From positions 744,001 to 808,000 of the forward strand of contig NZ_JAQFFK010000003.1 of assembly GCF_027594145.1 (NCBI RefSeq): DNA of 64,000 bases, in the 5' to 3' direction. The notes under the pieces were generated by a model that had not been told where the DNA came from, made no database searches, and saw only the letters and a program-made list of their open reading frames with translations. This stretch comes from Methanococcoides alaskense. Its GTDB lineage: Archaea > Halobacteriota > Methanosarcinia > Methanosarcinales > Methanosarcinaceae. Both the position numbers and the translations under genes were made by a program. Shown one piece after another: positions 1 to 64,000 of the stretch. Within the stretch, counting starts at the first letter, position 1, and each line of letters starts with the position of its first letter.

Positions 1-377
1 CATTTGTTTTCCAGCTCCTTGTAATGGCATCCAACGATCAAAATTTAATTACTTTTCATTTTCAATTAGTAGACTAACAAAATCAGTCTAACTCATTTGA
101 ACAAAATTGCTATGAAATTAAATTGCTTTTTACTACCAGTATTTTTTTATGCAATTAAATATAAAAAGATTTTAATGTATATATTACTTTTTAAATTGTT
201 TAGTTCCTCTATGAATATTTATAATTTCGTAAATTCTAGTAAAATTCACAAACAACGAAATATAGCACTAATAAAATAATATACTTGGGTACAAATCAAA
301 AAATATTAATACACCTCTCTATATATTACAGATGAATTATAATAATTTATTATTATTACTATGTTGAGGTAATCCAA
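1..377. other. Upstream region of the AAA/helicase operon, no gene seen
   Basis: This AT-rich leader has no convincing gene. A 60-codon open frame at 97-279 lacks a ribosome binding site and has a composition typical of random AT-rich sequence. The useful content is the promoter near 319-328 and the GAGGT ribosome binding site about 8 bases before the ATG at 378. Confidence 0.5.
312..328 (+). promoter_or_regulatory. Probable archaeal TATA promoter of the seven-gene operon
   Basis: A CTATATATTA box at 319-328 is preceded by a purine-poor stretch and lies about 50 bases before the first ATG (378). This spacing fits an archaeal TATA box with a short leader carrying a Shine-Dalgarno sequence. 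Downstream genes overlap or nearly touch, so this may be the only promoter for 378-10174. Inferred from sequence only. Confidence 0.35.
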
Positions 378-1985
378 ATGAATATTGACACAAAGATCAT
401 AAATTTGATTGAGTCTGGAGCACCTATCATCCAGATTATAAGTTATGAGACTTTGAGAATTCATGCATCACTGATTGAAGCTGCTTCAAAAACAGGAAGA
501 AGTGCATATGTATGGAATAGAACTGAGGGTCTCTGTGAATTGGATCAGAATGGTCAATTGATAGAAAAAGATGAAGAAATGAGAGATCCATCATCTATTC
601 TTGAATGGTTCACTGAAGATGAATCAGAAGAGTCCTTATTATTGCTTGAAGATTTTCATCCAGATCTTACCGAGCAACAACCACATATTATCAACAGGTT
701 GCGATGTATTGCACGTAGGATTTTAACGCAACAATTGAATGATCGAACTTTATTATTATCTCAACCCATACGGTATTTACCTCTTGAACTTGAAAAAGAT
801 GTGCAAGTACTAGAACTACCATTACCAGGGAATAGCGAGATAAAACAAATAATGCGGAGTGTAAGACAGCGATTTGGTTTGCATGAACGTGACTATCAAG
901 AATCATCTAGATTGATAGAAGCAGCACTTGGTCTTACGACCAGTGAAGCATCCCTAGCATTCTCTATGGCTGCTGTAGAAAATAAAAGACTGACGGATGA
1001 TGAAATTCCTTTAATCGCGGCAGAAAAAGAACAAGTGATAAAAAAACGCGGTCATCTTGAATTTTATCAACCAGATCAGGGATTGAATGATATTGGTGGT
1101 CTTGGCAGGTTAAAGGACTGGTTGGAACGTAGGGAGAGAGCATTTACAGAAGATGCAAGAGACTTCGGTCTAGAGTCACCAAGAGGGATACTACTTCTGG
1201 GTCTACCAGGTACTGGAAAAAGCCTAGCTGCAAAAGCAGTTTCGAGTGCATGGCAACTTCCTTTATTAAGATTGGATATGGGTCGTGTATTTGGGGGAAT
1301 TGTTGGGCAATCAGAAGAAAATATACGGGCTGCATTGAGTACAGCTGAAGCATTGGCACCCTGTGTTCTCTGGATTGATGAAATTGAAAAGGGAATGGCT
1401 GGAGCACAAAGCTCTGGTTCAACCGATGGTGGAACAACATCTCGTGTCCTTGGGACGTTCCTTACATGGATGCAGGAAAAGACAAAACCTGTATTCGTAC
1501 TTGCAACTGCAAATAACATCTCTCAGTTACCTCCTGAATTGCTCAGAAAAGGGCGTGTCGATGAAATCTTTTTTGTAGATTTGCCTGATGCAGATGATCG
1601 TAAAGATATAATTCGTATTCATCTTCGAAAACGCCGTCGAAATTCTGATCACTTCACTAATGAAGAATTGGAAAATCTAGTAGACATATCACGTGGGTTT
1701 ACAGGAGCTGAACTTGAAGAAGCGGTAAAAGAAGCAATGTTTAGAGCTTTTGATTATGGGAGGGAATTAACTGCAGATGATCTGGAAGATGCTATAAATG
1801 ATACTACTCCACTTTCCCATACAATGAGAGAAGTTATCCAATCCACGCGACAATGGGCAAAAGGGCGTGCAGTACCAGCAAGTGATAGAGAACCGGAATT
1901 GTTAGACAAAATTGATTCAAGGTCCAAGCAACCTAGGTTACGTCAAGAGATCGATAACCCATTTATCACGAATCCCAAGGAGTAA
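378..1985 (+). CDS. AAA+ ATPase of the Ycf46 type
   Basis: The 535-residue protein has an N-terminal region of about 230 residues that starts like plastid/cyanobacterial Ycf46 (INLIESGAPIIQIISYE), then a full AAA+ module. Walker A (GLPGTGKS) is at about 274-281, Walker B (LWIDEIEKG) near 332, sensor-1 (ATANN) near 378, and the arginine-finger segment RKGRVD follows. A C-terminal helical lid runs to about 480. Such proteins remodel protein or nucleic-acid complexes using ATP; the client is unknown. It is the first gene of the operon and is only 3 bases from the helicase gene. Companions with Ycf35/DUF1257 and DUF2997 features downstream strengthen the Ycf46 call, since these families co-occur in cyanobacteria. 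Start ATG has a GAGGT site. Confidence 0.85.
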   Translation: MNIDTKIINLIESGAPIIQIISYETLRIHASLIEAASKTGRSAYVWNRTEGLCELDQNGQLIEKDEEMRDPSSILEWFTEDESEESLLLLEDFHPDLTEQQPHIINRLRCIARRILTQQLNDRTLLLSQPIRYLPLELEKDVQVLELPLPGNSEIKQIMRSVRQRFGLHERDYQESSRLIEAALGLTTSEASLAFSMAAVENKRLTDDEIPLIAAEKEQVIKKRGHLEFYQPDQGLNDIGGLGRLKDWLERRERAFTEDARDFGLESPRGILLLGLPGTGKSLAAKAVSSAWQLPLLRLDMGRVFGGIVGQSEENIRAALSTAEALAPCVLWIDEIEKGMAGAQSSGSTDGGTTSRVLGTFLTWMQEKTKPVFVLATANNISQLPPELLRKGRVDEIFFVDLPDADDRKDIIRIHLRKRRRNSDHFTNEELENLVDISRGFTGAELEEAVKEAMFRAFDYGRELTADDLEDAINDTTPLSHTMREVIQSTRQWAKGRAVPASDREPELLDKIDSRSKQPRLRQEIDNPFITNPKE

Positions 1986-1988
1986 GAT

Positions 1989-4900
1989 ATGAGTTCTTCA
2001 ATCGGTCATTATATTGCAATGGGTGTGGAAGATCCTGTTTCTTTCATGGAGTTCACGAAAAAAGGCATTGATCCTTTTACAGGCTACTTAAAAAATGTGA
2101 TTGATGCTTCGCAGAACAAAGAAGTGAGTTGTCAGTGGGAGAGAGTTGAAAAAGATCGTTTCATTTTAAAGCCTTTAACACGAATATATGAGGTACATCC
2201 TGAAACTTTAATTGAACTTAAACCACCTGAAACGGGCTGGTATAAGGTAGAACCAATAAGTCTTAATGAAGGTGAAAATTTTGATCCGGATACTGAACAG
2301 CCTCTTCTTATTGGAAGAGGACGCAATGCTCTTAAAAAACCCCTCACTGATGAAAATGTTCGCCAGACATCCACTGGGTTTTGGCAAATAAAGTTAGAGG
2401 ATTTTCAAAATAATGGAGAAGCAATAAGCTGGTCAGCTTATGAACTTTCATTGGTACAAATTCAAGACCCTCTTGAAAGTAATAACCATACTTTTAGTTT
2501 GCATGGAAACTCGATACTATCCCGTAGGGAAAACGAAAGCTGGCGATTTTGGGTACAATTTGATCTGACTTCTGAACACCCTATAGAAGTCAATGGGCTG
2601 CAGTGTGATTATCGAGTAATCCGACGTTTCAATGTTGAGGATTTTCAAAGTAAATATCGTGATCATGTTTCATCAGGTATTTTTTGGAAAGTATCTGACA
2701 TCAAAAAACCACACATTACATGTGCTAAAATCATTGATATAACTGAAAATGAGTTGAAACAGCTTTCAGTAGAAGATCTAGAACTAAATTTAGAATCTTC
2801 AAATAATGAAATTTGGAATCTTCAGAAAGGAAAAGGTAAAAATGAGTGCCTTTTGCTTTATAAGGGAACTGATGAGGGAATAAAATTACCCGAAAAAATA
2901 AAGCACATTGATATTCCAAACTGGAATTTTTCGTGCCATAAACATAAAAACAATGAAAAATGGATACAGTTATTAGAACCAGAAGATGCAAATGAAACAA
3001 ATCCTTCTGGTTCAATACTTGAACATTTTTTTAGTGATCAGGTAACTTTACATGATTCTGAAGGCAAATTTAAGAGAGAAAGACAACTTTATGTGCTCAA
3101 GCGCAATTATGATGAAAAAAAACTTCTTATATCATATAAAAAAAATGGACCATCTGCTTTACCGCGTAATGTCGAATTACATTTAAGGGTTGATATTGGG
3201 CAGGTTCGAAATCAGCGAGATACCGCATTTCAGTTATTAGATTACCCATATCCAGATCATCTTCCACTTCTTGAGCTTTTCAAACCTCGAAATCAACACC
3301 AATGGCCATCATTTGACCCCGTATCAGAAAATAATATTGACTGGCAAGTACTTACTGATCTCTCTTTTAAGGGGTGTGATCACCAACGTGAGTTTGTGTG
3401 TAAAGCTCTTGCAACCCCTGATTTTGCAATAATGGACGGTCCACCTGGAACTGGAAAGACAACTACTATACTTGAGCTCATTATTCAATTAATAGATAGA
3501 GGCAAACGAGTTTTACTTGCTGCATCTACACATGCAGCAATTAATAATGTGCTTGAAAGGTTGCAGGAAAAAGGATATACTGAAAAAGTATACGCCACTC
3601 GTATAGGTCTCGAGGATAGAGCCATAGGTTTGGAAAATTTTGTTTTGGATAGGCAGGTCGAAAATTGGTCTGATTCACTTGATCTAGATGAAGTTGCATG
3701 CAGACAGATGGTAATGGAAAGTGCAAACCTTGTTTGTGGAACAACAATGGGAATACATAGTTTGTTGCGAAATCGATCAATGGATCTTAATCTTGAGCGT
3801 AATGGTCCTCCTTTCGATTTAATGATCATTGATGAATGTAGCAAAACTACATTTCATGAATTTATTGTTCCTGCAAGACTTGCAAAACGCTGGATTCTGG
3901 TTGGTGATATTAAACAACTTTCACCTTTTACTGATCGCGAGCAAATAACAGCGAATTTAGACAAACTTGTCTTATACAGAAAAAGGGATTCACCACCTGA
4001 AATATTATCTGGTGCTCTTCAAGAAGCATGCAAGGTATTGCACATATTATATCCATATAAAGATAAATTAGTAGTACCTTTTTCTAAAAAAGTAATTCAA
4101 GAAATTAAAAAAGAAATTGATGCAAGATTATCCGATGATAGGTATTTAGATACTGACCATTTTAATAATATATTAATAATTTCAGAAAAAATCGATCTGT
4201 TAAACATATTACCGCTTTATGAGCATAATGTGTTATTCATCGATAAAGATCTATTAAATGAATATAGAGAGTGGATGCCACACGATTCAATAATTATTGA
4301 AAATAACTGGTTACAGACAGCCCATGCATGTAGAAATTTTGCAAATAATAATTGGTATAATAGCAACATATACCTCCAGCGTGGTAATCGAATAACTAAG
4401 GCAGATGACGTTTATAAGCAAATTTATAACTCCCTTGATTCCAGTTGGTCAGAAGAGCTTTGTTGGAGACTTGAACGCGAATATTGGTTACGATTTATCA
4501 CAAATGATCTCGGAAAATTAAACAGTATACAAAAGCAATTGAACCGACTTTTTCCATACAGTGAAAGAGCAATTAATCGAATATATCAATTGAGGAACAT
4601 TGCATTTCCCTCCATCCTTGAATCACTATCTGGTAGTGGCATGATCAAGCGCAGAGATGATGATCCAACGACACTTACTAAAGGATTTAATGAGCAAGAA
4701 CGAGATTGCCGTCATACTACATTGAATTATCAACATCGTATGCATCCTGACATTTCAAAATTACCTCGTGAACTGTTTTATTCTTCACAAAATCGAAATA
4801 AAGCAATTTCTTTACTTGATGGTGATCGTGTTTGCAAAGATTTGAATTGGAAATATGATCACTATAGTGAACATAAAATCTGGTTGAACGTTAATGGAAA

Positions 4901-5360
4901 TGTTGTCAAAAACTCCAATGAAAGAGAAGCAGAAACGATTGCTAAAGAGCTGGATACATTCTGTAACTGGGCAAAACATAATCCAAAGGATGATAATAGT
5001 CCTTGGGAAGTAGCAGTATTGACTTTCTATAAAGGTCAAGAAAAATGCTTGCGTGATCATTTACGAAAGCTTTCCGATGATGATACAAGGTACAGTCGTT
5101 TTGAAAAACATGATGTACAGATAAAATTAGCAACAGTTGATTTCTTCCAGGGACAGGAAGCAGACCTTGTCTTTCTTTCAATGGTAAATACTAATAGAGA
5201 CGGCTTTCTTGACAGTCCGAATCGTCTCAATGTTGCGATTACGAGAGCGAGATATCAATTAGTCATAGTTGGCCATCATGACTATTTTGCAAAGAGATCT
5301 TCAGCAGAATTGAAACAATTAGCTAAGCAGAGTAAAAGGATGGAATTGCATGGAAATTGA
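1989..5360 (+). CDS. Large SF1 (UPF1/DNA2-like, COG1112 type) helicase
   Basis: The 1123-residue protein contains a superfamily 1B helicase core. Walker A (GPPGTGKTTT) is at about 484-493, motif II is DECS near 614 followed by the GDIKQLSPF motif III, and the C-terminal motifs FFQGQEAD and NVAITRAR lie at about 1050-1090. The first 480 residues have no motif I recognise and may be a nucleic-acid or partner-binding region. About 250 residues between motif III and the QHRMHP-like motif form a large insertion. DECS instead of DEAS/DEAA is unusual. The gene follows the AAA+ ATPase by 3 bases and overlaps the next gene by 11 bases, so co-translation is likely. The DNA/RNA preference cannot be told from sequence. 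A role in defence or repair is inferred from context. Confidence 0.85.
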   Translation: MSSSIGHYIAMGVEDPVSFMEFTKKGIDPFTGYLKNVIDASQNKEVSCQWERVEKDRFILKPLTRIYEVHPETLIELKPPETGWYKVEPISLNEGENFDPDTEQPLLIGRGRNALKKPLTDENVRQTSTGFWQIKLEDFQNNGEAISWSAYELSLVQIQDPLESNNHTFSLHGNSILSRRENESWRFWVQFDLTSEHPIEVNGLQCDYRVIRRFNVEDFQSKYRDHVSSGIFWKVSDIKKPHITCAKIIDITENELKQLSVEDLELNLESSNNEIWNLQKGKGKNECLLLYKGTDEGIKLPEKIKHIDIPNWNFSCHKHKNNEKWIQLLEPEDANETNPSGSILEHFFSDQVTLHDSEGKFKRERQLYVLKRNYDEKKLLISYKKNGPSALPRNVELHLRVDIGQVRNQRDTAFQLLDYPYPDHLPLLELFKPRNQHQWPSFDPVSENNIDWQVLTDLSFKGCDHQREFVCKALATPDFAIMDGPPGTGKTTTILELIIQLIDRGKRVLLAASTHAAINNVLERLQEKGYTEKVYATRIGLEDRAIGLENFVLDRQVENWSDSLDLDEVACRQMVMESANLVCGTTMGIHSLLRNRSMDLNLERNGPPFDLMIIDECSKTTFHEFIVPARLAKRWILVGDIKQLSPFTDREQITANLDKLVLYRKRDSPPEILSGALQEACKVLHILYPYKDKLVVPFSKKVIQEIKKEIDARLSDDRYLDTDHFNNILIISEKIDLLNILPLYEHNVLFIDKDLLNEYREWMPHDSIIIENNWLQTAHACRNFANNNWYNSNIYLQRGNRITKADDVYKQIYNSLDSSWSEELCWRLEREYWLRFITNDLGKLNSIQKQLNRLFPYSERAINRIYQLRNIAFPSILESLSGSGMIKRRDDDPTTLTKGFNEQERDCRHTTLNYQHRMHPDISKLPRELFYSSQNRNKAISLLDGDRVCKDLNWKYDHYSEHKIWLNVNGNVVKNSNEREAETIAKELDTFCNWAKHNPKDDNSPWEVAVLTFYKGQEKCLRDHLRKLSDDDTRYSRFEKHDVQIKLATVDFFQGQEADLVFLSMVNTNRDGFLDSPNRLNVAITRARYQLVIVGHHDYFAKRSSAELKQLAKQSKRMELHGN

Positions 5361-6882
5361 GTTGAAACGTACTATACAAATGGAACGTTGTGAGGTGATT
5401 GGAAGATTGAAGGTCGAACAAAAACGACTTGATCTGAAACTATTACTTGAACGTTTAGAACAAAAGCAGATCAAAGAACTTCCACAGCGATTGAATGATC
5501 TACTTTGTAAATTACAATTATATGAATCAGGTACTATTCTAGAATCTGGAAAAATACTGTTGGACAAAGGCACTGTCCTTACTGAAGAATATGGTCATTA
5601 TGAAGTGTGGTATCTTTGTAACGATGAATGGCTTGGTTCTCAACCAGTATCTATTCGCCGTATTAGTGCTAAGAACAAAAAGGAACAAAATACTGGTAAA
5701 AAGAAAGGGAATTGGGAACGGAATATTCCGACTGAAAAACAATTTTCTAAAAATGAGTCAATTCCTATACATTTTTACAAAGAAGAAGGAATGCATAATC
5801 TTTCACTAATGGAAGTTGATGCAATATTACCACAGCAAAACCAGACCCAAGGGTCATTGTTCTGTAAACTTAATAACGAAGGGTATTCATCGATCGAAAT
5901 AACTTCAAAAGTTAAATGGGGACATGAGAATTCACCAGAGAATATATACGTGGATTTGGATTGGAAACCTGAGAAAGTGTATAAGCTATTACCTGAAATT
6001 GCAGAACAAATAGGTAAAGAATGGGACTTTACAAATGAGGCACTGTTGGAAGATTATCCTCCAGAGATTGAAGATGAACTTATTAAATATAAGCGCAAAG
6101 AACACGCTCTTTCTAAGATAAAAACTAAGAGTGCAGGTTCTTTTGAAAATATCAAAATTAAGGATATGAAATTACGTGCAGGCTCAAGAAGATGTGCTGA
6201 AAATTGGTTGCAAAATCTAATGAGAATAAAATGGTCGGAATCATACACCTCAATTCAAGATACTTTGGACGATCAAAAAGAATGGCTTAATTGTGTTGCT
6301 TTGAAAAATTATGATTTAGAGCCTCTGGAAGGGGAAAAATTATTAGAATTTATGGATCGAAATGCTTGCAAAAAAGCATACTGGCATATTGCAGCATTAC
6401 ATGACCTTATACCTTCTGGCGTAAAAGCAAGATCATTGGCTTTTACACTTCGAGAGTCAGATATGGATCCTATTAGTAATATAAGTTCACGACTTGGAAT
6501 TGGACAATCTGTAAACGAAGTTAGCATTATAGATCGTTATGCGAGTAAAGAAAATCAAATTCTTACCATTCAGAGAATCTGTCACAGATTAAATGTTAGT
6601 AGTGTGTCTCTAATTACCTTAAAGCAACCTGAAAGTCTACCTAAAGGTTGGAAGTACATAAGTATGGGAAAAAAGAACCCGGATAATCATGATCGGTACT
6701 GGTGTATTAAGAGTAATAATCGTTGGGAAATTTGGAAATGTAGTACATCTCCTGATTTTTTAAGCTTTGAAAATAACAATGTATCAGTAAGGGCATCTGC
6801 TACTTTTACTCCTCTTGATGGTGAAGATATTCCAACTTCTATCTCTAAGCACTTAAAAACAATTGAAGAGGTTACTATATGA
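5350..6882 (+). CDS. Protein with C-terminal phospholipase-D-like (MIT_C-like) domain
   Basis: I do not recognise the full 510-residue protein. The N-terminal ~60 residues are predicted coiled coil. The C-terminal ~120 residues have the layout of a PLD-like fold related to the MIT_C domain: a VSIIDRYASKENQ strand-helix start near 392, then NHDRYWCI near 449 and a WKCSTSPDF segment near 467. An HDRY motif replaces the HxK of classical phospholipase D. This could bind phosphorylated substrates or act as a nuclease; neither is shown. The ATG lies inside the end of the helicase gene and the stop overlaps the next start by 4 bases (ATGA), indicating strict co-expression in the operon. Confidence 0.6.
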   Translation: MEIELKRTIQMERCEVIGRLKVEQKRLDLKLLLERLEQKQIKELPQRLNDLLCKLQLYESGTILESGKILLDKGTVLTEEYGHYEVWYLCNDEWLGSQPVSIRRISAKNKKEQNTGKKKGNWERNIPTEKQFSKNESIPIHFYKEEGMHNLSLMEVDAILPQQNQTQGSLFCKLNNEGYSSIEITSKVKWGHENSPENIYVDLDWKPEKVYKLLPEIAEQIGKEWDFTNEALLEDYPPEIEDELIKYKRKEHALSKIKTKSAGSFENIKIKDMKLRAGSRRCAENWLQNLMRIKWSESYTSIQDTLDDQKEWLNCVALKNYDLEPLEGEKLLEFMDRNACKKAYWHIAALHDLIPSGVKARSLAFTLRESDMDPISNISSRLGIGQSVNEVSIIDRYASKENQILTIQRICHRLNVSSVSLITLKQPESLPKGWKYISMGKKNPDNHDRYWCIKSNNRWEIWKCSTSPDFLSFENNNVSVRASATFTPLDGEDIPTSISKHLKTIEEVTI

Positions 6883-8894
6883 TCGCACCAAAAGAAGACC
6901 AAATAAACGTTGATCAGAGCCAATTACTCTTTCCTTATATTTTCACTCCACTTTTTTCGAATCAAGTAACTGATCGATTAGATGATGTGATTAGTAATAT
7001 ATCACCCAAAGCAACATTATTTATGGCTATTGACAAGCTTGACGACGAGTCGCTTATAAGACTTCTCCAAAAGAAAGCAGATGAGGGTGTTCGTGTTTAT
7101 TTGCTTTTAGGAGACTTAGGTATAAATTCAGACTCAGTTGAACGACTATCTGGTAGGTGTCTGATACGTTGTGGGGTTCCTCAAAATGGTGTTTTAGTCT
7201 TACAGGACATGGGGGCAAATAACATTCAAGGTTGGATAATTTCCGACCATTTTAGAACTCATAGTCTTGAATTGAGTACAAGCCAATGTGATGATATTTA
7301 CCGTGTATTTTGTTATCTTTTTTGGAAAAAAGCAACTCATGAGTGCATGGAGCAAAATGTATCTGCTTCACATATAGATGGGTCTCCTATAGGAGAAATT
7401 CAACTAAATGACAAATATAACCTTCCTGAAAAATTTTCAGAAGCCACCGCTAGAGATGTTGACGTCGTAGAATTTGGCAGTGCTCACTACTGGTCAAAGG
7501 ACTTGCTATGGAATTTTTTACCTTTCGGAAAGGCAAAAGGGAATCTATTGTTGCATTTGTCTAAAAGTAATAATCTTCCATCCATTGAGGAACTATGCAA
7601 TAACAACAATGTGAATGTTCGTTTCAGTACACAAAGACTAAGAAATATCTTAATTACATCAGATGGAGGGTGGTATTTACCAAATATTCCTGATGCTACA
7701 AAGGTAAATTGGGCTATGCGCATAGATCGCGATCAAAAGAATAAGTTACTTGATTCTTTGAAAGCTGAATGGGGAGATGCAGAATGGGAACTCAATCGAG
7801 ATATATGTCTTGGAGATCTCAAAAGTTCTGTACGTTTTGCCGATAGTCCTAGTAAAGTTCATGATGTTGTCGAAAAAATGTCTATTGACCTAGAAGCAAT
7901 TGAAGCTCCTAATTTTGAGACTTTTCTTGAACCTGATTTTGAAGAATTGTTCAGGGATCAAACACAATTTGATAAAGATAGATTATCATATTTAGTAGAG
8001 TACACAGCTAGACTTTATCCTCCACTTTTACCAGATAATGCAAAAATTGATCCACTGGTGCAACAATGGAATTCTGACCAAGAGGTGTGGACAGAGAATA
8101 TAGTTTTTTTAAGAAAGAATCTGGATGAGCTTGAACAATTTGAAAATGGTCTGAATGAAAAAATTAAGAAGAAATTATTGCAGCCTTTGATTGCGCAGCA
8201 GCAGAAAGTTTCTGAATTTAAAAGCAGACTCAACGAGTTGAATAATGTCGATCTTGGACGTAGTTCTCCTTCACATCTTAATAAGTGGACAAATGAATTA
8301 GTAGAATTAGATTCTGAAATAAAAAAACGTATTTCAAATAATCAAAGGCAAAAAAATCAAACTCGTAAAGAGATAGAGTGGGAAGATAAATGCAAAAAAA
8401 TAAGTGATGATATTTCAACTTTAGAAAATAAGATTGTAAAACAGGAAGATGAAATTAAAGTTTCTGAAAGCAAAACTAAAGAAACAGAAGAAAAACTAAG
8501 CAAAGCAGAAGATAATAAGCAGAAGAAAAATATCAAAAAAGAACTGGATAAATGTAAAAAACGTGAAAAGGCAGCTATCTCATCTTTTGATAAATTAAAA
8601 ATCGAATTATCGAAGCTTCAATCACAAAGAAAAGAACTTGGAGATCATTTTGTTCATAAAAACGATGAAAGTGCTGAAGACGGCAAAGCTCTTGGTATTG
8701 TTCTTGGTAATAAAGAAATTGAAGGACGTTTTATTCGAAAATGGAGAGATGAATTCCTTCCACCAGAAGGAATGGAATTATACTCTTATGACAACAAAAG
8801 ATGGCTTGTTATCGAAAATCTTGAACAGATAAGGGAAGCTAAGCATCATGCATCGGCTCTTAATGCTGAGATATGTGCTAAGCGAGGTGATTAA
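6879..8894 (+). CDS. PLD-like N-terminal region with long coiled coil, operon partner
   Basis: The 671-residue protein is not one I can name. Residues ~25-135 read as an alternating strand-helix unit (ADEGVRVYLLLGD, then NGVLVLQDMG and GWIISDHF) with the rhythm of a phospholipase-D half domain, but the His and Lys of HxKxxxxD are missing, so it may be a binding rather than catalytic domain. Residues ~420-600 are a charged coiled coil rich in Lys and Glu. A compact C-terminal domain (~620-671) follows. The coiled coil suggests a scaffold or arm joining helicase and ATPase. Start overlaps the previous stop (ATGA); the next gene starts 2 bases after this stop. Confidence 0.55.
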   Translation: MIAPKEDQINVDQSQLLFPYIFTPLFSNQVTDRLDDVISNISPKATLFMAIDKLDDESLIRLLQKKADEGVRVYLLLGDLGINSDSVERLSGRCLIRCGVPQNGVLVLQDMGANNIQGWIISDHFRTHSLELSTSQCDDIYRVFCYLFWKKATHECMEQNVSASHIDGSPIGEIQLNDKYNLPEKFSEATARDVDVVEFGSAHYWSKDLLWNFLPFGKAKGNLLLHLSKSNNLPSIEELCNNNNVNVRFSTQRLRNILITSDGGWYLPNIPDATKVNWAMRIDRDQKNKLLDSLKAEWGDAEWELNRDICLGDLKSSVRFADSPSKVHDVVEKMSIDLEAIEAPNFETFLEPDFEELFRDQTQFDKDRLSYLVEYTARLYPPLLPDNAKIDPLVQQWNSDQEVWTENIVFLRKNLDELEQFENGLNEKIKKKLLQPLIAQQQKVSEFKSRLNELNNVDLGRSSPSHLNKWTNELVELDSEIKKRISNNQRQKNQTRKEIEWEDKCKKISDDISTLENKIVKQEDEIKVSESKTKETEEKLSKAEDNKQKKNIKKELDKCKKREKAAISSFDKLKIELSKLQSQRKELGDHFVHKNDESAEDGKALGIVLGNKEIEGRFIRKWRDEFLPPEGMELYSYDNKRWLVIENLEQIREAKHHASALNAEICAKRGD

Positions 8895-8896
8895 TT

Positions 8897-9109
8897 TTGG
8901 CAGAACAAAGGATTACTATTGAAATAGATGAAGAAGGCAAGATCACAGCAAAAACGTCTGGATTCAAAGGTGAAGCTTGCCTGAATGAGCTTCAGAAGCT
9001 ACTGGATGAAGAGTTAAGTCCATCGGCCCTAAAACCGACTGATGATTTCTACCAAAAAGATACGATCATCTCTCAACAAAAGCAATCAATAGGTGGGAAA
9101 CAACTATGA
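8897..9109 (+). CDS. Small DUF2997-like protein (TTG start)
   Basis: The 70-residue protein has an N-terminal beta hairpin (RITIEIDEEGKITAKTSGF) and a GEACLNEL helix, the pattern of the DUF2997 family found beside DUF1257 and Ycf46-type ATPases. The start is a TTG at 8897: an AGGTGA ribosome binding site lies 6 bases upstream and no in-frame ATG precedes the conserved start of the fold. The stop overlaps the next ATG (ATGA), implying translational coupling. Function is unknown; a small adaptor or carrier-like role is possible because of the conserved cysteine in GEAC and the exposed C-terminal tail. Confidence 0.7.
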   Translation: MAEQRITIEIDEEGKITAKTSGFKGEACLNELQKLLDEELSPSALKPTDDFYQKDTIISQQKQSIGGKQL

Positions 9110-9576
9110 GTGCAGTTGTTAAAACAGTTACACCATTTACAAATCAAGATATTCTTTTAGAAGCATTGGATGAATTGGGAGTTGAATACAATGTTGAGGG
9201 TACTAGAATAATCACAGATCGGAAGGATTACTATGGTCATCAGAGCTTTGAGCTGGGTAAAAATGGCGCCTTTAATTTTCAACATGATTCAAGTGCTGAA
9301 ATAACAAATTATCCATGGACCTCTATCAATTTCCGTGAATGGAAGACGGTGACAAGCTTTTTGAATGCTGTTGAAAAAGCATATAAAAATGCTTATGGTC
9401 AAATGATTGAAAGGTTGGCAGAAGAAGAGAGAATACGTGAGGAAGAAATAAAAAAACAGTATGTTGAGAAAATACGTAATGAGACGATTGATCGTGCTAA
9501 AGGACAGGGATATATGATTAAAGAAAGCAGGCAAGGAAATAAAGTAAAGCTTGTTCTTACTCGTACAGTATACTGA
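9106..9576 (+). CDS. Ycf35/DUF1257-like protein
   Basis: The 156-residue protein matches the layout of the Ycf35 (DUF1257) family: an N-terminal domain of about 95 residues, a charged helix rich in Glu and Arg (about 100-130), and a C-terminal beta strand pair with the typical RAKGQGYMIKES and KLVLTR signatures. The N-terminal part (DELGVEYNVEGTRIITDR) resembles the family's ferredoxin-like half. No catalytic residues are evident. In cyanobacteria and plastids Ycf35 is uncharacterised. Start ATG has an AGGTGGG site and overlaps the DUF2997-like stop. Its presence next to a Ycf46-type ATPase and a radical-SAM protein suggests a conserved complex. Confidence 0.75.
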   Translation: MSAVVKTVTPFTNQDILLEALDELGVEYNVEGTRIITDRKDYYGHQSFELGKNGAFNFQHDSSAEITNYPWTSINFREWKTVTSFLNAVEKAYKNAYGQMIERLAEEERIREEEIKKQYVEKIRNETIDRAKGQGYMIKESRQGNKVKLVLTRTVY

Positions 9577-9589
9577 TAGGAGTTCTTTG

Positions 9590-10174
9590 ATGCAAGAGCA
9601 TGGAACATGTTTCAATATTGCTCACATTGAGCATGGCAGTGAAATTTACGGTCCTGGGAAACGTTTTGTGATCTGGTTCCAGGGTTGTTCTCTTGCATGT
9701 CCAGGCTGCTGGAATAAATCGATGTGGAGTTTTGAGCCATGTAATTTGGTTGAAAGAGAAAAACTTTTGCATGAGATTCTAGCTTATTCTGAATTGGATG
9801 GGTTAACAGTTCTTGGTGGTGAACCCCTAGAACAAGCACATAATCTGTACTGGCTGTTAACATCTCTCCAGGAAAAGAATGTAAGTGTAATGCTTTATAC
9901 AGGATATCAAATGGATGAGATCAAAAACGATAATCTTAAATCTAAAATATGTGAAATGGCTGATATTTTAGTATCTGGTAGGTATAAAGAAGATGAACGC
10001 GATTTAAATTTGAAGTGGAGAGGTTCGCGAAACCAAATATTGCTTGTCCAGAATGAAATTTATAATGATCTTGATCTAGATGATGGGACAAATCAAGTAG
10101 AGATAACAATTGATGAATTCGGGACAATTAATGTTCTTGGATATCCTGATGATGATCTTTGTTCAATCTTATGA
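9590..10174 (+). CDS. Small radical-SAM activase-like protein (NrdG/4Fe-4S single-cluster type)
   Basis: The 194-residue protein carries the radical-SAM cluster motif as Cys33-x3-Cys37-x2-Cys40 (QGCSLACPGCW), followed by LTVLGGEPL near 75, the usual GGEP motif that contacts S-adenosylmethionine. Length and order match anaerobic ribonucleotide reductase activases and related glycyl-radical activases. No glycyl-radical enzyme is nearby, so its target is probably an operon partner. I chose ATG 9590 over an upstream frame start at 9551: a TAGGAG site lies about 7 bases before 9590, and the longer version would overlap DUF1257 by 26 bases. It is the last gene of the operon. Confidence 0.8.
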   Translation: MQEHGTCFNIAHIEHGSEIYGPGKRFVIWFQGCSLACPGCWNKSMWSFEPCNLVEREKLLHEILAYSELDGLTVLGGEPLEQAHNLYWLLTSLQEKNVSVMLYTGYQMDEIKNDNLKSKICEMADILVSGRYKEDERDLNLKWRGSRNQILLVQNEIYNDLDLDDGTNQVEITIDEFGTINVLGYPDDDLCSIL

Positions 10175-10432
10175 TGCATTATAAAAATTCTATATATTCT
10201 TGATTAGTTAACACAATTGCTTTATTCAGCCATCATAATTGATTACTTAATAACTCAGGGTCAACAATCCATCCCTCAAGTAAATCACAATTTTCAGGCA
10301 TCTCATGCCCGGCTTCCAGTTAATGTAGTGTTTGTTGCAATTGTTTAATCCAATTTCAGGCTAATTTGGTTAACTTTCGTGGATTCTGGTGGTTTTTATC
10401 GGATTATCGGAGTAATATGGTTGGGTAGAGGC
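10175..10432. repeat. Degenerate end of a winged-helix gene relic (minus-strand sense)
   Basis: No open frame is credible here. The stretch at about 10335-10400, read on the minus strand, resembles 15825-15895 inside the winged-helix gene at 15254-16369: both contain the TTAACC/TTAATC and GTTGCAAC blocks in the same order. This marks the start of a decayed paralogue that continues through the 74-bp repeat array. Confidence 0.5.
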
Positions 10433-10800
10433 ACTCAATATGTTTGATTTCATCGAATGTTGGTGATTTTGGGATATTTTTGGAGGAAATGGTCGGGAGA
10501 AAGGTATTCAATATATTCCATTTTGGTAGACTTTGGTGGTTTTTATCAGATCTTCGGAGTAATGTGGTCGGGTAAAGGTATTCAATATATTCCATTTTGG
10601 TAGACTTTGGTGGTTTTTATCAGATCTTCGGAGTAATGTGGTCGGGTAAAGGCATTCAATATATTCCATTTTGGTGGACTTTGGTGGTTTTTATCAGATC
10701 ATCTGAGTAATATGGTCGGGTAAAGGCATTTAATATGTTTAATTTCGTCGAATTTGGTGGATTTAAGGGGCAATGTGGTCGGGGAAAAGGATTTGACTCT
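10433..10800. repeat. 74-bp tandem repeat array (TGGTCGGG family)
   Basis: Units begin with ATTCAATAT or its variants at 10433, 10506, 10580, 10654 and 10728, giving periods of 73, 74, 74 and 74 bp. The middle units are nearly identical. Each carries ATGTGGTCGGG(T/G)AAAGG and TTTTGGTGGACTTTGG-type blocks. The period is not a multiple of three, so the array is not maintained as in-frame coding repeats. Related single copies lie at about 11076-11200, 15180-15250 and, inverted, inside the gene at 15254-16369 (about 15755-15830). It lacks the repeat-spacer structure of CRISPR. Confidence 0.85.
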
Positions 10801-11114
10801 AGTAAGGTTGCTCCACCCTTCCCGCCCCCTGCTGTCCCTCTCCCGTACCGTCCGAGTCGAATGCTGTTCGACAGTCTTTGAACGACAGTAAGGAGTAAGA
10901 ATAATAAGGCATTTTCTTGGTGTTGAACTGATGGATCTGTTGAGTATCTTGAAATAATAGAGGGCATGAAATATATAGACAAAAGCTTTGTCCGAACCGT
11001 GGCTTTAATTTTGAGATTTATTGGACAAGAGACCTTTGTTTTTATTGCTACTATCTGGGGGCTAGAAGACTTCTAGATTTCGGTGGATTTTCGTGGGAAA
11101 TAGTCGGGAAAAAG

Positions 11115-11393
11115 CTATTCAATATATTCGATTTTGGTGGATTTATGGGGTAATGTGGTCGGGGAAAAGGATTTGATTCTAGTAAGGTTGCTCCACCTTT
11201 TGACCTCTCCTTCCTTCCTTTTCATCCTAACTGCTATTTCACTAGTTTGTTCTCCAGAGTCACGCATTTTAACAATCAGCTTGTCTTCTGCTGATAACCA
11301 CTTTTTGTATGCATTCGATTCTGAAACACCTGTATTGCCTTTTTTACTCGCAACAGCTTTAGTTTCAATCACCGGTGTAGCCTCGCAGGTCAT
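11115..11393 (-). pseudogene. Short HTH/SANT-like ORF, fragment of the repeat-bearing gene family
   Basis: The 92-residue minus-strand frame contains a tryptophan-bounded helix-turn-helix-like segment (KWLSAEDKLIVKMRDSG...SEIAVRMKRKEGEV) like SANT/Myb-like or homing HTH domains, followed by a tail ending in KIEYIE that is encoded by the TGGTCGGG repeat. The neighbouring winged-helix gene has the related string EIEYVEVLSPT at the matching repeat. I read it as the truncated remnant of a DNA-binding protein whose C-terminal part was replaced or degraded by the repeat. It could be a live small gene; no clear ribosome binding site was seen. Confidence 0.45.
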
Positions 11394-12059
11394 TTGATCA
11401 TAAAACTTAAGTAATTCATTGAAAACAGGACAAATATTTTGATTAGGAGAATGAATTATAGCCCTTTCTCCTTCTCACTGTTGTGATGTAATAGTTAAAA
11501 CTATAAGTATAACACTAAAAATTGTTTTATAAGAAATTACAGCTTAGTCTACAAATATATTATTACAAGTAAAGAATACCCAAAGATCATGTCGCTCTTT
11601 AAGATTGCAAATTATAACCCACTTCATTAAAGGTTGTAACAAGCTCACTAACTCTATGAGTTAATGCAGTCATTATAATAGGTGCTAGATTTTCGAGGAG
11701 TTAATGTAGATATTATAGTAGGTGCTAGAATATATACACCTTGGTCGTGCCGCATGCTAGCGAAATAAAAAGAGTTTTGTAATAATTCTTATAAATTTGC
11801 TGAAACGAAGAAACGTAGCTCTGCGACTCGGTTGCTTTTTTATTGCCAAGTTATGAACCGAAATTGTTTGTTGTTTTTTTGAGTATCGAATCATATTTGT
11901 TGTCTAAAAACGCAAAGCTCCCCCCAAATACCTCGTAAATGTTTGCAAAGTGGTGGCAGCTAGCCGTTTTTAATAAATTGAAGCGAAGCTTTTTAAGTCG
12001 CCAATCTAACAGAACTAATGTCAGATAACTGACAATTAATCCCTAAGGAGGAATTAAAA
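11394..12059. other. Intergenic region with a two-copy direct repeat and a probable operator
   Basis: No gene was seen over about 660 bases. Two copies of GAGTTAATG(C/T)AG...GGTGCTAGA start at about 11658 and 11698 (40-bp period, about 32 bp each). Near the right end TGTCAG-ATAA-CTGACA (12019-12034) is an inverted repeat placed just before the ribosome binding site of the AbrB-like gene. The region separates the repeat relic from the element genes. Confidence 0.6.
12019..12034. promoter_or_regulatory. Inverted repeat, possible operator of the AbrB-like gene
   Basis: TGTCAG and CTGACA are perfect 6-base arms with a 4-base spacer, ending 10 bases before the AAGGAGG ribosome binding site at 12045-12051. 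AbrB-like regulators usually control their own operons, so this is a plausible operator. Binding is inferred. Confidence 0.4.
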
Positions 12060-12269
12060 ATCCCGGAAAATATTAGAACAGTAAGTGGTGCTCAAACTAG
12101 CACCTTTCGAATATGCATCCCACCTGCTCTGGCAGCAAATGTCGGAATTAATGCCGGAGGAAAAGTAGCTATAACGATAGAAAAAGGAAAACTGATTGTG
12201 TCTCCAATCTCCGAAACTTTTGGTCGAGAACCGGAAATTGGAAACAAACAACCATTCAAGTCTACCTAA
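12060..12269 (+). CDS. AbrB/SpoVT-like DNA-binding regulator with a non-ATG start
   Basis: Reading from 12060 gives 69 residues with the swapped-hairpin AbrB pattern: TVSGAQTSTFRICIPPALA, then NVGINAGGKVAITIEKGKLIV. These correspond to the strand, the conserved P(x)xLA, the GxxxGxxV turn and the final strand. The frame has no ATG, GTG or TTG before the domain, yet a perfect AAGGAGG lies 8 bases upstream of an ATC codon at 12060. Either ATC (or a nearby near-cognate codon) is used, or the start codon was lost by mutation. The next small gene begins 14 bases after the stop with its own AAGGAGG, so the operon looks alive. It likely represses the downstream replication genes. Confidence 0.65.
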   Translation: MPENIRTVSGAQTSTFRICIPPALAANVGINAGGKVAITIEKGKLIVSPISETFGREPEIGNKQPFKST

Positions 12270-12283
12270 GGAGGTTAACTAAA

Positions 12284-12358
12284 ATGATTATTAATAGTAA
12301 CGTATTTTTATTGGTACTTATGCGTTTTCCTCCTTCGAAGGGAGATGGTCTGTTATGA
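12284..12358 (+). CDS. Very small ORF (24 aa), leader-like
   Basis: A 24-codon frame follows an AAGGAGG site at optimal distance and its stop overlaps the ATG of the next small gene (TTATGA). The peptide has a short hydrophobic start (NVFLLVLM) and a basic tail. I do not recognise it. Ribosome binding site quality and overlap argue for translation; it may be a leader that couples translation to the next gene. Confidence 0.4.
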   Translation: MIINSNVFLLVLMRFPPSKGDGLL

Positions 12359-12504
12359 CTGACATCGATAATATGGACTTCAAAGAATACTCGGTATATC
12401 TTGTTCAAAATGAGTCCGAACTACTGAACGCTTGGCAATCACATGGGGACACCCTCCATTTTGGATTAGCCAAGTTAGTCATTGAGACAGCAACTGCAGA
12501 ATAA
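12355..12504 (+). CDS. Small acidic protein (49 aa), function unknown
   Basis: A 49-residue acidic protein starts at an ATG overlapping the preceding stop by 4 bases. It contains one predicted helix (FGLAKLVIETATAE) at the end and YSVYLVQNESELL near the middle. It resembles small accessory proteins of plasmid or viral replication operons only in size and position. No known domain recognised. Confidence 0.45.
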   Translation: MTDIDNMDFKEYSVYLVQNESELLNAWQSHGDTLHFGLAKLVIETATAE

Positions 12505-12582
12505 GCAAAAGCAGAAACTAATTTTGTTTCTAGATTGAAACATCATCGCAATTAATTGAAAATAGATCTAAATGGTGATAAT

Positions 12583-12903
12583 ATGTCATTTATTAAAAAG
12601 GAACACCAGAAGGTTCCACTAAACATTCACAGCCAAAGGATTATGACTATCCAGTTGAATATATCTTATCTCGAAGATGATTTAAGATTTTGTCTTGGAG
12701 ATCATTGCAGACATCCACAATTCTTTGAATCTGATTTGGACTGGATGCGTGAAAAAGTTGAAGCCAAGTTACGAAAAGTAAGTAATGTTGGCATCACTCA
12801 CCATGATGTGGTTTTTGATTCAGAATATGAAAGAATGCTGAAAGAATCGTGGAGGGAAAATGTATATATGATATTTTCTGAAGCCTATATGGCCTATGAA
12901 TAG
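12583..12903 (+). CDS. Small element protein, possible UAG read-through
   Basis: From the ATG at 12583 (GGTGAT site about 5 bases upstream; a TTG at 12556 would add nine residues without a site) this encodes 106 residues ending at a TAG (12901-12903). The sequence includes HCRHPQFFESDLDWM and an Arg/Lys-rich helix. I recognise no family. After the TAG the same frame stays open for 30 more codons to a TGA at 12994-12996 and reads like continued protein (GLTPYEMSRPDLQEAYDEIE). Because Methanosarcinales decode UAG as pyrrolysine, read-through to 12996 is possible; a nonsense mutation or a real stop are simpler. Confidence 0.55.
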   Translation: MSFIKKEHQKVPLNIHSQRIMTIQLNISYLEDDLRFCLGDHCRHPQFFESDLDWMREKVEAKLRKVSNVGITHHDVVFDSEYERMLKESWRENVYMIFSEAYMAYE

Positions 12904-13025
12904 GGCTTAACTCCTTACGAAATGTCTCGCCCGGATTTACAAGAGGCATACGATGAAATTGAAAGCAAGAGACAAAGGGATGTTGATTCACAATGATACT
13001 GAATGAACTGAGGGAGGAGATATAA

Positions 13026-14696
13026 ATGACATCTTCTGTGAAAGAGAAGCCGGCTATTCTTGGATTAGCTCACCCTTCTTTTCCAATTACAATTCCGGCA
13101 GAGTGCCTTGAACCAGTTGAGAGTGGCAAAGTCTCATCAGAGTCAACCTGCACTAAAACGAAGGAAAAATCTGTTTCTTGCAAAAAGAAAAAGGTTCATT
13201 GGGAACACAAACAAGTGGTTTCTGATGATGAAACAATGCTTTTGTTCTCTTGCTTTTACTTTATGTTCAATATTTATATTGATCCTAAAGACTTAGGAAC
13301 TCTCATACTTAGCAAAGAAGGGGTAGCTCGGAATAAATGGAAGGACATCGACCTACGAATGCCTGACCTAAACAAAATCTTACCTACCGACCATTTCATT
13401 AATGTCTACACCAGATGGGTAAATGGTTTGACAGATGCTTACTACGAATACAATGTGTGCAGTGCATTGTGGCTTCTAGCAGCTTGGAACGACGGAAAAA
13501 TAATTCTTAAAACGAAGCAAGGGGAAATCAAAGCTAATATTTTTGTCCAAATTCTTGGGAAATCGACAACAAGTCGCAAGAGTACAGCTGCCAAGAAATG
13601 CAGGTGGACATATGAAAGAATCACAGACACAAAGCTTATTGATGATGCACATTCAGTTGAAGGATTAATCGAATCATTATCAGTAAACTCCCACCAAAAT
13701 TTAGTTTCCGATGAATCCGCTGGTTTGATGGCTAAATATCATAAAAAGTACAATGAAGGTATATTTGATGAATTTTGTAAATTTTATGATGGACTGGGTA
13801 CCAAGAAAACATTATCTAGTGGTAAAAAAAAAGATGGTCCTACCGAATTTATTGTTAATAACCCCTACATCAACTCGTATTATGCGACAACAACAACAAG
13901 ATATTGTAATGTCATGAATATCATCGACTTTGAATGTGGGTATGGTTACAGAACCTTGTTTGCTGCACCTACTTATCAAAAGCCATATATGGATATTGGC
14001 ATGGAAACTGACGAAGATGTTGACAATCAGTCAGATGTAATTAAGCATGGAAATGCCATATATCAATTTATCAATCATCTACAAGGTCAAATTGAAATGA
14101 GATTTGATGATGATGCACTGGTACTTTATCAGGGTACAATACGGGAATGGCAAACTGAAGCTGACAAATTTGAGAACGATATTTACAGTTCAGCATTGGG
14201 AAGGTCAAGTGATTATGTCCTAAAGATTGCAATGCTCATTGAAATGGGAAAAAGACTAATTTCCTATACTATAACAAAAGAATCAATAGAAGTCGCAATC
14301 GATTTGGTCGGTACTTACTTTTTGCCTTCCTGTATTTGTGTAATCGAAAGGCTTGAAGAAGATGAAAAATTCAATCAAATTGAGAAGGTTCTGAAAAAAT
14401 TAAGAGATAAGAGTGGTTCCTGTGGTCATTCTGACCTTTTGAGAAGTACAAAACTCAAAAGTAGAGATTTTACAGAATGTATTGCAACGTTAATTGAATC
14501 AGAGACCATTGTAGAATATGATGACGAAAAAACAAAGGCAAAAAGTTATCTTTTAATTAATAGTGACGATAGCATTCTTTCAAAGCTTCGTGCAGAGCAA
14601 GATTCTACTGAATCCATACGACATATTTCAAAAGGTGCATTGACTAAATCCCAGTTGAAAGGTGTTGACAAGATTCTTGTACTGATGGATGAATGA
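13026..14696 (+). CDS. DUF3987-like P-loop ATPase, probable element replication helicase
   Basis: The 556-residue protein has a basic, low-complexity N-terminus (~1-65), then a region of the DUF3987 kind: FINVYTRWVNGLTDAYYEY near 120, a P-loop-like motif LGKSTTSRKST near 180, an acidic Walker-B-like NLVSDESAGL near 225, and sensor-like NNPYINSYYATTTT near 280. The C-terminal ~110 residues (from about 450) look like a winged helix (LLRSTKLKSRDFTECIATLIES). Proteins of this family act as primase-linked helicases in plasmids and viruses. Position behind an AbrB-type regulator and small genes suggests the replication module of an integrated plasmid or virus. GGGAGGAGAT ribosome binding site before ATG. 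Confidence 0.6.
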   Translation: MTSSVKEKPAILGLAHPSFPITIPAECLEPVESGKVSSESTCTKTKEKSVSCKKKKVHWEHKQVVSDDETMLLFSCFYFMFNIYIDPKDLGTLILSKEGVARNKWKDIDLRMPDLNKILPTDHFINVYTRWVNGLTDAYYEYNVCSALWLLAAWNDGKIILKTKQGEIKANIFVQILGKSTTSRKSTAAKKCRWTYERITDTKLIDDAHSVEGLIESLSVNSHQNLVSDESAGLMAKYHKKYNEGIFDEFCKFYDGLGTKKTLSSGKKKDGPTEFIVNNPYINSYYATTTTRYCNVMNIIDFECGYGYRTLFAAPTYQKPYMDIGMETDEDVDNQSDVIKHGNAIYQFINHLQGQIEMRFDDDALVLYQGTIREWQTEADKFENDIYSSALGRSSDYVLKIAMLIEMGKRLISYTITKESIEVAIDLVGTYFLPSCICVIERLEEDEKFNQIEKVLKKLRDKSGSCGHSDLLRSTKLKSRDFTECIATLIESETIVEYDDEKTKAKSYLLINSDDSILSKLRAEQDSTESIRHISKGALTKSQLKGVDKILVLMDE

Positions 14697-15253
14697 GATC
14701 ATTTTCAGCCGATTGGATGAATCAGGTCATGAATCAGCAATTTTCATTATAAGCTGATTTATGACACTTTTTTGTAAATTCACCCAATTCACTAAGTTCC
14801 CCAAGTTCCCCTATTATCTTACAAAATCAATCTTGTAAGCACGCATCTATGTAAATATTAAGTAAATTCACTAAATTATCCTACTTTTTACTTTCTGAAG
14901 GAATTAGGGAATTTGGAGAACTTGGATAATTAGGGGAATTTTGAGTTCTTGTCTGAATATATTTTGAATAATTACCAGTTATCCTAGGACAATCAATCGC
15001 AAATCCCCCCTCCCTCCACTCCAAATATTTTCCAATAGTAATCCTTATTACAAACGCCTTCTTACACTATGTTACCTACTTAACAAGGTAACATGACCAC
15101 TCCTGATGCCATTATGTGTATTGGTAAGAGGTTTTCCTAACTTTTTAACCCACCCATAATTCATTATAGGTATTGGAGAAAATGAACATGGTCGGGCAAA
15201 GGATCTAAAATTTAAAATCTACTGGCTAAAAAGAATATGGTCGGGGCAAGGAT
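14697..15253. other. Intergenic region with imperfect inverted repeats and two TGGTCGGG motifs
   Basis: About 560 bases hold no gene. The stretch 14765-14820 (AGTTCCCCAAGTTCCCCTATTAT) and 14900-14945 (GGAATTTGGAGAACTTGGATAATTAGGGG) form a loose inverted repeat. Two copies of ATGGTCGGG(C/G)(A)AAGGAT lie at about 15187 and 15238, about 51 bases apart, and the second overlaps the ribosome binding region of the next gene. It could carry an origin or the operator of the winged-helix gene. Confidence 0.5.
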
Positions 15254-16369
15254 ATGAAAGTCGCCAACAATAAATCCACCAAAAAGCAAACTCTCAAAAC
15301 ATCGGCAAATCATGTGAGCATTCTTCCTGCAAATGTAGAGAACCCAAAACCTCTTCCTAAAGTCTATGAGAAACCAACTGGAGAGATTAAAGGTTCAAAA
15401 CAATACAAACGGTTCAGTCTGAAAGCTAAAGTCCTGAAGACTCTCCAGTTAAGCGATATAGCCATGACTTGCCGGGAGCTCAATGATACCATTGCTTACA
15501 AAGGCAGCTATTCTTCGTTCCGAGTGCAGCTCTCCAAGTATATTGGGAAAGGGTATATTACTCCCATTTCCCACCAAACCCCCCGTAAATATGAATTAAC
15601 CAAATACGGGAGAATGAATGCCAAGGATGTATATTTTTCTGTAAAAGATAAACAGAGAAGAGCACAGGAAAAAGCTATCGTGGCATATCAGGGATTATTG
15701 AAAGACGATGAGCGGTTCATGGCTGGAGTTGAGAGGTTTGCTGCTGGAGAATACACCAAAACCCCTGAAATCGAATATGTTGAAGTCCTTTCCCCGACCA
15801 TTTCCCACGAATATCCCCCAGATCCCTCCAAAGTTAACGAAATTAACCAGATTAATCCGATTAATCCGATTAGTCAGATTAAACAGTTGCAACAACAGGT
15901 ACAAGAACTGAAAAACAATAATCATAAACTAAAATTTGCCCTCTCCAATACCATTTCCCTTGCTAAAGAAAAGATCAACAAAGATCTCCAAGAGGAAAAG
16001 GATGAAAAGGCCCAAGTAAAGAAGTCTACAGAACAGGAACGAATTAACAAAAGGAAAGATCTCCTTCACAAATATATCAAGTTTAATGGGAAAATTAAGA
16101 GGTATTATTGTGACCCCTTACCGTCGTTATTCTTTCGGGAATGGAATTACAGGGTAGTATTACTGATGAATTCGAAGCTTTTCTCTGAAGGTAGTTATGA
16201 TATTGTTTCTGAGCAAGAGTTCAAGAGAGAAGCTGCTAGGGGTCATGTGAAACGTGAGCTTACTGCCAAAGAAGTGAAAGAGTATAGGATTATTCCTGTG
16301 AAGAGTATGGCACAAGGGATAGAAGTCCAGTCTCGGAAGACTGGAGATAGGAAGATGTTGTATTATTGA
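15254..16369 (+). CDS. Winged-helix DNA-binding protein with repeat-derived linker
   Basis: The 371-residue protein has a basic N-terminus, a winged-helix domain at about 55-125 (KVLKTLQLSDIAMTCREL, then SSFRVQLSKYIGKGYI and RKYELTKYGRM), a proline-rich linker at about 165-205, a coiled coil at about 205-270 and a C-terminal domain of about 100 residues. The linker (EIEYVEVLSPTISHEYPPDP) is encoded by an inverted copy of the TGGTCGGG repeat found in array at 10.4-10.8 kb, followed by a short codon-level repeat (NQINPINPISQI). It may be the regulator or origin-binding protein of the element. ATG preceded by CAAGGAT. A related winged helix, truncated, lies at 22591-22923. Confidence 0.7.
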   Translation: MKVANNKSTKKQTLKTSANHVSILPANVENPKPLPKVYEKPTGEIKGSKQYKRFSLKAKVLKTLQLSDIAMTCRELNDTIAYKGSYSSFRVQLSKYIGKGYITPISHQTPRKYELTKYGRMNAKDVYFSVKDKQRRAQEKAIVAYQGLLKDDERFMAGVERFAAGEYTKTPEIEYVEVLSPTISHEYPPDPSKVNEINQINPINPISQIKQLQQQVQELKNNNHKLKFALSNTISLAKEKINKDLQEEKDEKAQVKKSTEQERINKRKDLLHKYIKFNGKIKRYYCDPLPSLFFREWNYRVVLLMNSKLFSEGSYDIVSEQEFKREAARGHVKRELTAKEVKEYRIIPVKSMAQGIEVQSRKTGDRKMLYY

Positions 16370-16383
16370 GAGGATGACACATA

Positions 16384-16641
16384 TTACTTTCCAATATCGA
16401 AATCAACATTGTATTTAGCAATCACAGAAGCACTCATGTCTACAGTAGTTGGAGTATAAGAAACATCTTCTACAGTAGTTGGAATAGGTGAAGACATAAT
16501 TTCTATTAGTTCATTCATCTTTTTATTCAACTCCTCCACACTCATTTTTATATTCTTTATGTCCTCCTTCAATTCATTTATATCATTATCCATTTTAGTA
16601 GTGTATATCTTTGATTCATCATTTTCATTTGATTCTCCCAT
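16384..16641 (-). CDS. Small coiled-coil protein
   Basis: An 85-residue acidic protein with a central coiled coil (DINELKEDIKNIKMSVEELN, heptad pattern at about 20-48) and a Thr/Ser-rich tail. An AAGGAG site sits 7 bases before the ATG. It follows the membrane protein gene (16668-17186) by 26 bases on the same strand, so the two form a small operon. Function unknown. Confidence 0.55.
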   Translation of the reverse strand: MGESNENDESKIYTTKMDNDINELKEDIKNIKMSVEELNKKMNELIEIMSSPIPTTVEDVSYTPTTVDMSASVIAKYNVDFDIGK

Positions 16642-16667
16642 ATTATTGCTCCTTGATATTGAGTGAA

Positions 16668-17186
16668 TTAAATAGCATTCATTAAAAGAGACAGTATAAA
16701 TAGTCCCGTTAGAATTATACCTACTATAAATGTAATATAAGAAAATATTAATAAGTTGATATTTCTATCATTTGCTTTTTTATTATTATTAACAGCAACA
16801 ACAAGGTCATTTGATATTTTTCTCAAGATATCAGAAGTCCCTATATTTTTATCAATGAAATATTCCTTAAAAATATTTGGATTTGGGACTATTGCCCTCA
16901 TTTTTACGTAGAGTACCATAAGTCCAAAAATAATAGAGAGTATTAAAGCTATCAAACTCAAAAGGTAGTATAAAATACTATCAATAAACACATTACCTAA
17001 GAATGTTTGTTCTAAAAGAAATATTCCTGCAATCGAAACTAAACTAAATATTATTCCCACAAAACCAACGATATTAGTTGCTTTTCTTTCAATTTGATAT
17101 GTCCTTTCAAACTCTGACTTGTATCTATTGACCATAATTTCATATATTAATCTATAACGTTCTAAATTCCCTACAATTCCACCCAT
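16668..17186 (-). CDS. Membrane protein with SLATT-like layout
   Basis: I start it at 17186 (GGAG site ahead) rather than 17321, giving 172 residues. A basic-acidic N-terminal helix (about 8-40) precedes two adjacent membrane helices (about 43-63 and 73-97), a charged cytosolic helix, and a last membrane helix (about 145-170). This resembles the SLATT/2TM effector layout used in abortive-infection systems, where a membrane protein oligomerises, but the match is by topology only. The partner is a small coiled-coil protein. Could also be a simple conserved membrane protein. Confidence 0.5.
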   Translation of the reverse strand: MGGIVGNLERYRLIYEIMVNRYKSEFERTYQIERKATNIVGFVGIIFSLVSIAGIFLLEQTFLGNVFIDSILYYLLSLIALILSIIFGLMVLYVKMRAIVPNPNIFKEYFIDKNIGTSDILRKISNDLVVAVNNNKKANDRNINLLIFSYITFIVGIILTGLFILSLLMNAI

Positions 17187-17408
17187 ATCACACATCTCCA
17201 AAATTAAGCTTACTATATAATTTATTTCAATTGTATTTAATAATTGTGGGAAGTGAAGATTGTTATTATCATTACCCTTTACAAAATTAAATAAAATGTA
17301 AACATTGGTGGCTTGAAGCACCTAGTTTTTACAGATAATCTTTGGGCTTACAGTTGACACTATGCTTATGTTAGATTACATTTCTCATAATGGTAAAGAG
17401 TTGATAAC

Positions 17409-17912
17409 ATGGGTACACAAGTCGGGGAATATATTGTTGGTGCTTATCTACAAATTATAGAAAAATGTGATTTTGTTGGATATAACGTAAAGCCACAATC
17501 AGGTGGAATCGAAGGACTTAGTGAATTTGATGTATTGGGATTGAGATTTTCTGATGAAGCTGCCTTTATGTGTGAGATCACCACCCATTTGAACGGACCA
17601 AATTACGGTTCAAATTATGATGTTACAATTAACAAAATTAAAAACAAGTACGGAAGGCAAAAAGAATATGCTGATAAGTACCTAGATAATTTTTCAAATA
17701 AAAGATTCATGTTTTGGTCGCCCGTTGTTCCTAATGGTCGCATGACAACTGAACTTGAATATCTTGGAAACGATGACTTAGAATGTATCTTCAATGCAGA
17801 ATACACAAAGCTTATTGATGAACTAAGGGATATTGCAAAGAAAGAAAAAAAAGATACTGGAAATCCATTTTTCAGAACATTGCAGATACTTGAACATCTT
17901 AGAAGGGAATGA
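17409..17912 (+). CDS. Possible PD-(D/E)xK-like nuclease fold protein
   Basis: The 167-residue protein contains SEFDVLGL near 37-44 and FMCEITTHL near 54-62, matching the D...(E)xK layout of restriction-like nucleases except that the lysine is replaced by threonine. An upstream helix (VGEYIVGAYLQIIEKCDF) fits the first helix of that fold. A catalytic role is therefore uncertain. It lies between the membrane-protein operon and an HNH nuclease in a region rich in nucleases. Confidence 0.45.
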   Translation: MGTQVGEYIVGAYLQIIEKCDFVGYNVKPQSGGIEGLSEFDVLGLRFSDEAAFMCEITTHLNGPNYGSNYDVTINKIKNKYGRQKEYADKYLDNFSNKRFMFWSPVVPNGRMTTELEYLGNDDLECIFNAEYTKLIDELRDIAKKEKKDTGNPFFRTLQILEHLRRE

Positions 17913-18019
17913 TGATTAAGTTGAAATATTGTGCAAATTTTACCAAAAAATTTATGAAATTATAAAATGATTTCATTTGTGATCGCTGAATTAATTTTAC
18001 AAAAATAGGAGTAATTAGA

Positions 18020-18838
18020 ATGACAAATTATTGGAGAATGTCTTTTAGGTTAGGAAGTATGGGTGAAGAAGTATGGGAACAATGTCGTGACCAAGGAATT
18101 GCAGCTACTGGATACTATCATCATGGCGAACCTGTTGTTGGTGACTGTTCTAAAATTAGTGAAGAAGAATTTGATGCAATATGGAGAGACAAAGCAGTTA
18201 ATGCAACAACGAGTCAAAGTAGCGTTAAACATGTAGCCTACCACATGAAGACGGACGACATAATTTATGCTAAAGAAGGAACATTGATTGCAGGCAAAGG
18301 AACAATTAAAAGTGAATGCAAGTATCACCCAGGAATAGTAAAACAAGAAGGTGTTCGATGGGAACATTATGTTGAAGTTGACTGGGATGAAAATTTTAAA
18401 CCATTTACTCTTGACCTTGCGGCAAATCAACACACAGTACTAAAGCTCAATTCAGAACGTGTCGAAAAAATTCGTGAGATGGAAACAAAATCGGATATGC
18501 TTTATGATTATGTTGATGGTGTTTTAAAAGCAAATGAAGGCGAACAATACATTACAGAAACTATCTTCAGGAAGAGAAATCGACAACTCATTAAGCAGAA
18601 GAAGCAGGATTCAGATTATCGATGTGAAGTTTGCGGCATGAATTATGAAGAGGTCTATGGGGAAATAGGCAAGAACTACATTATTGCACACCATATAGAA
18701 CCAATTGGCAGCAGAAATGTTTCATCCCCAACAACAATTGATGATATTGCTTTACTGTGCTCAAATTGTCATAATATGATTCACAAAATAAATCCACCGA
18801 TGAGCATCGAGGAATTATCCTATCAAATAAACAAATAA
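18020..18838 (+). CDS. EVE/PUA-like domain protein with C-terminal HNH nuclease
   Basis: The 272-residue protein starts with a region like the EVE/PUA-type modified-base readers (YWRMSFRLGSMGEEVWEQC, AATGYY, then HMKTDDIIYAKEGT near 75-88), and ends with an HNH nuclease: CEVCGMNY near 195, IIAHHIEPIG near 214-223, and CSNCHNMIH near 243. The two zinc-binding CxxC pairs and the HH are intact. Such fusions are typical Type IV-like restriction enzymes that cut modified DNA. TAGGAG site before the ATG. The role in restricting modified phage DNA is inferred. Confidence 0.75.
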   Translation: MTNYWRMSFRLGSMGEEVWEQCRDQGIAATGYYHHGEPVVGDCSKISEEEFDAIWRDKAVNATTSQSSVKHVAYHMKTDDIIYAKEGTLIAGKGTIKSECKYHPGIVKQEGVRWEHYVEVDWDENFKPFTLDLAANQHTVLKLNSERVEKIREMETKSDMLYDYVDGVLKANEGEQYITETIFRKRNRQLIKQKKQDSDYRCEVCGMNYEEVYGEIGKNYIIAHHIEPIGSRNVSSPTTIDDIALLCSNCHNMIHKINPPMSIEELSYQINK

Positions 18839-19139
18839 GATATTTTGCAGCCTGATTCCAAAGCAGCATAGTAATAAATACGTCAAAAACTCCTCAACCT
18901 CTAAACGTGAAATTGTGGGGGGCATTTTGGGGAGTTACATAGGGAGTTCCACATTTAAGATCCACTCCCAAATAAAAGATTAAAATTTGGATTACGACTG
19001 CTTACGGTTGGGCGATGCCTGCCGATTTATATTAACATAAATAATAGTAATTAATTCCAACCCAAGTGTTGATATGAATATCGAAAAATGGAATAATAAT
19101 GAGTTGGCGCTTGAAAAGCAATAGTCAATAACCAAAAAG
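18839..19139. other. Intergenic region, nothing recognised
   Basis: About 300 bases between two convergent genes contain no open frame or clear repeat. A run of short G-rich words (GTGGGGGGCATTTTGGGG at about 18913-18930) precedes an AT-rich stretch. No clear terminator hairpin was found. Confidence 0.4.
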
Positions 19140-19394
19140 TTATCCATAAATATATGCTTCTTCTGTCCATATTTTCAATTGATCTTTGCCCCATTTAGTT
19201 CTACGATCATGACATATTACTCGAGTTTCTTGCCAAAAATCCTCGCCATCAATATTCATTTTAGTTTCTTCTAACGAATCTGCAATGTTGTTTGCTTCTT
19301 TGTATTTGGAATATACTCCATGATATTTCCAATCATCAGCTACTTCTATTGAACTACTAACGTTACATCTTCTTTTTTGTACAATCCAAGCCAT
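19140..19394 (-). CDS. Small protein (84 aa), function unknown
   Basis: An 84-residue protein has predicted strand-helix order with WKYHGVYSKYKEANNIAD and a C-terminal WTEEAYIYG. Charged-residue distribution and length suggest a true gene. No domain recognised; it is convergent with the HNH gene and divergent from the recombinase. Confidence 0.4.
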   Translation of the reverse strand: MAWIVQKRRCNVSSSIEVADDWKYHGVYSKYKEANNIADSLEETKMNIDGEDFWQETRVICHDRRTKWGKDQLKIWTEEAYIYG

Positions 19395-19561
19395 AGTGTA
19401 TCACACTGCACTTTTACTGTTATTTATATAAATATCAATTATATATGTTCTGGCTATTCACACATGTATTCTAAAATGTTTCACATTTGCAGGTGTGGAC
19501 TCATTACACAATACAAGTCTTTTAAATTACCTAAAACACACCCACTGCTTTTATAAGTTAG

Positions 19562-20215
19562 ATGTTACATAAAACATGTTTAATGGAATCTGTAGAAAAA
19601 TCGGTAGGGTATGCTAGAACCAGTACAAAAGATCAGAACATCAATACTCAGATAGTCCAATTAAAAAACAAGGGTATTACTCCAGAACAAATATTTTTTG
19701 ATGAAGGTGTCAGTGGGAGTGTTCCAGCTGTACAAAGACCCGGGTTCAAAAAGCTCCTGAAATACATCGAGTCACATGATATGAACACGATCTACCTCTT
19801 TGAAATCTCGAGGCTCGGGAGGACTTTTATAGACACCCTTAACTTGATTATGGAATTTGAAGATAAAGGTGTCAGAGTGGTCTCTCTGAGCCCCAGTGAA
19901 GCCTGGTCCACAGCAGGTGATCCTCATTACAGAAAGCTATTGATATCTATCTTTGGATGGGTTGCAGAGAATGAAAAAAGGATTATGAAGGAACGCATCA
20001 AAGTGGGTATCGAGCGACATAGGAAAGAAAAGAAAACATGGGGAAGACCCACTAAAGAGCCTAATCGGAAAGAGGTCATGAAGTACAGGGATAAAGGCTT
20101 GACTTGGTCTGAGATCTCGAGGGTGATGAATATTCCGGCGAGTACATTGTACAAGTATAGGGATATATGGGAAGAACAGGATAGAGTTGAAAGAGTCGAA
20201 AAGGCATCTGAGTGA
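19562..20215 (+). CDS. Serine recombinase (resolvase/invertase family)
   Basis: The 217-residue protein has the resolvase catalytic domain: VGYARTSTKDQN with the nucleophilic serine at about 21, then ISRLGRT near 80-86, FGWVAENEK near 138, RIMKERIKVGIE near 147, and a C-terminal helix-turn-helix (LTWSEISRVMNIPASTLYKY). Length matches small resolvases. It may excise or resolve the element spanning about 12-23 kb, or be the remains of its integration system. An alternative ATG lies at 19583. Confidence 0.85.
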   Translation: MLHKTCLMESVEKSVGYARTSTKDQNINTQIVQLKNKGITPEQIFFDEGVSGSVPAVQRPGFKKLLKYIESHDMNTIYLFEISRLGRTFIDTLNLIMEFEDKGVRVVSLSPSEAWSTAGDPHYRKLLISIFGWVAENEKRIMKERIKVGIERHRKEKKTWGRPTKEPNRKEVMKYRDKGLTWSEISRVMNIPASTLYKYRDIWEEQDRVERVEKASE

Positions 20216-20519
20216 AAATATTTGAGGACAAGTGTGAATGAGGGCTTGTCTAATTACTCTTTTTTTTGAAATGATACACAAGGATTCATCGATATTATTC
20301 ATTCTTTTTCAGTGAGTATAAATGCTTTCAATTTATTTCGAATCCAAATTAATGGAACCATAAATTGTCTTTCGGATTCTGACCGGATTCTGTATTCCTT
20401 CTTGTGACCCTCTCCGACCTTCGCTGCCGCCTGATAGCGCCGGAAAGGTTATGCCGATGGTAATCTAGAGCGAAAATGGTCCGAACATTCAAGGTAGAGA
20501 TATACATGGAGGAGACAAA
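20216..20519. other. Intergenic region with a GC-richer block
   Basis: No gene was seen. A segment near 20400-20480 is distinctly more GC-rich than its surroundings. A GGAGGAG ribosome binding site lies at about 20508 for the small membrane protein at 20520. Confidence 0.4.
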
Positions 20520-20708
20520 ATGGATGGGGACAAATTATCTTCACTTTGTATATCATCGTTCATCATTGGTATCATAATTGCGGCGATAGCCGCCGAAATT
20601 GGAATAAGTACTCCATTTTTGGAGTTAAGTTATATAGTATTTGGAGTAGGGCTTCTAATGATAACGATTGCAGAAATATGCTTTGTAATCTTATTATTAA
20701 TTGGATAA
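20520..20708 (+). CDS. Small two-helix membrane protein
   Basis: A 62-residue protein with two hydrophobic helices (about 8-28 and 33-60) and almost no polar residues. GGAGGAG site 7-8 bases upstream supports translation. It precedes the DRYSGDVGDFG protein by about 40 bases. Unknown function; could be a toxin-like or holin-like small membrane protein. Confidence 0.5.
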   Translation: MDGDKLSSLCISSFIIGIIIAAIAAEIGISTPFLELSYIVFGVGLLMITIAEICFVILLLIG

Positions 20709-20750
20709 ATTCGATTAATTATAATTTTAAAATATTTGAAGGTGAAAATT

Positions 20751-21506
20751 ATGCAGGATCGATATTCAGGTGATGTTGGAGATTTTGGTAAGTACATATT
20801 ACTTAATCAATTATATGCAAATTCAAAGGAGAAAATTACGATTGGTTTTAATTGGTACAAAGTAACACAAGAAGAAAAGAACAATGATGGTAAATACACC
20901 AATTATTTGTCACCATCAAATAGACAGTATCACCATTATTATAGGTGTTCTCCTGAAATTCATACAAAGTTAAAGTCTATTGTGGATTCCGATAACAGGT
21001 GCTTGGAAGCTATAGAAAATAATAATGTACTTCCACCAAACACTTTGTTCTATTCGAATGAAATACCCCTTTGTGAAAATTACGTTAATCGAAAATCCAA
21101 AAGGAAGCATTGGTTTGACCAATCCTTGTCTTCTTTAAATGAAGCAGATGTAGTTTATGTCGATCCTGACAATGGTATTCAAACAAAATCGGTTAAGAAA
21201 ACACACAAAGACTCTATTAAATACGTTTTCAAAGACGAAATTCAAAAGTACTACCTCGAAGGCAAATCGGTTATCATCTACAACCACAGGAACATGGCTC
21301 CAGAGGAGGTATATCTCAACAAATTCAGAGAACTTGCGAATCTATTTTCAGAAGAAGCTGATTTAAGGGTACTAAAATTTTCAAGATACTCTGTTCGAGA
21401 TTATGTATTCTTGATTCAACAAAAGCATAAGCACATTATCAATAAAACCATAGACCAGCTTATCCAAAAACCATTTAATTTCATGTTTAATGAAAGGGAT
21501 TTATGA
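20751..21506 (+). CDS. Rossmann-fold protein of the DRYxGDxGDFGK family
   Basis: From ATG 20751 (GAAGGTGA site upstream) this encodes 251 residues starting MQDRYSGDVGDFGKYILL, a signature of a family common in plasmids, phages and defence islands. VVYVDPDNGI near 139 resembles a methylase-type D/NPPx motif, and VIIYNHRN near 178 follows as a strand-loop. It is probably a Rossmann-fold enzyme related to three-Cys-motif partner proteins; the activity is not known. Confidence 0.6.
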   Translation: MQDRYSGDVGDFGKYILLNQLYANSKEKITIGFNWYKVTQEEKNNDGKYTNYLSPSNRQYHHYYRCSPEIHTKLKSIVDSDNRCLEAIENNNVLPPNTLFYSNEIPLCENYVNRKSKRKHWFDQSLSSLNEADVVYVDPDNGIQTKSVKKTHKDSIKYVFKDEIQKYYLEGKSVIIYNHRNMAPEEVYLNKFRELANLFSEEADLRVLKFSRYSVRDYVFLIQQKHKHIINKTIDQLIQKPFNFMFNERDL

Positions 21507-21621
21507 CTAAATTATATGAATACACTCAAAAACACCGTGGCAAATAAAAAGTGGAGATTTCCAACAATTAAATCTCCAACAAATTCCCATTTACCCCCAT
21601 TTCTTTCTTTAAACCAGATTT

Positions 21622-22584
<963 letters not shown>

Positions 22585-22590
22585 GAAACG

Positions 22591-22923
22591 ACTGAGTACC
22601 ATATCCATAACTTCGCTAAATTAAGGATACTCTGTGCAGTTCATAACCTGAATGGTAGAAACGGTCAAGTAACTGCAAGTAAAATTCAGGAATATCTTGA
22701 TTATAACAATATTAACAGCCTTCGCAATCTCTTAAAACGATATGTTTCGTTTGGGTATCTCCGTAGATCAAAATACAAAGGAATGGGTAAAGAGAAGTAT
22801 CGATATACCTTAAAAAAAAGAGGAAAGAATGTGATGGCCAAACTACTAACACTCAACGAGTATGGATATGATCTAAAACTAGGATATCGACCAATCAAAA
22901 AAAGGCAAAAAATCGAAAAATAA
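22591..22923 (+). pseudogene. Truncated winged-helix gene (relative of the 15254-16369 protein)
   Basis: The meaningful part begins near 22591 and encodes about 110 residues: KLRILCAVHNLNG, then NSLRNLLKRYVSFGYLRR and YRYTLKKRGKN, the order of recognition helix and wing also seen in the protein at 15254-16369. The N-terminus is fused to antisense hsdM sequence, so it is 5'-truncated and the junction lies at about 22585-22600. It may still be translated from an internal start. Confidence 0.55.
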
Positions 22924-23352
22924 TTGATTAAAACAACCAGGTCAAAAGATAGCTCAACTAGATGTAAGCTTTAGGGGGCTTAAATCACATATTTAATGAT
23001 ATAACATAATTGGATCTCTTCGTGGGATATAGCGAGCGTTTCAAATTATATATATTTGAATGTCGGCCCTTTGATATATATTCATTTTATTTTTATATAT
23101 TACGTAATTATTATTACTGTATTTGTGGTGGGTGGGGTGGCTGCAAAATTGACTGGAACAGATGAACAGGATATTAGGACTAAGACTTTGCCATCATATT
23201 TTCAGAAGAAAATGATATTAATGTGACAAAACAACCCCTATTAATTTATTTGACAGTTGAGTGCTTACATACTGTTGTGAAGAATATTATATTTCAAATA
23301 CTCCAAATAATTTGAGAACATATTAATATGTTAATGATGTTTTTAATATATA
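22924..23352. other. AT-rich intergenic region before the helicase-nuclease gene
   Basis: About 430 bases without a gene. It is very AT-rich with several TATA-like words (TATATATATTTG near 23047, ATATTAATATGTTAATG near 23320). The helicase ATG at 23353 has no Shine-Dalgarno sequence, so a leaderless transcript from the 23320 box is plausible. Confidence 0.4.
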
Positions 23353-26300
23353 ATGTTCAAAAAAAGAGAAATTCCATGGTTGAATGTAATTCAATTTCAT
23401 AAAGAAATTGTTCAAATGGACCGGGATAATTTTTTCTCACTCCCATTGGGGAACAAAGAACAGTTAAACTCTCATCGATGGACTTTGATTGACAATTTTC
23501 TTATTGAAGATATGGCAGGTCCATGGGAAATCTCGTATGAATCTGTTACTAGTAAACCATTATTAGAGGCTATATCAAACAAAAATATAATTGAAGGTTA
23601 TCTTGGTGGTCCATGTTGGGTAAATTCTAAAAGAGGACAAAATTCATTCTCAGATTATCTAAATCCACTTTTTTATATAAGTGTCAAACTTGAACTGGAT
23701 GAAGGACTTATCCGAATAATACCTAGTGAAGGAAGTTGGGATATATCCCCAATGATATATGATATTTTGACTAAAGGTGAAATTGAGCCTGAAAAGTCAC
23801 TTGAAGATATGACACATGAAGTCATTGAAAAAGCCCATGCTATTTCCGATCAAAATGAACAAAGTCTTTCTCTGAATCTCCTCAATGAATTATTTAAGCA
23901 AATACCAGAGCTTGAAACAATATTAACCAAAAAATCTCTTAAAAACGAAAAATTAAAACTCATAAACCACCCATGGACATTTTTTCTTCCACCAACGTCT
24001 AGCTCTCCATATACACATCACATTCTACGAGATTATTCCGAACTTGAACAAAAATTAAGAGAAAATTCCTCTGAAATAGGTGGATTAAAGTTACTTGAAT
24101 CTTTAACTTCTTCCCAAAATGAAAACAAGGCAGAGCTACTTCCCATAGTTCCTCTTAATGATTCACAAAGAATGGCAGTTTCTGAAATCTTAAAATCAAA
24201 ACCAGTTACTGTCATTAGTGGACCCCCTGGATGCGGAAAAAGTCAAGTTGTTGTATCCTTACTTCTTAATGCATGGGCAAATGATATTAGTGTACTATTT
24301 TCAAGTACAACAAATGCTGCAGTCGATGTAGTATATGATAGGCTTTCTGATTTTGATTGTGAGTACCCTATTGCAATACGTGCAGGAACAAGGTATAAAA
24401 GTAACATAGATGAGGCATTCAGGAAGCTTCTGAATAATGTCTCTGCAAACACTATACATTCTAAATTGAAGAAAACTGAAACACATATTCACGAACTCAG
24501 CTCTAAAAAAGAAGATATGCAGGCGTTTCTTGACGAAAAGATTCCACAAGAAATAACAGAGGCACTTAGATCAGCATTAACATCTCATGCGGATTTTCTT
24601 GAAAGAAAGAAAGAACTTGGGCTAGAGATAGAACCTTTCTCTCTCAAAATAAATTCAATCGGCTACAATTTAACTCCTGAATTTTTCACAGGAGCACTTT
24701 TAATTCCATTTCAAAAGTGGATGGAAGAGATTAAACAATATGAGTATCAAATTGAACTTGATTCTCAACAAAGAATTGAGATCCAAAATAAATTAGACTC
24801 TTCTATAAGGGATAGAAATGTATCATTAAATAGACTTTTCTTAAATCCAAATACCCTTAACAATTTCGATTGGATTATTGAAGAACATGGTCCTGAAAAA
24901 TTTGAAAAATGGCTTAAATCTTATCAATCTTTGATTAATCAATCAGTATCTGGATATCTAGATCCAATAGAGATGAAAGAAGAATTCCTTGAATGGCAAG
25001 GGGAAACGGAAGCTCTTGAATGGATAAATAATGCAGATAAATTGCTAAAAGAAAACCAGACGATATTTACAAATTATTCTAAGCAGCATAGAAGCATAAA
25101 TGAAATCAGAATCAAATACGATAACAAAAGAAATGAAATAATTTCTGCAGGGTTGTCAGAAAGTACAAATTATGACAAAAATAAGATACTAAAATGGAAA
25201 TCAGATTATGCTTACCTTTCTTCAATTCCAAGTGGTATAATTAACATCTTCAAAAAGAAAAAAGCCAATAAACAAATTCAGAAAACTGAAGAAGAAATCC
25301 GAGAATATTATCCAGTAGAAATTTGGACTAATTTTAGTGAAAGTGAACAGAAAGGACGAAAGTTGCTTAATGATTCAATTGACCTAACCATTAGTTGGCT
25401 TGAGATTCAAAGAGAATGGTATTCTCTAAAAGAGTTATGGGACGATATTGAAAATGAGTTTATAGCAATTCAAAGTAAAGCCCTTGAGTTAGATTTATCT
25501 CAAAAAGTAGATGTTGTTGATAATAGCACTCTGTTAAAACTCAACAATGAAATCGAACTAAAGAAAAAGCTAGCTTTCCAGGCTGCAAATACATGGGAAG
25601 CAAAACAAAAAGCTGATACGATTGAGCACAATTTAGTACAGGCTTCACAAGAATTCCAACATTTTTTGATAAGTACCCCTTTACTTGATTCTTGGATGAA
25701 CTATAATGATTCAGAGTTTTCAAAAACAGTTTTGTCTTTACTACCTCGTCCGATTTTAGAAACTGTAACTATTGCTCAACGCACCTTAAATGATACTAGA
25801 TTTGAAGATTTATTTTCATTCTGGAAAGCTGCAAGGGAATCTGAAAATAAAGTTCAAGATTACATCAAAATCATCAATCAAATTCCTTTGGATAAGATTA
25901 AAATTGCGACATGGTGGAATAGAAAACCATCCATGATTACAGTTGAAAAATTAGATTACTCATTGCTTCCTCAGAAAGATGATCTTCTATGGAATCATTT
26001 AGAAGAGTGCAAAAAGATAGCGAACGAATGGAAGGAATGCTCTGAAACAGTTCTTAAAATTAAAGAAAAAGAAATGAAAGAGGCTTATGAGTGGGCGATC
26101 AAGTACCTGATGGTTGCTATGAACAAAACTCCTGAACATATGGGAAAAGAACATATTAAATCTGTTACTTTACCACTTGTTAAACAGTCAATTGATTCTT
26201 GGCCAATTGATGAATTAAACGAAATATTTCTTGAGTTGGATCCTGATCGTATCAAAGGTAAAATCAATAAAATTGATTCTGAATTAGAAGCTCTGTCTTT

Positions 26301-27807
26301 CACTCTTGCAAAAGAATGGTGGGTAAAAAGAGTTGTTAATGATGGAGATATTTTAAGGAGTGCAGAAGATTTATACAACCATTACAGAAGAAACAACAAT
26401 AAGATTAAGGGTTTCTCCTCTGAAAAATTCCAAAAAGCCTTATCATCAGTTCCAATTTGGACCACGACCGCTCTTTCTCCTCAATCAATTCCAATGGAAC
26501 CTGAAATATTTGATTTGCTTGTGATTGATGAGGCATCTCAATGTACACTTACCAATGTTCTTCCTCTCATATATCGTGCTAAAAGAATTGCAATCATAGG
26601 GGATCCAGATCAATTACCTGCAATACCCAATGTGAATGTAGGGAAAGAATTGGCTCTTGCATCCAAGCATGAAGTTTCAAAGTGGTTGGACTTACTTGGG
26701 CATAGTAATAATAATGTGTTTCAAATAGGTGTCTATTGTCTTCCGGGTGGCAGGCCAGAAATAATTTCATTAATAGAACATTATCGAAGTCATCCTTTAA
26801 TTATTGGTTTTTCAAATCACTACATATATCAAAAACGATTGAAACTAAAAAAAGAACTGATACGTGAAAATACAACAGCGTCTCAATCTGGTCTTTTCGG
26901 AAGAAATGTTCTTGGGACTTGTGATAAAGGCAGTGGAGGTAAAAGTTGGGTTAATCCAAAAGAAATTGAATCCATATGTGAATTGATACAAAATATTCAG
27001 GATAATGATGGATTGAGTCACCTAAGTATCGGTGTAGTGTCTCCATTTGCTGCACAGGTCAAAGGAATACAAAAAAAACTGTATGAATTAAATCTGGACA
27101 ATGATATAACAGTTGGAACCGCACATACATTTCAGGGTGATGAACGCGATATAATCATTTTTAGTCCAGTTATTGCTAGAGGAATGACAAAAGGAGCTAT
27201 CAAATTTGCAAATTCACCAAATCTTATTAACGTATCACTAACAAGAGCACGTGAAGCCCTTTTTGTTGTTGGGGACTTTAAATATTGTAAAAAAAGTGGT
27301 GGAATTGTAGAAAATCTTATCAAGTACATTGATACGATTATGCTATTAAGGGATACAAGTAGGGAAGAATTAGAACTTTTTAGCTGGTTGATCATAGAGG
27401 GCCTAACTCCAAAGGTGCATGAAAAGATTGGTGGAATTGAAGTCGATTTTGTACTCACTAACAAATCTTTAGGTATTAAATTGGTAATTGAGGTTGATGG
27501 AAAGCAGCATTACTTTGCTGAAATTAATGGAAAAAAATATGCCATCAAATTTGAAGTAAACCACAGATATATCGAAGTTGAGAATGAAAAAGTTTACATT
27601 CAAAATCATGGTGTCCAAGAATTCGCTGAGATCAAAGGTACTTCATACCCAGTTACTCAAACAATGGAGTCTATAAAAGAAGACAATATTCGTGATGAAT
27701 TTTTAAAAGGCCAAGGTTTTAGAGTTCTAAGAGTGCCAGCAAAAGCTGTTAGAGAAACACCAACTAACGTGATTACAAGAATAAAAGAACATTTAGAGAT
27801 TGTATGA
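23353..27807 (+). CDS. SF1 helicase fused to a DUF559/Vsr-like nuclease (probable defence protein)
   Basis: The 1484-residue protein has an N-terminal domain of ~250 residues, SF1 helicase motif I (SGPPGCGKS) near 289, a ~750-residue insertion rich in coiled coil, motif II (LLVIDEASQ) near 1057 with GDPDQLPAI after it, motif V (TAHTFQGDERD) near 1255, motif VI (VSLTRARE) near 1297, and a C-terminal nuclease domain (~1375-1480) with IEVDGKQHY and RDEFLKGQGFRVLRV, the signature of DUF559/Vsr-type endonucleases. This architecture (COG1112 type plus nuclease) recurs in prokaryotic defence islands. Start ATG 23353 lacks a ribosome binding site. It stands alone in plus orientation between an hsdM relic and surface genes. 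Antiviral activity is inferred. Confidence 0.8.
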   Translation: MFKKREIPWLNVIQFHKEIVQMDRDNFFSLPLGNKEQLNSHRWTLIDNFLIEDMAGPWEISYESVTSKPLLEAISNKNIIEGYLGGPCWVNSKRGQNSFSDYLNPLFYISVKLELDEGLIRIIPSEGSWDISPMIYDILTKGEIEPEKSLEDMTHEVIEKAHAISDQNEQSLSLNLLNELFKQIPELETILTKKSLKNEKLKLINHPWTFFLPPTSSSPYTHHILRDYSELEQKLRENSSEIGGLKLLESLTSSQNENKAELLPIVPLNDSQRMAVSEILKSKPVTVISGPPGCGKSQVVVSLLLNAWANDISVLFSSTTNAAVDVVYDRLSDFDCEYPIAIRAGTRYKSNIDEAFRKLLNNVSANTIHSKLKKTETHIHELSSKKEDMQAFLDEKIPQEITEALRSALTSHADFLERKKELGLEIEPFSLKINSIGYNLTPEFFTGALLIPFQKWMEEIKQYEYQIELDSQQRIEIQNKLDSSIRDRNVSLNRLFLNPNTLNNFDWIIEEHGPEKFEKWLKSYQSLINQSVSGYLDPIEMKEEFLEWQGETEALEWINNADKLLKENQTIFTNYSKQHRSINEIRIKYDNKRNEIISAGLSESTNYDKNKILKWKSDYAYLSSIPSGIINIFKKKKANKQIQKTEEEIREYYPVEIWTNFSESEQKGRKLLNDSIDLTISWLEIQREWYSLKELWDDIENEFIAIQSKALELDLSQKVDVVDNSTLLKLNNEIELKKKLAFQAANTWEAKQKADTIEHNLVQASQEFQHFLISTPLLDSWMNYNDSEFSKTVLSLLPRPILETVTIAQRTLNDTRFEDLFSFWKAARESENKVQDYIKIINQIPLDKIKIATWWNRKPSMITVEKLDYSLLPQKDDLLWNHLEECKKIANEWKECSETVLKIKEKEMKEAYEWAIKYLMVAMNKTPEHMGKEHIKSVTLPLVKQSIDSWPIDELNEIFLELDPDRIKGKINKIDSELEALSFTLAKEWWVKRVVNDGDILRSAEDLYNHYRRNNNKIKGFSSEKFQKALSSVPIWTTTALSPQSIPMEPEIFDLLVIDEASQCTLTNVLPLIYRAKRIAIIGDPDQLPAIPNVNVGKELALASKHEVSKWLDLLGHSNNNVFQIGVYCLPGGRPEIISLIEHYRSHPLIIGFSNHYIYQKRLKLKKELIRENTTASQSGLFGRNVLGTCDKGSGGKSWVNPKEIESICELIQNIQDNDGLSHLSIGVVSPFAAQVKGIQKKLYELNLDNDITVGTAHTFQGDERDIIIFSPVIARGMTKGAIKFANSPNLINVSLTRAREALFVVGDFKYCKKSGGIVENLIKYIDTIMLLRDTSREELELFSWLIIEGLTPKVHEKIGGIEVDFVLTNKSLGIKLVIEVDGKQHYFAEINGKKYAIKFEVNHRYIEVENEKVYIQNHGVQEFAEIKGTSYPVTQTMESIKEDNIRDEFLKGQGFRVLRVPAKAVRETPTNVITRIKEHLEIV

Positions 27808-27875
27808 AAGAAGCTCTCCATTACATGAAGTCGTAGGCTATGGATTTACCGCCTTTGTTATCTGGGTAACCTTTG

Positions 27876-27906
27876 CACAATGGTTGCTACCCTTATAAAG
27901 GGCAGC
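27876..27906. terminator. Hairpin between convergent genes
   Basis: GCTACCCTT-ATA-AAGGGCAGC forms a near-perfect stem of 9 pairs about 70 bases after the helicase stop and just before the stop of the minus-strand lipoprotein gene. Position suits a bidirectional terminator or RNA 3'-end structure. Confidence 0.45.
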
Positions 27907-27914
27907 ATATTTGA

Positions 27915-28883
27915 TTAATCCAAATCACCACTAACATTAAACTCAGCATATACCGGATAATGATCTGATACTGCCACAGTTTCCTCTTCTGTCAGCTCAT
28001 ACTCCAAGTCATATCTGAACACATTTGCTTGCCCAACTAGGTCAGACGTATCTGTCAGAACCATTCTGTCATAGGTATAATCCGTTGACCTCGTTGTCGT
28101 GTCATGTGTGTCATCGATGGCCCAGAAGTAATCTTCAAGATCTGAAGTTGAATCTTCATCGAAATATGAACCGTCTGCATTGAAGTCACCCATGATCACA
28201 AAGTCGTCCTCTTCTGGATAAACGGACTGAGCATAAGCAAGTACATCATCTAATGCGTTAATCTCTTCTGTGGCCTCGTCTGGGTCCGTGTGGATGACCA
28301 TCAAGACTGCATCATAGTTACCCTGGGTAGAACTGATAGCTGCAATGTATGGTTGTCTGTGGAATGGATCAGTGTCTTCAGGTTCAGGGTAGGTTTCTGG
28401 AGTACCAGTAACTTCTGCATTTTGGGTATTGTAGATGTATGCATATTGTTCCTTGCTTGACGTTCTGCCAAGCCTTTCACTGACTACAAAGTCATACCGT
28501 GATCCATCGGAGTTTACAAGATCTACAAGCTCTGGAAGAGCAGTCTGTGATTTATCTCTGATCTCCTGAATTGCAACTACATCATATGTTCGTACAATGT
28601 CTGCAAGTACATTCATCACGTCTGGTTTGTCAGCTTTTGATACTCCGAAGACCTGCACGTTGAATGCACCGATGACAAGTGAATCGCTTGCTGCAATAGT
28701 TGGTTCTTCGGATGCAGGCTTATCTTCGATTTGGTCAGCAATGTCTTCTACAGTTTCAATAGTACCCTCGACAGCTGCAAGTACTTCATCTGCAGTTTCA
28801 AGTGTATTTTCAGTTGATTCGACACAACCGGATAATGTCAATGATGTTAGAATGATCAATATGAATAAGACTTTTCGAATCAT
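27915..28883 (-). CDS. Secreted lipoprotein nuclease (endonuclease/exonuclease/phosphatase family)
   Basis: The 322-residue protein starts with a lipoprotein signal peptide (IIVLTS...LTLSGC, Cys at about 20), then a charged linker (~25-70), then a DNase I-like domain: IGAFNVQVFG near 73, VVAIQEIRD near 105, IHTDPDEA near 198, IMGDFNADGSYF near 232, and the final SDHYPVYAEF near 308. All catalytic Asn, Glu, Asp and His positions appear present. It is probably anchored to the outside of the membrane and degrades DNA or another phosphodiester. An extracellular DNase could supply phosphate or nucleotides or act against foreign DNA. Confidence 0.8.
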   Translation of the reverse strand: MIRKVLFILIILTSLTLSGCVESTENTLETADEVLAAVEGTIETVEDIADQIEDKPASEEPTIAASDSLVIGAFNVQVFGVSKADKPDVMNVLADIVRTYDVVAIQEIRDKSQTALPELVDLVNSDGSRYDFVVSERLGRTSSKEQYAYIYNTQNAEVTGTPETYPEPEDTDPFHRQPYIAAISSTQGNYDAVLMVIHTDPDEATEEINALDDVLAYAQSVYPEEDDFVIMGDFNADGSYFDEDSTSDLEDYFWAIDDTHDTTTRSTDYTYDRMVLTDTSDLVGQANVFRYDLEYELTEEETVAVSDHYPVYAEFNVSGDLD

Positions 28884-29046
28884 GGTTCAGAAGTGGCGTC
28901 CATGTATGATAATGGTTACTGAAAAACTCTGTTAACCTTCACACAATCCAGCTGCTACCTGTCGAGACAGTATATTGCAAGCTCGAGTATTAGCCAAAAA
29001 TAATAAAAAAAGATGTGAAGACATTTCAATCTCCACTAGTTATTGT

Positions 29047-29658
29047 TTACTCTTTCCTGCGTTGCATGAAGAATGCGAGACCAATTATTGCTGCTACTGG
29101 AAGAGCAATTGTTGGGAATTCTGGTATCTCTTCTGGAGGGCACCTGTCAAACCCAATCTTGTACACAGTTACATGAGGTGAGTTTTTATTTTCTATTACA
29201 ATAGTATGCTTTTCAAAACTCAGATCAGAAATTTCTAAATATCTCATATTCTGTTCAGATAGAGGCTGTCCTATGTTGACATTTGCCCAGGTGTCGCCTT
29301 CCCAAACTTTTTCACCATCAACGTAGACAATTCCGATTCCATCGTTCTTATCACTTGCAAACTGGATATACAAGCAGCTTGCAGCTTCTGTGGTTTCAAC
29401 CACCATGGTTCCGCCACCACCACTTTGTGTAAGAGCAAGACCTCCAGCGTATCCTTGCCAGATGCTACTATTTATTGCTGTAACGACAAGTTTGTCACTT
29501 GGTTGAGCAAATGTAGGATCTGCATATGCCCATTCATCTGGCTCATATATTCCGTCTACAAGATTGACTTGTGGTCCTACACTTGCTGAAACAAGACCAG
29601 TCATTCCGATGATCAGCAATAAAGCAAAACCATATCTAAAGATATATTTCTCTTTCAT
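29047..29658 (-). CDS. PEF-CTERM surface protein
   Basis: From ATG 29658 (GGTGGTG site 6 bases upstream) it encodes 203 residues: signal peptide (MKEKYIFRYGFALLLIIG, cleavage after about 26), a Gly-rich beta domain, and a C-terminal sorting signal (IPEFPTIALPVAAIIG followed by QRRKE). This is the PEF-CTERM signal processed by archaeosortase C in Methanosarcinales. The mature protein is likely displayed at the cell surface. Its function is unknown; the ESxxL/DNDG-like stretch (SDKNDGIGIVYVDGEKVWEGDT) resembles carbohydrate-binding beta sandwiches. Confidence 0.8.
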   Translation of the reverse strand: MKEKYIFRYGFALLLIIGMTGLVSASVGPQVNLVDGIYEPDEWAYADPTFAQPSDKLVVTAINSSIWQGYAGGLALTQSGGGGTMVVETTEAASCLYIQFASDKNDGIGIVYVDGEKVWEGDTWANVNIGQPLSEQNMRYLEISDLSFEKHTIVIENKNSPHVTVYKIGFDRCPPEEIPEFPTIALPVAAIIGLAFFMQRRKE

Positions 29659-29814
29659 ATACATCACCACCAACAAAAATCCACAATACTTATTATGTAT
29701 ACATTATATTATCCCCAATATATATACATTGTGAATATGTTTTACCAGTATTAGAATGCTCATTATGATGGTTTAGTTTTTTAAAAATAAAGTAGCAAAC
29801 ATATCTATTAGCTA

Positions 29815-29960
29815 TACACTCTCACAAAATACAGATCCTTGTGGTCCGGACAATACATGTCCAATTATATTTTCAACTTTAGATTGAATTGTGAGATTGA
29901 TCAACAGTTTACTCTCAAAACTCATGTGAGGGAAAGGTTGGATGAAGAGGGGTGTTAAAA
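29815..29960 (+). pseudogene. cas1 3'-end relic
   Basis: About 140 bases read like the end of a Cas1 gene: near 29910-29955 the plus strand gives FTLKTHVRERLDEE, the same as the Cas1-like C-terminus at 39523-39792 (FTLNAHMRES). The upstream part is shared with the relic at 31540-31700 but holds stop codons. It lies between the PEF-CTERM gene and the FecR-domain gene and has no coding capacity. Confidence 0.55.
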
Positions 29961-30054
29961 AATAAGTTCTTTTAAAAAGCAACCTTTTGGAATTAGTCAT
30001 AATATGCATAATTTAATCGCAATTCTCTTTTAGCTTAAGGAACAAAAATCAATT

Positions 30055-31323
30055 ATGTCATCTAATAGAAAATATGCCAATTTGAGTCTTACCCGCAAGC
30101 AACTTCTTATACTAAATATCTTCACACTGCTTCTCATAATATTATCTTTCATGTGCATTACCCCAATATGCAATGCTGCGGATTCTCCAGAAGCTTTGTA
30201 TAACTTTAAACTCACTTCCGAGACAGCCTATCCCCTCCATGATGCCAACGGTGAACTAATAGGTGAAGAGGTCGTATTCACTTACGGTGAGCAATCGGGA
30301 TATGGTTATGAGATAGCCATGTCAAATCTTTTTACAGAAGCGCAGGCAACCAGTTTTTTTCAGCTACGTCAGAAGGAATTAATCGAGGGTATTGAATCAG
30401 GTTTTTATGGTACGGATGTAAAGGCTGCAGAAAGCGGAATGCAGTTTGACAGGATTGCTTATGATGCTAAAATTAACAACATAAATTTCCAGCTGATCGT
30501 TTTCAAAGACCATGATTTTGTCATATCAATTGTTGACCATTCAAATTACGGAATTGCATCCATTATTGAGCAGCATTCAAAGGTTTATGTTGATGAAAAC
30601 TATATCTCGGCCCCTAAAGTCAGTATCACGGAGGTTGTCGGGATCGTTGAGGAACTGGAAGGCCGGGTGGAAGTAAGGCATCCGTGGTCTGACCAGTGGC
30701 AGAAGATCAATGAAATGAATGGGATACATGAAGGGGATCAAATTAGGACATTAAGGGGAGCGATGGTAACTCTCAAATTTGATGATGGAAGATCTTGTGC
30801 CAGAATGGAAGAAAAATCGTACATTGAGATCTCTACTCAAATTGAAGAAAAAGAGACTAATGAAAACATGAGGGTTATCAAACTCTTTTTTGGTGGAGTC
30901 TGGATGAAAGTTCAGAAATTGGCTGGGGTGGATCTTTTCGTTACTACTCCTACATGCGTAACGGGTGTTAAAGGGACTGAGTTTGTAGTTTTCTACGATC
31001 CTGATCTGTCAACCGATAATATCTATGTTCAGGATGGAATTGTTGAGGTAACAACAGACAATGAGATAATTGATCTCTATGAAGGTGAGAAGATCACTCT
31101 CCAGAACGGCTATGCAGGAGCAGTCTTGACGCTTGGGGATGGAGAATGGAACGAACTGATGGCAGACTTCAATAGCGAATATCCAGAAGATGATGTTTCC
31201 ATGGATAGTGAGACTTATCCGTCTGCTGAAAGTGAGGAGAGCAACACTTCAGTGAGCGGATTCACCGCATTGGCATGTATTGCAGTGGTCGCATTGGCAT
31301 TCCTGAGAATCAAGTCAAAATAA
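30055..31323 (+). CDS. Membrane-anchored FecR-domain surface protein
   Basis: The 422-residue protein has an N-terminal membrane/signal segment (about 19-42), an N-terminal domain of ~150 residues, a FecR domain at about 195-345 (VEELEGRVEVRHPWSDQWQK, LRGAMVTLKFDDG, TPTCVTGVKGTEF, VQDGIVEV), and a Ser/Glu-rich region before a C-terminal hydrophobic helix and basic end (SGFTALACIAVVALAF, then RIKSK). That end resembles the PGF-CTERM archaeosortase signals with S-G-F in place of P-G-F. FecR domains in archaea are typically extracellular. TAAGGA site upstream. Confidence 0.7.
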   Translation: MSSNRKYANLSLTRKQLLILNIFTLLLIILSFMCITPICNAADSPEALYNFKLTSETAYPLHDANGELIGEEVVFTYGEQSGYGYEIAMSNLFTEAQATSFFQLRQKELIEGIESGFYGTDVKAAESGMQFDRIAYDAKINNINFQLIVFKDHDFVISIVDHSNYGIASIIEQHSKVYVDENYISAPKVSITEVVGIVEELEGRVEVRHPWSDQWQKINEMNGIHEGDQIRTLRGAMVTLKFDDGRSCARMEEKSYIEISTQIEEKETNENMRVIKLFFGGVWMKVQKLAGVDLFVTTPTCVTGVKGTEFVVFYDPDLSTDNIYVQDGIVEVTTDNEIIDLYEGEKITLQNGYAGAVLTLGDGEWNELMADFNSEYPEDDVSMDSETYPSAESEESNTSVSGFTALACIAVVALAFLRIKSK

Positions 31324-31539
31324 GTGGATAGAAACCCTATCATGAAAATTAAATTGTTTATACTCCTTATTGTAAAAGTAACACTTGATAGCGATGATGA
31401 TGTTCTACCACCATGCCCAACATATGGAAATTGTGAATATAAAAAGGAATGATTCACTTTATGATATTTTTAGAAGAATTCGGTTTTTTCACGTTAACTA
31501 TATTCCAGTCTGGTGTGCGAGTAGTATAATTCGAACTTC

Positions 31540-31700
31540 AAGCTTTCACGAAATACAAATGTTCATGATCAGTACAATACATATCCAATTCAATCTCTAT
31601 CCTCTAATTGAGATTGCATTACATGAAGTAAAAAGCTAAGAATGATAAGCTATTCACTTTCAAAACTCATGTTAGGGAGAGGTTGGACATATTGGAGTCC
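31540..31700 (+). pseudogene. cas1 3'-end relic (second copy)
   Basis: The plus strand at about 31618-31690 reads LHYMK-stop-KAKNDKLFTFKTHVRERLD, matching the Cas1-like C-terminus at 39523-39792 (GTLHYMKQNAKSDKLFTLN) residue by residue, with one in-frame TAA where that protein has a glutamine. The preceding ~75 bases match the relic at 29815 but not cas1 in any obvious frame. It sits between the FecR-domain and peroxiredoxin genes. Confidence 0.65.
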
Positions 31701-31743
31701 ATCAATTCCTTATGTAAAAGTAAATAACTTAATTAAAAAAAAA

Positions 31744-31760
31744 CCACTAAAAAATAGTGG
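31744..31760. terminator. Hairpin downstream of the peroxiredoxin gene
   Basis: CCACTA-AAAAA-TAGTGG is a 6-pair stem flanked by an A-run (31735-31743), which reads as a T-run on the minus strand. It lies about 30 bases past the peroxiredoxin stop and probably ends that transcript. Confidence 0.5.
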
Positions 31761-31787
31761 CCATAAATTATGCACAGGTCTGTTCAT

Positions 31788-32474
31788 TCAGGATTCTTTT
31801 TTGAAACAAATGAACCAGTCAAGACAATATTTCCCATCTTCTTCTGTTTCAACCCTTTCCTTAGCTGTTCCACATGAACCTGGAGGTGGAATAATTACAT
31901 CTTCACCTGGTTGCCAGTTTGCAGGTGTTGCAATATTTTCTGCATCGGATTTCTGCATTGCAAGCACAATACGTTTGATCTCATCCATATTACGACCATT
32001 GCCTAATGGATAGTAAAGGATGCAACGTATCTTGGCTTCTGGATCCATTATAAAGACTGCACGTACCGCCTGTGTGTTGGATGCATTTGGATGCAACATG
32101 CCGAATTTCTTTGCAACTTCCATTGTAATATCTTCAATAACAGGGAAATTAACTTCGATATCTTTCATTCCTTTGTACTCGATCTTCTCCTTGATCGTAC
32201 GAAGCCATGCAATGTGAGCATATATACTGTCAATTGAAAGACCAATCAATTCTGTATTCAGTTCCCTGAATTCATTCTGCATGCTTGCAAAGGTCATGAA
32301 CTCAGTTGTACATACTGGGGTGAAATCTGCTGGATGGCTAAAAAGTATCACCCATTTACCCTGATAATCGTCAGGGAAGTTTATTTCACCCTGTGTTGTT
32401 TTTGCTGTAAAGGACGGTGCATCATCACCTATAAGGGGCATGGTGACACGCTCCACATTTTCATTTTCACTCAT
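31788..32474 (-). CDS. Peroxiredoxin (1-Cys/Prx6-type archaeal)
   Basis: The 228-residue protein has the thioredoxin fold of archaeal peroxiredoxins: PLIGDDAPSF near 13, FSHPADFTPVCTTE near 45-58 with the peroxidatic cysteine at about 55, and an extended C-terminal arm with PPPGSCGTA near 196 and YCLDWFIC near 214 providing further cysteines. It reduces peroxides in the cytoplasm using thiol donors, protecting an oxygen-sensitive methanogen. Start ATG has a GGAGTGA site; the upstream 290 bases hold its promoter and the terminator of the casposon-like block. Confidence 0.9.
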   Translation of the reverse strand: MSENENVERVTMPLIGDDAPSFTAKTTQGEINFPDDYQGKWVILFSHPADFTPVCTTEFMTFASMQNEFRELNTELIGLSIDSIYAHIAWLRTIKEKIEYKGMKDIEVNFPVIEDITMEVAKKFGMLHPNASNTQAVRAVFIMDPEAKIRCILYYPLGNGRNMDEIKRIVLAMQKSDAENIATPANWQPGEDVIIPPPGSCGTAKERVETEEDGKYCLDWFICFKKES

Positions 32475-32656
32475 TGTTAAGTCACTCCATTATACAATTT
32501 TGTATGCTAAATTTGATATATTTCCATATATAACTTTTGTATATAATTAACACTGTTAACATGCATTGTATATTCAATTTTTAAAAATCTATAATAATAA
32601 TTATAAATCAATGTTAAATTCAATCTCATTTTGAGCAAGCGCACAAAAAATTAGCA

Positions 32657-32696
32657 TTAACTATATCCCCCACTTTCTATACGGGGATATAGTTAA
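32657..32696. terminator. Strong hairpin ending the HNH/polymerase transcripts
   Basis: TTAACTATATCCCC and GGGGATATAGTTAA are perfect 14-base arms separated by 12 bases. It lies 70 bases beyond the stop of the HNH gene (minus strand) and before the peroxiredoxin promoter. A terminator or a transposon-like end hairpin are both possible. Confidence 0.6.
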
Positions 32697-32765
32697 CTTG
32701 TAAAAATGCCACTCTTTAATTAAACAAGAAAAATATGTAAAAAAAGAGTAAATCGATTTACCTTT

Positions 32766-33416
32766 TCATTTTTTCTCAAGCGTTTCATCGTATTTAATGT
32801 CTAAAGTTCCCTTTTCCCCAACTTTCCATACTAAATATGGGCCATTATATGAGGAGGATCCTTTACCAACAGCAACTTCGTATCCCATTCCAGAAACGAT
32901 GTGCAAATATTTTGAGATGATGTTATGAAAAACCTTTTTTGGACTATAGTCTACCCAATGAGCAGAAATCCAAAGTTTATTTTTGCCTACAATCACATGA
33001 CATTGACCACACAAAGTAATTAAATTATTAATTTCGTGTGATTTGGATTCTTTAAAGGGCGTTATATGGTGGACATGCAATTTTTCAGTAGATTCACAAA
33101 TCTTGCATTGATTGAGATCCCTTTCTAATGCCAACTTTCTTTGTTTGTACCATGATTTATTATTTGAATTCGTTCTCTCTTTTTTTCTCATTTTATTGTG
33201 TTGTTTTTTGAAATTACTATGTTCTTGTTTTGCTTTTTCGTTTGAAATTAATCCTAATTCTGAATATCTATATGGAATTCCACCAGGAGACTGGACAATA
33301 AAGCACTTTCTTGCCCCTTTTTGCTGCCGATAATCGTTGATTTTTTTTGCAACTGTTTCATAATTGTCATTATTTTTGAAACCATCTCTAAAGATTTTAT
33401 TCTCACTTTCATCCAT
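32766..33416 (-). CDS. HNH endonuclease
   Basis: The 216-residue protein has a basic N-terminus, then an HNH nuclease: CKICESTEK near 98, LHVHHITPFKE near 107-117, and LITLCGQCHVIVG near 128-140. Two CxxC pairs and the central HH are intact. The ~75-residue C-terminal part is not recognised. AAGGGGTAA site before the ATG. It is the first of two HNH genes in the block with a family B DNA polymerase and a cas1 remnant, a gene set typical of casposons. Confidence 0.8.
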   Translation of the reverse strand: MDESENKIFRDGFKNNDNYETVAKKINDYRQQKGARKCFIVQSPGGIPYRYSELGLISNEKAKQEHSNFKKQHNKMRKKERTNSNNKSWYKQRKLALERDLNQCKICESTEKLHVHHITPFKESKSHEINNLITLCGQCHVIVGKNKLWISAHWVDYSPKKVFHNIISKYLHIVSGMGYEVAVGKGSSSYNGPYLVWKVGEKGTLDIKYDETLEKK

Positions 33417-33529
33417 TCAATTACCCCTTTTTATTGCTAGAAACCGTTTCCAAAACTTGATTTTAAAATCGTGTTTAGTTTCCAAGGAAACTTGAATGCT
33501 TGTTAATCAAAGTCCATCCTTGCAAGTTA

Positions 33530-33934
33530 TCAAGACCTTTTAAGAATTTCTTTAACAGAAGACTGCATACCGTAGAGGAACTGCGTATTTATAGGATCCA
33601 CTGAAGAAGGATTTATATCGCTAGCAATTTCTCTTAAATAATTGAGAAGATTTTCTTGTTCATATGGATCTGTGGGTTCAAAATTCGCAACGTATTCAAG
33701 TTTGTCTAAATTGACTTTTTTAATATTAGCAAGAAGAAAATTAAAGCCCTGCTTAAATTCAATATCCTTCTTGGATTGCACCTCTGCTAGTGCATTTTCA
33801 AGTCGATCTGAAGATCTCTGATTTATGTATCGTTCAATGCAAAGTCTAGTGATTGCCGACCAATTGACTTCTTTAAATTCTTCCATTTTATTCGAGAGTT
33901 CATCCGAAATACCAACGGTTATATTCTTGACCAT
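33530..33934 (-). CDS. Ribbon-helix-helix regulator, probably self-regulated
   Basis: Starting at ATG 33934 (not 33997) it encodes 134 residues with a ribbon-helix-helix start (NITVGISDELSNKMEEFKE, then WSAITRLCIERYI) and a helical C-terminal domain of unknown role. An 8-base-arm palindrome overlaps its ribosome binding site (33941-33961) and suggests autorepression. Confidence 0.7.
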   Translation of the reverse strand: MVKNITVGISDELSNKMEEFKEVNWSAITRLCIERYINQRSSDRLENALAEVQSKKDIEFKQGFNFLLANIKKVNLDKLEYVANFEPTDPYEQENLLNYLREIASDINPSSVDPINTQFLYGMQSSVKEILKRS

Positions 33935-33940
33935 ATTATC

Positions 33941-33961
33941 ACAGATTACTGTATAATCTGT
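33941..33961. promoter_or_regulatory. Palindromic operator next to the ribbon-helix-helix gene
   Basis: ACAGATTA-CTGTA-TAATCTGT has perfect 8-base arms with a 5-base spacer and lies 7 bases before the ATG. An ACAGATTTTACAG half-site follows further upstream (about 33974-33986), beside a TATATATTATAA box. Binding by the adjacent regulator is inferred. Confidence 0.55.
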
Positions 33962-34096
33962 ATATATTATAAAGTTTTCTGTAAAATCTGTGGACATGTT
34001 TTGTGCCTATAAAAACAAGGCTACAAATAATGTTTCTAAGTGAACAAATAACTTTGAAGATTTTTGTGGCCCAAAAAAAGGCAACATTATGTTGAA

Positions 34097-36769
34097 TTAA
34101 GTAAAAAATGAAGCTAGCTTTTTTACAGCAACAGTATTCAATTTAATGTCACCATTCTCAATAATCCTCTTCTTGATTCTCTGAAATGTCTTCCTATCTA
34201 CTCCCCATTCCTCAGCCTTTTTTTGAGATAAATAAAGTATATTATGCATGATTTCTTTCTTATTCAGGAACGCTTGAGCCTGCTTCACATTCAATTCCTG
34301 TTCATCAATGCTATTGGCCTCCTTGCCAATGTAAACAACTCCGTCTGCATGGACATGCTTTCTCTCAAGAACCCCACTATCTCCATCGAACTTATGCTCA
34401 AGGTGTTCAGCATATTGCATTATTGTCCTGCTTAAAGACTTGAAATAATGAAATCCTTCCTTTATATCCCCTGTTTCATAATCAATGAATGGCTCATAAA
34501 CAGCCTTCTGATAATCTGTGGAAAAAGGCATTAAAGGCTTTACTGCCTTCCCGTTTTCTTCAAATACCTGGAATCCTACAAGATAGAAGTTGAACGGCTT
34601 GATCTGGTCTTTCCATTCCTTGCCTGCATTAAATCTCTTGAATCTTCTCAGGACATTAGCAGTTGAAACAGTAAGTCTTGAGATAGCATACAATCCTGAA
34701 TACTTCTCTTCAATATCCAATTCCGAGATATTATCATAATTCAATTTGAGAATATCTTCCCATATTTCAGCCTGCCAATCATCAACAGCCTTTGGAAACG
34801 GGTTTGTTAAATGCCCAAGGCCATGCAATTTGAAAGATCTCTCTCCTTCCATGAACTTGATCTTTTTATTCTCATAAGTGTAAAGAGCATATCTTTTTGA
34901 TGAGATTCCATAAAACCACACATCCTCCTTCTCAGCTTTCAACAGATCAATATCAAGGCTGTAGGGATTAAGAGGTTGGAAATAATCTATGATCTCCTGA
35001 GCATGTTCAGGAGGAACAAAGATAGAATCAGTATCCATATAAGCATGAACTGAACCAAGCTCCTTTACTTTAGCTTCAGCCATTGCCAAGAACAGTTTAG
35101 ATCCTGCTGTAATCATGACAGCAAGTAAAGGATGAAAATAATTTCCGGCCTTCTCATACCTGTTTTCAGAAGTATTGAAATCATCCAAACCATAAACCTG
35201 AATATCGGTTTTCTTATCCTCTGGATTAAGCTCAATGAAGATCCCATAGCTCATAGCATTAACAAGTATTTTGATAGCCTGTGCCCTACTCTTTAATTGT
35301 TGATACTCAGGCTTTTCCTTGCTAATATCCTTCATCTGAAGCTTGATATTCTGCCTTTCTTCAACAAGTACCTGAACAAGATTATCCTTTGCAGGATCAA
35401 TATCAATTCCAAGTATCTGACTTTTCCTTAATCCTTTTTGAATACCCTTTGGAATATACCTGATAGCTTCAACAATCTTTGGAACTTTGCCAGTTAAAAT
35501 AACTGAGGCTATAACATCAGGCAGAGCATACCACAAATCCTTATCTGAAGTTAGGTAATTAACCCCTACGTTATAACCTGTATTAGAACCCTTATAATCC
35601 ATCCTTACTGGTAATATATCGCCTTCTGGTTGCAACTTAACCATAACAACAAAATCTGTCCAGTTGCCCTTATTTTGAAGATATGGAAGGTTAAGTTTTG
35701 ATAACAGATCCTTAATTTCTTCAGTAACATCTTCTGTTTCAAGAGATTCAGCTATCATGAATTTCCAGAGATCCATCACCATAGTAACGGTTGGATACAT
35801 GCTTGTAAAATCAAGAGTTGTTACTTTAACAGGTACTTTCCGGATCTTACATTCACATCTTCCTCCATAGTAAGAAGTCATGATGTTTCCAATTATTTCT
35901 GAAGGAAAATCCGGGTTAAGATCTAAAAATGGTTTGATACCCAATTGTTTAAGAGAATGTTTCCCGATTGATGCTGAACTGTATATTCTGGTTTTTGGTA
36001 TATCTATCTGGTAATGATCCAGCTCATCAATAAGCTTCTCATGGATCTGATAGGTTGTTTCAACATCCTGAATGAGATAATCGATATACTTTTCCGTTAC
36101 TTTACCATGCACAATTCCCTCCATCTTCCTGATAGGAGTATTGAGCTTTTCTCCGGCTTTTGCAAGAGAGATATGTTTTGATTGCAGAAGTACTTCAGCA
36201 AGTGTTTGAGCATCAAGGAAGTATCCTGAAAAATATTCAGTACCTTTGTTCTCTTTGGTGGTTGTAAATTTGAAAGTATGGGCACCTCCCATTTTTTTAA
36301 TGATAATAGGAGGATTGAACTTATTTTCAGAGAGATAAAAAGTGAATCCTCCTTTATTTCTCCCTCTTGAATCTCCAACTCTCATTGAGATCCTGCTTAT
36401 ATCAAAAGGAAGATTGAAGCCAACACAAAGGGTATGCAACCCGAATATCTCTGGATAAAATACATCATCAATGAACTCTTCCAGAAGGTAAAGGGAGATG
36501 TCATTCTTTTTTGCATGGACTGAAAAAGTCTTTTCTTCTTTTTCAGTTAGCATTGAAGGGTCATAGAATAACCCTTCATGCTGAATATACCCATCCTGGT
36601 ATATCTGAAAATACCCTATCTTGAAATTCTGGTATTCATCTGTTGTTGTTTCAGTATCAAAGACTAATACTCTATCATGCCTTAATGGAACATCCTTTGG
36701 TTTAAAAAAAGGATTAACTGAAGATTTGTTAATCTTCTGGGTATATCCTCTTACAGCAATCTTAGACAT
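34097..36769 (-). CDS. polB: Family B DNA polymerase of a mobile element (casposon type)
   Basis: The 890-residue protein has a 3'-5' exonuclease domain (VLVFDTETTTDEY near 35, GFNLPFDISR near 119, YLIQDVETTYQ near 233) and polymerase motifs A (LDFTSMYPT near 318), B (LVNAMSYGIF near 502) and C (YMDTDSIFV near 576). Motif C aspartates are intact. Sequence outside the motifs is unlike replicative archaeal PolB, and the length and neighbouring cas1 remnants fit the polymerases of casposons in Methanosarcinales. It would copy the element DNA. Its start overlaps the upstream HNH gene by 8 bases, so they are co-transcribed. Whether it is protein-primed cannot be decided from sequence alone. Confidence 0.85.
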   Translation of the reverse strand: MSKIAVRGYTQKINKSSVNPFFKPKDVPLRHDRVLVFDTETTTDEYQNFKIGYFQIYQDGYIQHEGLFYDPSMLTEKEEKTFSVHAKKNDISLYLLEEFIDDVFYPEIFGLHTLCVGFNLPFDISRISMRVGDSRGRNKGGFTFYLSENKFNPPIIIKKMGGAHTFKFTTTKENKGTEYFSGYFLDAQTLAEVLLQSKHISLAKAGEKLNTPIRKMEGIVHGKVTEKYIDYLIQDVETTYQIHEKLIDELDHYQIDIPKTRIYSSASIGKHSLKQLGIKPFLDLNPDFPSEIIGNIMTSYYGGRCECKIRKVPVKVTTLDFTSMYPTVTMVMDLWKFMIAESLETEDVTEEIKDLLSKLNLPYLQNKGNWTDFVVMVKLQPEGDILPVRMDYKGSNTGYNVGVNYLTSDKDLWYALPDVIASVILTGKVPKIVEAIRYIPKGIQKGLRKSQILGIDIDPAKDNLVQVLVEERQNIKLQMKDISKEKPEYQQLKSRAQAIKILVNAMSYGIFIELNPEDKKTDIQVYGLDDFNTSENRYEKAGNYFHPLLAVMITAGSKLFLAMAEAKVKELGSVHAYMDTDSIFVPPEHAQEIIDYFQPLNPYSLDIDLLKAEKEDVWFYGISSKRYALYTYENKKIKFMEGERSFKLHGLGHLTNPFPKAVDDWQAEIWEDILKLNYDNISELDIEEKYSGLYAISRLTVSTANVLRRFKRFNAGKEWKDQIKPFNFYLVGFQVFEENGKAVKPLMPFSTDYQKAVYEPFIDYETGDIKEGFHYFKSLSRTIMQYAEHLEHKFDGDSGVLERKHVHADGVVYIGKEANSIDEQELNVKQAQAFLNKKEIMHNILYLSQKKAEEWGVDRKTFQRIKKRIIENGDIKLNTVAVKKLASFFT

Positions 36770-37094
36770 TTACGGTCATCTCCATTCCAAGATTGATTAA
36801 TCGCTGTCCAAGTTCTTTTAGTAAAGCTCCAATGGAAATAATATTGAAAGCTTTCAGATTTTCCAATGATGCATTTTTAGATCTTGCTTTTGGACTTAGC
36901 TTGTTCTGTTCTACTGTAATTTTTGTATGGCAGTTCTTACAGAGTGGTTTTACCCAATTTGAATTATTCCTTCCTTCAACATGATGCAGCTCAATAACAT
37001 TTGCATCATCTTCTCCACAACTAACACAGGCCATCGGCGGTTTTTTTCCTTTCTTATACTTGCTAATATTCTTCCTGTAAGCATCTTTATCCAT
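36762..37094 (-). CDS. Second HNH endonuclease
   Basis: I start it at ATG 37094, giving 110 residues; earlier in-frame starts would overlap the preceding HTH gene further. It has a Lys-rich N-terminus, CVSCGEDDA near 24, IELHHVEGRNNSNW near 37-50 and PLCKNCHTKIT near 52-62, a compact intact HNH site. The C-terminal 40 residues are helical. It sits between the HTH gene (37111-37749) and polB. In casposons, HNH nucleases are common partners of cas1 and polB; the role here is unknown. Confidence 0.8.
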   Translation of the reverse strand: MDKDAYRKNISKYKKGKKPPMACVSCGEDDANVIELHHVEGRNNSNWVKPLCKNCHTKITVEQNKLSPKARSKNASLENLKAFNIISIGALLKELGQRLINLGMEMTVNV

Positions 37095-37110
37095 AGTATC
37101 CACTCTTCCA

Positions 37111-37749
37111 TTATACATATAGTTCAAAAAATTCAGGCTCTTCCTGTGCATCCTGAATCTCATAAAGACGTTCAAGATCTGTTACAAAGAAATGCTCTTT
37201 ACCTTCAGCATCAATGACCTTTGCATTTTCAAATCTTTTTAGATGATCTGGATTGCCATCTTTCAAAGCCTTATTAATAGCATTGAAATATTCAGCAATT
37301 AAACTCCTATCCTTTGATCTTGTTGTAACGATTGAGATTAATCCATCATCTCTATCATAGAACATCATTTCAGACTGGAAGTTGTCTGTTCTAGCTACAT
37401 GCCATCGTCCACCTGATTTCTGTAGGTGGGTTCCAAGATGCTTCAGAGCAAACCGTTTGTCCACTCCTACCTTTTCAGTAGCTTGAGTAAGAGTGGCTCC
37501 TTTTCTCATAGCTCTCAATACTTGGAGGGAGAGATTCCTATCCCTCTTCTCTTGTGATGACAATAATTGCCATGCAACCTTACTGAGATCATGCATTCCA
37601 ATCCTTAAATGCCTCAAATCATTCAGGCTTTTGTCAGGGAAATATTGGTGTTTCCTGATGATCTCCTTTGCATACCTGGATATTCGAGGTATGGCTTTGA
37701 GCCATTCTCCATAAGTCCTGTAATCCTTGGAGAATTGTGGGCGACTCAT
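37111..37749 (-). CDS. Helix-turn-helix protein of the casposon-like block
   Basis: The 212-residue protein starts MSRPQFSKDYRTYGEWLKA. A helix-turn-helix is apparent at about 75-105 (LQVLRAMRKGATLTQATEKV, then GVDKRFALKHLG). The C-terminal part is not recognised. ATG overlaps the stop of the small ribbon-helix-helix gene (37746-37892), and it is followed by the HNH and polB genes, giving one operon. Possibly a terminal DNA-binding protein for the element. Confidence 0.6.
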   Translation of the reverse strand: MSRPQFSKDYRTYGEWLKAIPRISRYAKEIIRKHQYFPDKSLNDLRHLRIGMHDLSKVAWQLLSSQEKRDRNLSLQVLRAMRKGATLTQATEKVGVDKRFALKHLGTHLQKSGGRWHVARTDNFQSEMMFYDRDDGLISIVTTRSKDRSLIAEYFNAINKALKDGNPDHLKRFENAKVIDAEGKEHFFVTDLERLYEIQDAQEEPEFFELYV

Positions 37750-37892
37750 TTCTCAGCTTCCCAGAGTTTCAGTAATGCAATCCTGACAACTTCTACCTGA
37801 GAGCATCCGAATTTATCTGACATCTGTACTAGTTTTTCCTTTAGATACGGAGGAAGTGTTATAGTGAGTTTTTTTTGTTTTTTTTTGTACAT
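37746..37892 (-). CDS. Small ribbon-helix-helix protein (CopG type)
   Basis: A 48-residue protein: Lys-rich start, beta strand (KLTITLPPYL), helix (EKLVQMSDKFG), then turn and helix (CSQVEVVRIALLKLW). This is the minimal ribbon-helix-helix fold. An ATG also lies 3 bases earlier (37895). Its stop overlaps the next ATG (ATGA). Likely repressor of the operon 32766-37892. Missed by size thresholds. Confidence 0.7.
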   Translation of the reverse strand: MYKKKQKKLTITLPPYLKEKLVQMSDKFGCSQVEVVRIALLKLWEAEK

Positions 37893-38050
37893 CATTCTTC
37901 ACAAAAAACCATGTGCTTAGCATCATATTTATCAATAATGATATTAAATTTTGGAGTGATTAAGAAACCAAATATTCATAAATTTAAGAGTGAAATTTAA
38001 TATTATGGAGTGACATTAAGAGCTTATTACTAAAATCCACGAGAAGAAAT

Positions 38051-38941
38051 ATGACAAAGAATGAGCGTAGCCCCAAAAAAAGCAAAAAGTCGAAAAATAA
38101 AAAAGATCACAATGATATTGAAAAAGCTATCAGAGACTCTTTAAAAGAAAGTAGTCCAGTCAGGACAAAAGAATTAATCGAAGATATCAAAAAGCTGGGT
38201 TATGGCGAGTCGACAATTTATAAGCATATAAGTGAAATGAACGATATTTCAATTATAAAGTATAAAAAATTAAAGGAATTTGGTATTGAGGAGACAGACG
38301 GACGTGCAGTATACATAATGCTAAAAAAAGCAGCAAAGCTCAAAGAACACTATGAGTCTATCTTAAAACTTCTTGAATCGGAAAATTCTATTGAACGAAA
38401 TCTGACCATTAAAGAAATATACGAATATTATAAAAATCGTGGATTAAATCAATTTGAATTAGATAAACTAATAATCATTTTAAATTTAACACACGAGAAC
38501 TTAGATAAAAATATAGTCGAAATATTAGACGTGGAATCAATTAATGTTTTGCTATCAATATTCCACGAGTGCTTCATTGATAAGAAAATAAAGCCCGACA
38601 ATGTAGCAGCACTTCTGGATACACTAAAATCGTTATTGAAGAAATTCCCCAAAAAACAAGAGAATCATCCCGACCTCCGAAGGAATATTATCCGCTTGCT
38701 CGGATTCTACAATGATGAAGCTGTTATCGAACAAATTAAAATAGATGCAACAAATTTAGAAGATCCATCTTCTGTTGAAAATGACTATTATTTTGATTTT
38801 GATTCTAACATAATTGAAGAACAGATAACGGCACTTTTCAATTTTGAAATGGAATTGAGAAAAGATGGTAAAGTTAAGCCAGCTGGTTTTATCAACAGAA
38901 TAAAATACTATTCACAAAAGCCTCAATCTCAAAAAAAATAA
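38051..38941 (+). CDS. Winged-helix protein, element regulator
   Basis: The 296-residue protein has a very basic N-terminus (~1-22), a winged helix at about 25-85 (IRDSLKESSPVRTKELIEDI, ESTIYKHISEMND, IIKYKKLKEFGIEE, GRAVYIML) and an all-helical C-terminal domain. Proteins of this type are known in casposons and mobile elements. It diverges from the 37.9 kb ribbon-helix-helix gene with a 160-base intergenic region and precedes the cas1 remnant by 30 bases in the same orientation. Confidence 0.6.
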   Translation: MTKNERSPKKSKKSKNKKDHNDIEKAIRDSLKESSPVRTKELIEDIKKLGYGESTIYKHISEMNDISIIKYKKLKEFGIEETDGRAVYIMLKKAAKLKEHYESILKLLESENSIERNLTIKEIYEYYKNRGLNQFELDKLIIILNLTHENLDKNIVEILDVESINVLLSIFHECFIDKKIKPDNVAALLDTLKSLLKKFPKKQENHPDLRRNIIRLLGFYNDEAVIEQIKIDATNLEDPSSVENDYYFDFDSNIIEEQITALFNFEMELRKDGKVKPAGFINRIKYYSQKPQSQKK

Positions 38942-38970
38942 CGAATTTATGACACACGTGGTGTGACAGA

Positions 38971-39108
38971 TATGAAGATGCTACTTCTAAACGGTCATGG
39001 AATCGATATGTACGTTGATGGTGCTAAACTCCATATAAAAGATGGCAGATTCTCACCAACTGAAGATCCTCAGGAATTCGGTATTTTCTCGTTAGAGATA
39101 AATCTTTA
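38971..39108 (+). pseudogene. cas1 N-terminal fragment
   Basis: A 45-residue frame starts MKMLLLNGHGIDMYVDGAKL, which matches the Cas1 N-terminal beta domain of archaeal Cas1/casposase proteins (LLLNGHGxxxxVDxxKLxIKDG) and stops at a TAA after LEINL. The next ~415 bases are AT-rich and non-coding, and a Cas1 C-terminal fragment starts at 39523. About 250 residues, including all catalytic residues, are missing. Confidence 0.7.
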
Positions 39109-39520
39109 ACTCTTAGAGATAAGTACCTATCGTATCGGAATTTATACGTATCGTATAAGTTTCTATACGATACGTATTTCGAGTTCGGATATAAATTTAG
39201 ATATATTGAAGTAAAATTTTATTTTAGTCTATATCGTAGATTATAGTCTAATATCTTAGTCTAAATGCTTAATAGACTATTTTTAGTTTATTCCTCTTTA
39301 ATAATATATTATTCCATATAAATTTAAATTAATTTTTGGTGTTTCTAAATCGAGAATAAATATTTCTATATTAGATAATTAATAACTGATATAGTTATTA
39401 TTATAGCCGAATTAGTAATATTAATTACCGAATCGGTAATATTTATAACCTATATAGTTATTTAAATATAAGAGTCTATATAGAAATTATTTTGCCAAGA
39501 ATATAATAGTAGGCATAGTC
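39085..39520. repeat. AT-rich island of successive short palindromes and direct repeats
   Basis: This region separates the cas1 ends. It contains a perfect 14-base-arm inverted repeat ATACGTATCGTATA/TATACGATACGTAT (39145-39178, 6-base loop), three TAGTCTA copies (39225, 39244, 39257) with an inverted copy (39273), AATAATATATTATT (39300-39313), AATAACT-AGTTATT (39381-39399), ATTACCGA-TCGGTAAT (39424-39440), and TTAGAGATAA twice (about 39092, 39112). No gene is present. Repeats with G and C bases inside such AT-rich DNA are not chance AT noise. It may be an origin, a recombination site or a structured insertion. Confidence 0.7.
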
Positions 39521-39522
39521 GT

Positions 39523-39792
39523 ATGAGCTATACGGTTAAAACGATTGAGTTTAACAAGCCTGTTTATGTTGGGAAAAGGGATGATTCCGATTTTCTGAGG
39601 AAACGGATTATTGATATGCCTTATGCTGAATGGAAGAAAATGGGGTTTTCTAAGGGTACTTTGCATTACATGAAGCAGAATGCCAAGAGTGATAAGCTGT
39701 TTACTCTCAATGCTCATATGAGGGAGAGTGGGAACAGAGAGTTTCCGGTAAAAGATAAAGTGCAGTGGTGGGGCTTGCTTCTAGTTTACTAA
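39523..39792 (+). pseudogene. cas1 C-terminal fragment
   Basis: An 89-residue frame starts inside Cas1: VKTIEFNKPVYVGKRDDSDF, then RKRIIDMPYAEWKKMGFSK and GTLHYMKQNAK, a segment typical of Cas1 C-termini in Methanosarcinales casposons. The last ~20 residues (from GNREF) drift out of the family, suggesting a frameshift. Together with 38971-39108 it represents a cas1 gene with its centre lost. Whether it is still expressed is unknown. Confidence 0.65.
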
Positions 39793-39852
39793 ATTGGAAA
39801 TAAACTTTACTTTGACAATTTTTTCTGCGAATGTGGTGCCTGGCATACGATA

Positions 39853-41490
39853 TTACTTTGGTATCTTTATGTGAACCGTAGTTCCAACACCTTCCTCACT
39901 TTCGACCCAGATCTCTCCATTATGTGCTTCAACAATATTTTTGCATATATACAGACCCAGTCCGGTACCCCCATATTTGCGCCTTATTGATGAGTCAACC
40001 TGATAGAATTTCTGGAACAGGTGGGGAATTAGATCTTTGGCGATACCTATTCCTGTATCTGACACTTTTATGTGCAGACTATCTTCCTCTTCATATGTCT
40101 CTAGAGTTATTTCACCAGAAGGGGTGAACTTGACTGCATTATCGATAAGATGGGTAAACAGATCTGTCAATTTATGTTCATCACCTCTTATATCAGACAG
40201 ATTATCAGGCACATCTTTTTTAATAGTCAAGTTTTTCTCATTTATCAAAGGAATCATGTCTGTGATTGCATCATCTATTATTTCTGCAATCTGAACCGGT
40301 TCAAATACATATTCAATAGCCTCTGCTTGTGTCAGACTCATGTGCAAAAGAGAGTCAACTAAACGTCTGAGCCGCTTGGAATTACGTAAAATCGTCTCCA
40401 ATGCGTTTTTCTGCTGATCTCTAACATTGCCCAATGTACCTTCATATATAAGTTCGCTATAGCCTATGATAGATACAAGAGGTGTTTTGAGTTCATGGCT
40501 TACATTTGAGATGAATTCATCCTTCATTTTATCAAGTGATTTCAATTCCTCATTTGCTTCAGAGAGCTCCTTGTTGATCTTAGTCAACTCTTGCGAGTAT
40601 TGTTTAAGTTCATCCGCAGCCAACTTGTGTTGTATGTGTGTCCACATACCTTGCATCAGTAGTGTCAACTGGCGGATATCTGATTCATCGTAGTTCTCTT
40701 CTTTATTCCCCACTCCTGCCACAATGACGATACGATCACCATCGAAGATTGGAACATTCATATGACGTTTCAGTTCCACATGACCTTCTGGATATCCTTT
40801 CTTAAAGGGATTGGGCGCTTGGTAATCATTTGTAATGATGGGTATTCTCTGCCTTACGGCTTCTCCCCATAGTCCTGTGGTCTCCAGAGGATAGACTAAA
40901 GGTTTGTCACCGATCTTGCACTCTTCCATTGCATCCCTAGACCATGAATGCATGGTGAGGACGGTTTCGTTCTCATCCATAAATGAAAGATATCCTAACT
41001 TGCTCTGGGTAAGCCTGACCGCCTCTTCACGGGTAAAGTCCGTGATTTCCTGCAGTGATGCATCTGTCATCTGATTAAGTTGCAGCAGTGCTTCCAGACG
41101 AGACTCATCGAGAAGCAACGTTTCTTCTGCCCGATTGCGCTCGGCAATGTCTTCAATAATACCAATACCACCAAGAAGAGAACCATCTTCTGATATATAA
41201 GGGCTGTAATCAGCTTTAATTTGTGTAAGTTTACCGCTGATGACAGAACGGTACTCACCTTCATAATGCACAGACTTCCCGGAAAGGGCTGCCTTAACAG
41301 CATCCCCCATATTTTCATCTTTAATAGAGGCAATAACATTAAAACCGATGACTTCCTCTTTGGTCGCTCCAATGATATCAAGAAAATTTTCATTGCAATG
41401 GGTAAAGATCCCGTTTTTATCAAAATAAAATATCCCTAATGCCGAATCTTCAGATATGAGACAATATTTATTCCCAGAGCAACTCTCCAT
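39853..41490 (-). CDS. PAS-GAF histidine kinase (RdmS/MsmS-like)
   Basis: The 545-residue soluble kinase has a PAS domain with PAC motif (~10-125), a GAF domain (~150-285) with VYPLETTGLWGEAVRQ and HMNVPIFDG, a short coiled coil (~290-325), the HisKA motif VSHELKTPLVSII near 332, and the ATP-binding domain with NAVKFTPSG, SDTGIGIA and GGTGLGLYICK near 440-515. Related Methanosarcina kinases (RdmS, MsmS) carry heme in the GAF domain and sit beside methyl-sulfide methyltransferase operons; here the GAF has a cysteine in AMEECKIG. It lies downstream of the hydantoinase-like gene in the same orientation. No response regulator is adjacent; signalling may run through Msr-type regulators. Confidence 0.8.
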   Translation of the reverse strand: MESCSGNKYCLISEDSALGIFYFDKNGIFTHCNENFLDIIGATKEEVIGFNVIASIKDENMGDAVKAALSGKSVHYEGEYRSVISGKLTQIKADYSPYISEDGSLLGGIGIIEDIAERNRAEETLLLDESRLEALLQLNQMTDASLQEITDFTREEAVRLTQSKLGYLSFMDENETVLTMHSWSRDAMEECKIGDKPLVYPLETTGLWGEAVRQRIPIITNDYQAPNPFKKGYPEGHVELKRHMNVPIFDGDRIVIVAGVGNKEENYDESDIRQLTLLMQGMWTHIQHKLAADELKQYSQELTKINKELSEANEELKSLDKMKDEFISNVSHELKTPLVSIIGYSELIYEGTLGNVRDQQKNALETILRNSKRLRRLVDSLLHMSLTQAEAIEYVFEPVQIAEIIDDAITDMIPLINEKNLTIKKDVPDNLSDIRGDEHKLTDLFTHLIDNAVKFTPSGEITLETYEEEDSLHIKVSDTGIGIAKDLIPHLFQKFYQVDSSIRRKYGGTGLGLYICKNIVEAHNGEIWVESEEGVGTTVHIKIPK

Positions 41491-41559
41491 GCCATAATCG
41501 GTCTTTTTAATTGCGATTCCCTCCTCTCCAATGTAGAAAGTTAATCCCTAATTGCTTAT

Positions 41560-41610
41560 GTGAATTTCGAACTATGTAGAAATCCCAATACTATTCTAAC
41601 TATTTAATCC
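41560..41610. mobile_element. Solitary insertion-sequence end (TGTAGAAATCC type)
   Basis: At 41572-41600 the string ACTATGTAGAAATCCCAATACTATT matches the reverse complement of the end at 51945-51975 (GGCTTTGCAGAAATCCTAATACTATC). Both have the TGTAGAAATCC end seen also in the MITE at 46795-46985. No transposase is present here. Confidence 0.45.
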
Positions 41611-41737
41611 AGAATTTACTTAAAATTTAGTATCTATTTTTTATATTTGAAACACAAAAATCTTGTATTGTGTACTTCAATAAACTATAGATTTGCCTGA
41701 GTCGTTTTGCGATTATGCTACAGCTTTGCCATTGTAT

Positions 41738-43672
41738 TCATAATACTCTGTGTGGTGTTCCTATTCCAATTCCAACCAACCTCGTTTCAAGGGGCATTCC
41801 ACCAGTGCTTTTTATATCATGTCTCTTTAAGTCAAACTGTATTTTTTCCATGCCCAGTCCATATTTACCCATATATTCTAAAACTAAATTTTCGACAAGG
41901 TAACGCGCATGATCCAATGCTGCCTCATATTCATCAAATACTTCCCTTTCAACCTCTGAGAAAACAACGTACTGGCCGCTTCCAGGATCAAAAGATCTGA
42001 CAAGTACCTCAACTCTATGAATTACATTACCCATAAGTGCACCAACCGCATTACCCACATCATAATGATCGGGAATTATGATCTCTGCGTCAAGCAAATT
42101 GTTCAGCTCATTCAGATATGCTTTAACAGGTGCTCCAATTAAAACAACTGGAACCTTTATTTTGAATGCTATTAAATCTGATTTGTTCAGTATTTTTTTC
42201 ATATCTGATTTTTTCACATCATCTGCAAAAAAAGATACCAGACTTAAAGACAGATTCGTTGCAACCTCTTCTTTTACATGTGAACAAAAACTGTCTTTGT
42301 CCATACCTACGTACTCACCAAGTAGTTCAGCACCCATACGTGATGCTTTTGAATCCCATCTGGTATAATCCCCCAGCACATGCAGGGCATCTGTAGGTGT
42401 AAAACCAATCTGATGGACATATCTTTTCTTGACCAGTGATCCAAGCATACTGGAGAACATCAAAGTATGTTCACCCAGTTTGATCGAAATATCGGATAGC
42501 GAGAGAGGTTCATCGCCCAGTACATCGAGAACCTCCTTCTCATTAGAACTTAGTGCAACATTGTTCATACCATAGAGGTCCAAACCACTTCTGACAAAGA
42601 AAGTGGTTGGCTGTATGATATCATTCATGTGACGTACATTCGTTTTATCCATTTCAGCTAGTTTGTCTATCAGCTCAGGATGATCAAATGCTGCAAGGCA
42701 TAGAGGTATGACCCTGTTCGGCCCCATGAATACCCTACTCTGGACCCACACATGGCTATCACCGCCAAGAGCAGAGGTGTGCATCTTTATGGCCTTCACC
42801 ATGGTACTCCAGCCACCAACCTTAGCACCACTTTCACTTATCCCAGGAATTCCATTGGATATCATTGACACATCAGTGCTTGTGCCCCCCACATCCATAG
42901 TAAGACAGGTTTTGACACCAGCAAGATGAGAAGCACCGACAAGACTAGCGGCAGGACCCGAAAAGATAGATTCGACAGGTTTTTTGAGAGCATCCTCTAT
43001 CCTGACAAGGGAACCATCACATTTCATCATCATCAGATCTGCATCAATTCCCTTTTTTTTCATTACCGAAAGGATGGATCGTATGAATTGATCAGTAACA
43101 GGAATAAGCTGTGCATTTAGCAATGCTGTGACAGCCCTTTCATAAGCACCCAGGCTCATTGAAAGTTCATGCCCGCATACAACGGGTTTATCGGACAGAT
43201 CCCCAATAAGATCTTTAACTATTATTTCATGTTCGGGATTCCTGACTCCAAAATAAGATGAAACTGCAAAAGCGGAGACTTTGTCTTTATTCTCCATAAC
43301 AAAATCTTCAACCAATCCAAGATCATCAAGATCTTCGATTACATTGCCATCCGCATCATGGCCACCTTTAATGGAAAGGACATGGTCAGTTGAAAGGGCT
43401 CCAGTGATCGAGTGGCCTATAAGGATAAGGCCGGCAGGATGACCTTTTCCTTCAAGTGTCGTATTGGTCGCAAGAGTGGTTGAAACGGAAACAAATTCTA
43501 TATCTTTCAGATAACTCTCATCCAGACCTTCAATAGAATTCTTAATTCCCTTTATAAGATCGGAGTGTGTTGTCAATGATTTGTTGGAATCTATCACAGT
43601 TCCATCTAAAATATCCATGATTATCGAATCAGTATAAGTTCCCCCCGTATCAATACCAAGACCGAAGTTCAT
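41738..43672 (-). CDS. Hydantoinase/oxoprolinase-family ASKHA protein (copy 1)
   Basis: The 644-residue protein has the N-terminal phosphate loop GIDTGGTYTDSIIMD (about 5-19), a second nucleotide loop TMDVGGTSTDVSMI near 258-271, and an MNDI-type central domain. It belongs to the hydantoinase A/oxoprolinase family of ASKHA-fold ATPases. The family usually hydrolyses amide rings, but no hydantoinase B partner is present. Beside a corrinoid methyltransferase and RamA it may be an ATP-dependent partner in corrinoid reactivation, which is an inference. Residues 1-420 are nearly identical to copy 2 (60215-62152), the last ~200 residues only about 60% identical, pointing to gene conversion. It follows the corrinoid gene by ~100 bases. 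Confidence 0.8.
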   Translation of the reverse strand: MNFGLGIDTGGTYTDSIIMDILDGTVIDSNKSLTTHSDLIKGIKNSIEGLDESYLKDIEFVSVSTTLATNTTLEGKGHPAGLILIGHSITGALSTDHVLSIKGGHDADGNVIEDLDDLGLVEDFVMENKDKVSAFAVSSYFGVRNPEHEIIVKDLIGDLSDKPVVCGHELSMSLGAYERAVTALLNAQLIPVTDQFIRSILSVMKKKGIDADLMMMKCDGSLVRIEDALKKPVESIFSGPAASLVGASHLAGVKTCLTMDVGGTSTDVSMISNGIPGISESGAKVGGWSTMVKAIKMHTSALGGDSHVWVQSRVFMGPNRVIPLCLAAFDHPELIDKLAEMDKTNVRHMNDIIQPTTFFVRSGLDLYGMNNVALSSNEKEVLDVLGDEPLSLSDISIKLGEHTLMFSSMLGSLVKKRYVHQIGFTPTDALHVLGDYTRWDSKASRMGAELLGEYVGMDKDSFCSHVKEEVATNLSLSLVSFFADDVKKSDMKKILNKSDLIAFKIKVPVVLIGAPVKAYLNELNNLLDAEIIIPDHYDVGNAVGALMGNVIHRVEVLVRSFDPGSGQYVVFSEVEREVFDEYEAALDHARYLVENLVLEYMGKYGLGMEKIQFDLKRHDIKSTGGMPLETRLVGIGIGTPHRVL

Positions 43673-43773
43673 ATCGCAACCACCTCACTAAAATTTGTAT
43701 TTACAGGAACAACGGAAATATAACAAACCCATTTCGCTTCAGTTTGTCTCATTAAAAAGTAGTAGGGTGTAGA

Positions 43774-45684
43774 TCACCCTATTATCTCTTTCTGATACTG
43801 TGGACCAAGTTCCTTGACCTTGTCAACCATGGCCTTGACACCTGACAGTGGACCTCCTGGTGGGATCTCACAACCGGTGGACATGACGTACTTAGACTGC
43901 ATGCCATTTTCTTTCAGGGTTTCAAGGACGCCCTTTAGCAGGTCATCGGTATCATTTTCGATACTCTGTATGCCTTCTGGGGAGTTGTCTATGAACTTGA
44001 TCGGATCTACCTCTCCCATCATACAGCAGGTATCTCCGTACTTTGGAATGAGATCTGCATAGTTCTGTGAACCCTTGTCCTTTGATTTCTCATAGTATGC
44101 ATAGCTGAACAGACCAGTTCCAAACTTCTTGATCTGTGTATCATAATGGACCGCATCGGCACAACTATGGATCATATATGGTTGGTCATACTTCTTGAAG
44201 ATCGGAAGGTGCTGGTCAAAGATGAATTTTCCATCAAACTTCCAGTAATCCTCTTCACTCATGATGACATTGTTTGACCAAAGGTTGTCAATACACAGGG
44301 CATCACAGGCATCTTCTTCGAAGAAGACCTCTGAGACCTGGCAGATGTAGTCAGTACATTTCTGGACTCCTTCAAGAACGGCATCCGGGTTGGTCTTCAT
44401 GTCCATCAGGACACGGTCTGCACCCATAAGCTGGGTAAGTGTCAGAAGTGGACCTTCGTGGAAACCAACGAATGGAGTGCCGAGTTCTTTATTCAGCTTA
44501 TCCTTTGCAAGCTTTGAGGCCTTGATAAGTTCATAGGCACGGGTGCCTTCCTTGACCTCAGGAACCTCAAGTTTGTCATAGTCCTCAAGGTGACCTTCTG
44601 ATGATGGTGTGTCGTCTTCAGGGTACTTTATGGTACATCCAAAGTCAGCTGAAGTAGCTGAAAGGTCGATCAGACCAACGAACATGTCAAGGTCCAGATA
44701 CTTTGCACCAAGGAATGCACTCTCAGCAAATTTGGCAGGGTCTGTTGCATATTCCTTGTAACTTGCATTTGCGAATTTCCTGAGAACACCACAGGCAAGT
44801 GGATATACTGGAAGACGGTCAACTTTCTTGTCAGCCATAGCTGAAACGGTCCTTTCAGCGTGGCTCATCTCTTCCTTTGTCTTGACACCAACACTCTCGA
44901 ACTCCTCTATGATCTGTTTGGCAGTCTCAAGACCGATATCTGTCTTGCTCTTGACCTTCTTCTTTGAAAGGATGTCCCTATACTTTACCTTGGCAAGGTT
45001 GATCTTCGCAGCACTCCATCGATCCTCTGAAGGTGAAAGTTCACTTACAGCATCCTTTACCCAATGTGAAGCATGCATTGCATCAGGTGCGGTTTTATCT
45101 GCTCCGATCTGTTCCGCAAACTCTTCTGAAATAGGTGCTCCTCCCACCATTACGATCATGGAGTCTCTGAGACCTTCTTCCTGAAGCATCTCGATGACCT
45201 TCTCCATTCCAACCATTGTGGTGGTCATAAGTGCGCTCATTGAGATAACATCTGCATGGTGCTCTTTTGCAGTCTCAACAAATTTTTCAAGAGGAACGTC
45301 ATGTCCGAGGTCGATAAGGTTTAATCCTCCTGCAGTCATCATTGTCTTGACCAGGTTCTTACCGATATCATGGACATCACCCTGTACTGTACCGATCACA
45401 ACAGTTGAAGGTTCAGCTGCTCCTTCGACCTTCTTCATGTGGGGGGAAAGAACATCCATTCCACCATACATTGCATTTGAAGCGATCAACAGATGTGGAA
45501 CAAAGGCTGTTCCTTTCTCGTAATTGTCGCTGACTATTTCCATTCCTTTAGCTAATCCGTTAACGATAGCCTCATATGGATCGATACCTTTCTCTAATGC
45601 TTTGTTTGACAGTTCTACTGCCAAATCCTTGTTTCCTGCGACTACAGCATCAGCTAACTCTTTTAGCATTTGTTCTTTTGACAT
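43774..45684 (-). CDS. Fused corrinoid protein/methyltransferase (MtsD/F/H-like), copy 1
   Basis: The 636-residue protein has a helical B12 cap and Rossmann-like corrinoid domain (about 1-215): the cobalt-ligand motif GDVHDIGKN gives His at 105, with SALMTT near 150 and VGGAP near 180. A C-terminal UroD/MtaA-type methyltransferase domain (~275-636) ends with zinc-site motifs MIHSCADAV near 517 and MSTGCEIPPG near 605. This matches the fused methyl-sulfide methyltransferases MtsD, MtsF and MtsH of Methanosarcina, which demethylate the substrate and transfer the methyl group to coenzyme M. GGGGGTAAT ribosome binding site. A copy with about 97% identity lies at 62274-64000. Confidence 0.85.
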   Translation of the reverse strand: MSKEQMLKELADAVVAGNKDLAVELSNKALEKGIDPYEAIVNGLAKGMEIVSDNYEKGTAFVPHLLIASNAMYGGMDVLSPHMKKVEGAAEPSTVVIGTVQGDVHDIGKNLVKTMMTAGGLNLIDLGHDVPLEKFVETAKEHHADVISMSALMTTTMVGMEKVIEMLQEEGLRDSMIVMVGGAPISEEFAEQIGADKTAPDAMHASHWVKDAVSELSPSEDRWSAAKINLAKVKYRDILSKKKVKSKTDIGLETAKQIIEEFESVGVKTKEEMSHAERTVSAMADKKVDRLPVYPLACGVLRKFANASYKEYATDPAKFAESAFLGAKYLDLDMFVGLIDLSATSADFGCTIKYPEDDTPSSEGHLEDYDKLEVPEVKEGTRAYELIKASKLAKDKLNKELGTPFVGFHEGPLLTLTQLMGADRVLMDMKTNPDAVLEGVQKCTDYICQVSEVFFEEDACDALCIDNLWSNNVIMSEEDYWKFDGKFIFDQHLPIFKKYDQPYMIHSCADAVHYDTQIKKFGTGLFSYAYYEKSKDKGSQNYADLIPKYGDTCCMMGEVDPIKFIDNSPEGIQSIENDTDDLLKGVLETLKENGMQSKYVMSTGCEIPPGGPLSGVKAMVDKVKELGPQYQKEIIG

Positions 45685-45734
45685 TGATAATTACCCCCAC
45701 ATTGTTGAAATCCAATGTGATAATCCCATATTAG

Positions 45735-45780
45735 GTTTGAAGGAATTTCTATAAGTACTTGACGCGTAACTATATTGTAT
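45735..45780 (-). promoter_or_regulatory. Probable promoter of the corrinoid-methyltransferase operon
   Basis: On the minus strand an ACTTATAGAAATT TATA-like box lies about 60 bases before the ATG at 45684. The GGGGGTAAT ribosome binding site at 45688-45696 is strong. The region from 45750 to 45816 separates this gene from the small Cys-protein remnant. TATA assignment is by eye. Confidence 0.35.
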
Positions 45781-45816
45781 TACAATACATCTATATTTGA
45801 CATACCACGTTAAATT

Positions 45817-45948
45817 TCAATAATGACTTTTCACAGGGGTGTCTATATCGATGATGATCTTGTCCCCTTCCATTTTTCCACATACTTTATGGGTGAAGCC
45901 GCATATTTTTGAATGTACAGTTACTTCAGTAATTTTTCCCTTCCCCAT
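45817..45948 (-). pseudogene. Truncated small Cys-containing protein (copy 1)
   Basis: A 43-residue frame starts MGKGKITEVTVHSKICGFTH and stops soon after DIDTP. The sequence TEVTVHSK-CGFTHKV-GK-EGDKIIIDID is shared by copies at 52251-52367 and 55890-56201. Compared with the others, a single C is missing in the CCC before TGTGAAAAG, which shifts the frame, so it is a broken gene of a short archaeal family (about 100 residues in intact form), possibly DUF6951. Function unknown. Confidence 0.6.
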
Positions 45949-45984
45949 TATACAATTCTATTCCATTCAATCCTATATCTTGTT

Positions 45985-46662
45985 TTAATTCTTTTTCCTA
46001 AGAGTTACCCTGAACAGTTTTCTTGGAATTGGCCCCTCTTCAAATTCCTCTATATCAATGACATCATACCCTTCTGAAAGGTGCTCCACCTTTTCTCTGC
46101 TCAAGAAATGAACAATAAATCCACCCTCTATCTGCCACATGTCTTCCCCCCTATGGATTCCTGTTCTATATTGAGGGTCACCTGTGTGCCTTGTGGTGTA
46201 TACGCTCAACCCGCCCGGTTTAAGGACTCTCCTTATCTCTCTCGCAATATCTTCGAGCTCAGATGTTGTCAGTGCCATGCAGTAGAGCATATGAGAATAG
46301 CATGCATCGAAGGTTTCATCTTCAAATGGCAGAGGGGTTCTCACATCATGCTGCAAAGCTGTTAGGTATTCAGACAACCCATTCTCCTGGGCTTTCTGCT
46401 TTATAGATTCAATTCCTTCCTTGGAATAATCAAGAGAATAGACTTCAAAGCCATTTCTTGCAAAAAACAGAGAATCCCTTCCCTGACCAGCACCAAGTTC
46501 AAGGACCTTTGTTTTTCCTTTTTCCTTAAAGAGTTCAGCTGCTTTCATAGCAGGTTCACTGCTTTTTTCACCGAACTTCGATTTGTTATTTGAAAATACA
46601 TTTTCCCAGTGACACTGCTGTTCCCCCAGGATCTCTTTATCCATCCCTGGATTTTCCTGCAT
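45985..46662 (-). CDS. Class I SAM-dependent methyltransferase
   Basis: The 225-residue protein has motif I VLELGAGQGRDSLFFA near 54, an acidic motif II end YSLDYSK near 78, HDVRTPLPFEDETFD near 108-122, and SHMLYCM motif IV, then RVLKPGGLSVYT near 147. This is a small-molecule methyltransferase of the UbiE/arsenite-like general class; the substrate cannot be told. It lies between broken Cys-protein copy 1 and the MITE, on the minus strand. Independent operon. Confidence 0.8.
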   Translation of the reverse strand: MQENPGMDKEILGEQQCHWENVFSNNKSKFGEKSSEPAMKAAELFKEKGKTKVLELGAGQGRDSLFFARNGFEVYSLDYSKEGIESIKQKAQENGLSEYLTALQHDVRTPLPFEDETFDACYSHMLYCMALTTSELEDIAREIRRVLKPGGLSVYTTRHTGDPQYRTGIHRGEDMWQIEGGFIVHFLSREKVEHLSEGYDVIDIEEFEEGPIPRKLFRVTLRKKN

Positions 46663-46794
46663 AATAATACCACTCCCCTCCCAGAATCTTTTTGATGATC
46701 AATTTTAAAATTGACATCCATAATATATTAGATACAGCCCTTAATTGTTTACCACACAAAACTAATTTATGAATTATATATAGATCGAAATTGA

Positions 46795-46985
46795 GGCTCT
46801 GTAGAAATCATCTAAATAAATGATTTCTAAAATAAAATTAGAATATAGTTAACCACAGATACACTCACTTGCTGTGCAGTTGAGTTCCTGCTAAACAAAA
46901 GGTTTAGAATCACTCAACTCTGAAGGATTGAATGTATCTGTGTTCATATGTAGTTTATTAAAGAAAATAGGAATTCTACATAGCC
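46795..46985. mobile_element. MITE-like element with nested hairpins
   Basis: Terminal inverted repeats GGCTcTGTAGAA (46795-46806) and TTCTACAtAGCC (46974-46985) bound a 191-base element without coding capacity. Inside lie three nested stems: CACAGATACA/TGTATCTGTG (46854-46863, 46933-46942), GTTGAGT/ACTCAAC (46879-46885, 46912-46918) and CTAAAC/GTTTAG (46891-46896, 46902-46907). The end sequence matches solitary ends at 41572 and 51957, so an insertion sequence family probably mobilised it. A degenerate partial copy is at 49743-49880. No target duplication was seen. Confidence 0.65.
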
Positions 46986-47308
46986 AAACTTTCATATATT
47001 CTTATTTAATGTTCAAATTTTGTTGTATAATTTCTATTTTAGATTGCATTCGCATAAATTATAAAGTTAACACTGATTGCATCAGACCCTTTAATCTAAT
47101 TAAAGACATTGATCCAATCATGCTCTTTAATAATATTTACTTCTATGACATATTACCCCGAGTTATGTTATATAGATTAAATTACACAATATGCACTGAT
47201 GAAGAAGAGTCCTGATCAGTTGTCAAAACGCTGGTCAACGAGCCTCTATTCAAGATCATCTATTAAAAGTTCGTTTTGATTGCAAGTCACCATAACGGAG
47301 GAAATAAA
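46986..47308. other. Intergenic region before ramA
   Basis: No gene is convincing here. A 95-codon plus-strand frame (46928-47215) overlaps the MITE and reads as low-complexity hydrophobic sequence without a ribosome binding site. The ramA GGAGG site is at 47296-47302. Confidence 0.45.
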
Positions 47309-48934
47309 ATGTATGGAATTGCATTGGATCTGGGAACAAGTGGGTTTAGAGCACAACTTATAGACCTTGATACAAAAAAAGGCATAAAAAGCGTAATGAC
47401 AATGAGACATCCTTTGCCCGGTGGGAATGTTGCAGACCATCTTGATTTTGCAATTAAAGTAGGCGAAGATGTCGCAAACAAGATAATTATCGACACGGTC
47501 AAGAAAATAATCGACACTTTCAATGTTGACCTATCTAAGATTGAAAAAATAGTGGTATGTGGCAATCCAATACAACTCTCCCTGTTCCAGAACACGGAAA
47601 TAAGGGATCTGGCTTATGCCGGCGAGAACATGCAAAAGAAACTGGGTGTCGAGAACGTAAAAAGGGATGCAAGGATCTTTCCGGCAAGGGAGCTTTTTGG
47701 TGAAGATCTCAAGATGCAAAGTTGCAGGATCATTGTGCCTCCTGCCATAAGGCATGAGATCGGGGCAGATGCACTTGCAATGATGGTCGAGACCGATTTC
47801 CTGAACCAAAAAAGTGTGTCCATTGTAACTGATTATGGTACTAATGCGGAAATGGCTCTCAAGGTCGGTGACAGGATAATTACAGGAAGTGCGGCTGCAG
47901 GACCTGCCATCGAAGGACAGGGAATTCGTTGTGGTATGCTTGCAAGTCCGGGTGCCATATGTGATGTGAACCCTGAAGATGATCACTGGAGGGTTTCAAT
48001 TCTTGATGATGATATGGAAGCACAGGCCGGATACCTCATAGACCCGGTAACAGGTGAGATTAAAGAAGAATCGCAAATCTCTGCCAGAGGAATCACCGGT
48101 ACCGGCGTTATAGCTGCAATATCTATTGCAATCGAGACAGGCCTGATGAAAAACCCTCCAAAGCTTCCAAACGGCAAATTGTTCCTTGGAAAAGGAATAG
48201 AACTTAGTGAGCAGGACATAAAGGAAGCAGGGAAAGCTATCGGTGCTATAAGGGCTGCTCATCTGACATTGCTCATCGAAGGTGGTGTGAAATATGAGGA
48301 CCTTGAAAATGTGTATATGTCCGGTGCTTCAGGGGCATATGTAGACTACGATAAAGCAAGGAAGGTCGGTTCGTGTCCAAACTTTTCAAAGAAGATCGTG
48401 CAATTTGGAAACACGTCTCTGGCACTTGCAAAAGACATCGTTCTGGATGAATCTAAGCTTGATGAAGTTGTCAGGCTTGCCCATACCATTAAGACCGATC
48501 ATTTGATGATGGCGACCAGTGAGACATTCAAGAACATATACACGTGTGAGCTTGCATACTGGACTGAAGGTATGTCTATGGAAATGTATGACCAGTTCTT
48601 CGAGATATATAAAATTCCCAAACTTCCAATGATGTTAAAAAACCCAATAGTTGAGAAACGTGTTAAGAGGGATATCGATGAGGTTGGAAAGGAATGCATA
48701 GAAATATTGATGGATCCTGGCATCAAGATTGAAGAAGCTGCTGTAGGATGTATCGCCTGTCATAGATGCGAACAGGAATGTCCTGAAAACGCAATAATGA
48801 ACGTTGAAAGAGATGGAAGCTTCCTTGTCATTTACAGCACCCAACTATGTCTTGGGACAAGTTGCACAAGGTGTGTAAAAGCCTGTCCGGTAAAAGCGAT
48901 CAATTATGAGGAAATTATGATACCGGTTTGCTGA
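47309..48934 (+). CDS. ramA: RamA-like ATP-dependent corrinoid activator
   Basis: From ATG 47309 (ACGGAGGAAATAAA ahead) it encodes 541 residues. The N-terminal part has an ASKHA-type nucleotide fold (ALDLGTSGFRAQLIDLD near 5-20; VTDYGTNAEMALKVGDRI near 172-190; SGASGAYVDYDKARKVG near 338), and the C-terminus carries two 4Fe-4S motifs: Cys481, 484, 487 and 491 (CIACHRCEQEC) and Cys514, 519, 522, 526 (CLGTSCTRCVKAC). This is the RamA family that reduces Co(II)- to Co(I)-corrinoid to restart methyltransferases. It sits among corrinoid methyltransferase genes, with its own plus-strand operon. Length matches RamA (about 540). Confidence 0.9.
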   Translation: MYGIALDLGTSGFRAQLIDLDTKKGIKSVMTMRHPLPGGNVADHLDFAIKVGEDVANKIIIDTVKKIIDTFNVDLSKIEKIVVCGNPIQLSLFQNTEIRDLAYAGENMQKKLGVENVKRDARIFPARELFGEDLKMQSCRIIVPPAIRHEIGADALAMMVETDFLNQKSVSIVTDYGTNAEMALKVGDRIITGSAAAGPAIEGQGIRCGMLASPGAICDVNPEDDHWRVSILDDDMEAQAGYLIDPVTGEIKEESQISARGITGTGVIAAISIAIETGLMKNPPKLPNGKLFLGKGIELSEQDIKEAGKAIGAIRAAHLTLLIEGGVKYEDLENVYMSGASGAYVDYDKARKVGSCPNFSKKIVQFGNTSLALAKDIVLDESKLDEVVRLAHTIKTDHLMMATSETFKNIYTCELAYWTEGMSMEMYDQFFEIYKIPKLPMMLKNPIVEKRVKRDIDEVGKECIEILMDPGIKIEEAAVGCIACHRCEQECPENAIMNVERDGSFLVIYSTQLCLGTSCTRCVKACPVKAINYEEIMIPVC

Positions 48935-49080
48935 TCCTCCATATCGTGACAATTTCAATAAAGTGTATCCTAAAGATCCGGGTACAAAAAGGAGCTGTAC
49001 ACATAGCTCCATAATTTATTTAGTTACTTTTTATTTGGCAAGAAGGCCACGTTTATACGTTAACAGATCCAATAGGTGAT

Positions 49081-49689
49081 ATGGGGAGTTCTATGAGAAC
49101 AATTCTTTTATGTGGTTTGCAGGGAAGTGGGAAAACTACCTTAATAGGCAAGATCGGAACATATCTTGGTGAAAGGAACAGGAAACTGGCAATAATCGTG
49201 ACCGGTAAAGGCAATGCAAGGCTTGATGAGAAATCACTCCCTTTTGAGGGAATATCTATACAAGAGTTATCTGTTGACTGTGTCCCCTGCAGTTTGCGTT
49301 TTGCTGTCGAAAAGACCTTAAAGGATATGGCTGACAAATCTATCCCTGAGTTTGTGTTCATAGAGCTTGAAGGTCCTACTTTTCCAGTTCAGATTAAAGA
49401 AAGCCTTGAACACATGCCTTTTGAGGACCTGTCCTTCCTGCTTGTATACCTTATAGATGCAGGCACTTTTAGTAGTGAAATTGAAAAATTGCCAAAATTC
49501 ATCATTACACAGATCAAGGAATCAGAAATTATAGGAATAAACAAGATCGATTCTACAGATGAGGATAAGGTATTTTCAATAAGGAATGCCCTTGAATCCA
49601 TCAATCCGGGTGTGAGAATATTTGAATTTTCAGCTAGAGATAACGATGAAGGGTTTAGAAAGTTCGTCGAAACGCTAGCAGGCAATTAA
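49081..49689 (+). CDS. CobW/G3E-family GTPase, divergent
   Basis: The 202-residue protein has P-loop GLQGSGKTT near 12, switch-like ELEGP near 100 in place of the usual EPxG, and NKID near 160. The CxCC metal-binding motif of CobW proteins is replaced by CVPC near 64. It ends without the C-terminal CobW domain, so it is shorter than typical (300-400). CobW-type GTPases deliver metals or assist cobalamin or metalloprotein assembly. It follows ramA by about 150 bases on the same strand. Start may be ATG 49081 or ATG 49093 (GGGGAG site ahead). Confidence 0.75.
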   Translation: MGSSMRTILLCGLQGSGKTTLIGKIGTYLGERNRKLAIIVTGKGNARLDEKSLPFEGISIQELSVDCVPCSLRFAVEKTLKDMADKSIPEFVFIELEGPTFPVQIKESLEHMPFEDLSFLLVYLIDAGTFSSEIEKLPKFIITQIKESEIIGINKIDSTDEDKVFSIRNALESINPGVRIFEFSARDNDEGFRKFVETLAGN

Positions 49690-49742
49690 TTAATGACTTT
49701 GTCGAGATCTTCTGAATTAAGGATTTATTATTTTTAAAAAAA

Positions 49743-49880
49743 ACCACAGATACACTCACCTGCTGCGCAGTTGAGTGCCTGCTAATCGAAACATTACGAA
49801 AGATTATCAGGTAACACAGATACTAATAATCCTTGGTTATAAGTATTTCATTAAATTCTAGAGGATTTTTACATAGGCAA
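49743..49880. repeat. Degenerate partial MITE copy
   Basis: CCACAGATACACTCAC-TGCTG-GCAGTTGAGT-CCTGCTAA matches the left half of the MITE at 46852-46895. The right side differs but ends in ATTTTTACATAGGCAAG (about 49867-49883), a degenerate form of the element end. No gene here. Confidence 0.5.
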
Positions 49881-49924
49881 GATCAAGTTTTTAATACTTT
49901 TATGTCATCCCATTAATCCCATGC

Positions 49925-50354
<430 letters not shown>

Positions 50355-50623
50355 AAAAAACTATTTTTTACTAATTTTGCATTCATAATCGTTATTCCCT
50401 TCGACAAAATTAATTTACTGATGATTTTATTGATTCCATCCATAAAAATAATATACCATCAATTGGTATGATTTAATTAAGGACTTTAATTTAATCAAAC
50501 GTTTTGATATTATCACAGTTAACTTCTATTTATTTTAGGGATTTTATCCGTAGAAATATGTGAACTTAAAGGGCATTTTAATCTCAGAGGAAGTAATTGC
50601 AGAACCAGAGGAAGTAACAGAGA

Positions 50624-51466
50624 ATGGCTATAATGAATATAACAGCATGCAGGATATTCGAGGATGAAGTCGTTAATGTGATTGAGAACGATCAAAATAT
50701 TGACGGAGTAATTGTGGTTGAGAATAGTGATTGTTGTGGTATTGTGCAGAAGCTGGAAGATGCTGGTTGTTCTCATAAAGTGCTGCCTCTTGAAAAGATA
50801 CCGTTTAAATCCGGGAGAGAGGATCCTAATAGGTTTTCTGTAATTGTTAATATGCTTGAGCTCTCTTTTCATGGAGCACCCAAAACCCTCAAAGAGGAAG
50901 TTTATACAAATGTAAAGAATATGGCAAATTACTCAGATGGCATATTACTTTTCTATGGTCTATGTGGAAATATATTCCGCAAGCTTGAAGACGATTTTGA
51001 ATCCTTATCATGCCCTGTATACATGCTGAAAGAAGACAGTGGGGAAATTGTAGATGATTGCATAGGCGCAATTCTTGGAGGCAGGGATACATATTATAAT
51101 CTTCTCACCAGTTTTAATGGAAGACGCACACTTCTTATGACTCCAATGTGGATACTTAACTGGAGAGAAATGTTCAGGTATGGTGGATTTACCACAGATC
51201 CGGATGACATTGAGACTACAAAATTTGTCTTGGATAGCCTTGGATACAAGACTATTGGAAAAGTAAACACCGGTCTATCATATATGAAAGATTTCGAGAA
51301 TAAAGTTGATGAGTTTGCAAAGACTTTTGGTTTTGACGTCATTGAAATTGACGGTAATCAGGAACTGATCGAAAAATGTTATAGGCAATTTAAAAATGAA
51401 ATGTTAACACATAAAGACAATATGTCTTTTGAGAATCTAACGTATATTAGTAAACAAATGGCCTAA
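50624..51466 (+). CDS. DUF1638-family protein
   Basis: The 280-residue protein has the features of DUF1638: NITACRIFEDEV near 5, VIVVENSDCCGI near 28, FYGLCGNIF near 108, DDCIGAILGGRDTYY near 136, TPMWILNWREMF near 165. Five conserved Cys suggest metal or cofactor binding. DUF1638 genes often sit next to corrinoid methyltransferase and RamA-type genes, so a role in cobamide handling is likely but unproven. Start ATG 50624 is supported by CAGAGGAAGTAACAGAGA. Confidence 0.8.
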   Translation: MAIMNITACRIFEDEVVNVIENDQNIDGVIVVENSDCCGIVQKLEDAGCSHKVLPLEKIPFKSGREDPNRFSVIVNMLELSFHGAPKTLKEEVYTNVKNMANYSDGILLFYGLCGNIFRKLEDDFESLSCPVYMLKEDSGEIVDDCIGAILGGRDTYYNLLTSFNGRRTLLMTPMWILNWREMFRYGGFTTDPDDIETTKFVLDSLGYKTIGKVNTGLSYMKDFENKVDEFAKTFGFDVIEIDGNQELIEKCYRQFKNEMLTHKDNMSFENLTYISKQMA

Positions 51467-51534
51467 GTGCCAGAAAAGCGACAACTGATAAAATCTACTA
51501 TGTTAATATATTCTTCAATTGCATTAACGTTAAT

Positions 51535-51897
51535 TTATTCTCCCCAACTGTAAAATAGATTCAATTTTTTATTGAGTAGTATGGTAAATGCAGCTGAATC
51601 AATTCTTGTCATGAACTTCTCTAAAGTTGTAAAAAGAAGAACTTGATCCAGATCAACTTCCTCTTTTATTGAATCCATAACTTCAACAATCTCAACAAAA
51701 TCTCTATAGTCAGTCCCAAGATATTCTTTTAATAAAATGAGAACTATCAAATGATGTTGATTATAGTTTCTCTTTGAATATTTACAAGAACAAAGTAACA
51801 CTCTAAAATGTCTTACGGTGTCTAAGCTTATAGCGATAAACTTAATGCACTTGTTAGTAGACAAGTAGGAATGCTCCTGTAGTTTCGGTGGGCACAA
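51535..51897 (-). pseudogene. Transposase N-terminal fragment
   Basis: The minus strand contains KYSKRNYNQHHLIVLILLKE, YLGTDYRDFVEIVEVMDSI, HFTTLEKF-type and LNLFYSWGE, the N-terminal pattern of an IS5/IS1182-like transposase common in Methanosarcinales. The catalytic DDE part is missing, and it stops at 51535. The 5' end near 51957-51972 (GGCTTTGCAGAAATCC on the minus strand) matches the MITE end, so this is the decayed source-type element. Confidence 0.75.
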
Positions 51898-51956
51898 AAC
51901 AAAAGGAGCACTACTTTTTAAGCTAATTCATAGTTATAAATTTAAGATAGTATTAG

Positions 51957-51972
51957 GATTTCTGCAAAGCCA
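51957..51972 (-). mobile_element. Insertion-sequence end
   Basis: GGCTTTGCAGAAATCC (minus strand) resembles the MITE end GGCTCTGTAGAAAT at 46795 and the solitary end at 41572. It lies about 60 bases upstream of the transposase fragment, in the position of its left inverted repeat. Confidence 0.5.
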
Positions 51973-52156
51973 GTTATTCAAATCGAGATATATTCTGTTA
52001 CAAACCCTTCTAAAGGTGTATTTTCCGTTCAAATTGTAGTTATCAAAGACCTAATGTTCAGAAACTATGATGTGTTTTAAAAAAGGCAGGGAAAAAAATA
52101 ATGGCGTTGATAATATCAAAAACACGAATGTAATCACGGTTGGAAAATGATTTGAG
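51973..52156. other. Intergenic sequence, nothing recognised
   Basis: AT-rich DNA between the transposase end and the 109-base repeat. No open frame is convincing on either strand. Confidence 0.35.
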
Positions 52157-52265
52157 TTTGCCGGTTTCTGTCTCAACCGTGATTATGTATCTGCTTTTAA
52201 AAAATGTAATTAGATGCAGTAAAATGACATGCTTGTTTCTGTCAGTTTGTTTATTTGACCTTTTC
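52157..52265. repeat. 109-base direct repeat (copy at 53501-53609)
   Basis: 52157-52265 and 53501-53609 are identical over 109 bases by direct reading, from TTTGCCGGTTTCTG to GACCTTTTC. In one copy its right end forms the last codons of the Msr-type regulator (AEKVK-stop), in the other the last codons of the small Cys protein (CEKVK-stop). The unit is thus the natural 3' flank of one of them, joined to the other at an 11-base shared word GAAAAGGTCAA. Confidence 0.85.
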
Positions 52266-52367
52266 ACAGGGCGCATCTATATCAATGATAATCTTGTCCC
52301 CTTCTATTTTCCCACGTACTTTATGGGTAAAACCACATACTTTTGAATGTACAGTTACTTCAGTCAT
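52251..52367 (-). CDS. Truncated small Cys-containing protein (copy 2)
   Basis: A 38-residue frame starts MTEVTVHSKVCGFTHKV and ends CEKVK at a TAA. A strong GGAGGAGAT site lies 4-5 bases before the ATG. Compared with copy 3 (about 100 residues) it ends exactly where the 109-base repeat begins, so a recombination at GAAAAGGTCAA replaced the C-terminal two thirds. It may still be translated. It follows the MtaA-like gene (52416-53438, minus strand) upstream of nothing. Confidence 0.55.
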   Translation of the reverse strand: MTEVTVHSKVCGFTHKVRGKIEGDKIIIDIDAPCEKVK

Positions 52368-52415
52368 TTGATCTCCTCCGTATTTAGTTTCAATATTTTT
52401 GTTAATCGTAATATT

Positions 52416-53438
52416 TTAAGCACAATATTCATTTCTTGCCTCTACCAATGCTTTGAGGTTTTGAATCGGTGTTTGGGGGGCCAAACCACATCCTGGAGCA
52501 AGTATGTCGACACCAGCATCCAGGGATTTGAAGGCTTCTTCCTTTACCTGCTGAGGAGTTCCACTGAACATCGTCACTGAGGTAGAAACATTTCCAATTA
52601 TGACCGTATTGTTCTTGTGTGCGATATCTACAGCAGTTTTCAAGTCCTGAATGCTTTCTTCAATGCTAATTCCATCAAACCCACACTCGGTCATATGGGA
52701 TATTATGGGGTCGGCCTTTCCGCAGACATGCAGTACACTGAGACCATTAAGACTTCTTGCAAGTCTGGAATACCTTGGTTTTATCAGTTCCTCGAAATCA
52801 GAGGGCTGTACCAACTCTGGAGAAGCTACAGCATCCGCGATGCAGACCACATCAACCCCCTGCTGAAGATATGCATTCCCCAGTTCTATACATGCATCAG
52901 TGCAAACATCCAACAGTTGCTCGACCCTTTCACGGTCCTTTATGGTCCAAAGAAGAAATGATTTGAGGTCAGAAAGATAAACTGCAAGGTCTGTAGGTCC
53001 TTCAAATCCAGCAATTATCGGAAGTTCATCACCCACCATATCCCTGATGATATCAACGACTTTCAGCATGGAGGGGATTCTTCCCCTATCCAGTAGATCG
53101 TCGGGAACCTCGAGACCTTCGATCGAGTCTTTGAATGGGCCACTTATTATCGCAGGCGTTCTTTCCTTTGTACCCGCCTGGATCTCACAGCCCATGGCTT
53201 CTCCAAGGACTGTGCAATCAAAAGGAAACCTTATCGTTTCAAAACCAGCGATCTCATGTTGTGAGATTGCCAGAAGAGCCATTTTATTAGGATCATGATC
53301 TGCTTCAGGCCTTGCAGCACCGCACATATCCATAAGCTCCACGACCGGACTGGTGGTGAAGGAGCCTACCGGAACTTTATCAACTTGTTTTCCAGTAAAT
53401 ATATGCAGCAACCTATCTTTGAAGTTGGGATCTTCCAT
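52416..53438 (-). CDS. MtaA/MtbA-like methylcobamide:CoM methyltransferase (1)
   Basis: The 340-residue protein is a UroD-fold methyltransferase: KDRLLHIFTGKQVDKVPVGS near 6, FPFDCTVLGEAMGCEIQAG near 72, AGFEGPTDLAVY near 142, and the zinc site VLHVCGKADPI near 238 with APGCGLAPQTP near 313 (His-x-Cys plus Cys). Such enzymes move the methyl group from a corrinoid protein to coenzyme M. No promoter-distal partner is adjacent; the thermosome-tail segment and 109-base repeat lie directly upstream. Likely serves the corrinoid proteins of this region. Confidence 0.85.
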   Translation of the reverse strand: MEDPNFKDRLLHIFTGKQVDKVPVGSFTTSPVVELMDMCGAARPEADHDPNKMALLAISQHEIAGFETIRFPFDCTVLGEAMGCEIQAGTKERTPAIISGPFKDSIEGLEVPDDLLDRGRIPSMLKVVDIIRDMVGDELPIIAGFEGPTDLAVYLSDLKSFLLWTIKDRERVEQLLDVCTDACIELGNAYLQQGVDVVCIADAVASPELVQPSDFEELIKPRYSRLARSLNGLSVLHVCGKADPIISHMTECGFDGISIEESIQDLKTAVDIAHKNNTVIIGNVSTSVTMFSGTPQQVKEEAFKSLDAGVDILAPGCGLAPQTPIQNLKALVEARNEYCA

Positions 53439-53449
53439 GTTTGGTACTC

Positions 53450-53507
53450 CTTCTACGGCATCATTTCTTCAGCACTATCTTATCTATCCTCAGAACGCTG
53501 TTTGCCG
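53450..53507 (-). repeat. Copy of the chaperonin gene's last ~57 bases
   Basis: The string from CCTTCTACGGCATCATTTC to AACGCTGTTTGC is the same as 58590-58645, which is the 3' end of the chaperonin-like gene and its flank. Here it continues without break into the 109-base repeat, at the shared word CTGTTTGC. Confidence 0.8.
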
Positions 53508-53594
53508 GTTTCTGTCTCAACCGTGATTATGTATCTGCTTTTAAAAAATGTAATTAGATGCAGTAAAATGACATGCTTGTTTCTGTCAGTTTGT

Positions 53595-54416
53595 TTATTT
53601 GACCTTTTCTGCAATTTCCTTATAAGATGCAAAAAGTTCTTTTCCCCATGAAAGTGCACTTTCTTCGAAACTAATTAACTTCTTATGGTCAAATATGCCT
53701 TCACTGTTAAAAAATGCTATCAATAGAAGATTATCTGTGACCGAAAGTGCACCCAGTTTGGCTGCATCATCTTCACAAACATACAAGTTTGAATTTTTTG
53801 ATTGCATCATTATGTTGTGTTGTTCTTCATACTCCTCTTTTAGTCTTGTGTAAACTGATTTTGTAAGAATGAGGGTAAAGTTTGTTTCTTTTCTACCCAG
53901 CTCTGCATAGTTTAAGGGACAGGAAGGACAGAAATATGAATAAAATGTTAATACGTTTTTTGTTTGTTTGAGACTTTGTAGCAATTGTTTTGGTGGTTCG
54001 AACAAATGGTTAAGATCAGGGTCGTGAATAATCACTTCTCCCAAGTCTCCGATATTATCACGAGAGGCCTCTGGAACTCCGCTTAGATCTCTGCTTCTCC
54101 AGTATTCATTATTCTTATCCAGCACATCGAGTGTTTTAATTAACGGGGATATTTTTTTCAGGACAATTTGTCCGATGTAGGTTAGTTTGTAAGCATTATT
54201 TTCCTGTTCGATAAGCCCCTGCTCGAGAAGGATCTTTACCTGAGCCATTATTGCGCTGGTGTTGCCTTCAAGTGATTCTTTTATCCTGTCTATTGTAGTT
54301 GGCCCACTCATTAACATAAGAAGAATCTTTTTTCTTTTTTCTGATAAAAAAACTGTATTTAGTAATTCAGATGTCATGGCAAACTCTCTTATTTTTATCC
54401 ATTTGGATTTTTGCAT
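53595..54416 (-). CDS. Msr-type winged-helix regulator (FilR1/DUF1724 family)
   Basis: The 273-residue protein has an ArsR-like winged helix (~14-90; FLSEKRKKILLMLMSGPTTI, SAIMAQVKILLEQGLIEQEN) and a C-terminal sensor-like domain with FYSYFCPSCPLNYAELGRK and VCEDDAAKLGALSVTDNLLL (~130-250). This matches the Msr regulators of Methanosarcina (MsrA-MsrG), which activate methylotrophic methyltransferase genes. The cysteines in FCPSCP are notable. The start may be 54416 or 54377. It directly abuts a sensor-kinase tail fragment (54417-54532), as in MsmS/RdmS-Msr pairs. Confidence 0.8.
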   Translation of the reverse strand: MQKSKWIKIREFAMTSELLNTVFLSEKRKKILLMLMSGPTTIDRIKESLEGNTSAIMAQVKILLEQGLIEQENNAYKLTYIGQIVLKKISPLIKTLDVLDKNNEYWRSRDLSGVPEASRDNIGDLGEVIIHDPDLNHLFEPPKQLLQSLKQTKNVLTFYSYFCPSCPLNYAELGRKETNFTLILTKSVYTRLKEEYEEQHNIMMQSKNSNLYVCEDDAAKLGALSVTDNLLLIAFFNSEGIFDHKKLISFEESALSWGKELFASYKEIAEKVK

Positions 54417-54532
54417 TTATGCACTATTATATTTTGGCAACCTTATGTGAATTGTTGTTCTTCGTCCTTCTTTGCTTTCGACCCAGATTTCTCCACCATG
54501 CATATCGATTATATTTTTGCACAAATAAAACG
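54417..54532 (-). pseudogene. Histidine kinase C-terminal fragment
   Basis: The minus strand reads YLCKNIIDMHGGEIWVESKE followed by RTTIHIRLPK, the last G-box part of a kinase like the one at 39853-41490 (YICKNIVEAHNGEIWVESEE). Only ~38 residues remain. It precedes the Msr-type gene immediately, indicating a lost kinase-regulator operon. Further kinase-like scraps may lie at 54533-54640. Confidence 0.7.
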
Positions 54533-54742
54533 TTGATTTCAGGTCATTGTTTGCTTTTTCAAAATATTTTGAGAACAACTTCAAGTCACCTTCCAGCTCT
54601 TTACGGTGAATGGTCTTTCACATATCTTCGAATAACACTTTAAATTGCTTAACATCAAAGTCGGTATACTCTGTTTTTTTGTTTCCCACTTAATAAAAGT
54701 TGTATGGGTCAATAAAAATTATTGTACAAACATTCTGGCTTT

Positions 54743-55839
54743 TCAGAAGCGGGAACTTATCGCCTGCCAGAGTGTTTCCATCTCTTCAATTGGTGTGTTA
54801 AGCGGAATCTCACACCCTGTCGACAGGATGAAACCTTTTTCTGGAGCTGCGTCCATACAGCTTTTCACTTCGTGCTCAATATCAGCAAAAGACCCGTCAC
54901 CGAACACGTTGGGATTGATGTTCCCCATCAGACAGACATCATGTCTTTCAAAGTCCTTAAAACAATATCTTGGGCCACATCCTATCTTTTTGTGGATCTT
55001 CACGCATTCAACCTCATATTGTTCCCCAAGCGCTTTAACATCCCCAAAGGCAAAGTTAAGGACATCGGGTTTCAGGGCCAATTCCATTTCATGGAAGGCA
55101 TGTTCTGCGCAATTGTGAGAGATCACATATCCGCCATTTGCCTGGATGTGTTCATAGAGTTCCTTTGTGTACTTCAGGATGAAATCTTCAGCCATGTCGG
55201 GGCTAAAAAGATCTGCTGTGTTCTCCCCGTTCTCAACGAAGATACCGTCCGCTCCCTCCTCGAGCATGCGGTCTGCATATAAGATACAGCTTTGAGTGAG
55301 CCTTTCAAGAAGGGAATGTACACTTTCTTTTTCCGTGAGCATCTCAATGCATAGATTGCTCGCCTCAAGGATCTGGGCAGCAAGCATCAGGGGAGAAAGC
55401 ATGCTCCCGGTTATGAAAACCTCATCTTTGAGCTCTTTTTTGAGCATGCCGATGGACCTGGCAACAGTATCCACTCTTTCTGACCTCTCAATATCCCGGG
55501 GTCTATCTTATCATATTGCCTGGCAGAGCTAAGGGGATGCTCAGCTATCGTAGGGTACCGGTCCTCCTTGATGTTCAGTCTGGTTCCAAGGGCTTCCGCC
55601 TCTACAAGCAGACATCCCCAGGGAGACATCACATTATCGTGATGGTACATCTCTCTTGCAAGTATCTGTGCCCTGGCGATCCCCTTTGCAGAATAGTAGA
55701 CATCACTCATGCTGGCCCCCATACGTTCCAGAACCGCATTCCCTGCCCCGAACCAAAGATACCCATAAGGCATCCTGTCTACATCTTTCATCTCAATAGC
55801 ATTAACAAATCTCTCTTTTGACGTCATTTCTTCTGCCAA
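54743..55839 (-). pseudogene. UroD-type methyltransferase split by a one-base frameshift
   Basis: Frame 55839-55411 (KERFVNAIEMKDVDRMPYGYLW, MGASMSDVYYSAKGIARAQILA) and frame 55474-54743 (IKKELKDEVFITGSMLSPLM, HNCAEHAFHEMELALK, LSTGCEIPLNTPIEEM) together make one ~365-residue methyltransferase. Near 55497 the gene reads GACCCCGGGAT where GACCCCCGGGAT would restore DPRDIERSERVDTVA. The zinc-site motifs HNC and STGCEIP resemble the C-terminal half of the fused corrinoid protein. Missing one C in a C-run suggests either recent inactivation or a sequencing error. Confidence 0.75.
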
Positions 55840-55889
55840 TGGACCACCCTCTCAGATTCTTGTTATTTATTAAATCGTTTCAAGATCAT

Positions 55890-56201
55890 TAGAATTCTAT
55901 ACAAACATTACCTACATTTTCGACCAAAGACTTTGACAGAAACCCGGCTTCCAGACAGCATACATGAAGGACAGCACATGGGACAAGACAGGTAACGCTG
56001 CATTTTGCTTCCTGAGCTTTTTGCATGACATAGTTGTCCTTTATATCAAAACAGATCCATCATCGGAACTTCCATATGTGACATCTTCTTGACCTTTTCA
56101 CAGGGCGTATCTATATCGATGATGATCTTGTCCCCTTCTATTTTCCCACGTACTTTATGGGTAAAACCACATACTTTTGAATGTACAGTTACTTCAGTCA
56201 T
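55890..56201 (-). pseudogene. Small Cys-containing protein (copy 3), one-base frameshift
   Basis: The frame from ATG 56201 gives 51 residues to MMDLF and a TGA. Shifting by one base at the TTTT there continues as DIKDNYVMQKAQEAKCSVTC, then LVPCAVLHVC to a TAA at 55890, about 102 residues in all. It is the longest copy of the family, with Cys clusters in both halves. An extra T disables it, unless frameshifting is programmed. No ribosome binding site problem; CCTCC-type site (GGAGGAAAGCAA) precedes the ATG. Confidence 0.7.
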
Positions 56202-56239
56202 TTGCTTTCCTCCTTATAAATAGAGCTTATAGAATTCCA

Positions 56240-57296
56240 TTAAAAGCTGAAATTACTAATATCTACAAATTGTTTAGAATTGCATTGCCCCTCTATTTTT
56301 TTTAAATCTATGCTCTCTTTTGTAAAATTCCCTTGGATTGAATTTTCAACAATTTCTATTAACATATTCTTTGGAACTTTTGTAACTGCAGACAGGAATT
56401 TAAGTTTAGATTGGGTGTTTCCTTTTTTTCAAAAATCTCAATCTGCGGGGAACCTTTAGAAGATGTCAGGCTTGCTTTCATCATTTTATCCGGATATTCC
56501 ATAGAGATCTTTACATGTCCTATAAAATCGGGATTTAAGTTTAGAACTCTGTTCTTTATATCTTCAAGGATATTTTTGATATTGTTGCAGCGATGTCTGA
56601 GCCCAGATTCTGCGATAAAACTGTGTACTCAGCTGAGTACGTAGAGACCTCTGACATTTCAATCGAGTTTATTTTCTCAAAGATGTGACACTCTCTGCTA
56701 TCTCCTGCAAGAAGATATCTCAATTTTTGAAATTGTTGATCGTTGTTCTTGGCCGAAAATTCATGAATTATAGCTTCAGGATTGATCTGCTTGAGAAAAG
56801 CTTTAACATCTTTAATCTGGTCTTTGTTAGCCATATCTATTTTGTTTATACCTAAGATTTCAGCATCCTCTAGCTGAGTCATAATAAATTTTGGTATCTG
56901 TTCAATTTCGGTGTTAAATCGATTTGCATCTACAAGGTTCACGATTGGAGCAAAAGACATATCCGGAACATCCATAAGTGCAAGATCTTCTTTTATCTGT
57001 CTTGGAAATGCAATTCCTGTGGGTTCTATGATTACAACATCCGGCTTAAATTCCGTAGCTAGGGTTCTTAACGTGTATTCCATGTCGATTTTAAGAGTAC
57101 AGCAGATGCAACCGTTTGTCAGTTCTTTTGTCTCAATCCCTGAATTGGACAGGGTATCCCCATCAACTCCGATTTCACCTATCTCGTTGACGATTATCGC
57201 AATTCTGTGTCCACTTTCCCTCAGATGCTTTCCAAGGTTTAGTAGTGTGGTTGTTTTTCCGCTTCCAAGAAAACCACCTATAATTATCACTTTCAT
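56240..57296 (-). pseudogene. CobW/G3E GTPase with C-terminal frameshifts
   Basis: From ATG 57296 (AGGTGAG site) the N-terminal ~245 residues are intact: GGFLGSGKTT near 6, the CobW metal motif CICC near 66, EPTGIAFP near 93, NKID near 154. After LGSDIAATISK the frame breaks near 56586; one base added gives NILEDIKNRVLNLNPDFIG and KISMEYPDKMM, and a second shift near 56405 gives FLSAVTKVPKNMLIEIVENS to a TAA at 56240. The restored length (~350) is normal for CobW proteins. The truncated ~249-residue product could still hydrolyse GTP. Confidence 0.75.
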
Positions 57297-57344
57297 AAAG
57301 CTCACCTACACATTTAATTCATTTTTCAGTTATTACTCGTTTTT

Positions 57345-58397
57345 TCACAATTTTATAGGACTAAAATCCTTTTGGGCATAGTACTCGTCTCTTGCTCGAA
57401 CAAGTGCTTTTACGTTCTCAAAAGGAGTTCTGGGAGCAATTCCACACCCTGGAGCAAGCACATCAACTCCATCTGTCAGACATTTTTTTGCTTCCTCTTT
57501 CACTTGATCATAAGTTCCATTCAACATTGTCACAGAGGTCGAGACATTTCCAATAAGGCTTGATTTATTTCCAATAATTTCTTTTGCAGCCTTTAGGTCT
57601 TTGACCTTTTCTTCGACACTTATGCCCTCAAACCCGCATTCTGCCAGAGATTTTAAAATTGGGTTGGCATTGCCACACATATGCATAATTTTGATACCTT
57701 TTACATTTCTACAAAATCTCTGGTACTCCGGTTTTAAGAAAGATTCAAACATTTCTGGATTTAGTAAATCAGGACCTCCAACACCATCTGACACGCAGAT
57801 AACATCAGCTCCATATTCTAGTAGGGTATTCGCATACTCAATGCATGCATCTGTGGCAATGCTCAAAAATTGCGTGATATAATCAGGTTTTTGTATGAAC
57901 CATGTCAGGTAGTTATCCACACCTGCAAGATGAGAGAAAAGGGTTGCAGGTCCTTCCATTCCTGCTATAATAGGTACATTTTCACCCACTTTTTCCTTCA
58001 ATAAATCGGTGGCTCTTAAAACAGCAGGAATTCTTGCTTTTTCAACAAGATTTTTTGGAACTTGTAGATTTTCGGGACCTTCTGCAAAGGGATGAGATAT
58101 TACAGAGGGTTGGATATCTTTTGTACCCATGTTAACCTTACAGCCCATTGCTTCAGCAAGAACTGTTACGCAGTATGGATATCTTACAGCTTCCAATCTT
58201 GTGAGGTCGTGACCTGCTAAGGCTAATGCTGCCATCTTCTCAGGATCACTGTGTGCTTCTGGCCATGAGGCACCTGTTGCATCCATAAGTTCAACAATGC
58301 CTGTTTGAGTTACGGAGACTACTGGAACTTTGTCGACAGGTTTGCCTTTTAAGGCATTCACCAATCTTTCTTTAAAGTTTAAATCGCTCATGATCAA
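57345..58397 (-). CDS. MtaA/MtbA-like methylcobamide:CoM methyltransferase (2)
   Basis: The 350-residue protein is a close relative of the one at 52416-53438: KERLVNALKGKPVDKVPVVS near 6, AGMEGPATLFSHL near 141, ICVSDGVGGPDLL near 200, and the zinc site KIMHMCGNANP near 240 with LAPGCGIAPRTP near 315. It would take methyl groups from the corrinoid domain to coenzyme M. It lies 200 bases downstream of the chaperonin gene and just upstream of the CobW gene, all on the minus strand. GGAGGATTGATC site before ATG. Confidence 0.85.
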   Translation of the reverse strand: MIMSDLNFKERLVNALKGKPVDKVPVVSVTQTGIVELMDATGASWPEAHSDPEKMAALALAGHDLTRLEAVRYPYCVTVLAEAMGCKVNMGTKDIQPSVISHPFAEGPENLQVPKNLVEKARIPAVLRATDLLKEKVGENVPIIAGMEGPATLFSHLAGVDNYLTWFIQKPDYITQFLSIATDACIEYANTLLEYGADVICVSDGVGGPDLLNPEMFESFLKPEYQRFCRNVKGIKIMHMCGNANPILKSLAECGFEGISVEEKVKDLKAAKEIIGNKSSLIGNVSTSVTMLNGTYDQVKEEAKKCLTDGVDVLAPGCGIAPRTPFENVKALVRARDEYYAQKDFSPIKL

Positions 58398-58598
58398 TCC
58401 TCCTCTTTAAAAAATATCTCTGATTTACTACCTTACTTGATCGATATCATTGCACTAATTATGATAATATGAATTTTACATTCCTTTACAGATCATAAAA
58501 TATACAAAAAAAGAAAAAGTGTATTTACAACATGCATCTGCATCATCAAAAATCTGTATTGGTTTGTAATTTCCCATAACACAATACCTTCTACGGCA

Positions 58599-60209
58599 TC
58601 ATTTCTTCAGCACTATCTTATCTATCCTCAGAACGCTGTTTGCGGTTTCGGTTGCAGAGATGATCGCCAGCTTCTTGATGGTAGCCGAATCATAGACAAG
58701 AGGGACATTCTCTGTGATCTTTCTGGACCTATCAACCCTTGCAGCCAGACCCTTATTATAGAAATGTGACATTCTTGTCATTGAATCTATAACATTCATT
58801 CCCATGTTCTTTGCCAGTATCCTGGGAATCTCCTCAAGTGCATTGGCATACTCGATAACAGCAAGCTGTTCTTTTCCTCCTATTGTGGAAGCATAGTTCC
58901 TCAACATCTGTGAGAGCTCAAACTCTATTCCGCCCCCGCCGGTAACTACCATCTTGTTCTTGAGGATGAATGCTGCAGTGTTCAATGCATCGTCTGCAGC
59001 CTCTTCAACCTTCTCAAGGGCATATTTGACGGGTTCCCATATCAAGATCGTCGAGAACTTCTGATCATTAGCGCTTATGAAAGCAAAATCCTCTCCGCAT
59101 CTCTTTTTAACTTCAACTTTATCTGCCCTTCCAAGATGCTGTTCATCCAGATCATCCCTTATGGACATGATCTCTGCACCGGTTGCCATCGAAATGCTCT
59201 TGAGATCTTTCATTTTAAGTTTCTTGAACATCAATATGTTGTTCTTCACAAGACATTCTTCGATATGAGAGTCCACATCCCCCTCGCAGAAAACAACATT
59301 AGCTCCAGTATTGATGATCTTCTCAGCAAAGCTTCCAAGTATCCTCTTGCGTTCTTCTTCGAACAGATAAGCGGTCTCAATGCTGTCCATACTGATGTTA
59401 TGACTGGAATTTATAAATGCACTCTTGAGTTTTATATCATAATTCAGGATAAGAATCCTGGGTTCGATTAATGATTGTGGCATATCAAACCTTGCAGGAG
59501 TCTCATCAAGAATGACACCATTGAGGTGAACGATCTCAGGACCTCCAACTTTTTTCATGATCTTCACATTTTCATCAAGGTCCAGATACCCATCATCTGA
59601 TAATGCTCTCAAGTGTTCGACCACATCGACAACTATAGTTGAAAGTATCTCTGCCTGATCGAACTCTATGCCCTTACTAACAGTTGCACTCAGGATCGCA
59701 GCATAGGAATCATCGTATGATCTGGCAGTTATACTGTTGAGCTCGAGAAGCTCATATGCTTTATTAAGGGCAAGCTTGTATCCTTTTATAATGGTGGTCG
59801 GATGCACACCCATTTTGATAAGCTTCACTGCATTTATGATCAGACTGGATGCCAGTATAACTGCGGTCTTCGTACCATCCCCACAAGATTTGTCCATTGA
59901 TCTTGAAAGTTCTTTCAAGGAAGTAACTATTGGATGCAAAACATCCATTTGTTCAATTATGGTCTTTCCATCGTTGGTCAGATAGACATCATCGACATGA
60001 TTTATGATCAGCTTATTAAGACCCATGGGACCAAAAGAAGAACTCAACAGTTCTTTTATCTCAGAAGATGCAGTTTCCAGATGATCAATAAGTTCTTTAT
60101 CCTCGAGATCTCCTTCTAGTCCGATCTTTTTGCGCACACTCTGTGCAAGATGATATATATCATCCATATTGTTCTGTTGTTGCCCCACATTATTTATCAT
60201 TGAACTCAT
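58599..60209 (-). CDS. Divergent group II chaperonin (thermosome-like)
   Basis: The 536-residue protein keeps the chaperonin motifs SSFGPMGLNKLI near 56, NDGKTIIEQM near 78, CGDGTKTAVILA near 106 (catalytic Asp), and VTGGGGIEFELSQML near 412, and ends without the usual Gly-Met repeats. It differs strongly from typical thermosome subunits. It starts 6 bases after the hydantoinase-like gene copy 2 and is clearly in its operon, so it is likely a dedicated assembly or repair chaperonin for the methyltransferase proteins. Such extra Hsp60 paralogues occur in some Methanosarcina. ATPase activity is probable from motifs. Confidence 0.8.
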   Translation of the reverse strand: MSSMINNVGQQQNNMDDIYHLAQSVRKKIGLEGDLEDKELIDHLETASSEIKELLSSSFGPMGLNKLIINHVDDVYLTNDGKTIIEQMDVLHPIVTSLKELSRSMDKSCGDGTKTAVILASSLIINAVKLIKMGVHPTTIIKGYKLALNKAYELLELNSITARSYDDSYAAILSATVSKGIEFDQAEILSTIVVDVVEHLRALSDDGYLDLDENVKIMKKVGGPEIVHLNGVILDETPARFDMPQSLIEPRILILNYDIKLKSAFINSSHNISMDSIETAYLFEEERKRILGSFAEKIINTGANVVFCEGDVDSHIEECLVKNNILMFKKLKMKDLKSISMATGAEIMSIRDDLDEQHLGRADKVEVKKRCGEDFAFISANDQKFSTILIWEPVKYALEKVEEAADDALNTAAFILKNKMVVTGGGGIEFELSQMLRNYASTIGGKEQLAVIEYANALEEIPRILAKNMGMNVIDSMTRMSHFYNKGLAARVDRSRKITENVPLVYDSATIKKLAIISATETANSVLRIDKIVLKK

Positions 60210-60214
60210 CTCAA

Positions 60215-62152
60215 TTACCTCCTTGGATTTCCAATTCCTGTTGCAAAGAGCCTGGTTTCAAGATTTGCACCGAACCCGTTTCCCATATCATGTCTGCTTA
60301 GATCATAATTAACCTTATCCATATCCAGTCCATATCCGGCCATATGTTCTACTATCAGCATTTTACTGAGTTCAAGGCCATGGTCCACCGCATCTGTATA
60401 TTCATCAAAGACCTCCCTTCCAGTCTCAGAGAAAACAGCATATTGATTGCTTCCGGCACCAGCCCCTCTTACAAGAACATCAGTTCTGTGAATAACATCT
60501 CCAAGAAGCGCACCAACAGCATTTCCAACTTCATGGTGTTCAGGAACTATTATATCGGCATCTATCATGTTGTTGAGGTCGTTCAAATATGCCTTCACGG
60601 GACCTCCCACAAGAACCACCGGCTGGTTTACCTTGAAGGTCAAAGGGGACGAAAAGTCGATCATCTTCTCTATGTCCGACTTTTTGACATCATCCTGAAA
60701 GAAGGAGACTATATTCAGGGACATGTTCTTTACAACTTGCTCTTTTACATGTGAGCAAAAACTACCTTTGCCCATGCCCACGTAATCACCGAGTAGTTGA
60801 GCACCCATGTGGGATGCTTGTGAATTCCATCTGGTATCATCTCTCAGTACATGCAGGGCATCTGTAGGTGTAAAACCGATCTGATTGACATATTTTTTCT
60901 TGACCAGTGATCCAATTATACTGGAGAACATCAAAGGATGTTCGCTCAGCTTGATCGAAATATCGGATAGCGAGAGAGGTTCATCGCCCAGTACATCGAG
61001 AACTTCCTTCTCATTAGAACTTAATGCAACATTGTTCATACCATAGAGGTCCAAACCACTTCTGACAAAGAAAGTAGCCGGTTGTATGATATCATTCATG
61101 TGACGTACATTCGGTTTATCCGTTTCAGCAAGTTTGTCTATCAGCTCAGGATGATTGAATGCTGCAAGGCATAGAGGTATGACCCTGTTTGGCCCCATGA
61201 ACACACTTCTCTGGACCCACACATGGCTATCACCGCCAAGAGCAGAGGTGTGCATCTTTATGGCTTTCACCATGGTTTTCCAGTTACCTACCTTGGCACC
61301 GCTTTCACTTGTTTCAGGAATTCCATTGGATATTATTGATACATCAGTGCTTGTACCTCCCACATCCATGGTAAGACATGTTTTGATGCCAGCAAGATGA
61401 GAAGCACCGACAAGACTAGCGGCAGGACCCGAAAAGATAGATTCGACAGGTTTTTTGAGAGCATCCTCTATCCTGACAAGGGAACCATCACATTTCATCA
61501 TCATCAGATCTGCATCAATTCCCTTTTTTTTCATTACCGAAAGGATGGATCGTATAAATTGATCAGTTACAGGAATAAGCTGCGCATTTAGCAATGCTGT
61601 GACAGCCCTTTCATAAGCACCCAGGCTCATTGAAAGCTCATGCCCACATACAACGGGTTTATCGGACAGATCCCCGATAAGATCTTTAACTATTATTTCA
61701 TGTTCGGGATTCCTGACTCCAAAATAAGATGAAACTGCAAAAGCGGAGACTTTGTCTTTATTCTCCATAACAAAATCTTCAACCAATCCAAGATCATCAA
61801 GATCTTCGATTACATTGCCATCCGCATCATGGCCACCTTTAATGGAAAGGACATGGTCAGTTGAAAGGGCTCCAGTGATCGAGTGGCCTATAAGGATAAG
61901 ACCAGCAGGATGACCTTTTCCTTCAAGTGTCGTATTGGTCGCAAGAGTGGTTGAAACTGAAACAAATTCTATATCCTTCAGATAACTTTCATCCAGACCT
62001 TCAATAGAATTCTTAATTCCCTTTATAAGATTGGAGTGTGTTGTCAATGATTTGTTGGAATCTATCACAGTTCCAGCTGAGATATCCATAATAATCGAAT
62101 CAGTATAAGTTCCCCCTGTGTCAATACCAAGACCAAGATACATTTCAATCAT
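60215..62152 (-). CDS. Hydantoinase/oxoprolinase-family ASKHA protein (copy 2)
   Basis: The 645-residue protein has the same nucleotide loops as copy 1 (GIDTGGTYTDSIIMD; TMDVGGTSTDVSII). The first ~420 residues differ from copy 1 at only a few positions, whereas from about residue 430 to the end identity is near 60%. Downstream of copy 2 lies the chaperonin gene, downstream of copy 1 the sensor kinase. This shows a recent duplication or conversion of the 5' half only. GGAGATGATTG site ahead of ATG 62152. Confidence 0.8.
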   Translation of the reverse strand: MIEMYLGLGIDTGGTYTDSIIMDISAGTVIDSNKSLTTHSNLIKGIKNSIEGLDESYLKDIEFVSVSTTLATNTTLEGKGHPAGLILIGHSITGALSTDHVLSIKGGHDADGNVIEDLDDLGLVEDFVMENKDKVSAFAVSSYFGVRNPEHEIIVKDLIGDLSDKPVVCGHELSMSLGAYERAVTALLNAQLIPVTDQFIRSILSVMKKKGIDADLMMMKCDGSLVRIEDALKKPVESIFSGPAASLVGASHLAGIKTCLTMDVGGTSTDVSIISNGIPETSESGAKVGNWKTMVKAIKMHTSALGGDSHVWVQRSVFMGPNRVIPLCLAAFNHPELIDKLAETDKPNVRHMNDIIQPATFFVRSGLDLYGMNNVALSSNEKEVLDVLGDEPLSLSDISIKLSEHPLMFSSIIGSLVKKKYVNQIGFTPTDALHVLRDDTRWNSQASHMGAQLLGDYVGMGKGSFCSHVKEQVVKNMSLNIVSFFQDDVKKSDIEKMIDFSSPLTFKVNQPVVLVGGPVKAYLNDLNNMIDADIIVPEHHEVGNAVGALLGDVIHRTDVLVRGAGAGSNQYAVFSETGREVFDEYTDAVDHGLELSKMLIVEHMAGYGLDMDKVNYDLSRHDMGNGFGANLETRLFATGIGNPRR

Positions 62153-62273
62153 CTCCTTTATATTATCATTAAAGATTTCCCAAACATATTTTAGCTCTAC
62201 AAGATCAAAGTGATATATGCGAAATTTAAACCTACGCTAGTCTATAAATAAAAAAAAGATTAGGGTTAAATTA

Positions 62274-64000
62274 TCACCCTATTATCTCTTTCTGATACTG
62301 TGGACCAAGTTCCTTGACCTTGTCAACCATGGCCTTGACACCTGACAGTGGACCTCCTGGTGGGATCTCACAACCGGTGGACATGACGTACTTAGACTGC
62401 ATGCCATTTTCTTTCAGGGTTTCAAGGACGCCCTTTAGCAGGTCATCGGTATCATTCTCGATACTCTGTATGCCTTCTGGGGAGTTGTCCATGAACTTGA
62501 TCGGATCTACCTCTCCCATCATACAGCAGGTATCTCCGTACTTTGGAATGAGATCTGCATAGTTCTGTGAACCCTTGTCCTTTGATTTCTCATAGTATGC
62601 GTAGCTGAACAGACCAGTTCCAAACTTCTTGATCTGTGTATCATAATGGACCGCATCGGCACAACTATGGATCATATATGGTTGGTCATACTTCTTGAAG
62701 ATCGGAAGGTGCTGGTCAAAGATGAATTTTCCATCAAACTTCCAGTAATCCTCTTCACTCATGATGACATTGTTTGACCAAAGGTTGTCAATACACAGGG
62801 CATCACAGGCATCTTCTTCGAAGAAGACCTCTGAGACCTGGCAGATGTAGTCAGTACATTTCTGGACTCCTTCAAGAACGACATCCGGGTTGGTCTTCAT
62901 GTCCATCAGGACACGGTCTGCACCCATAAGTTGAGTCAGTGTCAGAAGTGGACCTTCGTGGAAACCAACGAATGGAGTACCGAGTTCCTTGTTCAGCTTC
63001 TCTTTGGCAAGCTTTGAGGCCTTGATAAGCTCATAGGCACGGGTGCCTTCCTTAACCTCAGGAACCTCAAGGTTTTCATAGTCCTCAAGGTGGCCTTCTG
63101 ATGATGGTGTGTCGTCTTCAGGGTACTTGATTTTACATCCAAAGTCAGCTGAAGTAGCTGAAAGGTCGATCAGACCAACGAACATGTCAAGGTCCAGATA
63201 CTTTGCACCAAGGAATGCACTCTCAGCAAACTTGGCAGGGTCTGTTGCATATTCCTTGTAACTTGCATTTGCGAATTTCCTGAGAACACCACAGGCAAGT
63301 GGATATACTGGAAGACGGTCAACTTTCTTGTCAGCCATAGCTGAAACGGTTCTTTCAGCGTGGCTCATCTCTTCCTTTGTCTTGACACCAACACTCTCGA
63401 ACTCCTCCATGATCTGTTTGGCAGTCTCAAGACCGATATCTGTCTTGCTCTTGACCTTCTTCTTTGAAAGGATATCCCTATACTTTACCTTGGCAAGGTT
63501 GATCTTCGCATCACTCCATCTATCCTCAGAAGGTGAAAGTTCACTTACAGCATCCTTTACCCAATGTGAAGCATGCATTGCATCAGGTGCGGTTTTATCT
63601 GCTCCGATCTGTTCCGCAAACTCTTCAGAGATAGGTGCTCCTCCTACCATTACGATCATGGAGTCCCTGAGACCTTCTTCCTGAAGCATCTCGATGACCT
63701 TCTCCATTCCAACCATTGTGGTGGTCATCAGTGCGCTCATTGAGATAACATCTGCATGGTGCTCTTTTGCAGTCTCAACAAATTTTTCAAGAGGAACATC
63801 ATGTCCGAGGTCGATAAGGTTTAATCCTCCTGCAGTCATCATTGTCTTGACCAGGTTCTTACCGATATCATGGACATCACCCTGTACTGTACCGATCACA
63901 ACAGTTGAAGGTTCAGCTGCCCCTTCGACCTTCTTCATGTGGGGGGAAAGAACATCCATTCCACCATACATTGCATTTGAAGCGATCAACAGATGTGGAA
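62274..64000 (-). CDS. Fused corrinoid protein/methyltransferase (copy 2), cut by the window edge
   Basis: This is the second copy of the protein at 43774-45684. At least 571 residues lie inside the window; the first ~60 residues lie beyond 64000 and the gene has no start here. All motifs (corrinoid His in GDVHDIGKN, HSCADAV, STGCEIPPG) are present. Differences from copy 1 are scattered single residues (about 2-3%). It heads the operon with hydantoinase-like copy 2 and the chaperonin. Confidence 0.85.
   Translation of the reverse strand, partial: PHLLIASNAMYGGMDVLSPHMKKVEGAAEPSTVVIGTVQGDVHDIGKNLVKTMMTAGGLNLIDLGHDVPLEKFVETAKEHHADVISMSALMTTTMVGMEKVIEMLQEEGLRDSMIVMVGGAPISEEFAEQIGADKTAPDAMHASHWVKDAVSELSPSEDRWSDAKINLAKVKYRDILSKKKVKSKTDIGLETAKQIMEEFESVGVKTKEEMSHAERTVSAMADKKVDRLPVYPLACGVLRKFANASYKEYATDPAKFAESAFLGAKYLDLDMFVGLIDLSATSADFGCKIKYPEDDTPSSEGHLEDYENLEVPEVKEGTRAYELIKASKLAKEKLNKELGTPFVGFHEGPLLTLTQLMGADRVLMDMKTNPDVVLEGVQKCTDYICQVSEVFFEEDACDALCIDNLWSNNVIMSEEDYWKFDGKFIFDQHLPIFKKYDQPYMIHSCADAVHYDTQIKKFGTGLFSYAYYEKSKDKGSQNYADLIPKYGDTCCMMGEVDPIKFMDNSPEGIQSIENDTDDLLKGVLETLKENGMQSKYVMSTGCEIPPGGPLSGVKAMVDKVKELGPQYQKEIIG

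Follow-up and report, generated by a model that had tools for sequence, protein, structure and literature searches.

What is the role of an archaeal operon in which a helicase and its partner genes are framed by an AAA+ ATPase and a radical-SAM (rSAM) enzyme? The window, i.e., the whole 64,000-nucleotide stretch of Methanococcoides alaskense DNA analysed here, carries such a cluster at positions 378-10174, where the reading of the open frames gave seven co-directional genes (P1 to P7), all on the + strand. A preliminary description made from the sequence had reported intergenic gaps of -11 to +13 bases, and we obtained the same values from the ORF coordinates (in order, +3, -11, -4, +2, -4 and +13). 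The last gap refers to a P7 start at 9590: the frame is open from 9551, and the likely ATG start was placed at this internal position because the relative at locus L007 begins at the matching place. No account of the seven-gene system was found in the literature searched, and the operon appears to be a mobile system of the defence type, so far undescribed.

Two separable modules and the exchange of one of them

The operon is composed of two separable modules, a trio (P2-P4) and a core (P1 and P5-P7). All seven genes occurred together in 19 of the 41 loci compared, which belonged to Methanococcoides, other archaea, Bacteroidales, Pseudomonas and Myxococcota; the genes were sometimes reordered, with two further gene orders among the archaeal seven-gene loci. 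Moreover, each module was also found without the other. The preliminary description had suggested a neighbourhood survey and had treated the genes as one system. The helicase and phospholipase D (PLD)-like genes indeed recur with the Ycf46/DUF2997/rSAM core at these 19 loci, but the single system resolves into two modules.

The 41 loci comprised 31 found from P4, 10 of which carried all seven genes, and 10 picked because they have the system or its helicase. The survey was seeded with P4 and not with Ycf46; it covered 32 loci, namely all 19 strong matches (E < 1e-25) beyond the earlier set and 13 of the 65 weak ones, and the remaining 52 weak matches, many of them to the coiled coil only, lay outside it. 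Core genes were present at 14 of the 19 new strong loci and absent from four, and one contig ended at P4. L263, which has no helicase, was left outside the 41-locus comparison, L251 is without P3, and the tree omits L261 because of its short length; L104 is identical with L006 and L106 almost identical with L232, and L025 is part of L024. Searches of plasmids with P3, P4 and P6 and scans of viral sequences with alignments of DUF2997 or of the helicase returned nothing useful. At L107, a seven-gene Methanococcoides relative, the helicase and P4 are split by stops or frameshifts, which may represent decay or an assembly error, and this locus was excluded from both the tree and the motif count given below.

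Two Methanococcoides species have exchanged the trio, which moved as a single block. At positions 1650..8735 (+ strand) the DNA identity to the congener was 0.65-0.87 in comparison to 0.94-1.0 at 451-1650 and 0.87-0.97 at 8851-10200, so that a differing trio lies between near-identical flanks, as in allelic exchange, and the dS values were 0.95-1.03 within the block and 0.14-0.28 outside it. A flanking RNase III-like gene served as the yardstick of divergence; a window gene sought for this purpose in genome G008 gave no match. Diversifying selection was rejected as an explanation for the rapid change of the trio, since dS is raised as well and omega for the trio genes in the closest pair is 0.17-0.24. 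The operon was present in three of the 11 genomes of the genus and in none of the rest of the 60 relatives searched. In the helicase tree Methanococcoides groups with Bacteroidales (support 97/96), and Pseudomonas falls inside the Myxococcota group.

The helicase trio and its relatives

P2 (1989..5360) is a UPF1-like SF1 helicase with AAA_11/AAA_12 domains (PF13086/PF13087, best E value 2e-35), a Walker A motif GPPGTGKT and a DECS box, and UPF1 is its best solved relative (3e-25). In PADLOC it matched MkoA (9e-82); however, this model is not specific and gave comparable or better values with a Vibrio helicase (8e-82) and a Polaromonas helicase (8e-102). On the PLuB model NF040671, a name whose meaning was not found in the literature searched, P2 scored 146 bits, below the cut-off of 999.

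Neither P3 (5350..6882) nor P4 (6879..8894) matched a Pfam family at E ≤ 0.001. P3 is homologous to the gene between the helicase and PLD genes of Vibrio plasmids (hhalign probability 98.3, E 2e-14) and ends in a PLD-like domain with HDRY at residue 447; with its AlphaFold model, Foldseek retrieved MITD1 (E 1e-4) and Tdp1 (0.03). P4, which has a long coiled coil, retrieved PPK1, TrmBL2, NucT and Zucchini in the same way (E 3.6e-3 to 7e-3), and its profile matched the Vibrio plasmid PLD protein with two HKD motifs (probability 97.7, E 2e-12). On these profiles and models both proteins look PLD-derived. The preliminary description had read them as PLD-like and had named structure prediction as the place where this could fail; Foldseek gave PLD-type folds for both. 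The HKD motif was found in none of the 22 core-linked P4 copies, that of the window included, and P4 is therefore no nuclease of the usual kind. An HDR[FYH] PLD-like C-terminal domain was present in 13 of the 22 core-linked P3 copies. The motif was missing from the other nine, which showed none of the known catalytic nuclease motifs, and P3 therefore cannot be the sole effector.

The trio is homologous, in the same order, to that of a Vibrio aerogenes plasmid operon (L018: helicase, hypothetical protein, PLD protein and RtcR_PspF, a CARF-AAA-HTH protein). In the latter a single CARF/sigma-54 regulator gene stands where the archaeal operon has four core genes, among which, as among all seven genes, no CARF match was obtained. 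The Vibrio PLD protein (510 residues) is shorter than P4 and has two HKD motifs, whereas P4 has none. HKD was also kept in twelve more distant core-less trios (L251-L262). However, in the five nearer core-less strong-match loci (L245-L249) it was missing from four and gave one doubtful match in L248, and the idea that HKD loss strictly marks the core was dropped for this reason. Beside five of the 17 core-less trios, the five that the neighbour search covered, a control-type gene was identified: RtcR_PspF1 (2e-132, L258), CARF3 (4e-40, L261), a kinase (L246, L248) and VWA (L247). Therefore the core may stand in for CARF, kinase or VWA control modules. Homology of P3 or P4 to a Polaromonas helicase-PIN-ClpB-rSAM plasmid operon was also considered and rejected, as the profile comparison gave no match.

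The core module and the coupling of rSAM with DUF2997

P1 (378..1985; PF00004, 1e-29) is a Cdc48-type AAA+ ATPase whose closest solved structures are VCP-like ATPase/Cdc48/p97 and which is 96% and 87% identical to its counterparts in two congeners; the names Ycf46 for P1 and Ycf35 for P6 come from the preliminary description, and none of the searches returned them. The small protein P5 (8897..9109) contains G-x-x-C and passes the DUF2997 cut-off (PF11211, 2.5e-6; 27.7 bits, gathering score 24.1). P7 (9590..10174) is an activase-type rSAM enzyme with CxxxCxxC (PF13353, Fer4_12/radical SAM, 4.6e-34), and PFL-activase (2e-19) is found among its matches to solved structures. The AAA+, helicase, DUF2997 and rSAM labels given earlier thus agree with the domain profiles. 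By contrast, the DUF1257/Ycf35 label of P6 (9106..9576) is the weakest and rests mainly on gene position: hhalign against a three-row DUF1257 profile gave a probability of 68.6 over 35 aligned residues, and there was no Pfam match, so that the gathering score of PF06868 was not reached.

Genes for rSAM near Ycf46 tended to be accompanied by DUF2997. This was the case in 22 of 25 such genome loci and not in the other three, among the best 80 of 565 relatives, so that these counts are not frequencies. In 45 loci with 6 kb on either side, DUF2997 lay beside eight of nine rSAM genes (both 8, DUF2997 only 6, rSAM only 1, neither 30; P = 1e-4, no exception being made for short contigs). An alternative rule, by which short contigs were kept only if both genes were found, favours the link (16, 6, 1 and 30; P = 7e-8). 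The P values are only a guide, because related loci are not independent. The DUF2997 Cys was invariant in all 65 sequences collected, with a profile that already contained it, and was just as invariant in the 28 DUF2997 proteins without a nearby rSAM gene (28/28), so that the rSAM enzyme does not necessarily act on it.

A proposed mechanism and its alternatives

At close to even confidence, we propose that the operon encodes a horizontally mobile two-module system of immune type, directed at nucleic acid and gated by Ycf46, DUF2997 and rSAM. The UPF1-like helicase would track along RNA or single-stranded DNA, P3 would be the adaptor, often bearing an HDR-type PLD domain, and P4 would be an HKD-less coiled-coil scaffold holding the complex and binding nucleic acid. 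Upon an infection or stress cue P7 would modify DUF2997, most simply at or around the invariant Cys, and the Ycf46 ring together with P6 would recognise or thread the modified protein. The ring would then release or remodel the trio, and the invader nucleic acid would be attacked or stalled. The defence role, the RNA or single-stranded DNA target, the direction of control, the radical modification of DUF2997 and complex formation are what we infer here. A broader proposal, which we consider improbable, is that Ycf46-DUF2997-DUF1257-rSAM is a portable radical-chemistry immune switch, in which rSAM would write a mark and the Cdc48-like ring would read it and unlock the plugged-in effector (the trio, an HHH protein or a phage gene). 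It would replace CARF nucleotides or kinase/vWA, and plastid and cyanobacterial Ycf46/Ycf35 would be its relics. The MoxR-vWA-FtsH ternary conflict systems also combine an AAA+ ATPase with an rSAM enzyme, a proposed modifier of small peptides; however, MoxR and vWA are diagnostic of that class in the available part of its description (PMC7159879), and neither is among the seven genes.

It is unlikely, but worth weighing, that the core serves protein maturation or redox chemistry in general, with Fe-S or radical chemistry on DUF2997 and Ycf46 as chaperone, and that the trio uses it as a maturation service. Without the trio the core is common on phage contigs and plasmids, and its partners vary on these, on IMG/VR contigs and in bacterial genomes. 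DUF2997 was present at 37 of 80 Ycf46 loci in IMG/VR contigs, and at L010 only rSAM and Ycf46 of the core lie beside baseplate genes. This implies that the core is no defence marker and has a role wider than the helicase machine. In addition, the available part of PMC4284462 places cyanobacterial DUF2997 with ycf35 and the ferredoxin gene fed7, suggesting a general redox role. As in the operon, DUF2997 stands there beside DUF1257 and an Fe-S protein, but this is a ferredoxin instead of an rSAM enzyme, and that part lists no helicase or PLD-like genes. The maturation reading is weakened by the signalling genes that some sister trios carry at the place of the core. This objection is a weak one, since the change in P4 is not strictly tied to the core, given the HKD loss in near core-less relatives.

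Host RNA surveillance or repair during stress, rather than antiviral action, seems to us rather unlikely. The helicase and its PLD-like partners would then handle damaged or stalled RNA, with redox triggering via the Fe-S enzyme. RtcR-type regulators, known for RNA repair, adjoin sister trios, and this, like the UPF1 likeness of P2, would fit such a role. However, the patchy occurrence within the genus, the cross-domain transfer and the allelic block exchange argue against it, as do restriction-type and Piwi neighbours, each near one copy. Nearby defence-type genes had been pointed out earlier, and at L006 a McrC gene (PF10117) lies about 3 kb upstream with NERD+UvrD nearby; one archaeal copy has a Piwi gene 5' of it (PF02171, 1e-22; PprPIWI, 4e-25).

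Plain membership in Mokosh or in CoCoNuT (type IV restriction) is very improbable. Mokosh (MkoA with the PLD protein MkoB, or MkoC) shares the helicase family, MkoA being the best PADLOC match of P2, and the idea of a PLD partner; moreover, the kinase adjoining one core-less trio matches the kinase part of MkoA (1e-7), and the Vibrio relative of P4 matches MkoB (4e-10) and DrmC (2e-27). However, the remote MkoB link runs only via this Vibrio protein, P3 and P4 matched neither MkoB nor MkoC at E ≤ 1, and the operon adds the core and is without HKD; Mokosh membership was rejected for want of such a partner match. The available part of PMC11090510 describes an adaptor/effector gene after a UPF1-like helicase in CoCoNuT types II and III (CnuH-CnuE), a PLD effector in type III-C and associations with RtcR and TerY-P; the term 'radical SAM' is absent from the main text as available. 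In the operon P3 lies downstream of the UPF1-like helicase and may correspond to such an adaptor/effector gene, but no McrB or McrC family matched among the seven genes and the McrC of L006 is a neighbour only, so that CoCoNuT membership was rejected as well. Finally, it is hardly credible that P7 is an anaerobic ribonucleotide reductase activase present here by chance, or that it generates a glycyl radical in the tail of DUF2997: NrdG and PFL-activase are its nearest families, some DUF2997 tails contain Gly (archaeal ends are Gly-rich) and P7 is by far the top match to the NrdG model TIGR02491 in its genome sequence (77% complete), but it scores 113.7 bits, under the cut-off of 126.1 that nothing exceeded in any of the five genomes searched, the operon-less congeners G005 and G010 have no match comparable to it, and conservation of the tail Gly breaks down in Rhodococcus and others, for which reason DUF2997 as a GG-tailed tag was rejected as well.

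With the proposed immune-type system, the long-orphaned Ycf46, DUF2997 and Ycf35-type genes gain their first experimentally tractable setting, a compact operon that includes a helicase machine. Where one module ends and the other begins is shown by the natural exchange of the trio in Methanococcoides. If the core replaces CARF, kinase or vWA switches, protein-modifying radical chemistry would join the ways in which microbial immune machines are armed.

The operon and its proteins

Seven tightly spaced genes had been proposed to form an operon, and this was confirmed: they occupy positions 378-10174 of the window on the forward strand, with intergenic gaps or overlaps of -11 to +13 bases. The operon encodes a Ycf46-like protein that is a Cdc48-type AAA+ ATPase (P1), a UPF1-like SF1 helicase (P2), two PLD-like proteins (P3 and P4), a DUF2997 protein (P5), a DUF1257-like protein (P6) and a compact radical-SAM protein (P7), whose nearest families are NrdG and PFL activase and whose score lies under the NrdG cut-off. 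P6, earlier named DUF1257/Ycf35-like, is a candidate member of this family by the position of its gene and a weak profile match.

In Pfam, NCBIfam and PADLOC, P3 had no matches, and P4 matched only coiled-coil proteins over its own coiled coil (best LmuB, 5e-7). In the structure models (pLDDT 76.6 for P3 and 72.1 for P4), the C-terminus of P3 resembles MITD1 (E 1e-4) and Tdp1 (0.03), and P4 resembles PPK1, TrmBL2, NucT and Zucchini (E values between 4e-3 and 7e-3, with no match under 0.001), all of which we take to have the PLD fold. Each of these matches is singly modest evidence of a PLD fold in P3 and P4, and the profile comparison argues for it more strongly. An operon of a Vibrio aerogenes plasmid (L018) gave profile matches to P3 for its middle gene and to P4 for a PLD gene that keeps two catalytic HKD motifs, at 137 and 307; its helicase is the closest plasmid relative of P2, and these three genes are homologous to P2-P4 (hereafter the trio). 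The PLD-like nature claimed for P3 and P4 is supported by the structural matches and, for P4, by the profile match to a PLD protein.

The window's genome, G008 and G001 belong to a single genus, Methanococcoides, in which a search with P4 found the operon in 3 of 11 genomes; none of the remaining genomes among the 60 relatives covered by that search had it. With a P6 profile it was recovered from 2 of the 392 genomes in the phylum, both Methanococcoides. A divergent RNase III-domain gene lies upstream of the operon in the window's genome (L001:437-1153) and in G008 (L006:3223-3942; PF00636, 2e-13 in L006). The window also carries a second Mokosh-like helicase (23353-27807, 1484 residues) with MkoC/MkoA-like helicase regions (PADLOC, 4e-60).

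Recurrence and modularity

The preliminary description had held that the helicase and PLD-like genes belong with the Ycf46 core (P1 and P5-P7), and neighbourhood surveys bore this out, since all seven genes occur together in 19 of 41 loci; five further loci (L117, L233, L237, L238, L243) are incomplete through contig ends or decay. Among the best 80 of 565 Ycf46 relatives, the helicase was located close to Ycf46 in at least seven loci, and one IMG/VR contig also holds the operon. Because this survey was seeded on Ycf46, a second one was seeded on P4. In the order to which the Bacteroidales genome belongs, 4 of 393 genomes gave strong matches; the numbers were 15 of 377 for the Paraliomyxa phylum, 4 of 227 for one archaeal phylum and 1 of 8 for the genus of Pseudomonas sp. 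A-1. The 19 new strong-match loci comprised 14 with core genes, four without (L245-L248) and L249, which ends at P4. Gene order is helicase-P3-P4-rSAM-Ycf46-DUF2997 in the archaeal loci L107 and L250 and helicase-P3-P4-DUF2997-P6-rSAM-Ycf46 in the archaeal L115 (rSAM, radical SAM). On L115, a contig of archaeon Dive100, a Piwi/pAgo-like gene (180-2276) precedes the full operon and runs into the 5' end of the helicase gene, placing Piwi, a UPF1-like helicase and a PLD-like protein side by side. The animal piRNA pathway uses the same protein types.

The operon consists of two modules, each also found without the other. Paenibacillus, Paenarthrobacter and Rhodococcus plasmids carry the core in the absence of the trio, as do rumen and clostridial genomes and IMG/VR contigs, where it has other partners. 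The trio occurs without the core in 17 of 41 loci, among which L251 lacks P3 and L249 is cut off. Control-type neighbours were identified in 5 of these 17, the neighbour search having covered these five: RtcR_PspF1 (L258), a CARF protein (L261) and, in the phylum of Paraliomyxa, a protein kinase (L246:11799-13088, L248:11684-12970) or a VWA protein (L247:10910-11698).

Several other arrangements were observed. A recurrent family (cluster c8), a further core partner, lies close to the radical-SAM gene with core genes in L012, L031, L134, L155, L164, L165, L170, L178 and L182; a similar place in Rhodococcus (L016) is annotated as helix-hairpin-helix. Ycf46, DUF2997, radical-SAM and DUF1257-like matches cluster on viral (IMG/VR) contigs L034, L036, L038, L040, L045 and L050, several of which adjoin shared gene families. 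On a Treponema succinifaciens plasmid (L010:11339-15563), a VgrG/baseplate cluster encloses a radical-SAM and a Ycf46-like gene, and a Pseudanabaena plasmid (L013:7583-15740) has GrpE, Hsp70, DUF1257, DUF2997, Ycf46-like and WD40-repeat genes in a single run without radical SAM. Plasmid operons L014:2695-12606, L015:2623-12576 and L023:1-9597 (helicase, PIN protein, hypothetical protein, ClpB-like AAA+, radical SAM), which have no DUF2997 annotated, likewise combine an SF1 helicase and a nuclease with AAA+ and a P7-like radical-SAM enzyme.

Trio exchange and the likely partner of P7

Between the window and the copy in G008 (L006), synonymous divergence was 0.14-0.28 for P1, P5, P6, P7 and the flanking RNase III-like gene and 0.95-1.03 for P2-P4, with an omega of 0.17-0.24 in the trio; DNA identity drops at about window position 1650 and is regained at about 8735. 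The confinement of the divergence jump to P2-P4, together with these borders, indicates that the trio was replaced as one unit by recombination, with the core retained. Such a swap would be expected if the trio were the part pressed by changing targets, the target itself not being revealed by it. In a helicase tree of 40 rows, in which three long branches and uneven letter make-up render finer points unsafe, the Methanococcoides copies cluster with Bacteroidales (97/96), the Pseudomonas copy is nested in the Myxococcota group, and the core label requires 4 changes, compared with 13.7 when labels are shuffled.

The likeliest partner of P7 is DUF2997. In the 45 of the 80 Ycf46 loci (best of 565) with 6 kb on both sides, radical SAM and DUF2997 occurred together in 8, DUF2997 alone in 6, radical SAM alone in 1 and neither in 30 (p 1e-4). 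Within 9.5 kb in all 80, the respective numbers were 22, 10, 3 and 45, and two of the three loci with radical SAM alone sit on short contigs. The two operon-less congeners searched lacked both DUF2997 and a comparable NrdG-like protein. In 65 DUF2997 proteins, the Cys of G-x-x-C and one Gly are invariant, with radical SAM near (37) or without it (28), although the collecting profile contained this Cys and may have missed exceptions. P7 may modify DUF2997, and the site of such a modification is likewise putative.

Motif loss and a possible function of the operon

HKD is absent from P4 in all 22 core-linked loci (0 in each of the sets of 14 and 8), but it is also gone in the core-less strong-match loci L245-L249 (four of five, the fifth doubtful), and therefore its loss marks a P4 subfamily and not the core alone. 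P4 of L251-L262, about 500 residues long, carries at least one HKD-like motif in 12 of 12 loci. Of the 22 core-linked P3 copies, 13 have the PLD-like HDR motif at the C-terminus (8 of 13 in one set; in the other 4 of 7, plus L024 but not L114), and in L245-L249 it occurs in 0 of 5.

Within the open literature searched, the operon is undescribed; DUF2997 is named there in 2 papers and DUF1257 in 3. Ycf46 was not met among the matches listed for literature combining defense, radical SAM and helicase, and the excerpts of the archaeal dark-matter paper (PMC4158269) do not name the operon. The excerpts on CoCoNuT (PMC11090510) describe associations with RtcR or TerY-P and UPF1-like helicases accompanied by adaptor-effector genes; 'radical SAM' is missing from the paper's main text. 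For FtsH ternary systems, a radical-SAM/peptide pair is proposed in the excerpted text (PMC7159879).

The core could be a general protein-maturation or redox module that the trio uses. We consider this unlikely, although it is slightly strengthened by the finding that HKD loss does not strictly follow the core. The same finding slightly weakens our main reading, to which we tentatively give close to an even chance, namely that the operon may be a mobile two-module immune-type system in which the trio would be gated by the core.
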